From Candidatus Epulonipiscium sp. (GTDB lineage Bacteria > Bacillota > Clostridia > Lachnospirales > JAAYNZ01): 39,453 bases of DNA. Made by a program: the position numbers and the translations under genes. Of the stretch, positions 1 through 39,453 are shown piece by piece. Position 1 is the first letter of the stretch, and each line of letters starts with the position of its first letter. Below the pieces are notes generated by a model, which was not told where the DNA came from, ran no database searches, and saw only the letters and a list, made by a program, of their open reading frames with translations. The stretch is from NCBI GenBank assembly GCA_012524135.1, contig JAAYSE010000018.1, positions 1 through 39,453 of the forward strand. The letters are read 5' to 3'.

Positions 1-2
1 AT

Positions 3-206
3 AATCGAATAGAAGATAAACAGTACGAAGATATTGTAATATCTATGCGACAGGAGTTAAAGGATTGGTTTTATCAGTATGTAGATCCTAAGATAGATGG
101 AGCGCATGAAGGAGTAACAGGCATGGGGCAGCTACGACGTGCGGGCATCTATGCAGAAGGTAAGCCTGTCTATCCTCAACGAAGTAAAAATGTTGTTGAA
201 AAATAA
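3..206 (+). CDS. C-terminal fragment of a probable sulfatase-family hydrolase
   Basis: An open frame enters from the left edge and gives 67 residues ending in VVEK before TAA at 204-206. The segment around LKDWFYQYVDPKIDG followed by GVTGMGQ resembles the extreme C-terminus of alkaline-phosphatase-superfamily sulfatases, where a Trp-Phe-x-Tyr-Val-Asp-Pro stretch precedes a short Gly-rich tail. The catalytic Cys/Ser and metal ligands would lie upstream and are outside the window, so activity and substrate cannot be judged. It is followed at once by a strong hairpin terminator. The family call is from recognition of the tail only. Confidence 0.5.
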   Translation, partial: NRIEDKQYEDIVISMRQELKDWFYQYVDPKIDGAHEGVTGMGQLRRAGIYAEGKPVYPQRSKNVVEK

Positions 207-250
207 TATAAGGCGAGCTTAGAAAATAAATTGTCTAAGCTCGCCTTATA
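207..250. terminator. Bidirectional terminator between sulfatase fragment and CPBP gene
   Basis: A 17-bp perfect inverted repeat (207-223 with 234-250) around a 10-nt loop starts right after the stop codon of the left-edge gene. The arms end in AT-rich sequence, so it can serve both this gene and the convergent minus-strand CPBP gene, whose stop lies at 258. Confidence 0.85.
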
Positions 251-257
251 TATTTGA

Positions 258-1268
258 CTAGAACTTTAGTAAAAAAATCACTTCAATATATATGGAAACA
301 ACAACAAATATGCCAATAGAAATATATACAGGCCAGGTCATAATTTTTTCATGAGATAGTTTTTTTGTTATTATATTTTCTCCATTTATAGATTGGACGG
401 TATTTGAATCAGTAGCGTTATTTGCTTTTTTAAAGGGAAATAAAGAATACCAAGATTTATTATGATTTTTTGATAGATAGTAAAGCAATAAAAAAGCTAA
501 AGGTGTTGCAATGATGACCAAAGGAAGAATACTGACAATAGATATTAATTTATTTTGTAACGTTGGATTTGTTAAATCAGCTAGTTGATCAAGTTCATGA
601 GTTTTCATTGTCCATAAAGTGAATTGGGAAAGAAGTACTTGGCTTGAATTAATAGTAAAATGAGCAATCATACTAGAAAAAATGGAACCCGTGATTTCTA
701 CTAAATAAGTAAAAAGTATTCCCATAATAAAAGCATAAATAAATTGTTGAAAGTTCATATGCAATATACCAAAAAATAGGCCATTCATTAGAGCAGCTTT
801 TAGGATAGGAATATTTTTATAACCAGATAAAATAACTCCACGAAAGGCTAATTCTTCAAATAAAGCAGGTGTTATACCAATCATTAAAATCATTATACTT
901 AAAGGCATTTGTTTTAAATTTTCTAACATGGTATCAACAGGATTAGAAAAAAATAGATTGCCAATTCCTGAAATAAACATCATTAAGGGTTGGATTAGTA
1001 AAGCAAAAGCAATGATAAATAAAATACTTTTTATAGGTAAAGGATAGAAACGAAAAGTATCTTTTAGCTTTGTATCAGTAATCAATATATATAAAAGAGA
1101 AGGTATAAATAAAAATAAGATTTGTGGTAGTATAACTTGAATAGAATAGGGTATCGGTATGTTGATGATCATTAATAATCCACTAATAAGACTAAATAGT
1201 AAACTTCCAAGAATCCAAGTAATAATTAATATCATAGCAAATAAATTAGAACGAAAAACAGGTTTCAT
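258..1268 (-). CDS. CPBP family intramembrane metalloprotease (CAAX protease/Abi type)
   Basis: A polytopic membrane protein of 336 residues with roughly eight hydrophobic segments. The CPBP signature is complete: EELAFRG at 138-144 (EExxxR), His170 in the FGILH segment, and HFTIN at 203-207. These are the glutamates, histidines and asparagine that form the intramembrane active site in this family (Rce1, bacterial Abi proteins). Members process prenylated proteins in eukaryotes; bacterial members act in peptide processing, bacteriocin self-immunity or signalling, and the substrate here is unknown. The last hydrophobic helix (about 312-333) follows a polar linker. Start ATG has AAGGAGG nine bases upstream. 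It is a single gene, with no bacteriocin operon beside it. Confidence 0.85.
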   Translation of the reverse strand: MKPVFRSNLFAMILIITWILGSLLFSLISGLLMIINIPIPYSIQVILPQILFLFIPSLLYILITDTKLKDTFRFYPLPIKSILFIIAFALLIQPLMMFISGIGNLFFSNPVDTMLENLKQMPLSIMILMIGITPALFEELAFRGVILSGYKNIPILKAALMNGLFFGILHMNFQQFIYAFIMGILFTYLVEITGSIFSSMIAHFTINSSQVLLSQFTLWTMKTHELDQLADLTNPTLQNKLISIVSILPLVIIATPLAFLLLYYLSKNHNKSWYSLFPFKKANNATDSNTVQSINGENIITKKLSHEKIMTWPVYISIGIFVVVSIYIEVIFLLKF

Positions 1269-1445
1269 AAGTTAACCTCCTTTTGATATTATCTTTATTC
1301 TATCATAATAAAGGTGAATCTAAAAGAAAATATTTATGTATATTTTGCTATAAGCTACATACACTATTTTTAAAATAAATAGGGTGCTATTAGAAAATGA
1401 TTTTTGTATATTTATATACTAGAATATAAAAATTATAAAAAGGGG

Positions 1446-1474
1446 TTGCAAAAATTAATATATTGTAATATAAT
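1446..1474 (+). promoter_or_regulatory. SigA-type promoter of trxA
   Basis: TTGCAA at 1446-1451 and TATAAT at 1469-1474 are separated by 17 bases. The -10 is 42 bases from the trxA start and GAGGAGG lies at 1501-1507. Confidence 0.8.
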
Positions 1475-1515
1475 GATATTAAGAAATTTAGGATAAGAAA
1501 GAGGAGGAATCTATT

Positions 1516-1833
1516 ATGGCATTAGCATTTACAGATTCAAATTTTGAAAAAGAAGTATTGCAGTCAGATACACCTGTATTGGTAGATTTTTATGCAGATT
1601 GGTGTGGACCTTGTCGTATGATGGCACCTGTTATTGATGAGTTGGCTAAAGACTATGAAGGAAAAGCAAAAGTAGGTAAAATAAATGTTGATAAAAATGG
1701 AGACACAGCATCTAAATATGGTGTTATGAGTATTCCTACATTATTACTTATTAAAAATGGAAAGGTAGTAGATCAAATTGTAGGAGCAGTTCCTAAACAA
1801 CAATTATCACAACGAATAGAGGCTATATTATAA
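1516..1833 (+). CDS. trxA: Thioredoxin
   Basis: A 105-residue cytoplasmic protein-disulfide reductase. It has the classical active site WCGPC at 29-33 (redox cysteines 30 and 33) after VLVDFYADW, and the cis-proline loop at Ile73-Pro74-Thr75, with the normal length for a one-domain thioredoxin. It would pass electrons from a thioredoxin reductase to ribonucleotide reductase, peroxiredoxins and other targets; no reductase gene is in the window. It is monocistronic, with its own consensus promoter and a downstream terminator shared with the convergent permease gene. Confidence 0.95.
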
Positions 1834-1850
1834 TAAATAGTAGACGACTT

Positions 1851-1896
1851 AAAGAAAAAGAGCGATAAGGATTATCCTTTATAGCTCTTTTTCTTT
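1851..1896. terminator. Bidirectional terminator between trxA and the AI-2E permease
   Basis: AAAGAAAAAGAGC (1851-1863) pairs with its complement at 1884-1896, with an inner GATAAGGA/TCCTTTAT pairing. Each arm supplies a T-rich tail for one direction. It overlaps the last codons of the minus-strand gene. Confidence 0.75.
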
Positions 1897-3063
1897 TGTT
1901 TCTATGTTTTTTCTTTCCACAAAACGTTTTAACATAGTGTATAAAACAGCAAAAATAGGAACACCTAAAAACATACCTAAGACGCCAAATAAGTATCCAA
2001 AAATGATAATGGAAAAAATCACCCAAAATGGACTTAATCCTGTGGATTCTCCTAAAATTTTTGGGCCTAGTACAATACCATCGAATTGTTGAAGAACAAA
2101 TATAAAAATAGCTAAGCCAAGAGCTTGGATAGGACTCCTAATTAATACAATAGCAATAGCAGGAATAGCCCCAATAAAAGGTCCAAAATAAGGGATCATA
2201 TTAGTAATACCAATAATAAAGCTAATTAATAAAGAATAAGGCATTTTCATGAATTGCAATCCAATAAAACAAAGAATTCCAATGATTAAAGAATCAATCA
2301 TTTTTCCTACAAAAAATCGTAAAAACATATCGTTGCTTTCTTTTCCTATAGAGATAATTTTTTTAGCTATAGCAGGACCTAAGAAGGCAAAGAGAATTTT
2401 TTTTAATCCTTCTATAAAATTTTCTTTATCATTTAATAAATAAAAAGAAATTACAAAACCAAGAACAATATTTAAAAGTCCAGAAGTTAAGGTCTTGGAA
2501 AACCCATAAATTGCGGGAACTAAATCACTGAGGATATTGGTAGAGGTATTAAATAAATGAGGTAAATTGTTATTGATAAATTCTTCAATAAAATATAGAT
2601 CAGACATTTCAGTGGAACCTGTCCAATGTTCTAGATGTTGTGTTAAGAATTCTGTAAGTCTAGTTAGTTCTGTAGGAATTCTACGAATTAAATCAGAAAT
2701 ACTACTTGCAATTTGAGGAAGTCCAAATATGAGCATAATGCTAATAAAGCCAATAACGATCAGATACATTACTATAATAGAGAGAATTCGGCGAAGTTTA
2801 GAGGATTGCTTTTTTTCCCTAATAGTATGTAAAACTTTTGTTTCAATCCAATTAACACCAGGACTTAATAAATAAGCGATAAAAATACCATAAAGAATAG
2901 GGGCTAAAATTTTAGTAATTTTATTAAAGCCAAGAGCGATAGAAGACCAATTGCCTAATATTTTTTCAAATAAAATACTTGATATAATAGTTAAAAAGGC
3001 ATAAAAGCTAATAATGAAATATTTATGATTCCATTCAATACGGCGAATTGTAAGCACCTCCAA
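1879..3063 (-). CDS. AI-2E family transporter (PerM/YtvI-like permease)
   Basis: A membrane protein of up to 394 residues with the AI-2E exporter layout: two N-terminal hydrophobic helices, a polar amphipathic central region (about 110-190), then five or more C-terminal helices including the family-typical GxTNMIPYFGPFIG segment and a LGPKILGESTGLSPFWV segment. Members have been linked to autoinducer-2 export, Na+/H+ antiport and sporulation; substrate here is unknown. The largest frame starts at TTG 3063, but no ribosome site precedes it; the best Shine-Dalgarno (GGAGGTG, 3061-3055) lies inside the first codons and points to ATT at 3048, giving 389 residues. A second paralogue, ytvI, lies at 5473. 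Confidence 0.85.
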   Translation of the reverse strand: MEVLTIRRIEWNHKYFIISFYAFLTIISSILFEKILGNWSSIALGFNKITKILAPILYGIFIAYLLSPGVNWIETKVLHTIREKKQSSKLRRILSIIVMYLIVIGFISIMLIFGLPQIASSISDLIRRIPTELTRLTEFLTQHLEHWTGSTEMSDLYFIEEFINNNLPHLFNTSTNILSDLVPAIYGFSKTLTSGLLNIVLGFVISFYLLNDKENFIEGLKKILFAFLGPAIAKKIISIGKESNDMFLRFFVGKMIDSLIIGILCFIGLQFMKMPYSLLISFIIGITNMIPYFGPFIGAIPAIAIVLIRSPIQALGLAIFIFVLQQFDGIVLGPKILGESTGLSPFWVIFSIIIFGYLFGVLGMFLGVPIFAVLYTMLKRFVERKNIETKEKEL

Positions 3064-3086
3064 GAGTATATTTTTCGTCTGATACT

Positions 3087-3115
3087 ATCATAATATACCT
3101 TTGTTTTTTTGTCTA
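3087..3115 (-). promoter_or_regulatory. Promoter of the AI-2E permease gene
   Basis: Reading the minus strand, TAGACA (3115-3110) and TATGAT (3092-3087) are spaced by 17 bases. Transcription would begin near 3080, leaving about 20-30 bases of leader before the start region. Confidence 0.65.
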
Positions 3116-3435
3116 TATATAATATCTAGAGGGAGTATTATTTTTAGTTTCATTTCTTCTATGTTGAATATATAGGAGACTTTTTTTAAGATTCATGCAT
3201 TATATATTCCAATAATAGAATTTTATATACGGATACAAGAAAATGTATAATAGCCTTACTTAGTATATTGAATTGAAAATATTAAGTTTTGAAAAAGAAA
3301 GGGATATAATAATAGAAGAAGGGATAGAGTATATAAAGAAGTGTTTAGAAAAGATAAGGTTTTTAAAGAAATAGAGAATAAAAAAAAATTTGTCATTATT
3401 TTTTCAAAATATAATATAATAAGAAGTAAGAAAGG
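3116..3435. other. AT-rich intergenic stretch without a recognised gene
   Basis: No open frame with a convincing start and ribosome site was seen on either strand. Purine-rich plus-strand sequence from about 3290 to 3430 contains TATAAT twice (3410-3415 and 3415-3420) downstream of TTGTCA at 3390; the spacings (14 or 19) are poor, so a plus-strand promoter is only possible. Confidence 0.4.
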
Positions 3436-3464
3436 TTATAGGAGAGCTGCCATCTCTCCTATAA
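3436..3464. terminator. Hairpin downstream of the 44-codon gene
   Basis: TTATAGGAGAG (3436-3446) pairs perfectly with 3454-3464 around a 7-nt loop. On the minus strand a pyrimidine-rich tail follows, so it probably ends transcription of the small gene at 3480-3614. It could instead be the 5' stem of a plus-strand RNA. Confidence 0.55.
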
Positions 3465-3479
3465 TCTAGGTATTAAGTA

Positions 3480-3614
3480 TTAATCTTGTTTTGAGAGCTC
3501 TTCTTTTTTAGAGGAGTTCTTTTTGTTTTGTTTGGTCATATGAAAAGTTATCGTGGTGATAAGAAAATTAAGTAAGGATGTTAAAAACTTTAAAACTCCT
3601 TCTAATGTTGCCAT
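3480..3614 (-). CDS. Small hydrophobic peptide, 44 residues, unrecognised
   Basis: ATG at 3614 has a near-perfect AGGAGGTGA site five bases upstream, which strongly supports translation. The product begins MATLEGVLKFL, has one hydrophobic helix (about residues 5-25), then a strongly polar Lys/Ser/Glu tail ending KQD. The shape, one membrane helix plus charged tail, is that of small membrane peptides, including type I toxin or holin-like peptides, but no family is recognised and function is not assigned. A promoter candidate lies at 3685-3713, the roughly 60-nt leader has a short hairpin (3636-3649), and a hairpin follows the stop. It sits beside phage-type relics, so it may be part of the same decayed element. 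Confidence 0.6.
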   Translation of the reverse strand: MATLEGVLKFLTSLLNFLITTITFHMTKQNKKNSSKKEELSKQD

Positions 3615-3684
3615 TGTTTCACCTCCTATCGTTACAACTCTTATGAGTTTGTCCACTAGGAAGTAAATAGGCTTGTTTGGTTTG

Positions 3685-3713
3685 AGTATAGATTAGAAAA
3701 GTAGAGATGTCCT
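3685..3713 (-). promoter_or_regulatory. Candidate promoter of the 44-codon gene
   Basis: Reading minus: AGGACA (3713-3708), 17-base spacer, TATACT (3690-3685). The -10 matches 5 of 6 and the -35 matches 4 of 6 consensus positions. Confidence 0.45.
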
Positions 3714-3727
3714 CATTCTAGTATATG

Positions 3728-3757
3728 AAATAGGAATATGATTATTCCTATTTTTTA
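3728..3757 (+). terminator. Intrinsic terminator facing plus, with no recognised gene before it
   Basis: AAATAGGAAT (3728-3737) pairs with 3744-3753, and T residues continue to 3756. No plus-strand gene lies upstream, so it either ends an unannotated RNA antisense to the 44-codon gene or is a relic. Confidence 0.5.
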
Positions 3758-3771
3758 ACAAATATTAATTT

Positions 3772-3888
3772 TTAAATGGTTCTATTTGACAATCCTTTCA
3801 TTTTATTAAAAGTGAATTGGACTTGTTCAGGTCTTATATCCTTTAGATACACATGCCCGAGATAAGGAATGATATATAAATCTAACAT
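3772..3888 (-). pseudogene. Relic of a tyrosine recombinase (integrase) core-binding domain
   Basis: On the minus strand a 38-residue frame reads IIPYLGHVYLKDIRPEQVQ, then FNKMKGLSNRTI and a stop. The pattern of Pro-x-Leu-Gly, Leu-x-x-Ile-x-Pro-x-x-Val-Gln, then a Gly-Leu-Ser-x-x-Thr segment is that of the N-terminal SAM-like DNA-binding domain of phage and Tn916-type integrases. The catalytic R-H-R-Y domain and the N-terminus are absent. It overlaps, in another frame, the end of the small gene at 3827-3967, indicating that a deletion joined two genes. No ribosome site precedes it; it is not expected to make a product. Confidence 0.6.
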
Positions 3889-3967
3889 CTTTCAATTCCG
3901 ATTGAATATCTTGTAAATCAACATATATCTTTTTAAGCAAATTATATATTGTATCTTCACTGTTCAT
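3827..3967 (-). CDS. Truncated coiled-coil ORF, 46 residues
   Basis: ATG at 3967 is preceded by AAGGAGA at correct spacing, so this start is preferred to an upstream in-frame ATG at 4021. The first 29 residues (MNSEDTIYNLL... ending SELKDVR) form an amphipathic Leu/Ile heptad pattern like the N-terminus of small clostridial coiled-coil proteins of unknown function. The remaining 17 residues look unrelated and are read from DNA that, in another frame, is integrase-like. It is therefore probably a gene cut by deletion and running into the integrase relic until a chance stop. Function unknown. Confidence 0.45.
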   Translation of the reverse strand: MNSEDTIYNLLKKIYVDLQDIQSELKDVRFIYHSLSRACVSKGYKT

Positions 3968-4214
3968 ATGTAGTCTCCTTTTTAATGAATTAAAGTATTT
4001 AGACGATACGTATAACGACAAATGATACGAAAAAAATGTATTAAAGTAGAAAGGGAACGATGGAAGACAGTAAAAAAGAGATGTTACAGTATCAGATTGG
4101 ATGTATTGAATTTTTTATTATTTAAATTTAGATTGGTTGAATTGATTTCTAGTTTAGTGAAAAGATAAAGATAGTGTAAGAAATTATAAATAGATCAAAA
4201 GGAGGATTAGGAAA

Positions 4215-4649
4215 GTGTCCAATAACTCAGAAGTCATGAAAGCACTTAACCAACTTTTACAAGGAGAATATATGGCAGTAGATAGTTTTAACAATTTTAT
4301 ATCTAGATTAAAAGATGAAAATGCGAAAAAGATTTTTCAAGAGATTCAAAAGCAACATAGAGAAAATATTGATAAGTTAGCGAATTATATACAACATATA
4401 GGAGGACAGCCAGATGAAAATCTTGGTATGAAGGGTACAATGGGAGAAATGATGCTCAATATGGAGTTAGGGCCTGAAACAGATACGAATGAAATTATTA
4501 AAAAAGCCATTGAAGGAGAAACGAAAGGAGTTAATATGGCTGAAAAAGTATTAAGAGGCAATCTAGATGATAAATCAAGGGATATTGCAGGTGAAATATT
4601 AAAAAAGGATAGAACGTCTATAGAGAAACTAAAAAGTTTTAAATTATAA
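4215..4649 (+). CDS. Ferritin-like four-helix protein (DUF2383-type)
   Basis: A 144-residue, all-helical, soluble protein starting at GTG with AGGAGG nine bases upstream. Two helix pairs each carry acidic residues and histidine in ferritin-like positions: Glu18, Glu43 and His48 in the first pair, Glu100, Glu102, Glu127 and Asp132 in the second. Proteins of this kind occur in spore-formers and resemble bacterioferritin/DUF892 proteins; a role in metal handling or stress is possible but not shown. It is a single gene followed by a hairpin terminator, and lies between phage-type relics without clearly belonging to them. Confidence 0.65.
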   Translation: MSNNSEVMKALNQLLQGEYMAVDSFNNFISRLKDENAKKIFQEIQKQHRENIDKLANYIQHIGGQPDENLGMKGTMGEMMLNMELGPETDTNEIIKKAIEGETKGVNMAEKVLRGNLDDKSRDIAGEILKKDRTSIEKLKSFKL

Positions 4650-4710
4650 TAGGGTTTAAATAAAAGGTTTTTCAATCAAAAGCAAATAAATAAGTGGTAT
4701 GTAATTAAGA

Positions 4711-4758
4711 AAAAACAGTCAGAAAAAAGATTTTATATTCTTATTCTTGACTGTTTTT
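4711..4758 (+). terminator. Terminator of the ferritin-like gene
   Basis: AAAAACAGTCA (4711-4721) pairs with 4748-4758; the distal arm ends in five T. The apical part is AT-rich and partly paired. It can also work on the minus strand. Confidence 0.7.
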
Positions 4759-4863
4759 GAAATTTAGTATGATAAACAGCTTGAGTAAAGATTATTATTC
4801 GGTTTTTTGATTCAGGGTATTGCTTTCATTATTTTTAATTATACAACGTTAAAGGGTGATGAT

Positions 4864-4962
4864 ATGGCAAGACCAAGTAAAATAGAGAAACACGGATTGC
4901 AGGATAAAGTAATAGAACTACCACGTAACACTATATTTCTTCATGGAAAAGCTTTGGTTTAA
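4864..4962 (+). pseudogene. Truncated phage-type ORF (terminase-small-subunit/DUF3486-like N-terminus)
   Basis: ATG 4864, preceded by AAAGGGTGATG, opens a 32-residue frame beginning MARPSKIEKHGLQDKVIEL. This opening is characteristic of phage-associated helix-turn-helix proteins such as DUF3486 or small terminase subunits, which normally run well over 100 residues. After about residue 19 the likeness stops and the frame ends at TAA 4960. It is read as a decayed fragment, not a complete gene. It lies on the 3' side of tRNA-Lys, where integrated elements usually sit. Confidence 0.5.
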
Positions 4963-5007
4963 AAGGAAGAATTATTTTCTTCATAAGAGAAATAAATAAG
5001 GACAAAA

Positions 5008-5041
5008 AATAATCACCCTGCCTGACCGCAGGGTGATTATT
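5008..5041. terminator. Strong terminator downstream of tRNA-Lys
   Basis: A 14-bp perfect stem (5008-5021 with 5028-5041), loop CTGACC. On the minus strand it is followed by T-rich sequence, fitting termination of the tRNA-Lys transcript; it can also stop plus-strand reading from the phage relic. Confidence 0.8.
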
Positions 5042-5097
5042 GATTAAATAATAATTTATCTATTAAAACCGTAGTCTAAGAGCCTTTGTTTAATTGA

Positions 5098-5170
5098 TGC
5101 GCCCTCAGGGATTCGAACCCTGGGCCCACTGATTAAGAGTCAGTTGCTCTGCCAACTGAGCTAAGGGCGC
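5098..5170 (-). tRNA. tRNA-Lys (anticodon CTT)
   Basis: Read on the minus strand, the 73-nt gene folds as a complete cloverleaf: acceptor GCGCCCT/AGGGCGC, D-stem GCTC/GAGC, anticodon stem ACTGA/TCAGT with loop CTCTTAA (anticodon CTT, Lys), T-stem CAGGG/CCCTG with TTCGAAT loop, discriminator A. The 3' CCA is not encoded, so the product depends on the CCA-adding enzyme encoded at 12726. Phage-type relics lie on its 3' side; no direct repeat of the tRNA 3' end was seen in the window. Confidence 0.97.
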
Positions 5171-5207
5171 ATAATATAAATGAATATTAGTTTTAACCAA
5201 CGCTTCT

Positions 5208-5236
5208 ATAATATCATGTTTTCATAGAAAGATCAA
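5208..5236 (-). promoter_or_regulatory. Promoter of tRNA-Lys
   Basis: On the minus strand TTGATC (5236-5231), a 17-base spacer and TATTAT (5213-5208) preceded by TGA, an extended -10. It lies about 38 bases before the tRNA. Confidence 0.75.
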
Positions 5237-5330
5237 TATATTTTTTTAAAAATCGACAAAAATTTAATTTATTCTTGTATCATGATTTTTTATATTAATA
5301 ATAAGGATAAATTAAACAATTGATTTTATA

Positions 5331-5358
5331 TTGGAATAAAGGAACACTGTGATATAAT
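5331..5358 (+). promoter_or_regulatory. Promoter of ytvI
   Basis: TTGGAA (5331-5336), 16-base spacer, TATAAT (5353-5358) with TG one base upstream (extended -10). The leader to the start codon is about 110 bases and contains a short AAAGTC/GACTTT hairpin at 5399-5415. The rest of 5171-5472 shows nothing else recognisable. Confidence 0.65.
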
Positions 5359-5472
5359 ATACTATAAGATGTAAAATATAAATGAAATATTTAAATTCAA
5401 AGTCGGCCAGACTTTAGAATGAATTATATCGTATATTCTTATAAACGTTACGTAAGAAAGTAGGGGTGTAAA

Positions 5473-6543
5473 ATGAATCAGTTTATACAAAAATACAAAC
5501 AGTCTTTGAAACAAATAGGACTTTTTACAGTATCTATTTTTGTTCTTTATTTGGTATTCATAAAGTGTTTTACATATATTGCCCCTTTTTTTATTGCATG
5601 GGTCTTATCTTTAATATTAGATCCTATAGTACGTTTTTTGCAAAAAAAATTAAAATTTCCTAGAGTGTTAGCTACGTTGGTTTCTATTTTTATTGGCTTA
5701 GGAGTTGTTGGTTTAGCTGGTACAGGAATTGTAATGCGATTAATTAAGGAGGCAGTACAGTTTACTCGTGAATTACCTTATCACATAGAAAGTATTCAAA
5801 TAATTATTGAAAAATGGATTGGAAAAACTCAGAATTTTTACATAACGCTTCCTACATCCATACAAGATGTACTAAAAAATAGTATTAAAAGTGTGATTAC
5901 TACTATCACTTCTGCCGTAGGGCCAGGAGTTGGCAAAGGTTCTATTAGTATTGTATCTTTTGTACCTAATTTTTTGGTTGTCTTTTTTATTACTTTAATA
6001 TCTTTATTCTTTTTTAGTTATGATCGTGAAAAAATTCATACCTTTATGTATAAACAGATACCAAAATCTTGGCTTAGTACCTATGGATTATTAAAAAAAG
6101 CAATGGTAGGAGCGTTATTTGGATATGCAAAAGCACAGTTAACATTAATGATTTTTGTTATGTTAATTTGTATTATTGGGCTAACTATTGTCGGTTATGA
6201 ATATTCATTATTTTTAGGGGTATTGATTGGATTTTTAGATGCACTTCCTTTTATTGGTACAGGAGCGGTTTTAATTCCTTGGGCAATATGGAAAGGACTG
6301 ATGGGGGATATTCCTTATGCATTTGGTCTTGCTATTACTTATGCTTCTGTTGTTGTTGTAAGACAATTATTAGAACCAAAGATATTAAGTCATCATATCG
6401 GACTTTATCCTTTAGTAACAATAATGTCTATGTATATTGGAGCAAAAGTTTTAGGAGTTGCAGGGATTATTTTAGGGCCTATTTTTGTGATTATTATTAA
6501 AACATTACAGGAGATTCAACTATTACCACAGTGGAAACAATAG
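5473..6543 (+). CDS. ytvI: YtvI-type sporulation integral membrane protein (AI-2E family)
   Basis: A 356-residue member of the AI-2E/PerM family and a distant paralogue of the gene at 1879. Hydrophobic helices at about 13-50 and 60-90, a polar central amphipathic stretch (95-150), then helices from about 155 to the end, including GFLDALPFIGTG and LGLYPLV-like segments typical of YtvI. In Bacillus the homologue is a sporulation-associated membrane protein of unknown biochemical role. The start has a weak GGGGTG site. It lies 23 bases before the NfeD-like gene and may be co-transcribed with it and flotillin. Confidence 0.8.
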   Translation: MNQFIQKYKQSLKQIGLFTVSIFVLYLVFIKCFTYIAPFFIAWVLSLILDPIVRFLQKKLKFPRVLATLVSIFIGLGVVGLAGTGIVMRLIKEAVQFTRELPYHIESIQIIIEKWIGKTQNFYITLPTSIQDVLKNSIKSVITTITSAVGPGVGKGSISIVSFVPNFLVVFFITLISLFFFSYDREKIHTFMYKQIPKSWLSTYGLLKKAMVGALFGYAKAQLTLMIFVMLICIIGLTIVGYEYSLFLGVLIGFLDALPFIGTGAVLIPWAIWKGLMGDIPYAFGLAITYASVVVVRQLLEPKILSHHIGLYPLVTIMSMYIGAKVLGVAGIILGPIFVIIIKTLQEIQLLPQWKQ

Positions 6544-6566
6544 GCTTATAGGGGGGAGGTAGTACG

Positions 6567-7103
6567 ATGTTAAAGCTTTTTAATATTTGTTTTGGAGTAG
6601 GAGTTGGATTTACAGTTTTATCTTTTATAGCAGGTCAGGTATTTGATTTTTTAGGCTTGGATGGAATTACAGATATAGAATTGGATGCAGATTGGTTTGG
6701 CTTTGGTATATCTCCTCTAAAACCTGTCATCATCGCTGCTTTTATTACCGTTTTTGGAGGAGTTGGGATTATTTTAACACACAAAGAGTTTCCGCTGTAT
6801 GCAACCATTACTATTGCCCTTGGATTGGGAGTTATTATTAGTGCATTACTTTATCGTTTTGTCATTGTTCCTCTTAATAAAGCACAAAATACTAGTACAG
6901 TTACACAACAATCTTTGATTGGTCATATGGGTAAAGTAACATTGAGTATGTCACAAGAACAAATGGGACGTATTTCGTATGTTGTGAATGGAAACATCTA
7001 CTCAGCACCAGCAAAATCATATCAAGGGGAACAATTGCAAATAGGTGATCAGGTCATTATTACTGATATTCACCAAAATATATTTTATGTAAAACGTAGA
7101 TAA
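6567..7103 (+). CDS. NfeD/YuaF-type membrane protein, partner of flotillin
   Basis: A 178-residue membrane protein: helices at about 5-25, 52-70 and 80-102, then a soluble beta-rich C-terminal domain (about 115-178; LIGHMGKVT, GNIYSAPAKS, IGDQVIITDI) with the OB fold of NfeD proteins. In Bacillus subtilis, YuaF is encoded immediately before flotillin FloT/YuaG and helps organise membrane microdomains; the same order is found here with a 12-base gap. The short form lacks the serine-protease domain of long NfeD proteins. GGGGGAGG lies just upstream of the start. Confidence 0.85.
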   Translation: MLKLFNICFGVGVGFTVLSFIAGQVFDFLGLDGITDIELDADWFGFGISPLKPVIIAAFITVFGGVGIILTHKEFPLYATITIALGLGVIISALLYRFVIVPLNKAQNTSTVTQQSLIGHMGKVTLSMSQEQMGRISYVVNGNIYSAPAKSYQGEQLQIGDQVIITDIHQNIFYVKRR

Positions 7104-7115
7104 AGGAGGAAGGGT

Positions 7116-8582
7116 ATGGATACGACGACATTAACAATCATTGCCATTATTATTGGGGTGTTATTTTTGTTACTTCTTAGCATAGCTGCTATGTGGAGAA
7201 AAGTATCCCAAGATAAGGCTTTGGTTATAACAGGGCTTAAAAAGAGAGTAATTTCTGGAGGAGGAGGTTGGATTATTCCTCTTTTAGAGAAGACAGATGT
7301 AATTTCTCTAGAAAATATGAAAATAGAAGTTCGAACAGGAGGCGCTCTTACAGAACAAGGTGTTGAAATTATTGCAGATGGAGTTGCTGTATTAAAGGTA
7401 AAATCAGATCAAGAGTCTATTTTAGCAGCAGTAGAGCAATTTAATACAGGGTCAGAAAAAACAACGATTGATTTTATCAAAGATACAGCGAAAGATGTAT
7501 TAGAGGGTAAATTACGAGAAATTATTTCGAAAATGAGTGTAGAAGAAATTTATAAAGATCGAGAAAAATTTGCTTCTCAAGTACAAGAAGTTGCTGCTTT
7601 AGATTTAGCAGAAATGGGATTAGAAATAAAAGCGTTTACTATTAGAGATATTAAAGATGATAATGGATACTTGGAAGCCTTAGGAAAAAAACGGATTTCG
7701 GAAGTAAAAAGAGATGCTGAAATAGCTGAATCAGAGGCAGATAAAGAAACAAAAATCAAAACAGCAGAAGCAACTCGCTTAGGAAAAGAAGCTCAAATTT
7801 TGGCGGAAACACAAGTAGCAGAAGCAAATAAAGAAAAGGAACTAAAAGTACAATCGTATCGTAGAGAACAAGAAACGGAAAAAGCAAAAGCCGATTTGGC
7901 ATATGTCATTGAAGAGAGTAAAATTCAACAAGAAGTTGAAAGACAAAAGATGGAAGTTCAAATTGTTAAAAAAGCAAAAGAAATTGAATTAGCAGAACAA
8001 GAAGCTTTGCGAAAAGAAAGAGAATTAGAAGCGACCGTAAAAAAACAAGCGGATGCTGAAAAATATAGTTCAGAAAAGGCAGCGGAGGCTCAAAAATATC
8101 GTGAAATTCAAGATGCTCTCGCACAAGCAGAAGCAATTAAAGCAACAGGAACCGCTCGTGCAGAAGCAAGACGATTAGAAGGAATGGCAGAAGTGGATAT
8201 CATTCGAGAAAAAGGAAAGGCTGAAGCAGAAGCAATGATGAAAAAAGCAGAAGCATTTAAACAATATAATGATGCTGCTGTAACTCAAATGATTATTGAA
8301 AAGTTACCTGAAATTGCTAAGGCAGTAGCAGAACCGTTATCTAAAACAGATAAAATTGTAATTATTGATTCTGGGGAAGGTAAGGGAGGAGCAACTAAAG
8401 TTACCGATTATGTTACTCAAATTATTTCTTCTTTACCAGAGACTGTGGAAGCTGTGACAGGAATTAATGTAACAAATATATTGAAAAAACAAGCAAATGC
8501 TTCTGAAAAAATGCCACTGCCTATTTCTGAAGTATCTGTACCCAAAGAAAAAGTAGAAACAGAGTCTATAATAGAATCCTAA
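7116..8582 (+). CDS. floT: Flotillin (SPFH-domain membrane microdomain scaffold)
   Basis: A 488-residue protein with one N-terminal membrane segment (about 7-27), an SPFH/PHB domain (about 28-200), then a long Ala/Glu/Lys-rich coiled coil (about 200-390) with repeated AEA and EAE steps typical of flotillin, and a flexible C-terminus. Bacterial flotillins oligomerise at fluid, lipid-defined membrane domains and affect membrane protein assembly and sporulation signalling. It lies directly after the NfeD-like partner. The length is close to FloT of Bacillus. No frame disruption is seen. Confidence 0.92.
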   Translation: MDTTTLTIIAIIIGVLFLLLLSIAAMWRKVSQDKALVITGLKKRVISGGGGWIIPLLEKTDVISLENMKIEVRTGGALTEQGVEIIADGVAVLKVKSDQESILAAVEQFNTGSEKTTIDFIKDTAKDVLEGKLREIISKMSVEEIYKDREKFASQVQEVAALDLAEMGLEIKAFTIRDIKDDNGYLEALGKKRISEVKRDAEIAESEADKETKIKTAEATRLGKEAQILAETQVAEANKEKELKVQSYRREQETEKAKADLAYVIEESKIQQEVERQKMEVQIVKKAKEIELAEQEALRKERELEATVKKQADAEKYSSEKAAEAQKYREIQDALAQAEAIKATGTARAEARRLEGMAEVDIIREKGKAEAEAMMKKAEAFKQYNDAAVTQMIIEKLPEIAKAVAEPLSKTDKIVIIDSGEGKGGATKVTDYVTQIISSLPETVEAVTGINVTNILKKQANASEKMPLPISEVSVPKEKVETESIIES

Positions 8583-8587
8583 CCTAC

Positions 8588-8616
8588 TTGACAGAAAAGA
8601 ATTTGTGGATTATGAT
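8588..8616 (+). promoter_or_regulatory. Promoter of the proS T-box transcript
   Basis: TTGACA (8588-8593), 17-base spacer and TATGAT (8611-8616), almost perfect consensus, starting six bases after the flotillin stop codon. Transcription would start near 8623. Confidence 0.85.
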
Positions 8617-8623
8617 TATGCCA

Positions 8624-8872
8624 AATCCAATATCGTAAAAACAAAGAAAAGAAATAGTAAAAGTGTAATCTTTTTACAGAGAGGAAATCTGTGGCTGAAA
8701 GATTTCTAAAAGAACATTTTGAACCCATCTTGGAGTTCTAGGTTGAATAATAGTAGACACTAGCGGTTTCCTACCGTTATTAGGACCAAGTGGATCTATA
8801 TAAAGATAGATCAACAAGGGTGGTACCACCGATAACCTCGGTCCCTTTTGGGATAGAGGTTATTATTTTTTT
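8624..8872 (+). promoter_or_regulatory. Proline T-box riboswitch (tRNA-sensing leader of proS)
   Basis: The leader holds the conserved T-box AAGGGTGGTACCACCG (8816-8831), whose GGTACC-type bulge pairs with the uncharged tRNA acceptor end, overlapping a terminator: ATAACCTC (8832-8839) with GAGGTTAT (8856-8863), then a T-run to 8872. An AGAG motif near 8680 and a GAA-CCC-ATC-TTGGAG segment near 8720-8736 mark the Stem I specifier region, with CCC, a proline codon, at the expected place. Uncharged tRNA-Pro would stabilise the antiterminator and allow proS expression. Confidence 0.92.
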
Positions 8873-8895
8873 GTAAAAAAGGAAGGAGAATAAAA

Positions 8896-10332
8896 ATGGC
8901 AAAGAAAGAAAAAATGGTTCAAGAAATTACTTCTATGCAAGATGATTTTGCACAATGGTATACGGATGTGGTGAAAAAATCAGAGCTAATTGATTATTCT
9001 AGCGTTCGAGGTTGTATGATTATACGACCTTATGGATATGCTATTTGGGAGAATATACAGAAAGAATTAGATAGTCGTTTTAAAGCAACAGGACATGAAA
9101 ATGTGTATATGCCTATGTTTATTCCAGAAGGCCTATTACAAAAAGAAAAAGATCACGTAGAAGGATTTGCACCTGAAGTAGCCTGGGTGACTCATGGAGG
9201 AGAAGAAAAATTAACCGAACGACTTTGTGTTCGTCCAACATCAGAAACGTTATTTTGTGAACATTATGGAAATATAATCCAATCGTATCGCGATTTACCT
9301 AAACTTTACAATCAATGGTGTTCTGTCGTTCGTTGGGAAAAAACGACTCGTCCTTTTCTTCGAACTTTAGAATTTTTATGGCAAGAAGGACATACTGCTC
9401 ACGCTACTGCAGAAGAAGCCGAAGAAGAAACTCTTCGTATGCTTAATGTCTATGCAGAATTTTGTGAAAATGTCTTAGCTATTCCTGTTATTAAAGGGCA
9501 AAAAACAGAAAAAGAAAAGTTTGCAGGTGCTATGGCTACTTATACAATTGAAAGTTTAATGCATGATGGAAAGGCATTACAATCAGGTACCAGTCACAAT
9601 TTTGGTGATGGATTTGCTAAAGCTTTTGATATTCAATTCACGGATAAAGATAATGAATTACAATATGTTCATCAAACATCATGGGGAGTTACTACTCGTT
9701 TAATTGGAGCTGTTATCATGGTACATGGAGATGATAATGGTTTAGTGTTACCTCCTGCTATTGCCCCTTTACAATTAGTCATTGTGCCTATTGCTCAACA
9801 TAAAGAAGGAGTGCTAGATACCGCATATAAACTAAAAGGACAACTAAGTCAATGGGTAAGAGTAAAAGTAGATGATAGTGACAAAATGCCCGGATGGAAA
9901 TTTAGTGAACATGAGATGAAGGGTGTACCTCTTCGTTTAGAAATTGGGCCTAGGGATATCGAAAAACAACAAGTGGTTTTAGTTCGCCGAGATACAGGAG
10001 AAAAACTTTTTGTTCCTATGGAAGAACTTAATACAAAAATTCCTCAAATGATGAAACAAATTCAAAAAGATCTTTTAGAGAAGGCAAGACAACATCGAGA
10101 TGGCCATACGTATATAGCGAATACCCTAGAAGAATTTGAACAAATAGTGGAAGAAAAGCCAGGATTCATTAAAGCGATGTGGTGTGGAGATGTAGCTTGT
10201 GAAGACTTTATTAAAGAAAAAACAGGAGCTACAGCAAGATGTATTCCTTTTGAACAAGAAGAATTAGGTTCTACCTGTGTTTGTTGTGGAAAGCCTAGCA
10301 AACATATGGTATATTGGGGAAAAGCCTATTAA
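8896..10332 (+). CDS. proS: Prolyl-tRNA synthetase, short archaeal/eukaryal type
   Basis: A class II aminoacyl-tRNA synthetase of 478 residues that charges tRNA-Pro. Motifs: RPTSET at 113-118, motif 2 around [15 protein letters not shown] at 156-170, a class II motif 3 region near 270-300, an anticodon-binding domain (about 290-400) and a C-terminal zinc-type domain with CGDVAC and CVCCGK ending in YWGKAY. The length, the C-terminal Cys domain ending in Tyr and the absence of the inserted editing domain mark the archaeal/eukaryal-like (ProS type 3) class, used by many Clostridia. It is controlled by the T-box just upstream. Confidence 0.96.
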
Positions 10333-10360
10333 AATTATGTTATAAGAAAGGGGGATCCTA

Positions 10361-11932
10361 GTGAAAGAAAGATCAACTGATTTGAGTCGTAGAAAAGAAA
10401 TTCTTGCTGTATTAATGAAATACGGAATTAAAGAAGGAATGACAACTAGTGATTTACCCCTTCGTTTTCGTTTGGCATTAGAAGAATTAGGACCTACATT
10501 TATTAAGATCGGACAGATTTTATCTACTCGTCCTGATTTATTACCTTCTGCTTATATTGAAGAATTAAAAAAGTTACAAGACAATGCAATTCCAGAACCT
10601 TTTTCTAGTATACAACAATTATTAGAAGAAGAATTTCCACAAGGAATAAATCAGGTTTTTACTACTTTTGAAAAAGCTCCTTTAGCTTGTGCTTCTTTAT
10701 CTGAGGTACATCGGGCTACACTTAAGGATGGAACCTTTGTAGTAGTCAAGATTCAACGACCTAAAATTAGAGATAAGATGGAGCGAGATATTGAACTTTT
10801 AAAACGAGTTTTTTGCTTAATAAAATGGACTCCATTAGATACACCTTTTGATCCTGTTGAAATCTTAGATGAAATTTGGATATCTACTAGAAAAGAATTA
10901 GATTTTTTACAAGAAGCAGAAAACCTAAAAAGATTTTATGAGTATCACAAAGATTCAAAGAAAGTTACCTGTCCTAAAGTTTGGGAAGAATATAGTAGTT
11001 CTAAAATTTTAGTTATGGAGCAAATAGAAGGTATAAAAATAGGAGATACACTTGATCTAAAAGAACAAGGATATGATGTAGAAAAAATAGGAGAAGACTT
11101 TATTCAAGATTATTTAAAACAAATTTTTGAAGATGGCTTTTTTCATGCAGATCCTCATCCGGGAAATGTTCTCATTCATGATGGTACAATAGTATACCTT
11201 GATTTTGGCATGATGGGAGAGTTAAGTTCTGATTTACAATCGCGATTTAATCAATTTTTATATGCAGTTAGTATAAAAGACGTTCATGCCATGATGATCT
11301 CTATAACAAAAATAGGTATCATTCGGGGCAAATTAAATAAAAATCAACTGTATCAAGATGTAGAAGATATGTATGATACGTATATCGATCAATCATTGGC
11401 AAATATTCAGATACCAGCACTGATGGAAGAAGTAATGAATATCTGTAAAAAAAATAATATTCGGATTCCTAGAAATTTAACAATGCTTTTAAGAGGATTA
11501 ATAACGATAGAAGGTACTTTAGGACAACTTGCTCCTACGATTAATACTATGGATATTATAGTGCCTTATGTAAAAAAACAAATGATAAAAAATCATAATA
11601 TAAAAGAAGATTTTGTGCAAATGGCAGAAGATTTTTATTCTGTTTCTAAAAACAGTTTTAAATTACCATTACGTTTTTTAGAATTATTAGATCAGCTATT
11701 ATCTGGAAATTTTAAAGTAAAAATGGATCATATTTATCTAGAAAAAGCCATTCAAGAATTAAGTAAAATGGTGAATCGATTAGTATTTGGTATTATGATC
11801 GCTGCTTTTTTAATAGGTTCATCCATCGTTATGAATGCGGAACTAATAACCATTGGTTTTATTGGGTATATTACAGCGGGAATTTTAGGACTATGGCTTA
11901 TGATTTCTATCTTACGATCTGGAAAATTATAA
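10361..11932 (+). CDS. ABC1/AarF/UbiB atypical kinase family protein
   Basis: A 523-residue protein starting at GTG after AAGGGGG. ABC1 signatures: KIGQ at 49-52 (KxGQ), a variant of the Ala-rich loop (ASLSEVHRA, 111-119), catalytic-type Lys130 in VVVKIQRP, QEAEN at 184-188, HADPHPGN at 262-269 and DFG at 281-283. Two hydrophobic helices close the C-terminus (about 474-495 and 500-520), anchoring it to the membrane. In proteobacteria UbiB supports ubiquinone synthesis; this probable anaerobe shows no quinone gene in the window, so a lipid or isoprenoid-related role is more likely, but not shown. It is 28 bases from proS and may be read through from it. Confidence 0.88.
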   Translation: MKERSTDLSRRKEILAVLMKYGIKEGMTTSDLPLRFRLALEELGPTFIKIGQILSTRPDLLPSAYIEELKKLQDNAIPEPFSSIQQLLEEEFPQGINQVFTTFEKAPLACASLSEVHRATLKDGTFVVVKIQRPKIRDKMERDIELLKRVFCLIKWTPLDTPFDPVEILDEIWISTRKELDFLQEAENLKRFYEYHKDSKKVTCPKVWEEYSSSKILVMEQIEGIKIGDTLDLKEQGYDVEKIGEDFIQDYLKQIFEDGFFHADPHPGNVLIHDGTIVYLDFGMMGELSSDLQSRFNQFLYAVSIKDVHAMMISITKIGIIRGKLNKNQLYQDVEDMYDTYIDQSLANIQIPALMEEVMNICKKNNIRIPRNLTMLLRGLITIEGTLGQLAPTINTMDIIVPYVKKQMIKNHNIKEDFVQMAEDFYSVSKNSFKLPLRFLELLDQLLSGNFKVKMDHIYLEKAIQELSKMVNRLVFGIMIAAFLIGSSIVMNAELITIGFIGYITAGILGLWLMISILRSGKL

Positions 11933-11960
11933 AGGACTCTTGTATTTTCCAAGAGTCCTT
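11932..11960. terminator. Bidirectional terminator of the ABC1 gene and stress-protein gene
   Basis: AAGGACTCTTG (11932-11942, overlapping the ABC1 stop codon) pairs with 11950-11960. It separates two convergent genes. Confidence 0.8.
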
Positions 11961-11980
11961 CTAATTTTAATACACATTCA

Positions 11981-12466
11981 CTAATACACATTCACTTCTG
12001 AAGCACCATAATTCCGTAATACATTAGCAACTTCATCTACTTTATCATCTGATTGTTGCATAGTAAATACATATTTTCCTTGTTTGATATAATTCTCATA
12101 TTGCTTACTGTCATCTTCTGGGATTCCTAAGTCTACTAAACCACCTACAATACCACCAGTGACAGCGCCTGATAATACTCCAGCTAAAGGTCCAGCAGCA
12201 GCAATAACCCCAAGGCCTGGTAAAGCAAAAGTTCCAGCTCCTAAAAGAAGTCCAGCTAGTCCACCAAGCACACCACCTGTTGTAACTCCATCCGAAATAT
12301 TATCATTTACAAAGTCATCACTATCTGGTCCTTCTTCTAAAGCGCCATCATCTGCTTTGGCTATAATAGAAATGTCATCCATACGCAATCCACGATTTTT
12401 AATTTCATGGGCTGCATTTTCTGCCTCATCTCGTGTACTAAATACAGCTACAATGGTTTTATCCAT
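11981..12466 (-). CDS. General-stress-protein 17M-like protein with glycine-zipper core
   Basis: 161 residues: an N-terminal alpha/beta domain (1-40, TIVAVFSTRDEAENAAHEI) of the general stress protein 17M/YflT type, a Gly/Ala-rich hydrophobic middle (60-113, GGVLGGLAGLLLG and GGIVGGL steps) that resembles a glycine-zipper membrane hairpin, and a C-terminal part (120-161) repeating the ferredoxin-like fold. Such proteins are induced by stress in Firmicutes; biochemical function unknown. AAGGAGG lies upstream of the ATG. Monocistronic, convergent with the ABC1 gene. Confidence 0.75.
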   Translation of the reverse strand: MDKTIVAVFSTRDEAENAAHEIKNRGLRMDDISIIAKADDGALEEGPDSDDFVNDNISDGVTTGGVLGGLAGLLLGAGTFALPGLGVIAAAGPLAGVLSGAVTGGIVGGLVDLGIPEDDSKQYENYIKQGKYVFTMQQSDDKVDEVANVLRNYGASEVNVY

Positions 12467-12725
12467 AAAGATCCTCCTTTAGTGATTAATATAAAATATA
12501 ATCCTTTATAGTTTTATCTTAAGACGATATAAATATACATCTATCTAGTAAATGTAATTAATTATAGATTCTTTATTGAACTTTTAAATAAAGGATACAT
12601 TAGAAAATTGTATAAATTCATATAAACAACCCTGACAGTTTGAGTAGAAGAACTATATAAGTATTTATAACAGTTAGAATTTGAACTTAGAAATCTTAAA
12701 AATTAAGTAAAGGAGGTGTTGTAAA
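12467..12725. other. Intergenic region between the stress-protein gene and cca
   Basis: Holds divergent promoters by position but none with clear consensus hexamers was found. A short CTTTATT/AATAAAG inverted repeat near 12570-12595 is weak. Nothing else is recognised. Confidence 0.35.
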
Positions 12726-14066
12726 ATGATGAGAAATATTCAAGTTCCTCTTAAGGTACAAAAAATATTAGATACCCTAGAACAAGGAGGATATGAAGGA
12801 TATATTGTTGGAGGCTGTGTTCGGGATAGTTTGCTGGGAAAACAACCACAAGATTGGGATATTACTACTTCAGCAAAACCAGAAGAAGTAAAGAAATTAT
12901 TTAAAAAGACAGTAGATACCGGAATTGCTCATGGTACTGTTACGGTTTTGTTAGATAAAGAAGGGTTTGAAGTTACTACGTATCGTATTGAAGGAGAATA
13001 CACCGATCATCGAAGACCATCAGAAGTAGCATTTACTAAAAATATTGTAGCAGATTTACAAAGAAGAGATTTTACGATAAATGCGATTGCGTATCATCCT
13101 AAAGTAGGTTTTGTAGATCCTTTTCAAGGTAGGGAGGATTTAAAAAAAGGGATTATTCAATGTGTAGGAAAGGCAGAAGAACGTTTTGATGAAGATGCAC
13201 TTCGAATGTTACGAGCGACACGATTTTTAGCTCAATTAGGTTTTAATATAGAAGAAAAAACATATCAAGCGATACAAAACCAAGCGTCTCTTATTCAATA
13301 TATTAGTGTAGAACGAATTCGAGAAGAAATAAATAAAATGTTACTTTCTTCTCATCCAAAATCATTTATGATCTTAGAAGATTTAGGATTATTGACTTAT
13401 ATTTTACCAGAATTTCAAATGTGTATTGGTGTAGAACAAAATCATCCGTATCATTGTTATACAGTAGCGGAACATATATTAAAAACTGTAGAAAAAGTTC
13501 CGGCTACCCTTTGTTATCGATGGACGATGCTTTTGCATGATATCGGAAAACCTCTAACCCAAACTATAGATGATAAGGGTATTCATCATTTTTATGGACA
13601 TGTAGAAAAAAGTGTAGAATTAGCTCAAAAGATTTTGAAACGTTTTAAATTTGACAAGAAAACAGCTAAGCATATTCTACGTTTAATTAACGCTCATGAT
13701 GAAAAGATAGGAGAAAAGGAAAGACAAATACGGCGTGTTGTAAGTCGAGTAGGTGAGGATTTATTCTTAGATTTATTAGAAATTCAAAAGGCGGATATAC
13801 AAGGTCAAAATCTTAATTTAATGGAGAAACGATTAGAAAGAATAGAAAGCATTAGAAATACTTTTCTAAAAATGCAAAAAGAAAAACAATGTATGAGTAT
13901 TAAAAATTTAGCTATAAATGGAAAAGATTTAAAAGAAATTGGTTTTATTCAAGGGAAAAAAATTGGAGAAACTTTAAATCAATTATTTCAATATGTGATT
14001 GAAGATCCGGGAAAAAATACGAAAGAAGAATTACTTTCTTTTGCTAAACAACATTTATATGAATAA
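12726..14066 (+). CDS. cca: CCA-adding tRNA nucleotidyltransferase with HD domain
   Basis: A 446-residue class II nucleotidyltransferase that builds or repairs the 3' CCA of tRNAs from CTP and ATP. It shows GGCVRD at 29-34, the metal-binding DWD at 43-45, RRDFTINA at 113-120, an EDALRMLRATRF-type segment near 156-167 and an HD phosphohydrolase domain (HDIGKP from 271). Both tRNA genes in this window lack an encoded CCA, so an adding (not only repairing) activity is required. AAAGGAGGTG precedes the ATG. The next gene, CotS-like, begins 74 bases downstream. Confidence 0.93.
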   Translation: MMRNIQVPLKVQKILDTLEQGGYEGYIVGGCVRDSLLGKQPQDWDITTSAKPEEVKKLFKKTVDTGIAHGTVTVLLDKEGFEVTTYRIEGEYTDHRRPSEVAFTKNIVADLQRRDFTINAIAYHPKVGFVDPFQGREDLKKGIIQCVGKAEERFDEDALRMLRATRFLAQLGFNIEEKTYQAIQNQASLIQYISVERIREEINKMLLSSHPKSFMILEDLGLLTYILPEFQMCIGVEQNHPYHCYTVAEHILKTVEKVPATLCYRWTMLLHDIGKPLTQTIDDKGIHHFYGHVEKSVELAQKILKRFKFDKKTAKHILRLINAHDEKIGEKERQIRRVVSRVGEDLFLDLLEIQKADIQGQNLNLMEKRLERIESIRNTFLKMQKEKQCMSIKNLAINGKDLKEIGFIQGKKIGETLNQLFQYVIEDPGKNTKEELLSFAKQHLYE

Positions 14067-14140
14067 TCCTGTCCTCATAAAACATTCCCTTCTTACATAT
14101 ATAATAATAGTGGTTTCATCTAGGAAGTGGGGTGTTGTAT

Positions 14141-15139
14141 GTGACAGATATTCATTTTTATGTGGTAAAAAATTTTGGTATGAGGCTAAAAGATTACCAA
14201 AAAATATGGGGTATGTATCTATGTAATACAGATCAAGGAGCAAAAATATTGAAGCCTGTTTATATGAAAGAAGGTCAAATTTGGTTTCAACATAGTACCA
14301 AAGAATATTTATATAAGCAAGGTTTTCAACAATGTTCTAGATTTTATGTATCAGATCAAAAAACACCATATTATGTACATGATGGGCAAATATATATTAT
14401 GGAAGATTGGAGAGAAGGAGAAGAATTAGATTATACGGATTTTCAATCTGTGCAAGAAGTTACGAAACTATTAGGTTCATTTCATTATCATTCAAAAGGA
14501 ATGAGTCCGTTAAAAGGTTCAGATCCAATTTCGTATCTTTCAAATTTCCCTTATCAGATGGAAAAAAGAATTATAGAATTAAATCATTTTCGTAAAAGAA
14601 TATATAAACATCGTAGGCTTTCTGATTTTGATCTTTTGTTTATTCGGTATTATCCTTATTATTATGAATTAGCAATCGAATCATTAACATTATTAGAAAG
14701 TACTTCTTGCCGTGCTTTGATTCAAAAATTAAAGCAAGATCAGTATGTATGTCATGGAAAATTTATTCATCATAATCTTATAAAAACAGAAGTAGATTGG
14801 TGGATACAAGATTTTTCATATTGTTCCTATCATATTCCGATATATGAGTTTACATCTTTTGTTAACAAAACCATGCAAAAAAGTGAATGGGATACAGAAA
14901 AGGCCTTAACAATGTTTGAAATTTATAAACCGTATATTGGTTATAATGATGATCTTGAATTATTATTTTTAAGTTTGTTACTGTTTCCAGAAAGATTTTG
15001 GAAACTTTGTAATCAATATTATAATCAACGAAGAACGCATCCTGCTAAAAAACAGGTAGAAAAAATGCAAGAATTAGTGGAAAAGCAGGAAGATCATAAA
15101 GAGTTTTTAAAAAGCATAAAACAGATATTACTAGAATAA
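14141..15139 (+). CDS. CotS-family spore coat protein (pseudokinase-like)
   Basis: 332 residues of the CotS/YutH/YsxE family, spore-coat proteins with an aminoglycoside-phosphotransferase-like fold. The N-terminus (YGM-type helix, then GAKILKPV) and the CHGKFIHHN segment (204-212) correspond to the kinase catalytic loop, but the loop Asp normally after HG is Lys, and the metal-binding region is reduced to QDFSYC, so catalysis is doubtful. GTG 14141 is chosen because GGGGTG sits six bases upstream; an in-frame GTG at 14132 overlaps that site. It ends in a terminator. Sporulation timing is inferred from family only. Confidence 0.75.
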   Translation: MTDIHFYVVKNFGMRLKDYQKIWGMYLCNTDQGAKILKPVYMKEGQIWFQHSTKEYLYKQGFQQCSRFYVSDQKTPYYVHDGQIYIMEDWREGEELDYTDFQSVQEVTKLLGSFHYHSKGMSPLKGSDPISYLSNFPYQMEKRIIELNHFRKRIYKHRRLSDFDLLFIRYYPYYYELAIESLTLLESTSCRALIQKLKQDQYVCHGKFIHHNLIKTEVDWWIQDFSYCSYHIPIYEFTSFVNKTMQKSEWDTEKALTMFEIYKPYIGYNDDLELLFLSLLLFPERFWKLCNQYYNQRRTHPAKKQVEKMQELVEKQEDHKEFLKSIKQILLE

Positions 15140-15146
15140 AAAAATT

Positions 15147-15176
15147 AGAGAATACATTTTTATGTATTCTCTTTTT
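15147..15176 (+). terminator. Terminator of the CotS-like gene
   Basis: AGAGAATACAT (15147-15157) pairs with 15162-15172 around a four-base loop, followed by a T-run to 15176. Confidence 0.85.
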
Positions 15177-15195
15177 CGTTTGTTATCAATTTTGA

Positions 15196-15224
15196 TTGAG
15201 TTTTAATTCTATTTTCGATATAAT
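15196..15224 (+). promoter_or_regulatory. Promoter of the PEGA-domain gene
   Basis: TTGAGT (15196-15201), 17-base spacer, TATAAT (15219-15224); 49 bases before the ATG, which has AGAGGAG upstream. Confidence 0.7.
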
Positions 15225-15273
15225 GTAGTTAATTAACGGATTTGTTAAAAACAATGTAAAGAGGAGAAAAAAT

Positions 15274-16647
15274 ATGAATCGAAATAAAAATAGATCTAGA
15301 AAGAATAAAAATTCTGCTAGTGAACAACTTAATATAATAAAGAAAATATTGTGGATTGGAGGGATAGGATTAATTGTAATGATTTTATCCACCTTATTGG
15401 TTTCCTATATCATTACAAAGGATAAAGAAAATCCTTCTTTGGAAAGGAAGAAACCATCTGTTATGGAGGATAAAACAAAACAAACAGAGAAAAAAGTTTT
15501 TGGGGTTATTCATCATATTTCTGATGAGGATCAATTAATCGAATTATATGATATAGAAGAAGAAAAAAAGGTATATTTAGTTGTAGATATTACAACAGAA
15601 ATGAAGGACCAATATGGTCAAGCGATGACTTTATCACAATTTCGAGTAGGAGATATTATTCAAGTTAAGTATATTCAAGAAAAAGATAAAAATAAATCTA
15701 AATATATTAGAATTAGTGCAGAAACTTGGAATAATCCTAATATTAATAATGTAAAATTAGATCAAGAACAAAAAAATATTCAAGTAGGAAATCATTATTA
15801 TCATTATACCGATGCGTTAGTGACTAGATATAAAAATCAACCTTTTGATTTAGCGAGCTTAGATCTTATTGATGAAGTGACTATTAAAGGATATGGAGAT
15901 CAAGTATTAACTATTATCTTAGAAAAGAGTCATGGTTATGTAACAGTACAAGATTATGATCAATATACAGAAGGAACTTTAGAGATTGGTACCAATATTT
16001 TAGTTCCATTACAAGAAGCCAATGAAGTTCCTATACCAGAAGGAATTCATAAAGTAGTGATTAATCGTGAAGCAAAACAACCTTTTACAAGCCAAATTAT
16101 GGTAGAAGCAGGGAAGACAGTGGTTATAAATCCTGGGGAGACCCCAGCTAAGATAGGAACTCTTGAATTACAAGTGAATGCGAAAGATTATAAGTTGTTT
16201 ATTGATGAAATAGAACAATCTAACTCTACAAAATCTGTTGAATTAGATTATGGAGAACATACTATTTTAATTCAAAAAACAGATTATGAGGATTGGACTT
16301 CTACTATTGAAATTAAACAACCGTATACTCGTATAAAGATAGATTTAATTCAAAAGGCTAAATTTATTCATATACAAACGAATCCTTCAGGTGCTGAAGT
16401 TTATGTAGATGATAATTATGTTGGTTATTCTCCTATCTCGACTCCTTTAGAAATAGGAGAACATAAAATTCTTATTCGAAAGGAAGGGTTTGAATCAAAA
16501 GAGCATAAGATTAATATTCGAGAAGATAATCAAGATGTATACTATACGTTTCCACCTTTAGAACCCCAAAAAGAGTCATCTATAGAATCAATGAATAAGG
16601 ATACAATAGACAACAAGAGTACAACAGAGGAGACACTTGCAGAATAG
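15274..16647 (+). CDS. Membrane-anchored PEGA-domain protein
   Basis: 457 residues: a basic N-terminus, one transmembrane helix (about 25-47), then an extracytoplasmic part. Residues about 85-290 are beta-rich and unrecognised. Two PEGA-type repeats follow: a diverged one at about 297-350 (FIDEIEQ, YGEHTILIQK) and a clear one at about 363-415 (NPSGAEVYVDDNYVG, GEHKILIRKEGF). The tail is acidic and Ser/Thr-rich. PEGA domains are surface beta-sandwiches found near cell-wall and spore proteins. No enzyme motif is seen; function unknown. It has its own promoter and lies 53 bases before phosphoglucomutase. Confidence 0.75.
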   Translation: MNRNKNRSRKNKNSASEQLNIIKKILWIGGIGLIVMILSTLLVSYIITKDKENPSLERKKPSVMEDKTKQTEKKVFGVIHHISDEDQLIELYDIEEEKKVYLVVDITTEMKDQYGQAMTLSQFRVGDIIQVKYIQEKDKNKSKYIRISAETWNNPNINNVKLDQEQKNIQVGNHYYHYTDALVTRYKNQPFDLASLDLIDEVTIKGYGDQVLTIILEKSHGYVTVQDYDQYTEGTLEIGTNILVPLQEANEVPIPEGIHKVVINREAKQPFTSQIMVEAGKTVVINPGETPAKIGTLELQVNAKDYKLFIDEIEQSNSTKSVELDYGEHTILIQKTDYEDWTSTIEIKQPYTRIKIDLIQKAKFIHIQTNPSGAEVYVDDNYVGYSPISTPLEIGEHKILIRKEGFESKEHKINIREDNQDVYYTFPPLEPQKESSIESMNKDTIDNKSTTEETLAE

Positions 16648-16700
16648 ACTCTCATAGAAAGATAAGAAAATATTTAAAGTGGAAAGGAAGTAAGACAGCT

Positions 16701-18437
16701 ATGCTTTATAAGAAAAAATATCAAGAATGGATACAAAATCCATATTTCAATGAAGAAACAAAGCAAGAATTATTAAAAATTCAAGACAATGAAAAGGAAA
16801 TAGAAGATCGATTTTATAAAGATTTAGAATTTGGTACAGGAGGTTTGCGTGGTATTATAGGTGCTGGTACCAATCGGATGAACCGATATACCGTTAGAAA
16901 AGCTACTCAAGGATTAGCCAATTATATCTTAAAACATCAAGAAAAAGGTAAAAAAGGAGTAGCCATTGCTTATGATTCTAGGCATATGTCAACAGAATTT
17001 GCAAAAGAAGCAGCTTTAGTTCTCAATGGAAATAATATTCCAACTTATATATTTGAAAGTCTTCGACCAACACCAGAATTATCCTTTGCAGTAAGAGAAC
17101 TACAATGTATAGCAGGTATTATGATTACAGCTAGTCATAATCCATCAGAATACAATGGATACAAAGTATACAGCAGTGATGGAGGACAAATTACGCCTCC
17201 AAAAGATATAGAGATTATTCATGAAGTAAATCAAGTTCAAAATTATCAACAAGTAAAAAGAATGAATAAAAATGAAGCGGTAGAAGCAGGATATTATCAT
17301 ATTATAGGTGAAGAAATCGATCGTAAATACGTAGATGCAATTAAAGAACAATGTATTTTACCAGATCAAATTGAAAAAGGCTCTCAAGATTTAAAAATTG
17401 TTTATACTCCTTTACATGGAACAGGGAATATTCCAGTTCGTCAAGCATTACAAGAAGTTGGATTTAAGAATGTATGGGTAGTACCTGAGCAAGAAAAACC
17501 AGATCCCAATTTTTCAACTGTTTCTTATCCTAATCCAGAGGACCCCAAAGCCTTTACATATGCTATCGCTTTAGCAAAAGAAAAGAAGGCAGATTTGATT
17601 ATTGGAACAGATCCAGATGCAGATCGTGTAGGTGTTTTAGTCAAAGATTCATCAGGAGAATATATAGTATTAACAGGAAATATGACAGGTATATTATTAA
17701 TGGATTATATATTAGGACAAAGGAAGAAGTTAGGTATATTACCTGAGAACGGTGCAGTTATTACTACTATTGTTAGTACAAAAATGAGTAAAGCTATTGC
17801 AGAATATTATAATATTACTCTTTTTGAGGTATTAACGGGATTTAAGTTTATTGGAGAAAAGATCAAGGAATTTGAAAAAACTGGGGAATATACGTATTTA
17901 TTTGGTTTTGAAGAAAGTTATGGTTATTTAGCAGGAACACATGCTAGGGATAAAGATGCTGTTGTTTCTACAGTACTTGTCTGTGAACTAGCTGCCTATT
18001 ATAAAAACCAAGGAATGACTTTATATGAGGCTTTACAAGCTTTATATAAAAAATATGGATATTATAGAGAAACTCTTTCTTCTATGACTTTTAAGGGGAT
18101 TAAAGGAATGGAACAAATTCAAACGATTTTAGAATCCCTTCGTAATCAACCGCCTCTTTCTGTTATAGAAAAAGAAGTAGTAGAAATTAGAGATTATCAA
18201 GCACAAAGTATTCATAATTTAAAAACAGATAAAAAAACTTCGATTACACTACCTTCTTCTAATGTATTATATTTTGTTTTGGAAGATGGTTCTTGGTTTT
18301 GTGCTAGACCATCTGGAACAGAACCTAAGATTAAATTCTATTTTGGTGTACGAGAGAAAGAAGAAAAAATGGCTGATCATAAATTACAATTGTTGAGTCA
18401 AGCAGTTATAGAATATATTCAACAAATGCTTTCTTAG
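16701..18437 (+). CDS. pgcA: Alpha-phosphoglucomutase/phosphomannomutase
   Basis: A 578-residue alpha-D-phosphohexomutase that interconverts glucose-1-phosphate and glucose-6-phosphate, feeding UDP-glucose and wall-polymer synthesis. All four domain signatures are present: GTGGLRG near 45-51, the phosphoserine loop TASHNPSEYNG at 143-153 (Ser145), the metal-binding GTDPDADRVG at 302-311, the sugar-binding GFEESYGY segment and the C-terminal RPSGTEPKIK phosphate loop. Length fits PgcA of Bacillus. GGAAAGGAAG precedes the ATG. No disruption is seen. Confidence 0.95.
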   Translation: MLYKKKYQEWIQNPYFNEETKQELLKIQDNEKEIEDRFYKDLEFGTGGLRGIIGAGTNRMNRYTVRKATQGLANYILKHQEKGKKGVAIAYDSRHMSTEFAKEAALVLNGNNIPTYIFESLRPTPELSFAVRELQCIAGIMITASHNPSEYNGYKVYSSDGGQITPPKDIEIIHEVNQVQNYQQVKRMNKNEAVEAGYYHIIGEEIDRKYVDAIKEQCILPDQIEKGSQDLKIVYTPLHGTGNIPVRQALQEVGFKNVWVVPEQEKPDPNFSTVSYPNPEDPKAFTYAIALAKEKKADLIIGTDPDADRVGVLVKDSSGEYIVLTGNMTGILLMDYILGQRKKLGILPENGAVITTIVSTKMSKAIAEYYNITLFEVLTGFKFIGEKIKEFEKTGEYTYLFGFEESYGYLAGTHARDKDAVVSTVLVCELAAYYKNQGMTLYEALQALYKKYGYYRETLSSMTFKGIKGMEQIQTILESLRNQPPLSVIEKEVVEIRDYQAQSIHNLKTDKKTSITLPSSNVLYFVLEDGSWFCARPSGTEPKIKFYFGVREKEEKMADHKLQLLSQAVIEYIQQMLS

Positions 18438-18444
18438 TTTTTTC

Positions 18445-18490
18445 ACCACCCTCTTGCTTTTGACATACTATAAGTATAGGCTAGTATAAG
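18445..18490 (+). promoter_or_regulatory. Candidate promoter(s) of yabG, including a SigK-like one
   Basis: CACC (18445-18448) and CATACTATA (18465-18473), 16 bases apart, fit the mother-cell SigK pattern (AC, CATANNNTA). Overlapping it, TTGACA (18461-18466) and TATAAG (18485-18490), spaced by 18, could serve SigA. YabG of Bacillus is SigK-dependent, which favours the first reading. Confidence 0.5.
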
Positions 18491-18501
18491 CGCATAAGTA
18501 A

Positions 18502-18566
18502 GAAGCTAAATTTTGGCAAGTTGCATATTCGTTTTTGCATTTTCAAAAATGCTATGCACTTGCTTC
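18502..18566 (+). repeat. Long imperfect hairpin in the yabG leader
   Basis: GAAG near 18502 pairs with CTTC at 18563-18566, GCAAG-TTGCATA (18516-18527) with TATGCACTTGC (18553-18563, one bulged base), and an inner GCATTTT/AAAATGC (18537-18543 with 18546-18552). No T-run follows, so it is not a typical terminator. Confidence 0.55.
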
Positions 18567-18638
18567 TTTATTAGCAGATTTTTATTATGAGCTATATGCT
18601 TAATTAGTAATAAAAAGTAAAAGGGAGGCGGGATAGAT

Positions 18639-19463
18639 GTGTTAAGAATTGGAGATATTGTAACCCGCAAATCATACGGGAGTGATATTTATTTTCGCAT
18701 TATTGGAATTCAACCCGGAGGATATATAGATTTAGTTGGTATTGATTATCGCATTCGTGCTGATGCACATCCTATGGATTTGTATCTTATTGAAAAACAA
18801 AATTGGGTCAAAGATCGATTGTTTTTTACTAATCAAGTAGATCAGAGGATTTCTAATATTTTAAAAGAACGTAGACAAAGGGATCAAGAGAAATATGGTT
18901 CTAAAAAAGCAGTACGAAAGACAGGAAAAGTTTTACACATTGATGGAGATTCTATGTACCTTAATATTTGTATGAATTATTATGAAAAATTAGGGATTCA
19001 TGCTCAAGGAGAAACCGTAGCAGAATCTCGCCAACCACAGCAAATAAAATATTTATTAGCTAAATATCAACCAGATATTGTAGTAATTACGGGCCATGAT
19101 TCTATTGCAAAAGAAAAAGATCCTAATAATATTGAAAGCTATCGAAGTTCTTATTATTTTGTAGAAGCGGTAAGACAGGCACGTCAATATGAATCGGATA
19201 TGGATACCCTTGTTATTTTTGCAGGTGCTTGTCAATCTTATTATGAGGAAATTATTGGTGCTGGTGCTAATTTTGCTAGTTCCCCAGAAAGAATTATGAT
19301 TCATGCCTTAGATCCTGTTTTTGTTTCAGAAAAGATTGCTTATTCCTCTGTTAAGAGAGTATTAACGATGGAAGAGATCTTATCGAATACAATTACGAAT
19401 GTAAAAGGTATTGGTGGTTTTGAAACACGAGGAAAGGCACGAGAAGGTGCCCCTGTGACATAA
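18639..19463 (+). CDS. yabG: Sporulation-specific protease YabG
   Basis: A 274-residue peptidase (family U57 type) that trims spore coat and germination proteins during sporulation. It starts at GTG with GGGAGGCGGG upstream. The N-terminal part (1-60) is a small beta domain; the catalytic part contains His153 in VITGHDS and Cys198 in FAGACQSYYE, the conserved histidine and cysteine of the family. In Clostridioides difficile YabG processes CspBA and pre-pro-SleC and also coat proteins such as SipL and SpoIVA; a SipL-type gene lies 1 kb downstream. A lipoprotein gene follows after 65 bases. Confidence 0.92.
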   Translation: MLRIGDIVTRKSYGSDIYFRIIGIQPGGYIDLVGIDYRIRADAHPMDLYLIEKQNWVKDRLFFTNQVDQRISNILKERRQRDQEKYGSKKAVRKTGKVLHIDGDSMYLNICMNYYEKLGIHAQGETVAESRQPQQIKYLLAKYQPDIVVITGHDSIAKEKDPNNIESYRSSYYFVEAVRQARQYESDMDTLVIFAGACQSYYEEIIGAGANFASSPERIMIHALDPVFVSEKIAYSSVKRVLTMEEILSNTITNVKGIGGFETRGKAREGAPVT

Positions 19464-19528
19464 ATAATACTCTTTTATCATATATTTTATTAAAGGAAAC
19501 GGCAAGAAATACCATAAGGGGGATCTGA

Positions 19529-19951
19529 ATGAAAAAAACGATCAGCATATTCATTGTTATTGGAGTTTTATTTTCTTTTTTAGTTGGATGTAATATTCAA
19601 TCAAAAAAACCAAAAGAAGAAGGAACATCTTTGGAATTTATCATTTTAGATGAAGATGAAGTGCCAGAGAAATTACAACAAAGGATAGATCAAGAAAAAC
19701 AAAAGCCTTTTCAATTAAGTTTTTCGGATAATAAGAAAGTATACATTGCCATTGGTTATGGAGAACAATCAACAGGCGGGTATAGTATTAAAGTACATGG
19801 CATTGAACAACAACCAGACTATATTCATGTAACAACCGAATTAATACCACCTAAAAAAGGAGAAACAGTTACAAAAGTGATGACATATCCTTATATTGTC
19901 ATTCAAATGAAGGATAGTCAATTGCCTATAAAGTTTGAAACTATATCTTAA
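19529..19951 (+). CDS. PrcB-domain lipoprotein
   Basis: 140 residues with a lipoprotein signal: basic MKK, hydrophobic core and lipobox LVGC, Cys21 being the likely lipid-attached residue. The mature part contains the PrcB_C pattern: IAIGYGEQSTGGYSI near 71-85, an Ile-x-Val-x-Thr strand and TYPYIVIQM near the end. PrcB of Treponema is a protease-complex subunit, and similar domains occur in clostridial secreted proteins; the actual partner here is unknown. AAGGGGG lies upstream of the ATG. Located between yabG and veg. Confidence 0.75.
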   Translation: MKKTISIFIVIGVLFSFLVGCNIQSKKPKEEGTSLEFIILDEDEVPEKLQQRIDQEKQKPFQLSFSDNKKVYIAIGYGEQSTGGYSIKVHGIEQQPDYIHVTTELIPPKKGETVTKVMTYPYIVIQMKDSQLPIKFETIS

Positions 19952-20012
19952 TTTACTTGCGTTAATTTGAATTATAAGAAAAGTTTTATTATACTTTAAA
20001 TTGTTTGAACTC

Positions 20013-20041
20013 TTGACTTGTTGACAATTATTTGATATAAT
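20013..20041 (+). promoter_or_regulatory. Upstream veg promoter
   Basis: TTGACT (20013-20018), 17-base spacer, TATAAT (20036-20041). Confidence 0.75.
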
Positions 20042-20051
20042 TAAAAAATTT

Positions 20052-20080
20052 TTGACAAGTCTTTATTTTTATGTTATAAT
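20052..20080 (+). promoter_or_regulatory. Downstream veg promoter, exact consensus
   Basis: TTGACA (20052-20057), 17-base spacer, TATAAT (20075-20080): both hexamers are perfect. It is 39 bases from the parallel promoter upstream. The veg promoter of Bacillus is also one of the strongest known SigA promoters. Confidence 0.9.
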
Positions 20081-20110
20081 ATTACTATTGACAAATGATG
20101 AGGTGATAGG

Positions 20111-20356
20111 ATGATTGCAAAAAGTGATATTTTGCAAGTAAAAAAGGACATCGAAGGATTTGTCGGAAGTAAAGTACGGGTAAAAGCAAATAAAGGCAGA
20201 AAAAGGATTGTAGTAAAAGAAGGTATTCTTGAAAACACATATCCAAGTATTTTTATTGTTCGTATACAGAATGAATTTGAGGATACATGCCGAAGTGTTT
20301 GTTATAGCTATACAGATGTTTTAACGAATACAGTAGAATTATCTTTATGCAAGTAA
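20111..20356 (+). CDS. veg: Veg protein
   Basis: An 81-residue basic protein: IAKSDILQVKKDIEGFVGSKV at the start is trimmed here to its key features, a short helix followed by VRVKANKGRKR and a beta barrel (EGILENTYPSIFIVRI, CYSYTDVLT). It matches Veg in length and layout, including the position next to yabG (yabG-veg order also in Bacillus). In B. subtilis Veg stimulates biofilm matrix expression; in Clostridia its role is not established. GAGGTGAT is the ribosome site. Confidence 0.93.
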   Translation: MIAKSDILQVKKDIEGFVGSKVRVKANKGRKRIVVKEGILENTYPSIFIVRIQNEFEDTCRSVCYSYTDVLTNTVELSLCK

Positions 20357-20381
20357 AATAAAAATCTTTTACAGTAGTCAT

Positions 20382-20438
20382 AAATTCCCTCTCTACTTTA
20401 ATATACTTAGTATAGACAAAGGTATGAGGAGGGAATTT
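20382..20438 (+). promoter_or_regulatory. Hairpin containing the sipL ribosome site
   Basis: AAATTCCCTC (20382-20391) is a perfect complement of GAGGGAATTT (20429-20438), which includes most of the GAGGAGGG ribosome site of the next gene, and T residues run up to its ATG. It resembles a veg terminator whose 3' arm doubles as Shine-Dalgarno. The 37-base loop holds an inner TATAC/GTATA pairing. Confidence 0.6.
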
Positions 20439-20440
20439 TT

Positions 20441-22015
20441 ATGTCATTAGAACTTATTAAAGATAAAATAGTATTAGATCACAGAATTGGTCAAGAGTCA
20501 GTGCAAATTATTTTAGAAGATGACGTAATTGTACCAGATATTAAACCAGATATAAGCAAAATTTTACAAGTAGAAGGTAAGATAGACTTAGATCCCCTAG
20601 AAATTACTGCTGATCGAGTAGGGTGTACAGGTAAAATGCAGTTACAAATTTTATATGCAGCTCAAGGAGCAGACAAACCTGTACATAACATGATGACTGT
20701 TTTTGAAATAGAGGACTTCATTCATGTAGAAGGGGCTCAAAAGGATATGACGGGAGAAGTACAATGGGAAATTGAACATTTAGATTATCGCTTGCTTAAT
20801 GAAAGAAAAATTCATATTCAGGTTGTGATACAACTCACAACAACAGTACTACAAAAAGTAGATAGTGAAGTTTTAGTTGATGTAAAGGGATTACAGGATA
20901 TACAAATTCAAAAGGACCCTTTACCTATTAGTCGTATTATCCACAATAATCAAGAAAATTTTATTATTAAAGATGAACTTTCCATTCCAGCAGGAAAGCC
21001 AAATGTACAAGAAATTTTACGTTTTCATCCAACTATTATTAATAAAGATATAAAGATTATTGAAGATCGAATTGTGCTTAAAGGTGATCTTCATTTATGT
21101 ATTCTTTACACAGGATATCATGATGAAGTTCCTGTTCATTTTATTGAATATGAGATTCCTTTTAATGGAATATTAGAATGTCCAGGGGTTACAGAAGATA
21201 TGTATTATCAATTAGATTTAGATATTTTAGAAAAGTATATTCAAGTCAAGCCAGATCTTGATGGAGAAGAACGAGTACTGGATATAGAAGTAGTAGTAGG
21301 AACGAAAGCAAAAGTAAGGGCAACAGAAACGATTCAAGTGATTGATGATGTATATTGTCCTGGTAAAAAAGTAAATATTAAGAGAGAACCTATGGAATAT
21401 CAAAAAATTATTTGCAAAAATAAAACCCAGTCTGTTTTAAAAGAAAGTATTTCTTTACCTTCGAGTATACCTCAAGTAAAAGAAGTATATTATGCGACCG
21501 GAATTCCTAAAGTAGAAGATATTCAACTTGTAGAAGATAAAGTAGTGATAGAAGGAGTTGTATTTATAAAATTTTTCTATGCTACGGATGATTCCGAGTA
21601 TTTTATTGCAGCGTATGAAGAAACGATTCCATTTCGTCAAGTATTAGAGACAAAAGGAACTAACTTAAATATGCAAGCGACTATTACAGCTTCTCTAGAA
21701 TATATTAGTTGTACTATATTAAGTCCAGAAGAAGTAGAAGTCCGTATTTCTTTATTGTTTGATGCTCTTGTTTGTGAAGAAAAGAAATTTCATCCTATTA
21801 TTACGATAGAAGTAAAAGATATTGATCCAGAAGATTTAACTAAAATTCCTAGTATGATTATTTATGTTGTTCAAAAAGGGGATACATTGTGGAAAATTGC
21901 TAAGAAATATAATACAACTGTGGATGAATTAGCGTTACTAAATGATATTGAAGATGTAGATGTTATTTATCCAGGACAAAAGCTTTTAATTTTAAAAAAA
22001 GTAATAGAAATTTAA
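20441..22015 (+). CDS. sipL: SipL-type spore coat morphogenetic protein (DUF3794/SPOCS + LysM)
   Basis: 524 residues with DUF3794/SPOCS modules over about 1-465 (repeated VPDIKPDISKIL- and LPSSIPQVKEV-type segments) and one LysM domain at about 475-518 (YVVQKGDTLWKIAKKY, PGQKLLIL). This is the arrangement of SipL of Clostridioides difficile, a mother-cell protein whose LysM domain binds the coat ATPase SpoIVA and ties the coat to the forespore; it replaces Bacillus SpoVID. The ribosome site lies in a hairpin, so expression may depend on where the transcript starts. In C. difficile sipL is a SigE target. Confidence 0.85.
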   Translation: MSLELIKDKIVLDHRIGQESVQIILEDDVIVPDIKPDISKILQVEGKIDLDPLEITADRVGCTGKMQLQILYAAQGADKPVHNMMTVFEIEDFIHVEGAQKDMTGEVQWEIEHLDYRLLNERKIHIQVVIQLTTTVLQKVDSEVLVDVKGLQDIQIQKDPLPISRIIHNNQENFIIKDELSIPAGKPNVQEILRFHPTIINKDIKIIEDRIVLKGDLHLCILYTGYHDEVPVHFIEYEIPFNGILECPGVTEDMYYQLDLDILEKYIQVKPDLDGEERVLDIEVVVGTKAKVRATETIQVIDDVYCPGKKVNIKREPMEYQKIICKNKTQSVLKESISLPSSIPQVKEVYYATGIPKVEDIQLVEDKVVIEGVVFIKFFYATDDSEYFIAAYEETIPFRQVLETKGTNLNMQATITASLEYISCTILSPEEVEVRISLLFDALVCEEKKFHPIITIEVKDIDPEDLTKIPSMIIYVVQKGDTLWKIAKKYNTTVDELALLNDIEDVDVIYPGQKLLILKKVIEI

Positions 22016-22032
22016 TTTAGTTGTGAATAAAA

Positions 22033-22076
22033 CTCCGTTCAATGTGCAAACTAACGATGAACGGAGGTGTTTTTTT
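22033..22076 (+). terminator. Terminator-like hairpin that contains the next gene's ribosome site
   Basis: CTCCGTTC (22033-22040) pairs with GAACGGAG (22059-22066), followed by GTG and a seven-T run that ends at the next start codon. It should end the sipL transcript; its 3' arm is also the AACGGAGGTG ribosome site of the gene at 22077. Confidence 0.7.
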
Positions 22077-22286
22077 ATGAAAAAAAAATCAAACAATATA
22101 CAGAGATACCCAAAGAAAAAAACTCACACCTTTCCTACATCAGCTTTAGAAGCGGCTCAAAGAGAATCTGAAGGATATACAGGAGTAGAAGATACAGAAA
22201 CATTGGTAGAGATGGCAGAAGAATGGAATCCAGATGATTTTAAAGAAATGAAAAAAAATAATAAGAATAATAATAATAAGAAATAA
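22077..22286 (+). CDS. Small basic protein, 69 residues, unrecognised
   Basis: ATG 22077 has GGAGGTG upstream (spacing 7) and is preferred to an in-frame ATG at 22023, which lacks a site. The protein begins MKKKSNNIQRYPKKKTH, has an acidic middle (TGVEDTETLVEMAEEWNPDDF) and ends in a Lys/Asn tail. It is likely disordered; no family is recognised, and the Asn-rich end comes from an AAT/AAC-repeat-like stretch. Position after sipL suggests a sporulation link by context only. Confidence 0.65.
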   Translation: MKKKSNNIQRYPKKKTHTFPTSALEAAQRESEGYTGVEDTETLVEMAEEWNPDDFKEMKKNNKNNNNKK

Positions 22287-22312
22287 AAAATCAGTAGTTT
22301 GTAAAGTCAAGG

Positions 22313-22360
22313 ATTGATCTTGATATAGGATAGTTCATGAAAAAGAATATCAAGATCAAT
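22313..22360. repeat. 14-bp perfect inverted repeat
   Basis: ATTGATCTTGATAT (22313-22326) is exactly complementary to 22347-22360 across a 20-base loop. No T-run follows in either direction. It could be the terminator of the small gene, or a protein-binding or mobile-element remnant. Confidence 0.7.
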
Positions 22361-22398
22361 ATGGCTTTATGTTAGAGTAAAAAATTAAATAAAAAAAC

Positions 22399-22427
22399 TT
22401 GTTTTTTAAAAGATATTGTGCTATAAT
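22399..22427 (+). promoter_or_regulatory. Promoter of tRNA-Arg
   Basis: TTGTTT (22399-22404), 17-base spacer ending TGC, TATAAT (22422-22427), an extended -10; 20 bases before the tRNA. Confidence 0.75.
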
Positions 22428-22447
22428 GTTTTTTGTCAATTAAATAA

Positions 22448-22521
22448 GCACACATAGCTCAGCTGGATAGAGCATCTGACTTCGGATCAGAGGGCCGAGG
22501 GTTCGAATCCTTCTGTGTGCG
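22448..22521 (+). tRNA. tRNA-Arg (anticodon TCG)
   Basis: A 74-nt cloverleaf: acceptor GCACACA/TGTGTGC, D-stem GCTC/GAGC, anticodon stem TCTGA/TCAGA with loop CTTCGGA (anticodon TCG), T-stem GAGGG/CCTTC with a TTCGAAT loop, discriminator G. CCA is not encoded. Confidence 0.97.
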
Positions 22522-22527
22522 TTTCAT

Positions 22528-22566
22528 AAAACCCAGTGTTTACAAGAAGTGTAGGCATTGGGTTTT
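22528..22566. terminator. Terminator after tRNA-Arg
   Basis: AAAACCCAGTG (22528-22538) pairs with CATTGGGTTTT (22556-22566) with one G-T pair; T-rich arms allow use by the convergent deacetylase gene too. Confidence 0.8.
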
Positions 22567-22643
22567 AATTTAAAAAAGTATAAAAATGCGGATTGCAAAC
22601 CAAATGTTTATAAATTATTTTGTTCGATTTTTGCGATAGTATA

Positions 22644-23381
22644 TTAATAATTTTTTGATGATTCTAACAACTCGGATATTGTAACAAATTGATATCCTTC
22701 TTTTTTGAGTGTGGGTAAAATAGTTTTTAATGCTTCCACTGTATGACTTTCTTCTTTATATACATAATCATGAAATAAAATAATATCACCATTTTGTATT
22801 TTAGAGAAAGTAGTAGTAATAATTTTATCTACTCCAGGATTACTCCAATCTTTAGAATCTTGAAAAGTAGACCATAATATAATGGTACATTGATTTTTTG
22901 AAGCAATTTCTAATACTTTTTTGTTATATAATCCATAAGGAGGACGAAAAATTTTTGGTTTTGTTCCTATTATGGAAGAGATAATATCTTGAGTTTTTAA
23001 AAATTCTTTTTCTATTTCTTCTTTTGAAGTCTTATCGACATTGATGTGAGAAAAAGTATGATTTCCGATTTCATGTCCCTCTTGGTATTGACGTTTGAGT
23101 AGATCAGGATATTTTTCTGCATACATACCAAGCACAAAAAAGGTAGCTTTTGCATCATATTCTTTGAGTAAGTCTAATATTTGGGATGTATAGGTAGGAT
23201 GAGGACCATCATCAAAAGTAATAGCAATTATTTTTTCTTCTTTAGGTCCTGATTGAACGACTGTTGTATTATTTCCTGATGTAGGGATGACTGCTGTAGA
23301 ATAATTGCTTATAGAGAAAAATTTAATACTAATACATAAACAAAGAAGAACAACAAAAGGATGAATATTTTTTTTATTCAT
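22644..23381 (-). CDS. Secreted polysaccharide deacetylase (NodB domain)
   Basis: 245 residues with an N-terminal signal or anchor helix (about 8-26) and a NodB domain (about 50-240). Motif 1 TFDDGP (55-60; metal-site Asp57/58), motif 2 HEIGNHTFSH (His108, His112), motif 3 RPPYG at 146-150, motif 4 LW around 169-170, and motif 5 with LFHDY (204-206). Homologues (PdaA/PdaB types) deacetylate peptidoglycan or chitin-like polymers in the wall, often in spore cortex formation, so muramic-delta-lactam synthesis is possible, but substrate is not shown. AAGGAG lies upstream of the ATG. Stands alone. Confidence 0.88.
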   Translation of the reverse strand: MNKKNIHPFVVLLCLCISIKFFSISNYSTAVIPTSGNNTTVVQSGPKEEKIIAITFDDGPHPTYTSQILDLLKEYDAKATFFVLGMYAEKYPDLLKRQYQEGHEIGNHTFSHINVDKTSKEEIEKEFLKTQDIISSIIGTKPKIFRPPYGLYNKKVLEIASKNQCTIILWSTFQDSKDWSNPGVDKIITTTFSKIQNGDIILFHDYVYKEESHTVEALKTILPTLKKEGYQFVTISELLESSKNY

Positions 23382-23422
23382 ATAGAAACTCCTTTACTCA
23401 TAATATTTTAAAGAGATGGTTA

Positions 23423-23451
23423 ATAATATTTTATTAAAGATAGATTGTCTA
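23423..23451 (-). promoter_or_regulatory. Promoter of the deacetylase gene
   Basis: Minus strand: TAGACA (23451-23446), 17-base spacer, TATTAT (23428-23423). Confidence 0.6.
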
Positions 23452-23516
23452 TATTCAGATGAGAGAATAGTATTTTTGGTAAAATGTAATAAAAAAATAT
23501 TTTTATATAAAATCTA

Positions 23517-23545
23517 TTGAGTTTTTAGAATAAAAAGAGTATACT
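23517..23545 (+). promoter_or_regulatory. Promoter of the iron alcohol dehydrogenase
   Basis: TTGAGT (23517-23522), 17-base spacer, TATACT (23540-23545). Confidence 0.75.
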
Positions 23546-23556
23546 AATAATAATAG

Positions 23557-23574
23557 TTGTTAAAAAAATAACAC
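23557..23574 (+). promoter_or_regulatory. Rex-like operator
   Basis: TTGTTAA-AAAA-ATAACAC matches 12 of 14 fixed positions of the Rex consensus (TTGTTAA-N4-TTAACAA) and begins 11 bases after the -10, at the transcription start. Rex releases DNA at high NADH/NAD+, consistent with a fermentative alcohol dehydrogenase. Confidence 0.6.
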
Positions 23575-23632
23575 AAAATCAACAAGACCTTTTGATTTAG
23601 AGGAAAACATTCAAAAATAAGGAGGAATTTAC

Positions 23633-24790
23633 ATGGATTTAAAATGGTTTAGGGTTCCTAAAGACATTGTATTTGGAAAAGGTACATTAGAATATCTTTC
23701 TACTTTAGAAGGTAAAAAGGCAATCTTAGTAACAGGTGGAAGATCCATGAAACGATTTGGCTTTTTAGATCAAGCAAAGACTTACTTAGAAAAAGCAGGT
23801 ATGGAAGTAAGTATTTTTGATGGTGTAGAACCCAATCCTTCTGTAGAAACAGTAGAAAAAGGTGCAAAGGCAATGCAAGATTTTGAACCTGATTGGATTG
23901 TAGCTATTGGGGGAGGATCTGCATTAGATGCTGCTAAAATCATGTGGGCATTTTATGAATATCCTGAGTTGAAATTTGAAGAAATTATTGAACCAAATTC
24001 TATGCCTAAATTACGTAATAAAGCAAAATTTGTTGCTATTCCCTCTACGAGTGGTACTGCTTCGGAAATTACTGCATTTTCTGTTATTACAGATACCAAA
24101 GCTCATATCAAGTATCCTATTGTTTCTTATGAAATTACCCCAGATGTAGCTATTTTAGACCCAGAAATTCCAGCCAAAATGCCTCCTCATATTACAGCAA
24201 ATACAGGAATGGACGTTTTAGCTCATGCTATAGAAGCTTGGGTTTCTACAACTGCTAGTAATTATACAGATGCCTTAGCACTTCGAGCTATTCAATTAGT
24301 ATTTAAAAATTTACCTACAGCTGTAGCTAATGGAGAAGATTTAGATGCTAGAGAAGCTATGCATGATGCTTCTACACTTGCAGGAATGGCGTTTACTAAT
24401 GCTTCTTTAGGTTTGGTACACAGTTTAGCACATAAAATAGGTGGAGAATTTGGCATTACTCATGGTCTTGCAAATGCGATTTTGATGCCTTATATTATTC
24501 AATATAATCGAAAAGCTACAGACAAAGTAACAGAACTAGAAAAGATTTTAGGCATTGATGATTTACCAACCGCTGTAAAAGAACTTAATAAAAAAGTAAA
24601 TATACCTTTGAATTTTAAAGATGTAACAGAAGTAGAAATTGATGAAAAGAAATTTGAAGAAGTTTTAGATCGCATGTCTAAAAATGCTTTTGAGGATCCA
24701 TGTACTTTAACAAATCCTAGACAAAGTTCTGCAGAAGATGTAGCAAAAATTTATAAAGCCGCTTTTTATGGAGAGGACATTAATTGGTAA
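23633..24790 (+). CDS. Iron-containing (group III) alcohol dehydrogenase
   Basis: 385 residues. NAD(P)-binding GGGSALDAAK at 93-102 and metal ligands Asp194, His198, His263 and His277 (in DVLAHAIEAW, LVHSLAHKIGG and THGLAN), the normal set for Fe2+ or Zn2+ enzymes of this family. Closest kinds are short-chain butanol/ethanol dehydrogenases and 4-hydroxybutyrate dehydrogenases, so the physiological alcohol cannot be fixed. It probably oxidises NAD(P)H in fermentation. AAGGAGG precedes the ATG. Its Rex-like operator points to redox control. Monocistronic with its own terminator. Confidence 0.93.
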   Translation: MDLKWFRVPKDIVFGKGTLEYLSTLEGKKAILVTGGRSMKRFGFLDQAKTYLEKAGMEVSIFDGVEPNPSVETVEKGAKAMQDFEPDWIVAIGGGSALDAAKIMWAFYEYPELKFEEIIEPNSMPKLRNKAKFVAIPSTSGTASEITAFSVITDTKAHIKYPIVSYEITPDVAILDPEIPAKMPPHITANTGMDVLAHAIEAWVSTTASNYTDALALRAIQLVFKNLPTAVANGEDLDAREAMHDASTLAGMAFTNASLGLVHSLAHKIGGEFGITHGLANAILMPYIIQYNRKATDKVTELEKILGIDDLPTAVKELNKKVNIPLNFKDVTEVEIDEKKFEEVLDRMSKNAFEDPCTLTNPRQSSAEDVAKIYKAAFYGEDINW

Positions 24791-24835
24791 GAAAATGAAT
24801 TTGTAATATATAGGTTCGGTAAGGTTTTATTTTTT

Positions 24836-24873
24836 ATTAGTAGGGGTATCTCCATATTCCTACTAATTTTTTT
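24836..24873 (+). terminator. Terminator of the alcohol dehydrogenase
   Basis: ATTAGTAGG (24836-24844) pairs with CCTACTAAT (24859-24867), followed by T to 24873. A short tandem copy of TTTGATATTC follows. Confidence 0.85.
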
Positions 24874-24954
24874 GATATTCTTTGATATTCATTATAGATA
24901 ATCCATATTTTACATTCGATTAATGAGCAGTATAGTAATATAATAGAGATTAAA

Positions 24955-24979
24955 TAAATGATTTAGCATAAATCATTTA
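24955..24979 (+). promoter_or_regulatory. Palindrome upstream of nfnA, candidate operator
   Basis: TAAATGATTT (24955-24964) and AAATCATTTA (24970-24979), perfect 10-base arms around five bases. It is about 90 bases before the nfnA start and has no T-run; a regulator site is more likely than a terminator. Regulator not identified; a clear SigA promoter was not found in this gap. Confidence 0.45.
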
Positions 24980-25067
24980 GAAAGTTATTTTTATTATTGA
25001 CATAAGAGTATAAATATAGTACAACAAGTGCAAGAGAAAAAATGAAAATAAGGATGTGAGGAAAACA

Positions 25068-25943
25068 GTGTATAAGATTGTAGAAAGAAATGACTTAGCT
25101 CCTAATATATTTTTGATGAAAATCTTAGCTCCACGTGTAGCAAAATCAGCTCAACCTGGTCAATTTATCATTATTAGAATAGATGAAAAAGGAGAAAGAA
25201 TTCCTTTAACTATTTGTGATTATGATAGAGAAGAGGGTACAGTGAGTATTGTAGTACAAGCCCTAGGATCCTCTACGAAAAAAATGGAAGCTTATCAAGC
25301 CGGGGACTATTTTGCAGATTTTGTAGGACCTTTAGGCGTTCCATCTGAATTTACAAAAGCAGATCTTTCAGAATTAAAAAAGAAAAAAATTGTTTTTATT
25401 GCTGGTGGAGTAGGAGTGGCTCCCGTTTATCCTCAAGCAAAATGGATGCATGAACATGGTATAGATGTAGATATTATTATTGGTGCTAGAACCAAAGAAT
25501 TATTAATCTTAGAAGAGCAAATGAGTAAGGTTGGTAATTTACATTTATCAACTGATGATGGTAGTTATGGTTATCATGGGCGTGTAACAGATGTTTTAGA
25601 AGACTTAGTCAAAAACCAAGGCAAACAATATGATCAAGCTATTGCTATTGGTCCTATGATCATGATGAAATTTGTATGCATTTTAACAAAAAAATTAGGA
25701 ATTCCTACGGTTGTGAGTTTAAATCCTATTATGGTAGATGGAACAGGTATGTGTGGTGCTTGTCGTGTAACCGTTGGAGGCGAAACAAAATTTGCCTGTG
25801 TAGATGGTCCAGAGTTTGACGGACATTTAGTAGACTTTGATGAAGCAATTCAACGACAAGCTCAATATAAAAAAGAAGAGCATGAACACGAGCATCATCA
25901 TCACCATAAGAATGGTAAATGTCATATAAGGGGGGAATATTAA
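25068..25943 (+). CDS. nfnA: NfnA subunit of NADH-dependent ferredoxin:NADP+ oxidoreductase
   Basis: 291 residues from GTG 25068, preferred because GAGG lies six bases upstream and homologues begin at this point; an in-frame GTG at 25056 would add four residues. FAD domain (1-100; RIPLTICDYD), NAD-binding domain (GGVGVAPVYPQ from 113), and a [2Fe-2S] loop with Asp224, Cys229, Cys232 and Cys244. With NfnB it forms the electron-bifurcating complex that makes NADPH from NADH and reduced ferredoxin; dihydroorotate dehydrogenase or sulfide dehydrogenase is the same fold, but the adjacent NfnB decides the call. The C-terminus adds an unusual His-rich tail. Confidence 0.9.
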   Translation: MYKIVERNDLAPNIFLMKILAPRVAKSAQPGQFIIIRIDEKGERIPLTICDYDREEGTVSIVVQALGSSTKKMEAYQAGDYFADFVGPLGVPSEFTKADLSELKKKKIVFIAGGVGVAPVYPQAKWMHEHGIDVDIIIGARTKELLILEEQMSKVGNLHLSTDDGSYGYHGRVTDVLEDLVKNQGKQYDQAIAIGPMIMMKFVCILTKKLGIPTVVSLNPIMVDGTGMCGACRVTVGGETKFACVDGPEFDGHLVDFDEAIQRQAQYKKEEHEHEHHHHHKNGKCHIRGEY

Positions 25944-27331
25944 TGGATCGTTTTACAAGAACTCCAATAAGAGAACAAGACCCTAAAGTACGTGCCACTA
26001 ATTTTAAAGAAGTATGCTTAGGATATACAGAAGAAGAAGCCATGAAAGAAGCAAAACGATGTTTACAATGTAAAAAACCTCAATGCCGTGGAAATTGTCC
26101 AGTATCTATTGATATTCCTGGCTTTATTAAAGAAATAGCAGAAGGAAATTTTGCACAAGCTGCTAAAGTGTTGGCAGAATATACAGCATTACCTGCTGTT
26201 TGTGGAAGAGTTTGTCCTCAAGAAGTACAGTGTGAAAAAACTTGTGTTTTAGGCAAAAAAGGAGAACCTATTGCTATTGGGAAATTGGAACGTTTCGCAG
26301 CAGATTGGGCTAGAGAACATGATGTAGAAGTAGGGAAAGCAAAGGAAAATAATGGGATAAAAGTGGCTATTGTTGGTGCAGGACCTGCAGGAATTACTTG
26401 TGCAGGAGATTTAGCCAAAGAAGGATATGATGTTACTATATTTGAAGCATTGCATCAGCCTGGTGGTGTACTCGTTTATGGTATTCCTGAATTTCGATTA
26501 CCAGATACAGTAGTACAACATGAAATAGAGAACTTGAAAAAATTAGGTGTTAAAGTAGAAACGGATGTTATTATTGGAAGAACACTTACTATAGAAGCGT
26601 TATTGGAAGAAGAAGGTTTTGAAGCGGTATTTTTAGGTTCTGGAGCTGGCCTTCCTAGATTTATGGGGATTCCAGGAGAAAATTATAATGGAGTATTTTC
26701 TGCAAATGAATTTCTTACTCGAAATAATTTAATGAAAGCTTTCAAAGAAGATTATGATACTCCTATTAAAGTAGGTCAAAAAGTAGCTGTCGTAGGTGGC
26801 GGTAATGTTGCCATGGATGCTGCTAGAACTGCTTTACGATTAGGTGCAGAAGTTTATATCGTTTATCGACGTTCGGAAGAAGAGCTTCCTGCTCGATTGG
26901 AAGAAGTTCATCATGCAAAAGAAGAAGGAGTACAATTTAAGCTATTAACGAATCCCATAGAAATTATTGGAAATGAAGAAGGTTGGGTAACAGGAATGAA
27001 ATGTATTCAAATGGAATTAGGAGAACCTGATGAATCAGGGAGAAGAAGACCCAAACCTATTCCAGGATCTGAATTTTTACTAGAAGTAGATACTGTAATT
27101 ATGTCTTTAGGTACTTCTCCTAATCCTTTACTTGCTTCTACTACAGAAGGATTAGAAATAAATAAATGGGGTTGTATTGTAGCAGATGAAACAGGGCAAA
27201 CATCAAAGGAAGGTGTTTTTGCTGGAGGAGATGCAGTAACAGGAGCTGCAACCGTTATTTTAGCTATGGAAGCAGGTAAAAAGGCAGCTCAAGGAATTCA
27301 TAAGTATATTCAATCAAAAAAGGAAAATTAG
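25943..27331 (+). CDS. nfnB: NfnB subunit of NADH-dependent ferredoxin:NADP+ oxidoreductase
   Basis: 462 residues; the ATG shares an A with the TAA of nfnA, with GGGGGG upstream. An upstream in-frame ATG is inside nfnA and rejected. Two [4Fe-4S] sites are visible: Cys40, 43, 48, 52 and Cys87, 91, 97, 101. The dinucleotide-binding folds start at GAGPAG (145-150) and GGGNVAMDAA (near 290). It carries the FAD that bifurcates electrons from NADPH. The same fold is labelled glutamate synthase small subunit GltD, but no large subunit is present here and nfnA is upstream. Overlap implies co-translation. Confidence 0.92.
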   Translation: MDRFTRTPIREQDPKVRATNFKEVCLGYTEEEAMKEAKRCLQCKKPQCRGNCPVSIDIPGFIKEIAEGNFAQAAKVLAEYTALPAVCGRVCPQEVQCEKTCVLGKKGEPIAIGKLERFAADWAREHDVEVGKAKENNGIKVAIVGAGPAGITCAGDLAKEGYDVTIFEALHQPGGVLVYGIPEFRLPDTVVQHEIENLKKLGVKVETDVIIGRTLTIEALLEEEGFEAVFLGSGAGLPRFMGIPGENYNGVFSANEFLTRNNLMKAFKEDYDTPIKVGQKVAVVGGGNVAMDAARTALRLGAEVYIVYRRSEEELPARLEEVHHAKEEGVQFKLLTNPIEIIGNEEGWVTGMKCIQMELGEPDESGRRRPKPIPGSEFLLEVDTVIMSLGTSPNPLLASTTEGLEINKWGCIVADETGQTSKEGVFAGGDAVTGAATVILAMEAGKKAAQGIHKYIQSKKEN

Positions 27332-27372
27332 GATTACCAATAAAAAAGTTTAGATTTTGATCAAATAGGATT

Positions 27373-27420
27373 CGTCCTCGTAGGCCTATTTTCATTATAG
27401 GAAACGAGGACGTTGTATTT
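27373..27420 (+). terminator. Terminator of nfnAB
   Basis: CGTCCTCGT (27373-27381) pairs with ACGAGGACG (27404-27412), with inner CCTAT/ATAGG, followed by a T-rich run. Confidence 0.85.
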
Positions 27421-27491
27421 TTACAAAGAAAGAATTTTTCTTGAAAGTTAAAATAGAATTTATAATATAGAGTTGTATTTTTTTATAATGG

Positions 27492-27526
27492 AAGGAGGAA
27501 GAGCGTTTTACGCTCAAATAATAATG
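27492..27526 (+). promoter_or_regulatory. Ribosome site separated from its start by a hairpin
   Basis: AAGGAGG (27492-27498) lies 25 bases before ATG 27524, but GAGCGT (27501-27506) and ACGCTC (27510-27515) form a hairpin between them; when folded, the gap is about 10 bases. No nearer ribosome site exists. Confidence 0.55.
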
Positions 27527-28117
27527 ACGGAAGAAGTGAGCTTTAAAAAATTAAAAGAAATTTTTTTCATTTTTCTTAAATTGGGAGCGTTTACTTTTGG
27601 AGGGGGATATGCCATGATTCCTCTTATTGAAGAAGAAGTAGTGCATAAGAGAAAATGGATTAAAGAAGAAGAAGTTATTGATGTATTTGCTGTAGCTGAG
27701 TCCATTCCAGGAGCGATAGCCATTAACTCATCAACATTTATTGGATATAAAATTGCAGGCCGAAAAGGAGCTATAGCAGCGAATATAGGAGTTATCCTTC
27801 CTTCAGTGTTTATTATTACATTGATTGCAAGTGTATTTGGAAGGTTTCAAGATAATCCTATTATACAAGCTGCTTTATTAGGAGTTCGTTCTTGTGTTGT
27901 AGCCCTCATTGGAGTAGCAGCTTTTTCTTTATCAAAAAAGGCTCTTCGAGATAAATTAACAGTTCTTCTTTGGCTAATTACCGTTCTTTGTATTTTAATT
28001 ATGGATCTACATCCTATTTTTATGATTATTTCAGGAGGTCTTATTGGTCTTTTAGTGATGAAAATCATGCCAGATAAAGTAGAAGAAATCATAAAAGGAA
28101 GAGGAGATAATGAATGA
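27524..28117 (+). CDS. Chromate transporter, N-terminal half protein (CHR family)
   Basis: 197 residues from ATG 27524 (MTEEVSFKKLKEIF). CHR signature FGGGYAMIPLIEEE near 24-37, AESIPGAIAINSSTFIGYK and several membrane helices (about 15-30, 80-105, 110-130, 145-165, 168-185). Full ChrA has two such halves; here they are two adjacent genes, as in other Firmicutes pairs, and probably assemble as a heterodimer. Substrate is chromate or sulfate by family; not proven. Upstream in-frame ATGs at 27473 and 27488 have no ribosome site. The stop overlaps the next ATG in ATGA. Confidence 0.88.
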   Translation: MTEEVSFKKLKEIFFIFLKLGAFTFGGGYAMIPLIEEEVVHKRKWIKEEEVIDVFAVAESIPGAIAINSSTFIGYKIAGRKGAIAANIGVILPSVFIITLIASVFGRFQDNPIIQAALLGVRSCVVALIGVAAFSLSKKALRDKLTVLLWLITVLCILIMDLHPIFMIISGGLIGLLVMKIMPDKVEEIIKGRGDNE

Positions 28118-28689
28118 AAATATACCTTCAGTTAATTTGCACATTTTTTAAACTAGGATTATTTAGTTTTGGAGGGGGATATGCCATGATTCCCCTAATT
28201 GAAAAAGAAATAGAAAGTCATGGATGGATGACAGCTACCGAGTTTTCTAATATTATTGCTATTGCAGAAATGACGCCAGGGCCTATTGCAGTAAATTCAG
28301 CTACTTTTGTAGGCTATAAGACAGCGGGAATTTTAGGGGGAATTATTGCTACTATAGGAGTAGCATTACCTTCTTTGTTATTAATTTTATTGGTATCTCA
28401 GATTTTTTTCAAATATCAAGATCATCCCGTTAATAAGATGATTTTTTATGGTATTCGTCCTGTTATTGTAGGATTAATTACAACAGCTACTGTTTTTGTT
28501 GGGAAAACAGCATTTTTTCATTGGGAAGTTTCTTTAGCAGGAATAAAAGATCTTTTTGGATTTTTAAATTTTAGTAGTATTGCGATTTGTATTATTTCTT
28601 TTATTGGAATGCTTCGTTTTAAAATACATCCTATTTTAATGATTGGTATTTCAGCGGTACTCGGTGTAGTTTCTATGTATCTTTTCTAA
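28114..28689 (+). CDS. Chromate transporter, second half protein (CHR family)
   Basis: 191 residues, beginning in ATGA overlap with the first half gene, which implies translational coupling. The same CHR signature is present (FGGGYAMIPLIEKE near 19-32, EMTPGPIAVNSATFVGYK), with helices spread over the length and a hydrophobic C-terminus. It complements the other half to form the antiparallel two-domain transporter. A terminator follows. Confidence 0.88.
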   Translation: MKIYLQLICTFFKLGLFSFGGGYAMIPLIEKEIESHGWMTATEFSNIIAIAEMTPGPIAVNSATFVGYKTAGILGGIIATIGVALPSLLLILLVSQIFFKYQDHPVNKMIFYGIRPVIVGLITTATVFVGKTAFFHWEVSLAGIKDLFGFLNFSSIAICIISFIGMLRFKIHPILMIGISAVLGVVSMYLF

Positions 28690-28721
28690 ATTTCATTAAT
28701 AAAATAAAATCAATTATTTTT

Positions 28722-28748
28722 AGTGTTGGATCAGTCCAACACTTTTTT
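28722..28748 (+). terminator. Terminator of the chromate transporter genes
   Basis: AGTGTTGGA (28722-28730) pairs with TCCAACACT (28735-28743), loop TCAG, then T to 28748. Confidence 0.9.
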
Positions 28749-28760
28749 ATTTAAAAATGA

Positions 28761-28789
28761 TTGACAAAAGAATAAAAAACCATTATACT
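28761..28789 (+). promoter_or_regulatory. Promoter of the fab-acc operon
   Basis: TTGACA (28761-28766), 17-base spacer, TATACT (28784-28789). The start point falls near 28796 inside the FabT-like sites. Confidence 0.85.
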
Positions 28790-28817
28790 TTGATTATCAA
28801 ACTATTTGAAAGTCAAA
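28789..28817 (+). promoter_or_regulatory. Two tandem FabT-like operators
   Basis: TTTGATTATCAAA (28789-28801) and TTTGAAAGTCAAA (28805-28817) share the TTTGA-N3-TCAAA form of FabT boxes of Streptococcus-type bacteria, centres 16 bases apart. They cover the end of the -10 and the start point, so binding should repress. A FabT-like gene is in the operon. Confidence 0.75.
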
Positions 28818-28852
28818 GTATTTGAAATGGAAAATAATAAGGAGAGGGTTTT

Positions 28853-29923
28853 ATGTTTCTATTACCTCTACAAATTGGTTCTTTAACGGCTTCTGTTCCT
28901 ATTGTTCAAGGAGGAATGGGAGTAGGTGTTTCTCTATCTAATTTAGCTTCTGCAGTAGCAAATGCAGGTGGAATCGGTGTTATTTCTGGCACTCATATTG
29001 GATTTAGAGAACCTGATTTTTATCAAAATCCTACAAAGGCGAATATACGTGCTTTAAAAAAAGAAATTCAAAAAGCAAAAATGCAAAGTCCACAAGGGGT
29101 TATAGGAATTAATTTTTTAACTGCTTTTAATCATTATGCAGATTTAGTCAAAGTAGCAGTAGAAGAAAAAATAGATATTATTTTTTCAGGTGCTGGACTT
29201 CCGGTAGATTTACCTGCTTTTGTAAAAGGAAGTGCAACAAAGATTGTTCCTATTATTTCTTCAGCTAAAGCAGCAGTAGTGATTACAAAATTATGGCAAC
29301 GTCGATATGACTATCTTCCGGATGCTCTTGTGGTAGAAGGCCCTGAGGCAGGAGGGCATTTGGGATTTACTTTTGATCAATTAAGAAAAAAACAGGAAAA
29401 TACCAATCTTAGTGTGATTTTACAAGAAGTAAAAAAAGCGATACATCCTTTCGAAATAGAGGGAAAAAAGATTCCTTTAATTGCAGCAGGAGGTATTTTT
29501 ACAGGAGAAGATATTCAAAAATATTTAAAATTAGGGGCCTCTGGAGTACAAATGGGAACTCGATTTATTGCGACAGAAGAATGTGATGCTCCCTTTTCTT
29601 TTAAAGAGCAATATATCAATGTTTCTTCGAACAATCTTAAGTTAATCCAAAGTCCTGTAGGACTACCAGGGCGGGTTTTATATACCCCCTTTATTAAAAA
29701 AATGGAGAATGAAAAAGTTCCTGTACAACGTTGTCTTGGATGTCTGAAAACTTGTCAGCCCCAAGAAACTCCTTATTGTATTTCTGAAGCTTTGATTCAA
29801 GCAGCGAGAGGGAATGTGATGAAAGGATTATTTTTTGCTGGTAGTAGTGTTTGTCGTATAAAAAAGATGATGACAGTCAAAGAATTAATCAAGGAGTTAG
29901 TAGATTCTCTAAATCAATCATAG
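28853..29923 (+). CDS. FabX-like FMN flavoprotein with Cys cluster (NMO/FabK superfamily)
   Basis: 356 residues of the nitronate monooxygenase/FabK TIM-barrel family: PIVQGGMGVG at the FMN site, VVEGPEAGGHLG with His169 as the likely catalytic base, AAGGIFTGED and GVQMGTRF. Unlike plain FabK, it carries Cys294, Cys297, Cys301 and Cys309 (CLGCLKTCQ and PYC) and an AGSSVCRIKK end. A [4Fe-4S]-binding Cys set at this place is the hallmark of FabX of Helicobacter, a dehydrogenase/isomerase that makes the cis double bond of unsaturated fatty acids. It is the first gene of the operon, where streptococci have the isomerase FabM; the FabX role is inferred, a nitronate monooxygenase being the alternative. 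AGGAGAGG is upstream. Confidence 0.7.
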   Translation: MFLLPLQIGSLTASVPIVQGGMGVGVSLSNLASAVANAGGIGVISGTHIGFREPDFYQNPTKANIRALKKEIQKAKMQSPQGVIGINFLTAFNHYADLVKVAVEEKIDIIFSGAGLPVDLPAFVKGSATKIVPIISSAKAAVVITKLWQRRYDYLPDALVVEGPEAGGHLGFTFDQLRKKQENTNLSVILQEVKKAIHPFEIEGKKIPLIAAGGIFTGEDIQKYLKLGASGVQMGTRFIATEECDAPFSFKEQYINVSSNNLKLIQSPVGLPGRVLYTPFIKKMENEKVPVQRCLGCLKTCQPQETPYCISEALIQAARGNVMKGLFFAGSSVCRIKKMMTVKELIKELVDSLNQS

Positions 29924-29972
29924 TACTCTTTCATTAAGATATGAACGAAGATATGGAGAAGGGAGGGTATAT

Positions 29973-30443
29973 ATGGAAAAAGCAATACAAGTCTTAAATG
30001 GACTTTTAGTAGAACTTTTCAATGATATTTTAAATATTGAGCAAACAGCATTAAAAGATGGAAAATTTAATGATCTTTCTATTACAGAAATTCATACCAT
30101 TGAAGCCATTGGTTTGTACCAACCTCGAACAATGTCAGAAGTAGCGAATGATTTAGATATTACCGTAGGTACATTAACGACTGCCATTCGAAAATTAGTT
30201 AAAAAAGGTTATGTAGAAAGAAAAAGAGGAGAAGAAGATCGCCGTATTGTTCAAATACAGTTAACAAGAAAAGGGAAACTAGCCTATCGTATTCATGAAA
30301 AGTTTCATACCGATATGATTAAATATATGGTACAGGATTTACAGATACAAGATCAACAATTACTGATCCATTCTTTAGAACAGTTACATCAATTTTTAAA
30401 AGAAAAATATCACTTGGATAAAGAAGGCAAAGGAGGGAAGTGA
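29973..30443 (+). CDS. fabT: FabT-type MarR-family fatty-acid regulator
   Basis: 156 residues with a winged helix-turn-helix: SITEIHTIEAIG, TMSEVANDLDITVGTLTTAIRKLVKKGYVERKRGEEDRR and a C-terminal dimer helix. The position between the first reductase and fabH equals that of fabT in streptococcal fab clusters; FabT uses long-chain acyl-ACP as co-repressor and binds TTTGA-N3-TCAAA palindromes like those upstream at 28789. AAGGGAGGG precedes the ATG. The stop TGA overlaps the next ATG (TGATG). Confidence 0.85.
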   Translation: MEKAIQVLNGLLVELFNDILNIEQTALKDGKFNDLSITEIHTIEAIGLYQPRTMSEVANDLDITVGTLTTAIRKLVKKGYVERKRGEEDRRIVQIQLTRKGKLAYRIHEKFHTDMIKYMVQDLQIQDQQLLIHSLEQLHQFLKEKYHLDKEGKGGK

Positions 30444-31432
30444 TGAGCGAAGTTTGTATTATTGGAACAGGACGTTATATTCCCGAAGAACAAGTAACCA
30501 ATGAAGATTTATCTTCCCTCGTAGATACGACAGATGAATGGATTCGCACTCGTACCGGGATTCAAACAAGATATATTGCTACTAACGAGAATACTTCACA
30601 TTTAGCAGCAAAGGCGGCAAAGAAAGCGATGATCAATGCAGGAATTTCTGAAAAAGAGATTGATCTGATTATTGTAGCTACGATGACGCCAGACGGGGCT
30701 ATGCCTTCTACTGCTTGTTTAGTTCAACATTATTTAGGAGCCCATCAAGCGGCTTGTTTTGATTTATCAGCAGCATGTTCTGGTTTTATTTATGCACTTT
30801 CTGTGGCTACTCAATTTTTAAAGACCAGCCTTTATAATTGTGCTTTAGTGATAGGAGCAGAAACGATCTCGAAAGTAATGAATTGGCAGGATCGAAGCAC
30901 TTGTGTTTTATTTGGTGATGGAGCAGGAGCGGTTGTGATACAACAAAGTCAAGAAAAAGGAATAGAATCTATTTATCTTGGTTCGGATGGCCGAGGACAT
31001 GATTTATTACAATGTGAAGGATGGCCTTTGCAGAATCCCATGCATAGAAGGGAGCTATTTAAAAAAGCTACTGAAGGAGTTTTTCCTAAGATGACAATGA
31101 AGGGGAAAGAAGTTTTTCAATTTGCGTTAAAGAGAGTACCTTATTGTATTCAAAAGGTATTGGAAGAAGGTGACTATGGAGTAGAAGAGATGGATCATAT
31201 TATTCTTCATCAAGCGAATGATCGAATCTTAGAAAGTGTAGCTAAAAAGATGAAAATACCCCAAGAAAAGTTCTATAGTAATATTCATCGTTATGGAAAT
31301 ACTTCAGCAGCAAGTATTCCTATAGCATTAGACGAAATGAGAGAACAGAATATATTACAAAAAGGTGAAAAGTTAATCCTAGTAGGTTTTGGAGGTGGGT
31401 TAACTTGGGGGGCAATACTTTTAACTTGGTAA
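30443..31432 (+). CDS. fabH: Beta-ketoacyl-ACP synthase III
   Basis: 329 residues from ATG 30443, five bases after AGGAGGG; a GTG three bases earlier is too close to that site. It condenses acetyl-CoA or a branched acyl-CoA with malonyl-ACP, starting chain synthesis. Catalytic triad visible: Cys112 in AACSGF, His256 in HQAN and Asn286 in YGNTSA. The fold begins with TGRYIPE and has GDGAGAVVI before the middle. Overlaps fabT by one base in TGATG; acpP follows after 28 bases. Confidence 0.96.
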   Translation: MSEVCIIGTGRYIPEEQVTNEDLSSLVDTTDEWIRTRTGIQTRYIATNENTSHLAAKAAKKAMINAGISEKEIDLIIVATMTPDGAMPSTACLVQHYLGAHQAACFDLSAACSGFIYALSVATQFLKTSLYNCALVIGAETISKVMNWQDRSTCVLFGDGAGAVVIQQSQEKGIESIYLGSDGRGHDLLQCEGWPLQNPMHRRELFKKATEGVFPKMTMKGKEVFQFALKRVPYCIQKVLEEGDYGVEEMDHIILHQANDRILESVAKKMKIPQEKFYSNIHRYGNTSAASIPIALDEMREQNILQKGEKLILVGFGGGLTWGAILLTW

Positions 31433-31460
31433 AAATAAAAAATAATAGGAGGAATTAAAA

Positions 31461-31688
31461 ATGATATTTGAAAAAGTAAAAAAAGTAGTAGTAGAACAAT
31501 TAGGGGTAGAGGAAAAAGAATTGATGATGGAAACTTCTTTTCAAGATGATTTGGATGCGGATTCTCTAGATTTATTTGAAATTGTTATGTCCTTGGAAGA
31601 AGAATTTGAAATTGAAATATCCAATGATGATGTAGAAAAGCTTAAAACAATTGGAGATGCTGTTTCTTATATTGAAGCGAATAAATAA
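31461..31688 (+). CDS. acpP: Acyl carrier protein
   Basis: 75 residues, acidic, four-helix. The 4'-phosphopantetheine site is Ser35 in [12 protein letters not shown]. It carries the growing acyl chain among the fab enzymes. Good AGGAGGA ribosome site, 22-26 bases from its neighbours, same operon. Confidence 0.96.
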
Positions 31689-31714
31689 TAATAAATTTTG
31701 GGGAGGAAAAGCTG

Positions 31715-32665
31715 ATGTTTCAATCTAACATTTGCCAGCTACTCAATATTAAATATCCTATTTTGCAAGGAGGGATGGCTTGGGTTGCGAATCATTCCCT
31801 TGCTTCTGCTGTTTCTAATGCTGGTGGACTAGGGATTATTGCAGCAGCCAATGCTCCTGTGGAAGTAGTTCGAGAAGAAATACGAAAAACCAAAGAAAAA
31901 ACAGATCGTTCTTTTGGCGTGAATGTTATGTTACTGAGTGAAAATGCAGATGAAGTGGCTCATTTGGTATGTGAAGAAGGAATTAAAATAATCACTACTG
32001 GTGCAGGAAACCCAGGAAAATATATGGAACTTTGGAAAGCCCATGGTATAACTGTTATTCCTGTGGTTCCTTCGGTTGCTTTAGCTAAGCGAATGGAACG
32101 TTATGGAGCGGATGCTCTTATTGTGGAAGGAAATGAAGCAGGAGGGCATATTGGTGAGTTAACAACGATGGCTTTAGTTCCCCAAGTAGCAGATGCCGTA
32201 TCGATTCCTATTATTGCGGCCGGTGGTATAGGAGATGGACGAGGAATGGCTGCTACCTTTATGTTAGGCGCTTCGGGTATACAGATGGGAACTCGATTTT
32301 TAGTAGCAAAAGAATGTGCTATTCATTTAAAATATAAAGAAAAAGTACTTCGTGCTAAAGATATTGATACCGTTGTAACTGGTCGGCCTACCGGTCATCC
32401 TGTGCGAATTTTAAAAAATCCTTTATCTCGTAAATTGTTAAATATGGAAAAAAATCAAGAGCCTGCCAGTGCATTTGAAGAACTAGGAAAAGGTGCTCTT
32501 CGACGAGCCGTGATGGAAGGAGATATGGATAACGGTTCAATTATGGCTGGTCAGATTGCGGGATTAATTAAAAAAGAACAAACCTGCGAAGAAATTATCG
32601 AAGAAATAATGAAAGAAATGAAAATAATAATGCAAGAGGGGTGGCAAAGATGGCAAGGAAAATAG
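31715..32665 (+). CDS. fabK: Enoyl-ACP reductase II
   Basis: 316-residue FMN enzyme that reduces trans-2-enoyl-ACP in the last step of each elongation cycle. PILQGGMAWV at 16-25, His145 in EGNEAGGHIGEL, AAGGIGDGRG and GIQMGTRF are as in streptococcal FabK, which is insensitive to triclosan. It lacks the four-Cys cluster of the first operon gene, so the two paralogues differ in role. Follows acpP as in streptococci. Its last 16 bases overlap fabD. Confidence 0.94.
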   Translation: MFQSNICQLLNIKYPILQGGMAWVANHSLASAVSNAGGLGIIAAANAPVEVVREEIRKTKEKTDRSFGVNVMLLSENADEVAHLVCEEGIKIITTGAGNPGKYMELWKAHGITVIPVVPSVALAKRMERYGADALIVEGNEAGGHIGELTTMALVPQVADAVSIPIIAAGGIGDGRGMAATFMLGASGIQMGTRFLVAKECAIHLKYKEKVLRAKDIDTVVTGRPTGHPVRILKNPLSRKLLNMEKNQEPASAFEELGKGALRRAVMEGDMDNGSIMAGQIAGLIKKEQTCEEIIEEIMKEMKIIMQEGWQRWQGK

Positions 32666-33597
32666 CCTTTTTATTTCCCGGACAAGGAGCTCAATATATA
32701 GGAATGGGAGAAGAGTTTTATCAGCAATACCCAAAATCAAAAGAAATTTTTCATCAAGCGTCAGAAATATTAGGTTATGATTTAGCCACTCTATGTTTTA
32801 AAGGACCCAAAAGTCAATTAGATCAAACAGAGTATACCCAACCTGCCTTACTTACTGTATCCGTAGCTATATTAGAGGTACTGAAAGGTATAGGGATTCA
32901 ACCAGATGTAACAGCAGGTCTTAGTTTAGGAGAATATACAGCCTTAGTATGTAGTGGAGGATTTGATTTTTCTACTGCAGTAGCGCTCGTTCAAAAACGT
33001 GGGAAATATATGCAAGAAGCCGTTCCACAAGGAATAGGAGGAATGGCCGCTGTTTTAGGTTTAGAGGGAATGATCGTACAGGAACTTTGTCAACAAGTAA
33101 AAGATCAAGGATGGGTAGCACCAGCTAATTTTAACTGTCCTGGACAAATTGTAGTAGGTGGAGAAATAAAAGGAGTAAAAGCTCTTTGCAAAGTAGCAAA
33201 AGAAGCAGGAGCAAAAAGAACTATTCTTTTAGATGTTAGTGCTCCTTTTCATACAGCTATGTTGAAACCTGCAGCAGAACAATTAAAAAAAGAGTTAGAA
33301 AAAATAGCTATAGGTACTATTCAAATACCATATATAACAAATACGACGGGAGAATATATTACAGATGCGAGTCAAGTAAAAAGTATATTAGCTAAACAAG
33401 TAATGTCTCCTGTCCTTTGGGAAAAAAGTATACGACGTATGCTCAAAGAAGGAATCAATTGTTTTATAGAAATAGGAGCGGGAAAAGTATTAAGCCGGTT
33501 TGTTAGAAAAATAGATTCTAGTGTTCACATTTTATCCATTGAAAATTTATCCACATTAGAAAAGACAGTAGAAGCTATGGGAGGTAAGATATGCTAA
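32650..33597 (+). CDS. fabD: Malonyl-CoA:ACP transacylase
   Basis: 315 residues from ATG 32650, eight bases after GAGGGG inside fabK; the in-frame GTG 32641 abuts the site. It moves malonyl from CoA to AcpP. FPGQGAQ at 9-15, active-site Ser92 in GLSLGEY and His201 in APFHTAML. C-terminal motif VIEIGAGKVL-like at about 285. Overlaps fabK and fabG, so translation is probably coupled. Confidence 0.96.
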   Translation: MARKIAFLFPGQGAQYIGMGEEFYQQYPKSKEIFHQASEILGYDLATLCFKGPKSQLDQTEYTQPALLTVSVAILEVLKGIGIQPDVTAGLSLGEYTALVCSGGFDFSTAVALVQKRGKYMQEAVPQGIGGMAAVLGLEGMIVQELCQQVKDQGWVAPANFNCPGQIVVGGEIKGVKALCKVAKEAGAKRTILLDVSAPFHTAMLKPAAEQLKKELEKIAIGTIQIPYITNTTGEYITDASQVKSILAKQVMSPVLWEKSIRRMLKEGINCFIEIGAGKVLSRFVRKIDSSVHILSIENLSTLEKTVEAMGGKIC

Positions 33598-34334
33598 CGG
33601 GAAAAGTGGCTTTAGTAACAGGAGCCAGTGGAGGTATTGGAAAATCGATTGCATTAACCTTAGGAAAATCAGGAGCTTTGGTGGCAGTCAATTATTACAA
33701 AGATCAACAAGGAGCAGAATCAGTTGTTAAAGAAATTCAAGCCCAAGGAGGTCAAGCAATTGCATTACAAGGAAATATCAGTTCGTTGAAAGAAGTAACT
33801 ACATTGATGAATACGATTATTGATCAATGGGGACGATTGGATATTTTAGTGAATAATGCAGGAATTACAAAAGATGCGTTATTGATTCGAATGAAGGAAG
33901 AAGATTTTAAAAAAGTACTAGATACCAATTTAACAGGAGTTTTTTATTGTATACAACAAGCAGGTAAAATTATGATGAAACAACGTTCTGGTAAGATTGT
34001 TTCTATTGCTTCTATAGTAGGTGTTACGGGGAATATAGGGCAAGCTAATTATGCAGCAGCTAAGGCAGGATTGATTGGACTTACGAAAACAGCAGCTAAA
34101 GAATTTGCCTTACGTGGAATTACCGTTAATGCAATTGCTCCTGGATTTATTGATACTGCTATGACAAAAGTATTATCGGATAAAATTAAAAAACAGCTTT
34201 TAGAATATATTCCGTTAAGACGCTTTGGAAAACCTCAAGAAGTAGCTTATTTAGTTGAGTTTTTGGTTTCTGAAAAAGCAGATTATATTACAGGTCAAGT
34301 CTTTCATGTAGATGGTGGTATGGTGATGGCATAG
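33591..34334 (+). CDS. fabG: 3-oxoacyl-ACP reductase
   Basis: 247-residue short-chain dehydrogenase, NADPH-dependent, second step of elongation. Rossmann start [10 protein letters not shown] (10-19), NNAG at 88-91, catalytic Ser141, Tyr154 and Lys158 (YAAAK), and [10 protein letters not shown] overlaps the fabD stop region. Normal length. Confidence 0.96.
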
Positions 34335-34348
34335 AAAGGAGAATTTCA

Positions 34349-35587
34349 TTGAAAAAAAGAGTCGTTGTTACAGGAATAGGTACAATTAATCCTTTAGGAA
34401 ATGATGTAATGACTTTTTGGAAAAATACAATTCAAGGAAAATGTGGAATCCAACTTTTAGAAGCCTTTGATACAACAGATTATAAAGTAAAAGTAGCAGG
34501 AGAAGTGAAAGATTTTGATCCACAACAATATATGGATCGTCGATTGGCTAGAAGAATGGATCGTTATAGTCAGCTTGCTATGGGTGCAGCAGTACAAGCG
34601 GTAGAAGATGCAGAGTTCAATATGGATAAAATAGATGCCAATCGTTTTGGTGTAGTAGTAGGATCAGGAATTGGAGGCATCGGAACGATCGAGCACGAAC
34701 ATAAAAGATTATTGGAAAAAGGGCCTCATCGTGTTTCACCTTTACTTATTCCTATGATTATTACGAATATGGCAGCAGGTAATATTGCTATTCGTTTCGG
34801 AGCCAAAGGAATTTGTACCAATGTGGTGACTGCTTGTGCAACGGGTACTCAGAGTATTGGAGAAGCGTATCGCATTCTTCAACATGGAGAAGCAGATATT
34901 ATGATTGCAGGAGGAGCAGAGTCTTCGATTACTCCGATATCCATTGCCGGTTTTACTTCTTTAACAGCACTTAGTACCAATCCGGATCCATATACTGCCT
35001 CACGTCCTTTTGATGCCCATCGAGATGGCTTTGTCATGGGAGAAGGAGCAGGAATTTTGATACTTGAAACTTTAGAACATGCTTTCAATAGAGGAAGTAA
35101 GATCTATGGAGAAATTGTTGGATATGGGGCGACTTGTGATGCGTATCATATGACATCTCCCGCACCTAAAGGAGAGGGAGGAGCTAGATCCATGCAGTTA
35201 GCAATTGAAGAAGCAGGTATTGATATTTATGATATTTCTTATATTAATGCACATGGTACGTCGACACTTTACAATGATGAATTTGAGACTGATGCGATCA
35301 AGACCGTCTTTCAAGAACAGGCGTATAAAATTCCAATTAGCTCTACTAAATCTATGACAGGACATTTATTAGGAGCTGCTGGAGCGGTAGAATCTATTGT
35401 TTGTCTTAAAGCGTTACAAGAAAGTTTTATTCCTCCTACGATTGGATACGAAACTTTAGATCCTGCTTGTGATTTGGATTATGTTCCTAATAAAGGACGT
35501 AAGCAAGAATTATCTTATGCTTTATCGAATTCCTTGGGATTTGGAGGACATAATGGAACATTAGTCTTTAAGAAATGGATAGAATGA
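34349..35587 (+). CDS. fabF: Beta-ketoacyl-ACP synthase II
   Basis: 412 residues starting at TTG, with AAAGGAGA six bases upstream. It condenses malonyl-ACP with acyl-ACP to lengthen the chain, including longer unsaturated chains. Catalytic Cys163 (TACATG), His302 (AHGTS) and His339 ([10 protein letters not shown]). No truncation. Confidence 0.96.
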
Positions 35588-35598
35588 GGAGGAAGAAT

Positions 35599-36078
35599 AT
35601 GAATTATAAAGAGATACAATCACTAATAGAAACGGTGAGTTCTTCCCAATTACATGAAGTAGAAATAGAGTGGGAAGGTTTTCGTATTATAATGAAAAAA
35701 GAAAACTCTTTTTCAAAAAAAGAGGGATTTCAACTTATTCATAATAATCAAGATCCAGTAGTACAAAATAAAGAGAATGTAATAGATGCACCGGTAGAAA
35801 CTCAACAAAATTCAGTACAATTTGAAAATACTATCCAAGAAGGTACGATTATTTCTTCTCCTATGGTAGGTACTTTTTATGGAGCTCCCGATCCTAACTC
35901 ACCTCCTTTTGTTCAGGTAGGAGATCGGGTTAAAAAGGGGGATATTCTTTGTATCATAGAAGCGATGAAATTAATGAATGAAATAGATAGTGATATGGAA
36001 GGAGAAGTTGTAGAAATATTCGTAGAAAATGAACAGTTCGTAGAGTATGGTCAACCTTTATTTCGTATTTGTTCTTAA
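35599..36078 (+). CDS. accB: Biotin carboxyl carrier protein of acetyl-CoA carboxylase
   Basis: 159 residues from ATG 35599 (GAGGAGG upstream; an earlier in-frame ATG inside fabF is rejected). N-terminal helical part, a low-complexity linker (35-75), and the biotinyl domain (about 82-158), biotin on Lys124 of EAMKLM. Start of acetyl-CoA carboxylase genes within the operon, as in streptococci. Confidence 0.95.
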
Positions 36079-36096
36079 ATAGTAGGAGGTAATAAG

Positions 36097-36516
36097 ATGA
36101 ATGTTCAAGAAATACAAAAAATTATTCCTCATCGCCCTCCTTTTCTTCTTGTGGATCGAATCATTTCGATAGAAGCAGGGAAAAAAGGGGTTGGATTAAA
36201 AAATCTATCCATTAATGAAGATTTTTTTCAAGGGCATTTTCCTATGGAACCGGTTATGCCAGGTGTATTAATTGTAGAAGCTTTAGCACAAGTAGGAGCT
36301 GTAGTTTTATTAAGTGTGGAGGATTTTAAGGGAAAGACCGCTTATTTTGGAGGTATGAATAAAGTTCGATTTAAGAGAAAGGTTATTCCAGGTGATCAAC
36401 TTCGATTAGAAGTAGAAATTATCAAAATGCGAGGATCTATTGGTATTGGAAAAGGGATAGCTTTTGTGGAAAATGAAAAAGCAGCTGAAGCAGAAATGAC
36501 CTTTGTTATCGGATAA
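36097..36516 (+). CDS. fabZ: 3-hydroxyacyl-ACP dehydratase
   Basis: 139-residue hotdog-fold enzyme that dehydrates 3-hydroxyacyl-ACP. Start [12 protein letters not shown], catalytic His47 in GHFP and Glu61 in VEALAQVG. No separate FabA or FabM in the window, so this dehydratase alone does not explain unsaturated chains. AGGAGG upstream. Between accB and accC, as in streptococci. Confidence 0.95.
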
Positions 36517-36534
36517 AAAGTAGGAGGGATCCTT

Positions 36535-37869
36535 GTGTTTAAAAAAATTCTCATTGCAAATCGAGGCGAAATTGCTGTACGTATTATTCGAACTTGTAGA
36601 GAAATGGGTATTGAAACAGTAGCTATTTATTCAGAAGCAGATCACAATGCCCTTCATGTACAGATGGCCGATGAAGCGATTTGCGTAGGACCAGCAAAAA
36701 CGATAGATAGTTATTTGAACATAGAAAATATTATCAGTGCTACTGTTTTATCAGGAGCAGAAGCAATTCATCCTGGATTTGGTTTTTTATCAGAAAATAG
36801 TAAGTTCGCTAAAATGTGCCGTGAATGTAATATTATCTTTATTGGACCCAAAGGAGAACATATGGATCAGATGGGAAATAAATCTCAAGCAAGAGAAACG
36901 ATGATAAAAGCAGGGATACCTGTGGTACCAGGTTCGAATGGTGCTATTGAATCAGCAAAAGAAGGATTTCAAATAGCAAAAGAAATAGGATTTCCTGTTA
37001 TGATCAAAGCTTCCTTAGGAGGCGGAGGAAAAGGGATGCGTATTGCTCAAAATGAAAAAGAATTTATGAAAGTCTTTTCTTTAGCACAAAAAGAAGCGCA
37101 AAGTTTCTTTGGAAATTCTACGATGTATGTGGAAAAGTATATTGAAAATCCACGTCATATTGAATTTCAAATTTTAGCAGATCAATACGGAAATGTCATT
37201 CATTTAGGAGAACGAGATTGTTCCATTCAACGACGACATCAAAAGGTAATGGAAGAAACCCCGAGTCCAGTGATGACATCTAATTTGCGTCAGGTTATGG
37301 GAGAAGCAGCGGTTCAAGCAGCGAAGACGATAGGTTACCAAAGCGTAGGTACGATTGAATTTTTATTGGATGCTTCCCAAAAATTTTATTTTATGGAGAT
37401 GAATACAAGAATACAAGTAGAACATCCCATTACAGAGATGGTAACAGGTTTAGATTTAATTGAAGAACAAATTAAAATTGCAGCTGGTTTTCCTCTTTCT
37501 TATAAACAAAAAGATATACATTTTCATGGTCATGCTATTGAATGCCGTATTAATGCAGAAAATCCAGAAAAAAATTTTATGCCTTCTCCTGGAACAATTA
37601 CAGAGCTTTATATTCCAGGAGGTTTAGGAATACGAGTAGACAGCGCTATATATCATGGTTATACAATACCACCTTATTATGACTCTATGATTGCAAAATT
37701 AATTGTTTATGCAGAAGATCGAGAAAAAGCAATTCTGCGAATGAAACGAGCGCTAGGAGAATTTATCATTCAAGGAGTTCATACGAATATTGATTTTCAA
37801 TATGATATTTTACATGATATCAATTTTCAAAAAGGAGAATATGATACTGGATTTATTGAAACGAGGTGA
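36535..37869 (+). CDS. accC: Biotin carboxylase subunit of acetyl-CoA carboxylase
   Basis: 444 residues from GTG with AGGAGGG upstream. ATP-dependent carboxylation of biotin on Acc[15 protein letters not shown] start, [10 protein letters not shown], Gly-rich ATP loop GGGGKGMR, and the catalytic ERDCSIQRR and [10 protein letters not shown] segments. Complete. The last codons overlap the ribosome site of accD. Confidence 0.96.
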
Positions 37870-37874
37870 GTTCT

Positions 37875-38771
37875 ATGTTGGGAGGCTTTTTTAAAAAAAC
37901 TAAATATATTACCATGCCTCAAAAGCCACAAATAGCTCAACCTCCCCGTGCGTCCCTGGATATGCAACAGGACATTCAACCGTGCATTCCAGATGGAATG
38001 TGGCAAAAATGTAAAAAATGTGGGCAGATTTTATATGCTAACGATTTAAAAGAACAATATCAAGTTTGTCCAGATTGTGGATATCATTTTCGTTTATCAG
38101 CTCCCGAACGAATTCAACAAATGATAGATCCAAATACTTTTGAGTCTTGGGGTGAAGATATTCTTTTTAAAAATCCTTTAGAAGATAAAGAATATGAAAA
38201 AAAGGTAAAAAAGCTTCAAGAAAATACAGAGTTAAAAGAAGCTATTTTGATAGGGAAAGGACAGATAGAGGGATATAAAACTGTTTTTGGAGTGATGGAT
38301 AGCCGATTTTTGATGGGGAGTATGGGAACCGTAGTAGGTGAAAAATTGACTCAAGCAATAGAGGAAGGGACTAAACAGAAACTTCCTATTATTTTATTTA
38401 CCGCATCAGGAGGAGCAAGGATGCAAGAAGGAATTTTTTCCTTAATGCAAATGGCTAAAACTTCTGCTGCTTTGGCAAAACATCAGGAAGAAGGTCTTCT
38501 TTCTATCATTGTATTAACCGATCCAACAACAGGAGGGGTTACTGCTAGTTTTGCTATGTTAGGTGATATTATTTTAGCTGAACCAGAAGCATTGATTGGT
38601 TTTGCAGGTCCTAGAGTCATTCGTCAAACCATTGGTCAACAATTACCCGATGGATTTCAAACGGCTGAATGCCTACTTCAACATGGATTTGTAGATCAGA
38701 TTGTACCACGAAAAGAAATGAAAAAAATGATCACAAAGATATTAGCACTTCATCAGGAGGTGCATGTATGA
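37875..38771 (+). CDS. accD: Acetyl-CoA carboxylase carboxyltransferase, beta subunit
   Basis: 298 residues from ATG 37875, five bases after GAGGTGA; GTG 37866 overlaps this site and is less likely. Zinc ribbon with Cys46, Cys49, Cys65 and Cys68 at the N-terminus, then the carboxyltransferase crotonase fold ([30 protein letters not shown]). Makes malonyl-CoA with AccA. Ends in ATGA overlap with accA. Confidence 0.95.
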
Positions 38772-39453
38772 GTATATCCGAATTTCAAATTCAGATTCAA
38801 GAAATGAAAAAAAATATAGAAGAACTTCGGTTATTTTCAAAACAACAAGATGTAGACTTATCAATAGAATTAGCTAAAATGGAAAAAAAGTTAAAAGAAT
38901 TAAAAGAACAAGCCTATAATCAATTAACCGCATGGGAAAAAGTGAATTTAGCTCGAAAGATGGAGCGACCTACAGCTTTCGATTATATAACCTATATTTT
39001 CAATGATTTTATAGAACTTCATGGTGACCGATTTTTTGGGGATGATCCGGCTATAGTAGGTGGATTAGCATGGCTAGAAGAAATACCTATTACGGTTATT
39101 GGTCAACAAAAAGGAAGAGATACAAAGGAAAATATTCAACGTAATTTTGGAATGCCTCATCCTGAAGGATATCGGAAAGCTTTACGTCTTATGAAACAGG
39201 CAGAAAAATTTCATCGACCTATTATCTGTTTTATAGATACTCCAGGAGCATTTTGTGGAATTGGTGCAGAAGAACGAGGACAAGGAGAAGCTATTGCTAG
39301 AAATTTATTAGAAATGTCTAGGCTTAAAACTCCTATTATCTCCATTATTATTGGTGAAGGAGGAAGTGGAGGTGCTTTGGCACTGGGAGTAGCGGATCAA
39401 GTCTGGATGTTAGAACATAGTGTTTATTCCATATTATCTCCTGAAGGATATGC
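38768..39453 (+). CDS. accA: Acetyl-CoA carboxylase carboxyltransferase, alpha subunit (cut by window end)
   Basis: The frame runs from ATG 38768 (ATGA overlap with accD, AGGAGGTG upstream) to the end of the window with 228 codons visible and no stop. A coiled-coil start (about 1-55) is followed by the carboxyltransferase domain: [50 protein letters not shown] and [13 protein letters not shown]. About 85 or more residues of a normal AccA are beyond the edge. Confidence 0.95.

Follow-up and report, generated by a model that had tools for sequence, protein, structure and literature searches.

Organization of the chrA1 region

The window, that is, the whole stretch of 39,453 nucleotides analyzed here, carries two consecutive forward-strand genes for short proteins of the chromate transporter family. 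The first, chrA1 (positions 27524 to 28117), codes for 197 amino acids from the ATG at 27524 and matches Pfam PF02417 (E 3e-53; the scanned frame began at TTG 27473 and the match extends from residue 29 on). The second, chrA2 (positions 28114 to 28689; PF02417, E 4.6e-51), overlaps chrA1 by the sequence ATGA (positions 28114 to 28117). We compared this locus with that of G001, a MAG of Candidatus Epulonipiscium sp. that was the single same-genus genome found and that shows 87–88% protein identity with the window; its chrA pair lies on contig L032 (JAAYNZ010000218.1). Both G001 and G000, the genome of the window, are in many contigs. The G001 pair also has a 4-nucleotide overlap, an arrangement which suggests that translation of chrA2 is coupled to that of chrA1.

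A strong Shine-Dalgarno (SD) sequence, AAGGAGG, is located on the forward strand at positions 27492 to 27498. It is complementary to the 3′ end of the 16S RNA: GGATCACCTCCTTTCT was found in G000 at C19, and a pattern search recovered from this genome a 16S 3′ end with CACCTCCTTTCT, on which ground we take AAGGAGG as a true SD match. When the anti-SD pattern was searched in G001, none was found. The last G of the SD is separated by 25 nucleotides from the A of the ATG at 27524, and this spacer is filled by the sequence GAGCGT-TTT-ACGCTC (positions 27501 to 27515, forward strand), which is predicted to fold into a hairpin of six base pairs with a 3-nucleotide loop. Its 5′ arm (GAGCGT, 27501 to 27506), loop (27507 to 27509) and 3′ arm (ACGCTC, 27510 to 27515) add up to 15 nucleotides lying wholly between SD and start codon. 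From the hairpin to the ATG runs an 8-base A-rich linker, AAATAATA (positions 27516 to 27523, forward strand), which, unlike AAGGAGG, has no match to the 16S 3′ end. Once the hairpin is subtracted, 10 nucleotides of spacer are left (2 before it and 8 behind it). This looped-out geometry had been described in the first-pass annotation, and it can indeed be read directly in the sequence. No SD-like motif closer to the chrA1 ATG than 25 nucleotides in the window, or 26 nucleotides in G001, was detected.

Further upstream, a possible sigma-70-type promoter (TTGAAA-N16-TAATAT, positions 27441 to 27468, forward strand) is a weak candidate with a 9/12 pattern match, and promoter-like matches around chrA1 are at chance level (7 observed, 7.4 expected). 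Between the gltA-like gene and chrA, a terminator-like stem CGTCCTCGT/ACGAGGACG followed by TTGTATTTTT was seen by eye at positions 27373 to 27422; the terminator scanner, whose loop limit was 8, did not list it. As for the hairpin in the spacer, a reading as terminator was rejected, no U-run being present after it.

The start codon of chrA1

The distance of 25 nucleotides is meaningful only if chrA1 starts at 27524. The upstream frame of chrA1 is open for 72 nucleotides in the window and two in-frame alternatives exist there, ATG 27488 and TTG 27473, which had been raised as starts that would undo the looped-out reading. As conserved starts, both have the comparison with G001 against them. 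No in-frame ATG, GTG or TTG was found upstream of the chrA ATG in that genome, and one extra base in the hairpin loop of G001 amounts to a +1 indel that would put the upstream ATG and TTG of the window out of frame there. Moreover, the homologues at loci L033, L034 and L035 start at the residue equivalent to ATG 27524, 72 nucleotides before the FGGGYAM motif. Taken together, the loop indel, the homologues and the fact that G001 offers no other in-frame start identify ATG 27524 as the start codon. These three homologues have their SD 7, 6 and 5 nucleotides from the start, respectively, and none has a hairpin; in the L033 alignment, a gap falls at the hairpin position. The paralogous chrA of G001 (C181) likewise has an ordinary SD. 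We also considered a leader peptide encoded over the hairpin and rejected it, since the short frames share the reading frame of chrA in the window but not in G001, and no SD was visible by eye.

Conservation of the SD-hairpin-AUG block

The leader of the G001 gene reads AAGGAGG-GA-GAGCG-TTTTTT-CGCTC-AAACAAGA-ATG. All 7 SD bases, all 10 bases of the 5-bp core stem GAGCG/CGCTC and the residual spacing of 10 nucleotides are kept, the linker AAACAAGA being equal in length to that of the window, and the complete spacer measures 26 nucleotides as compared to 25. The loop between the core arms is 6 nucleotides long, one more than the five unpaired-or-weak bases of the window, the sixth pair of the window stem (U-A) is lost, and the G001 hairpin has a predicted energy of −6.5 kcal/mol. 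Thus, in this comparison of two sequences only, the core is invariant and there is no compensatory pair change. A fixed core stem with a loop varying in length and sequence is as expected of an RNA hairpin. Conservation of the stem in related genomes, proposed earlier as a check, is thereby borne out in the one same-genus genome out of one.

Identity at fourfold sites between the window and G001 was 37/76 for chrA1, 29/68 for chrA2, 47/118 for the fabK-like gene and 52/108 for the tail of the gltA-like gene. At the chrA1 value, the chance of finding ten stem bases unchanged is (37/76)^10 = 7.5e-4, an estimate in which fourfold sites are a mere stand-in for neutral intergenic DNA.

The DNA upstream of the SD is unrelated between the window and G001, so that conservation sets in at the SD and goes with the start codon rather than with a promoter. 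In G001, positions 876 to 2937 of L032, between the gltA-like gene and chrA, contain a LacI-family gene and a 313-amino-acid frame that has no Pfam match, both absent from the window. The edge of this rearrangement is close to the chrA SD. A nagB-like assignment of the 313-amino-acid frame was dropped, as Pfam gave no match.

A conserved, perfect inverted repeat near a possible promoter might also be a DNA operator, bound by a repressor between promoter and start codon and placed between SD and AUG only incidentally, and the LacI-family gene lies just upstream of chrA in G001. However, this gene does not adjoin chrA in the window, the upstream DNA is not common to both genomes, and the distance between the half-sites GAGCG and CGCTC is N5 in one genome and N6 in the other, which is unusual for a rigid dimer site. 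Each genome has just one further copy of the pattern GAGCGN4-8CGCTC, that of G000 lying behind the S15 gene, and there is thus no sign of a regulon. An operator would also leave the 25-nucleotide SD gap unexplained, and we consider this explanation very unlikely.

Predicted folding of the leader

The isolated hairpin (27501 to 27515) has a predicted energy of −6.6 kcal/mol and is the best fold of the 25-nucleotide spacer, the complete 25-mer reaching −8.1 kcal/mol. The value of −6.6 kcal/mol was reached by 231 of 30,000 random 25-mers drawn from the fetched genome DNA and by 64 of 20,000 shuffles of the chrA1 spacer; as the spacer itself reaches −8.1, this is a lenient threshold for 25-mers. 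By itself, the hairpin is unusual but not decisive within a window of 39 kb, and thus suggestive only. It is its conservation in a second species that lifts it above chance. The wider leader is not unusually structured (z −0.88 for 111 nucleotides and −0.77 for 61 nucleotides; −0.82 for the 62-nucleotide G001 counterpart).

In longer transcripts (167 and 177 nucleotides), the core stem is predicted to pair with a probability of 0.95–0.99 at 37°C; in the shortest G001 transcript (ending at 3037), the value is only 0.47. The SD itself is predicted to pair in some of these transcripts. When the window transcript ends at 27640 or 27700, GGAGG is paired with the coding sequence at 27620 to 27625 (0.84–0.95), and when it ends at 27560 or 27600 the SD is not paired in this way. 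The G001 SD finds other partners, with a pairing of up to 0.87 in the transcript ending at 3077, and two competing ones at about 0.3–0.44 each in longer transcripts. Such SD-coding pairing would hinder initiation. We read it as incidental, because the partner is not common to both species and because ribosomes would disturb the pairing.

The surroundings of the start codon bear on another explanation, in which the hairpin either is neutral or helps to stabilize the mRNA, and initiation takes place on A-rich unstructured sequence without SD, or with the distant SD as a standby anchor. The linker and ATG of the window are predicted to be unpaired (0.90–0.99), as such initiation would have it, and SD-poor starts may occur in G000, where a scan of 566 gene-like ORFs gave 29 that lack any near SD-like motif within 60 codons. 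In G001, however, the linker and ATG are predicted to be paired in part (unpaired down to 0.38). Nor would this explanation account for an SD that is strong in both genomes (7 bases in the window, GAAAGGAGG in G001) and a core stem, both kept at a fixed residual distance while half of the fourfold sites have changed. We regard this alternative as unlikely.

The proposal that translation depends on temperature or a ligand fared less well than the geometry. A regulated RNA switch, in which folding and melting of the hairpin in response to temperature, or to a protein or ligand at the U-rich loop, would alter the SD-AUG spacing, is permitted by the geometry, since the SD would be too far away once the hairpin unfolded, and a transporter family named for an oxyanion could profit from control. 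At 55°C, however, the core stem is predicted to be mostly formed in both species: the outer five pairs of the window transcript are formed at 0.94–0.97 and the sixth at 0.72, and the stem pairs of G001 at 0.72–0.84. The loop, which would be the likely binding site, is conserved only in being U-rich, and the predicted SD partners differ between the species. An Rfam search of the leader gave no family at the gathering score (best E 0.22, with 19.4 bits against 90 needed). With the stem predicted to be mostly formed at 55°C, the loop differing and no Rfam family, a thermometer or riboswitch finds no support, and we give very little credence to a switch of this kind.

Distribution among homologues and within genomes

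Relatives were sought in sets of 56 and 392 genomes, the own genome included, of which 41 and 288, respectively, had a match; the loci compared were the best-scoring matches of these genomes and a further 45 loci from genome contigs. Besides G001, no second genome sharing the element was found among these best-scoring loci, nor was a relative found in the viral contigs searched. N-termini of ChrA were scanned at 97 of the best-scoring loci by means of the FGGGYAM-like motif (L002 and L003 being left out as repeats of the window and G001), which gave 124 redundant rows, loci without such a motif giving no row. A distant GGAGG or AGGAG together with a stem of at least 5 pairs, at least 3 of them G-C, was present only in the window and G001. 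Twelve of the 124 rows had no SD at all, and in some the only SD was distant and weak.

The pattern GGAGGNNGAGCGN3-8CGCTC was then searched order-wide and gave 10 sites in 9 of 392 genomes. Those in G000 and G001 are at the chrA start. The site at L149 (G390) has an ATG 10 nucleotides behind it, but was rejected as gene-internal: the upstream frame is open for 201 nucleotides and GAGGTGG stands beside that ATG. None of the remaining 7 is closely followed by the start of a long frame.

For similar genes within G000, 799,319 bases (the window and 100 stretches, or 0.80 of 1.95 Mb) were scanned. Out of 593 six-frame ORFs of at least 130 codons, overlaps included, 79 had GGAGG 15–40 nucleotides before some early start, and in 7 of these, chrA among them, the fold was at least as stable as −5.0 kcal/mol. 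In each of the other 6, an ordinary SD stands at an early start, one within 60 nucleotides of the frame beginning, whereas chrA has one only at an internal ATG. No other gene combining a distant SD and a hairpin with the lack of a nearer SD at an early start was thus found in these 0.80 Mb. Among the 29 SD-less ORFs mentioned above, which do not include chrA on account of this internal ATG, a single one (L195) has a distant SD, with a weak fold of −2.4. Over 404,937 bases from G000 and G001, a less refined scan showed many internal ATGs with weak stems; in the same number of bases of the two genomes, 135 of 226 GGAGG-ATG pairs were 6–10 nucleotides apart, and 23 were 10 nucleotides apart. As far as scanned (0.80 Mb of G000), the layout would thus be a lineage-specific gain in a single gene, with no regulon.

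The further copy of the stem pattern in G000 is the hairpin GAGCGGAGAAATCCGCTC (L143, positions 1501 to 1518; C197:14091-14108), directly behind the ribosomal protein S15 gene and ahead of a T-rich stretch; it resembles part of a terminator. The identical sequence is present in G001 (C176).

A putative accommodated ribosome binding site

A distant SD with no nearer one, a hairpin between it and the start codon, a workable residual spacing and the retention of all three in a close relative are together best explained by an accommodated, or split, ribosome binding site of the type of T4 genes 38 and 25, and on the sequence evidence we hold this reading to be likely. The 30S subunit would pair with the strong SD AAGGAGG, and the adjacent hairpin would remain folded and be accommodated on the ribosome. 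The spacer of 25 nucleotides (26 in G001) would then act as one of about 10, allowing the ATG at 27524 to reach the P site. The hairpin would be a constitutive spacer-shortener that sets the rate of initiation at chrA1 and, by way of the 4-nucleotide overlap, probably at chrA2 too. The looped-out site is real and conserved and probably functional, and the example is a chromosomal one; in this model, the hairpin is probably folded during initiation and needed for translation.

In a stricter version, translation of chrA1 would have an absolute need for the folded hairpin and be silent when it is unfolded, and a protein that bound the U-rich loop or the stem could then turn chrA1 and chrA2 on and off. 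Some control of the chrA1 hairpin by a protein may exist, but we think the strict version quite unlikely; if true, cells and not phages would here have a translational switch that works through spacing.

In Escherichia coli, the hairpin domain of thrS is part of its autoregulation. The thrS site, too, is split by a hairpin which the ribosome can accommodate without unfolding it, but according to PMC3936740 its hairpin domain spans −48 to −14, apparently further upstream, while that of chrA1 lies between SD and AUG. The T4 genes are closer in layout. According to PMC3014915, a hairpin shortens the SD-AUG distance from 22 to 5 nucleotides in gene 38 and from 27 to 11 nucleotides in gene 25, stem-destabilizing mutations reduce initiation, and the gene 25 case has reporter assays and chemical probing behind it. 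The initial likening of chrA1 to gene 38 holds for the shortening of the spacing by a hairpin between SD and AUG, and is now extended by the conservation in G001, the lack of a nearer SD and the uniqueness scans; the residual spacing differs, being 5 nucleotides in the phage gene and 10 in chrA1. Gene 25 is the nearer parallel as described there (PMC3014915): the SD is too far away in both (27 nucleotides in T4, 25–26 in chrA1), a hairpin stands between, and 11 and 10 nucleotides, respectively, remain. The gene 25 layout is found in close T-even phages and is missing from more distant relatives, just as that of chrA1 is present in a close relative and absent in distant ones. Unlike gene 25, chrA1 is a bacterial chromosomal transporter gene, and its case is known from sequence alone. 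As to the remainder of 10 nucleotides, the aligned SD-start spacing of Staphylococcus aureus averages 2–3 nucleotides longer than that of E. coli according to PMC13009471, which makes a spacing of this length plausible for ribosomes of a related type; the words 'hairpin' and 'stem-loop' are absent from the main text of that paper.

A limited phrase search of the open-licence literature found the SD-hairpin-AUG layout recognized only for T4-type phages, which does not prove its absence in cellular genes. If confirmed, chrA1 would be a natural case from cells in which a hairpin folded between SD and AUG is tolerated by the ribosome, and would show that gene callers or ribosome-binding-site models that look only near the start can miss or misplace such starts.

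Other features of the window

Downstream of the chrA genes, the sequence ACTTTGATTATCAAACTATTTGAAAGTCAAAGT (positions 28787 to 28819), which we take to resemble a FabT operator, precedes a fabK-like gene (at 28853) that matches Pfam nitronate monooxygenase. G001 retains the first half of this sequence, and there a MarR-family gene comes after the fabK-like gene. Elsewhere in the window, a T-box leader (RF00230, 133 bits) was identified at positions 8635 to 8849.

What the first reader, a model, noticed from the sequence alone, without database searches (positions are those of the whole stretch)
28853..29923. FabX-like four-cysteine flavoprotein at the FabM position of a FabT-controlled fatty-acid operon
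Seen: the first gene is a FabK/NMO-type flavoprotein with GGHLG (His169) plus Cys294, 297, 301 and 309, while a plain FabK without these cysteines is encoded four genes later. Known: FabX of Helicobacter pylori, an NMO-family flavoenzyme with a Cys-bound iron-sulfur cluster, introduces the cis double bond; in streptococcal clusters of this same order the first gene is the isomerase FabM. Inferred: this organism uses an anaerobic FabX-type desaturation-isomerisation step placed under the same FabT control, a route that would solve the missing FabA/FabM in this class.
Basis: partly seen in the sequence, partly recalled or inferred. Interest (0 to 1): 0.78.

Follow-up and report, generated by a model that had tools for sequence, protein, structure and literature searches.

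The report
FabT-controlled FabX-type fatty-acid double-bond enzyme
An anaerobic bacterium carries, at the head of its fatty-acid gene cluster and under that cluster's own repressor, a relative of the Helicobacter enzyme FabX that makes fatty acids unsaturated; this gives a concrete gene to test for a step whose enzyme in Clostridia was reported as unknown.

Summary
By sequence, fold and tree it belongs to the FabX/UfaA branch of the NMO flavoproteins. It is about 40% identical to H. pylori FabX and 38% to the gonococcal UfaA homologue, while those two are only 31.5% identical to each other. The predicted model superposes on FabX at TM 0.90, against 0.74 for FabK. His and all four Cys are invariant in 37 clostridial relatives. 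FabX residues that contact ACP are largely kept, and FabK lacks them. New here is the regulation: tandem FabT-type palindromes directly follow the -10 box. In 643 kb around relatives, 24 of 29 such palindromes sit in front of FabX-like genes, including eight loci outside any fab cluster. The genome (93% complete) shows no ECH family (no FabM), one FabZ, no membrane desaturase, no cytochrome bd. So it is very probably the double-bond-introducing enzyme. Not shown: activity, the cluster itself, and the electron acceptor, since H. pylori FabX needs O2. A redox-neutral isomerase remains possible. The family and its role in anaerobes are already published; only about 63 of 293 class genomes carry it. 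A new, well-placed member, not a new kind.

The parts
28722..28743 (+). Intrinsic terminator closing the upstream chromate-transporter genes; it separates the fab transcript from them
   Evidence: 9-pair stem AGTGTTGGA/TCCAACACT followed by TTTTTATTTA; one found against 1.0 expected by chance, so position is the main argument
28761..28789 (+). Sigma-A promoter TTGACA-17 nt-TATACT (11 of 12)
   Evidence: sequence
28789..28817 (+). Tandem FabT-type operators TTTGATTATCAAA (28789-28801) and TTTGAAAGTCAAA (28805-28817), 16 bp apart, abutting the -10 box
   Evidence: (the only tandem site in the genome); same tandem spacing in front of relatives
28853..29923 (+). FabX/UfaA-type four-cysteine FMN flavoprotein, proposed cis-double-bond-introducing enzyme (His169; Cys294/297/301/309)
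29973..30443 (+). FabT-like MarR regulator
   Evidence: NF050133 FabT 176 bits, cut-off 200, next model 48 bits
30440..31432 (+). FabH, 3-ketoacyl-ACP synthase III
31461..31688 (+). Acyl carrier protein
   Evidence: (sequence, DSLD motif) and synteny
31715..32665 (+). FabK, ordinary enoyl-ACP reductase without the four cysteines
   Evidence: TIGR03151 510 bits, cut-off 453
32641..33597 (+). FabD, malonyl transferase (from sequence and order)
   Evidence: synteny
33591..34334 (+). FabG, ketoacyl reductase (from sequence and order)
   Evidence: synteny
34349..35587 (+). FabF, the 3-ketoacyl-ACP synthase II of the cluster
   Evidence: TIGR03150 638 bits
35575..36078 (+). AccB
   Evidence: synteny
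36097..36516 (+). FabZ, the only FabA/FabZ-family dehydratase found in the genome
   Evidence: TIGR01750 181 bits; FabA model far below its cut-off
36535..38771 (+). AccC (36535-37869) and AccD (37866-38771)
   Evidence: synteny

Best explanation
The gene encodes a FabX/UfaA-type flavo-iron-sulfur enzyme that feeds the unsaturated branch of type II fatty-acid synthesis. Shown by sequence, fold and context: family membership, the four-Cys cluster-domain motif, the catalytic His, most of the FabX-specific ACP-contact residues, and a FabT-type operator on its promoter. Inferred from H. pylori FabX: a medium-chain saturated acyl-ACP (about C10) docks on helix 7, FMN and His169 remove hydrogens at C2/C3, the trans-2-enoyl product isomerises to cis-3 in a bent tunnel, and FabF elongates it to the usual unsaturated acids. 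Reduced FMN is drained through the [4Fe-4S] cluster to an acceptor that cannot normally be oxygen here and is unidentified. FabT-like repression would throttle this step together with the rest of the operon when long-chain acyl-ACP is in excess.
For: Best solved relative is HpFabX (230 bits, against 108 for FabK) with all four Cys aligned. Identity is about 40% to HpFabX and 38% to the gonococcal UfaA homologue, while those two are 31.5% identical to each other. Model pLDDT is 94.4; TM 0.90 to FabX, 0.74 to FabK. The four-Cys clade is supported 100/99 and both characterised lineages fall inside it. FabX ACP contacts K152 and K159 and the basic position 164 are kept, and FabK lacks 152 and 164. 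The gene sits in at least six different arrangements inside or beside fab clusters. FabT-type boxes stand in front of linked and unlinked copies. FabM, a second FabZ and a membrane desaturase were not found. Of 63 FabX-carrying class genomes 61 have FabZ, against 157 of 230 others, Fisher p = 4e-7. C. [quoted passage not shown]
Against: HpFabX requires O2 (PMC8626469). This genome shows no cytochrome bd and no ETF alpha, so a dehydrogenase needs some other acceptor; one rubredoxin is present but nothing links it to this gene. R160 of the FabX-ACP interface is not conserved. About 7% of the genome is missing, so a hidden fabM cannot be fully excluded. No lipid data exist for this organism. Most class genomes with FabZ lack FabX, so its role is not universal.
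Confidence: 0.66

Rival explanations
1. Same pathway, different chemistry: in strict anaerobes the enzyme is a redox-neutral trans-2/cis-3-enoyl-ACP isomerase (a flavoprotein FabM) that draws trans-2-decenoyl-ACP from FabZ; reduced FMN or His169 acts as acid/base and the cluster holds the redox state or closes the tunnel.
For: It removes the missing-acceptor problem (no cyt bd, no ETF alpha). It occupies FabM's place next to FabT and FabH. In F. nucleatum, fabX overexpression raises the MIC of a FabK inhibitor from 0.4 to 3.1 (PMC11091888), which fits action on the enoyl-ACP that piles up. From memory, Bloch's C. butyricum labelling placed octanoate and decanoate in different double-bond isomers, which fits a step after elongation and dehydration better than direct dehydrogenation of decanoyl-ACP.
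Against: HpFabX is a proven dehydrogenase/isomerase and the redox parts (FMN site, four Cys) are invariant here. The labelling work was on another species and is cited from memory. The F. nucleatum effect could equally be weak reductase activity.
Confidence: 0.2
2. A second enoyl-ACP reductase or back-up FabK that uses a low-potential donor through its iron-sulfur cluster.
For: NMO family and ACP-contact residues; the F. nucleatum overexpression effect.
Against: A full FabK lies in the same operon. The NADPH-binding part of FabK is replaced by the Cys domain in FabX (PMC8626469). The double-bond step would then have no enzyme in this genome.
Confidence: 0.08
3. A true nitronate monooxygenase or general flavoprotein oxidase that lies by the fab genes by chance.
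For: Pfam names the domain nitronate monooxygenase.
Against: True NMO structures match at TM 0.73 or less (query-normalised) and lower identity. The Cys domain, the repeated linkage to fab clusters and the FabT-type boxes on unlinked copies do not fit.
Confidence: 0.02

Closest known systems
FabX, H. pylori HP0773 (PDB 7E1Q/9LT5; PMC8626469)
   Same: FMN TIM barrel, catalytic His, C-terminal four-Cys domain, Ser149/Glu175/Asn99/Gln240 equivalents, Lys at 152 and 159, basic residue at 164
   Different: About 40% identical; cluster spacing Cx2Cx3Cx7C instead of Cx3Cx3Cx11C; R160 replaced by Leu; encoded in a FabT-type fab operon beside a FabK (H. pylori has no FabK); organism shows no cytochrome bd, so O2 is an unlikely acceptor
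UfaA, N. gonorrhoeae NGO1024 (cited in PMC11300592 and PMC4549310; original paper not held)
   Same: Four Cys and His; reported as needed for anaerobic unsaturated fatty-acid synthesis
   Different: About 38% identical to the gonococcal sequence read here; UfaA is induced anaerobically (PMC3032703); longer Cys spacing
FabX homologue of F. nucleatum, C4N14_08920 (PMC11091888)
   Same: Four-Cys FabX in an anaerobe that also uses FabK
   Different: A F. vincentii copy read here is 39% identical to the window protein but 56% to HpFabX
FabM, trans-2/cis-3-decenoyl-ACP isomerase of Streptococcus
   Same: Same place in a FabT-FabH-ACP-FabK cluster and same pathway branch
   Different: Crotonase fold; no such family found in this genome
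FabK, enoyl-ACP reductase (same operon)
   Same: Same flavoprotein superfamily and His
   Different: About 33% identical, no four-Cys domain, no helix-7 extension, opposite reaction

Membership tests
FabX/UfaA | Falls with characterised FabX and UfaA, apart from FabK | tested here: met
   Tree with four-Cys clade 100/99 holding HpFabX and the gonococcal UfaA homologue; inner order weakly supported
FabX/UfaA | Four cluster Cys at the positions of C300/C304/C308/C320 | tested here: met
   C294/C297/C301/C309 align in all 36 relatives compared; spacing is shorter than in H. pylori
FabX/UfaA | Catalytic His182 equivalent | tested here: met
   His169, 36 of 36
FabX/UfaA | FabX-specific ACP-contact residues | tested here: met
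   K152 equivalent K/R 36/36, position 159 K/R 32/36, position 164 basic 33/36, S149 36/36; R160 not conserved
FabX/UfaA | FabX fold with C-terminal cluster subdomain | tested here: met
   AF2 pLDDT 94.4; TM 0.90 to FabX, 0.74 to FabK
FabX/UfaA | Bound [4Fe-4S] cluster and FMN | not testable with these tools
   Needs purified protein; ligands predicted only
[quoted passage not shown]
   No assay
FabK | Passes the FabK equivalog model TIGR03151 (453 bits) | tested here: not met
   143 bits; the FabK of the operon scores 510
FabM | Crotonase (ECH_1) fold | tested here: not met
   NMO TIM barrel; no ECH_1 match in the genome
FabT regulon | FabT-type palindrome at the promoter and a FabT-like regulator in the operon | tested here: met
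   binding itself not tested, and the regulator is just under the curated cut-off

The most novel reading that the evidence does not exclude
In strictly anaerobic Clostridia the FabX-type enzyme works without oxygen and without net redox change, as a flavin- and [4Fe-4S]-dependent trans-2/cis-3-enoyl-ACP isomerase (or passes electrons to a dedicated anaerobic carrier), a chemistry not shown for any FabX, and is the long-missing clostridial double-bond enzyme under FabT control.
Probability: 0.25. Interest if true: 0.75.

Novelty: new member of a known kind. Interest (0 to 1): 0.52.

Why it matters
The anaerobic route to unsaturated fatty acids was first proposed from work on a Clostridium, yet the clostridial enzyme was still reported unknown in 2009 (PMC2700279). 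A FabX-type gene that repeatedly sits in fab clusters, and that carries FabT-type operators even when it has moved away, turns this into a directly testable gene. It also asks how a FabX that in H. pylori discards electrons to O2 can work in strict anaerobes. It bears on the claim that FabX is rare in healthy gut bacteria, since a Parabacteroides distasonis copy is 49% identical to the window protein.

Tried and rejected
FabK paralogue: rejected (143 of 453 bits, Cys domain, tree). True nitronate monooxygenase: rejected on fold and context. FabM or crotonase relative: rejected (no ECH_1 in the genome). FabA/FabN alternative: only one FabA/FabZ-family protein, in the operon. Oxygen-dependent membrane desaturase: none found. 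The related-loci scan of genome contigs used a single protein and gave only two loci, so few named relatives came from it; named references were instead found among plasmid records that include misfiled chromosomes. Isabella & Clark 2011 and Bi 2016 were not held. A search for CAC3580 found nothing. Single perfect boxes elsewhere in the genome lie by cell-surface sugar/glycosyltransferase genes and a RelA/SpoT-type gene, so no wider FabT regulon was claimed. In FabX-negative fab clusters, the unlabelled neighbours tested by Pfam were AccA, PlsX or unrelated, with no FabM. ECH_1 across the class: 22 of 63 FabX-carrying genomes have no ECH_1 protein over 28 bits; the others may have butyrate-pathway crotonases, so this is only weak evidence.

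Full report
OBSERVATION. The frame 28853-29923 (+) is intact, 356 aa, with GGHLG (His169) and cysteines 294, 297, 301 and 309 exactly as stated. [quoted passage not shown] The FabK four genes on passes the FabK equivalog model (510 bits, cut-off 453); the first gene does not (143 bits). The MarR protein's best model is FabT (176 bits, just under its 200 cut-off; next 48).

FAMILY. Among solved structures the best match is H. pylori FabX (230 bits, E 2.5e-67), then FabK (108 bits); the four cysteines fall on C300, C304, C308 and C320, the ligands of the FabX [4Fe-4S] cluster (PMC8626469). Spacing differs: Cx2Cx3Cx7C here, Cx3Cx3Cx11C in H. pylori. On one alignment the window protein is 40.4% identical to HpFabX and 37.9% to the gonococcal UfaA homologue, which are 31.5% identical to each other; it is 32.7% identical to its own FabK. 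The gonococcal sequence was taken as NGO1024 because it is the only matching place in that record; the accession itself was not matched. An AlphaFold2 model (pLDDT 94.4) superposes on FabX at TM 0.90 and on FabK at 0.74. In a tree drawn with FabK outside, all four-Cys long-form proteins form one clade (100/99) that includes HpFabX and the UfaA homologue; the window protein lies in a six-row group beside the group that holds both, but the inner forks are weakly supported.

ACTIVE SITE AND ACP SURFACE. Over 36 relatives, compared with 13 FabK proteins: the equivalents of N99, E175, H182 and Q240 are shared by both families; the four Cys are 36/36 and absent in FabK; S149 is 36/36; K152 is K/R 36/36 (mostly A/G in FabK); position 159 is K/R in 32/36; position 164, whose mutation reduces FabX activity about 80-fold, is basic in 33/36 while FabK has a gap there; R160 is not conserved. 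In the 37-row alignment His169 and the four Cys are invariant. The FabX-type ACP dock is therefore largely kept; cofactor content is predicted, not shown.

CONTEXT ELSEWHERE. About 63 of 293 sampled genomes of the class have such a protein (mostly 43-60% identity, with a clear gap to FabK near 100 bits; the count includes two divergent, one partial and one split copy). In the neighbourhoods read, it lies inside or next to fab clusters in many arrangements: at the head beside FabT, divergent from FabT or FabH, between FabK and FabD, between FabG and FabF, after AccD, between FabH and FabF. In many other genomes it stands alone. FabX-carrying genomes nearly always have FabZ (61 of 63, against 157 of 230, Fisher p = 4e-7). 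These genomes are related, so this p-value is not free of phylogeny.

REGULATION. Upstream of the gene are a terminator (28722-28743), a near-consensus promoter (28761-28789) and two palindromes TTTGATTATCAAA and TTTGAAAGTCAAA 16 bp apart abutting the -10 box. The pair is unique in the genome. In 643 kb around relatives, 29 TTTGANNNTCAAA sites occur, and 24 of them (in 15 loci) lie within 170 bp upstream (or just inside the start) of a FabX-like gene; four others are upstream of FabH, ACP or FabZ. Eight of the FabX loci with a box are away from any fab cluster (L059, L085, L087, L090, L091, L092, L097, L101), and a ninth is the named strict anaerobe Acetoanaerobium noterae DSL2 (L105: two boxes, no other fab genes in 19 kb; anoxic growth, PMC11253131). 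In FabX-negative clusters that keep FabT, boxes stand near the heads of the acc or fab genes instead. This regulon evidence does not depend on gene order. FabT as the binder is inferred.

GENOME COMPLEMENT. In the 93%-complete genome: no ECH_1 protein (so no FabM), one FabA/FabZ protein that is a FabZ by model, no fatty-acid desaturase, no cytochrome bd, no ETF alpha, one rubredoxin. [quoted passage not shown] that paper does not mention a nitropropane dioxygenase or flavoprotein.

MECHANISM. The likeliest reading is FabX chemistry: dehydrogenation at C2/C3 of a medium-chain acyl-ACP, then trans-2 to cis-3 isomerisation in a bent tunnel, then elongation by FabF. HpFabX disposes of electrons to O2 (PMC8626469). 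The gonococcal relative is reported to act anaerobically with an unknown acceptor (PMC11300592). In the window organism O2 is implausible, and the acceptor is the main open point. The chief rival is a redox-neutral isomerase acting on FabZ's product. The partial rescue of FabK inhibition by fabX overexpression in F. nucleatum (PMC11091888) fits either an isomerase or a weak reductase.

NOVELTY. FabX homologues were said to occur in 31 genera of 7 phyla, mostly anaerobes (PMC8626469). From memory, Isabella and Clark (2011) proposed UfaA for facultative and obligate anaerobes lacking FabA; that paper was not held. Verdict: a well-supported new member of a known family that makes an old question testable; the anaerobic chemistry is unproven.

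Noticed in passing
L042-L047 (six class genomes); L109:4049-4936; L111:4007-4942: A shorter (about 320 aa) four-Cys NMO group with CxxCxxxCx4C, lacking the helix-7 ACP extension; never in a fab cluster in the six clostridial neighbourhoods, but next to fabK on the Ilyobacter polytropus replicon. Possibly a second, unassigned Fe-S flavoprotein family.
   Followed up: partly
L110:1791-4979 (Pseudanabaena galeata plasmid pPg_03): A FabX-type gene between psbA and heme oxygenase, reminiscent of a low-oxygen cassette; it could supply unsaturated fatty acids when O2-dependent desaturases fail.
   Followed up: no
L112:2941-4149 (Caballeronia grimmiae replicon p1): A UfaA-type gene about 2.6 kb downstream of narI of a respiratory nitrate reductase, which fits a role in anaerobic growth.
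   Followed up: no
L106:4010-5080 (Parabacteroides distasonis): A FabX-type protein 49% identical to the window protein in a gut commensal; relevant to the claim that FabX inhibitors would spare gut bacteria.
   Followed up: no
L041:9932-10999: An uncultured Eubacteriaceae locus with FabX between FabH and FabF and no FabK within 14.5 kb.
   Followed up: no
literature, PMC3032703: In N. gonorrhoeae, NGO1024 (ufaA) and an ETF-ubiquinone oxidoreductase (NGO1396) are both induced anaerobically: a possible electron route there; the window genome shows no ETF alpha.
   Followed up: partly
G175:C66:20174-21249: A FabX-like gene split into two frames overlapping by about 13 bases: frameshift, pseudogene or assembly error.
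   Followed up: no
window 27473-28689: A pair of half-size chromate-transporter (ChrA) genes just upstream, closed by a terminator; unrelated to the fab transcript.
   Followed up: no
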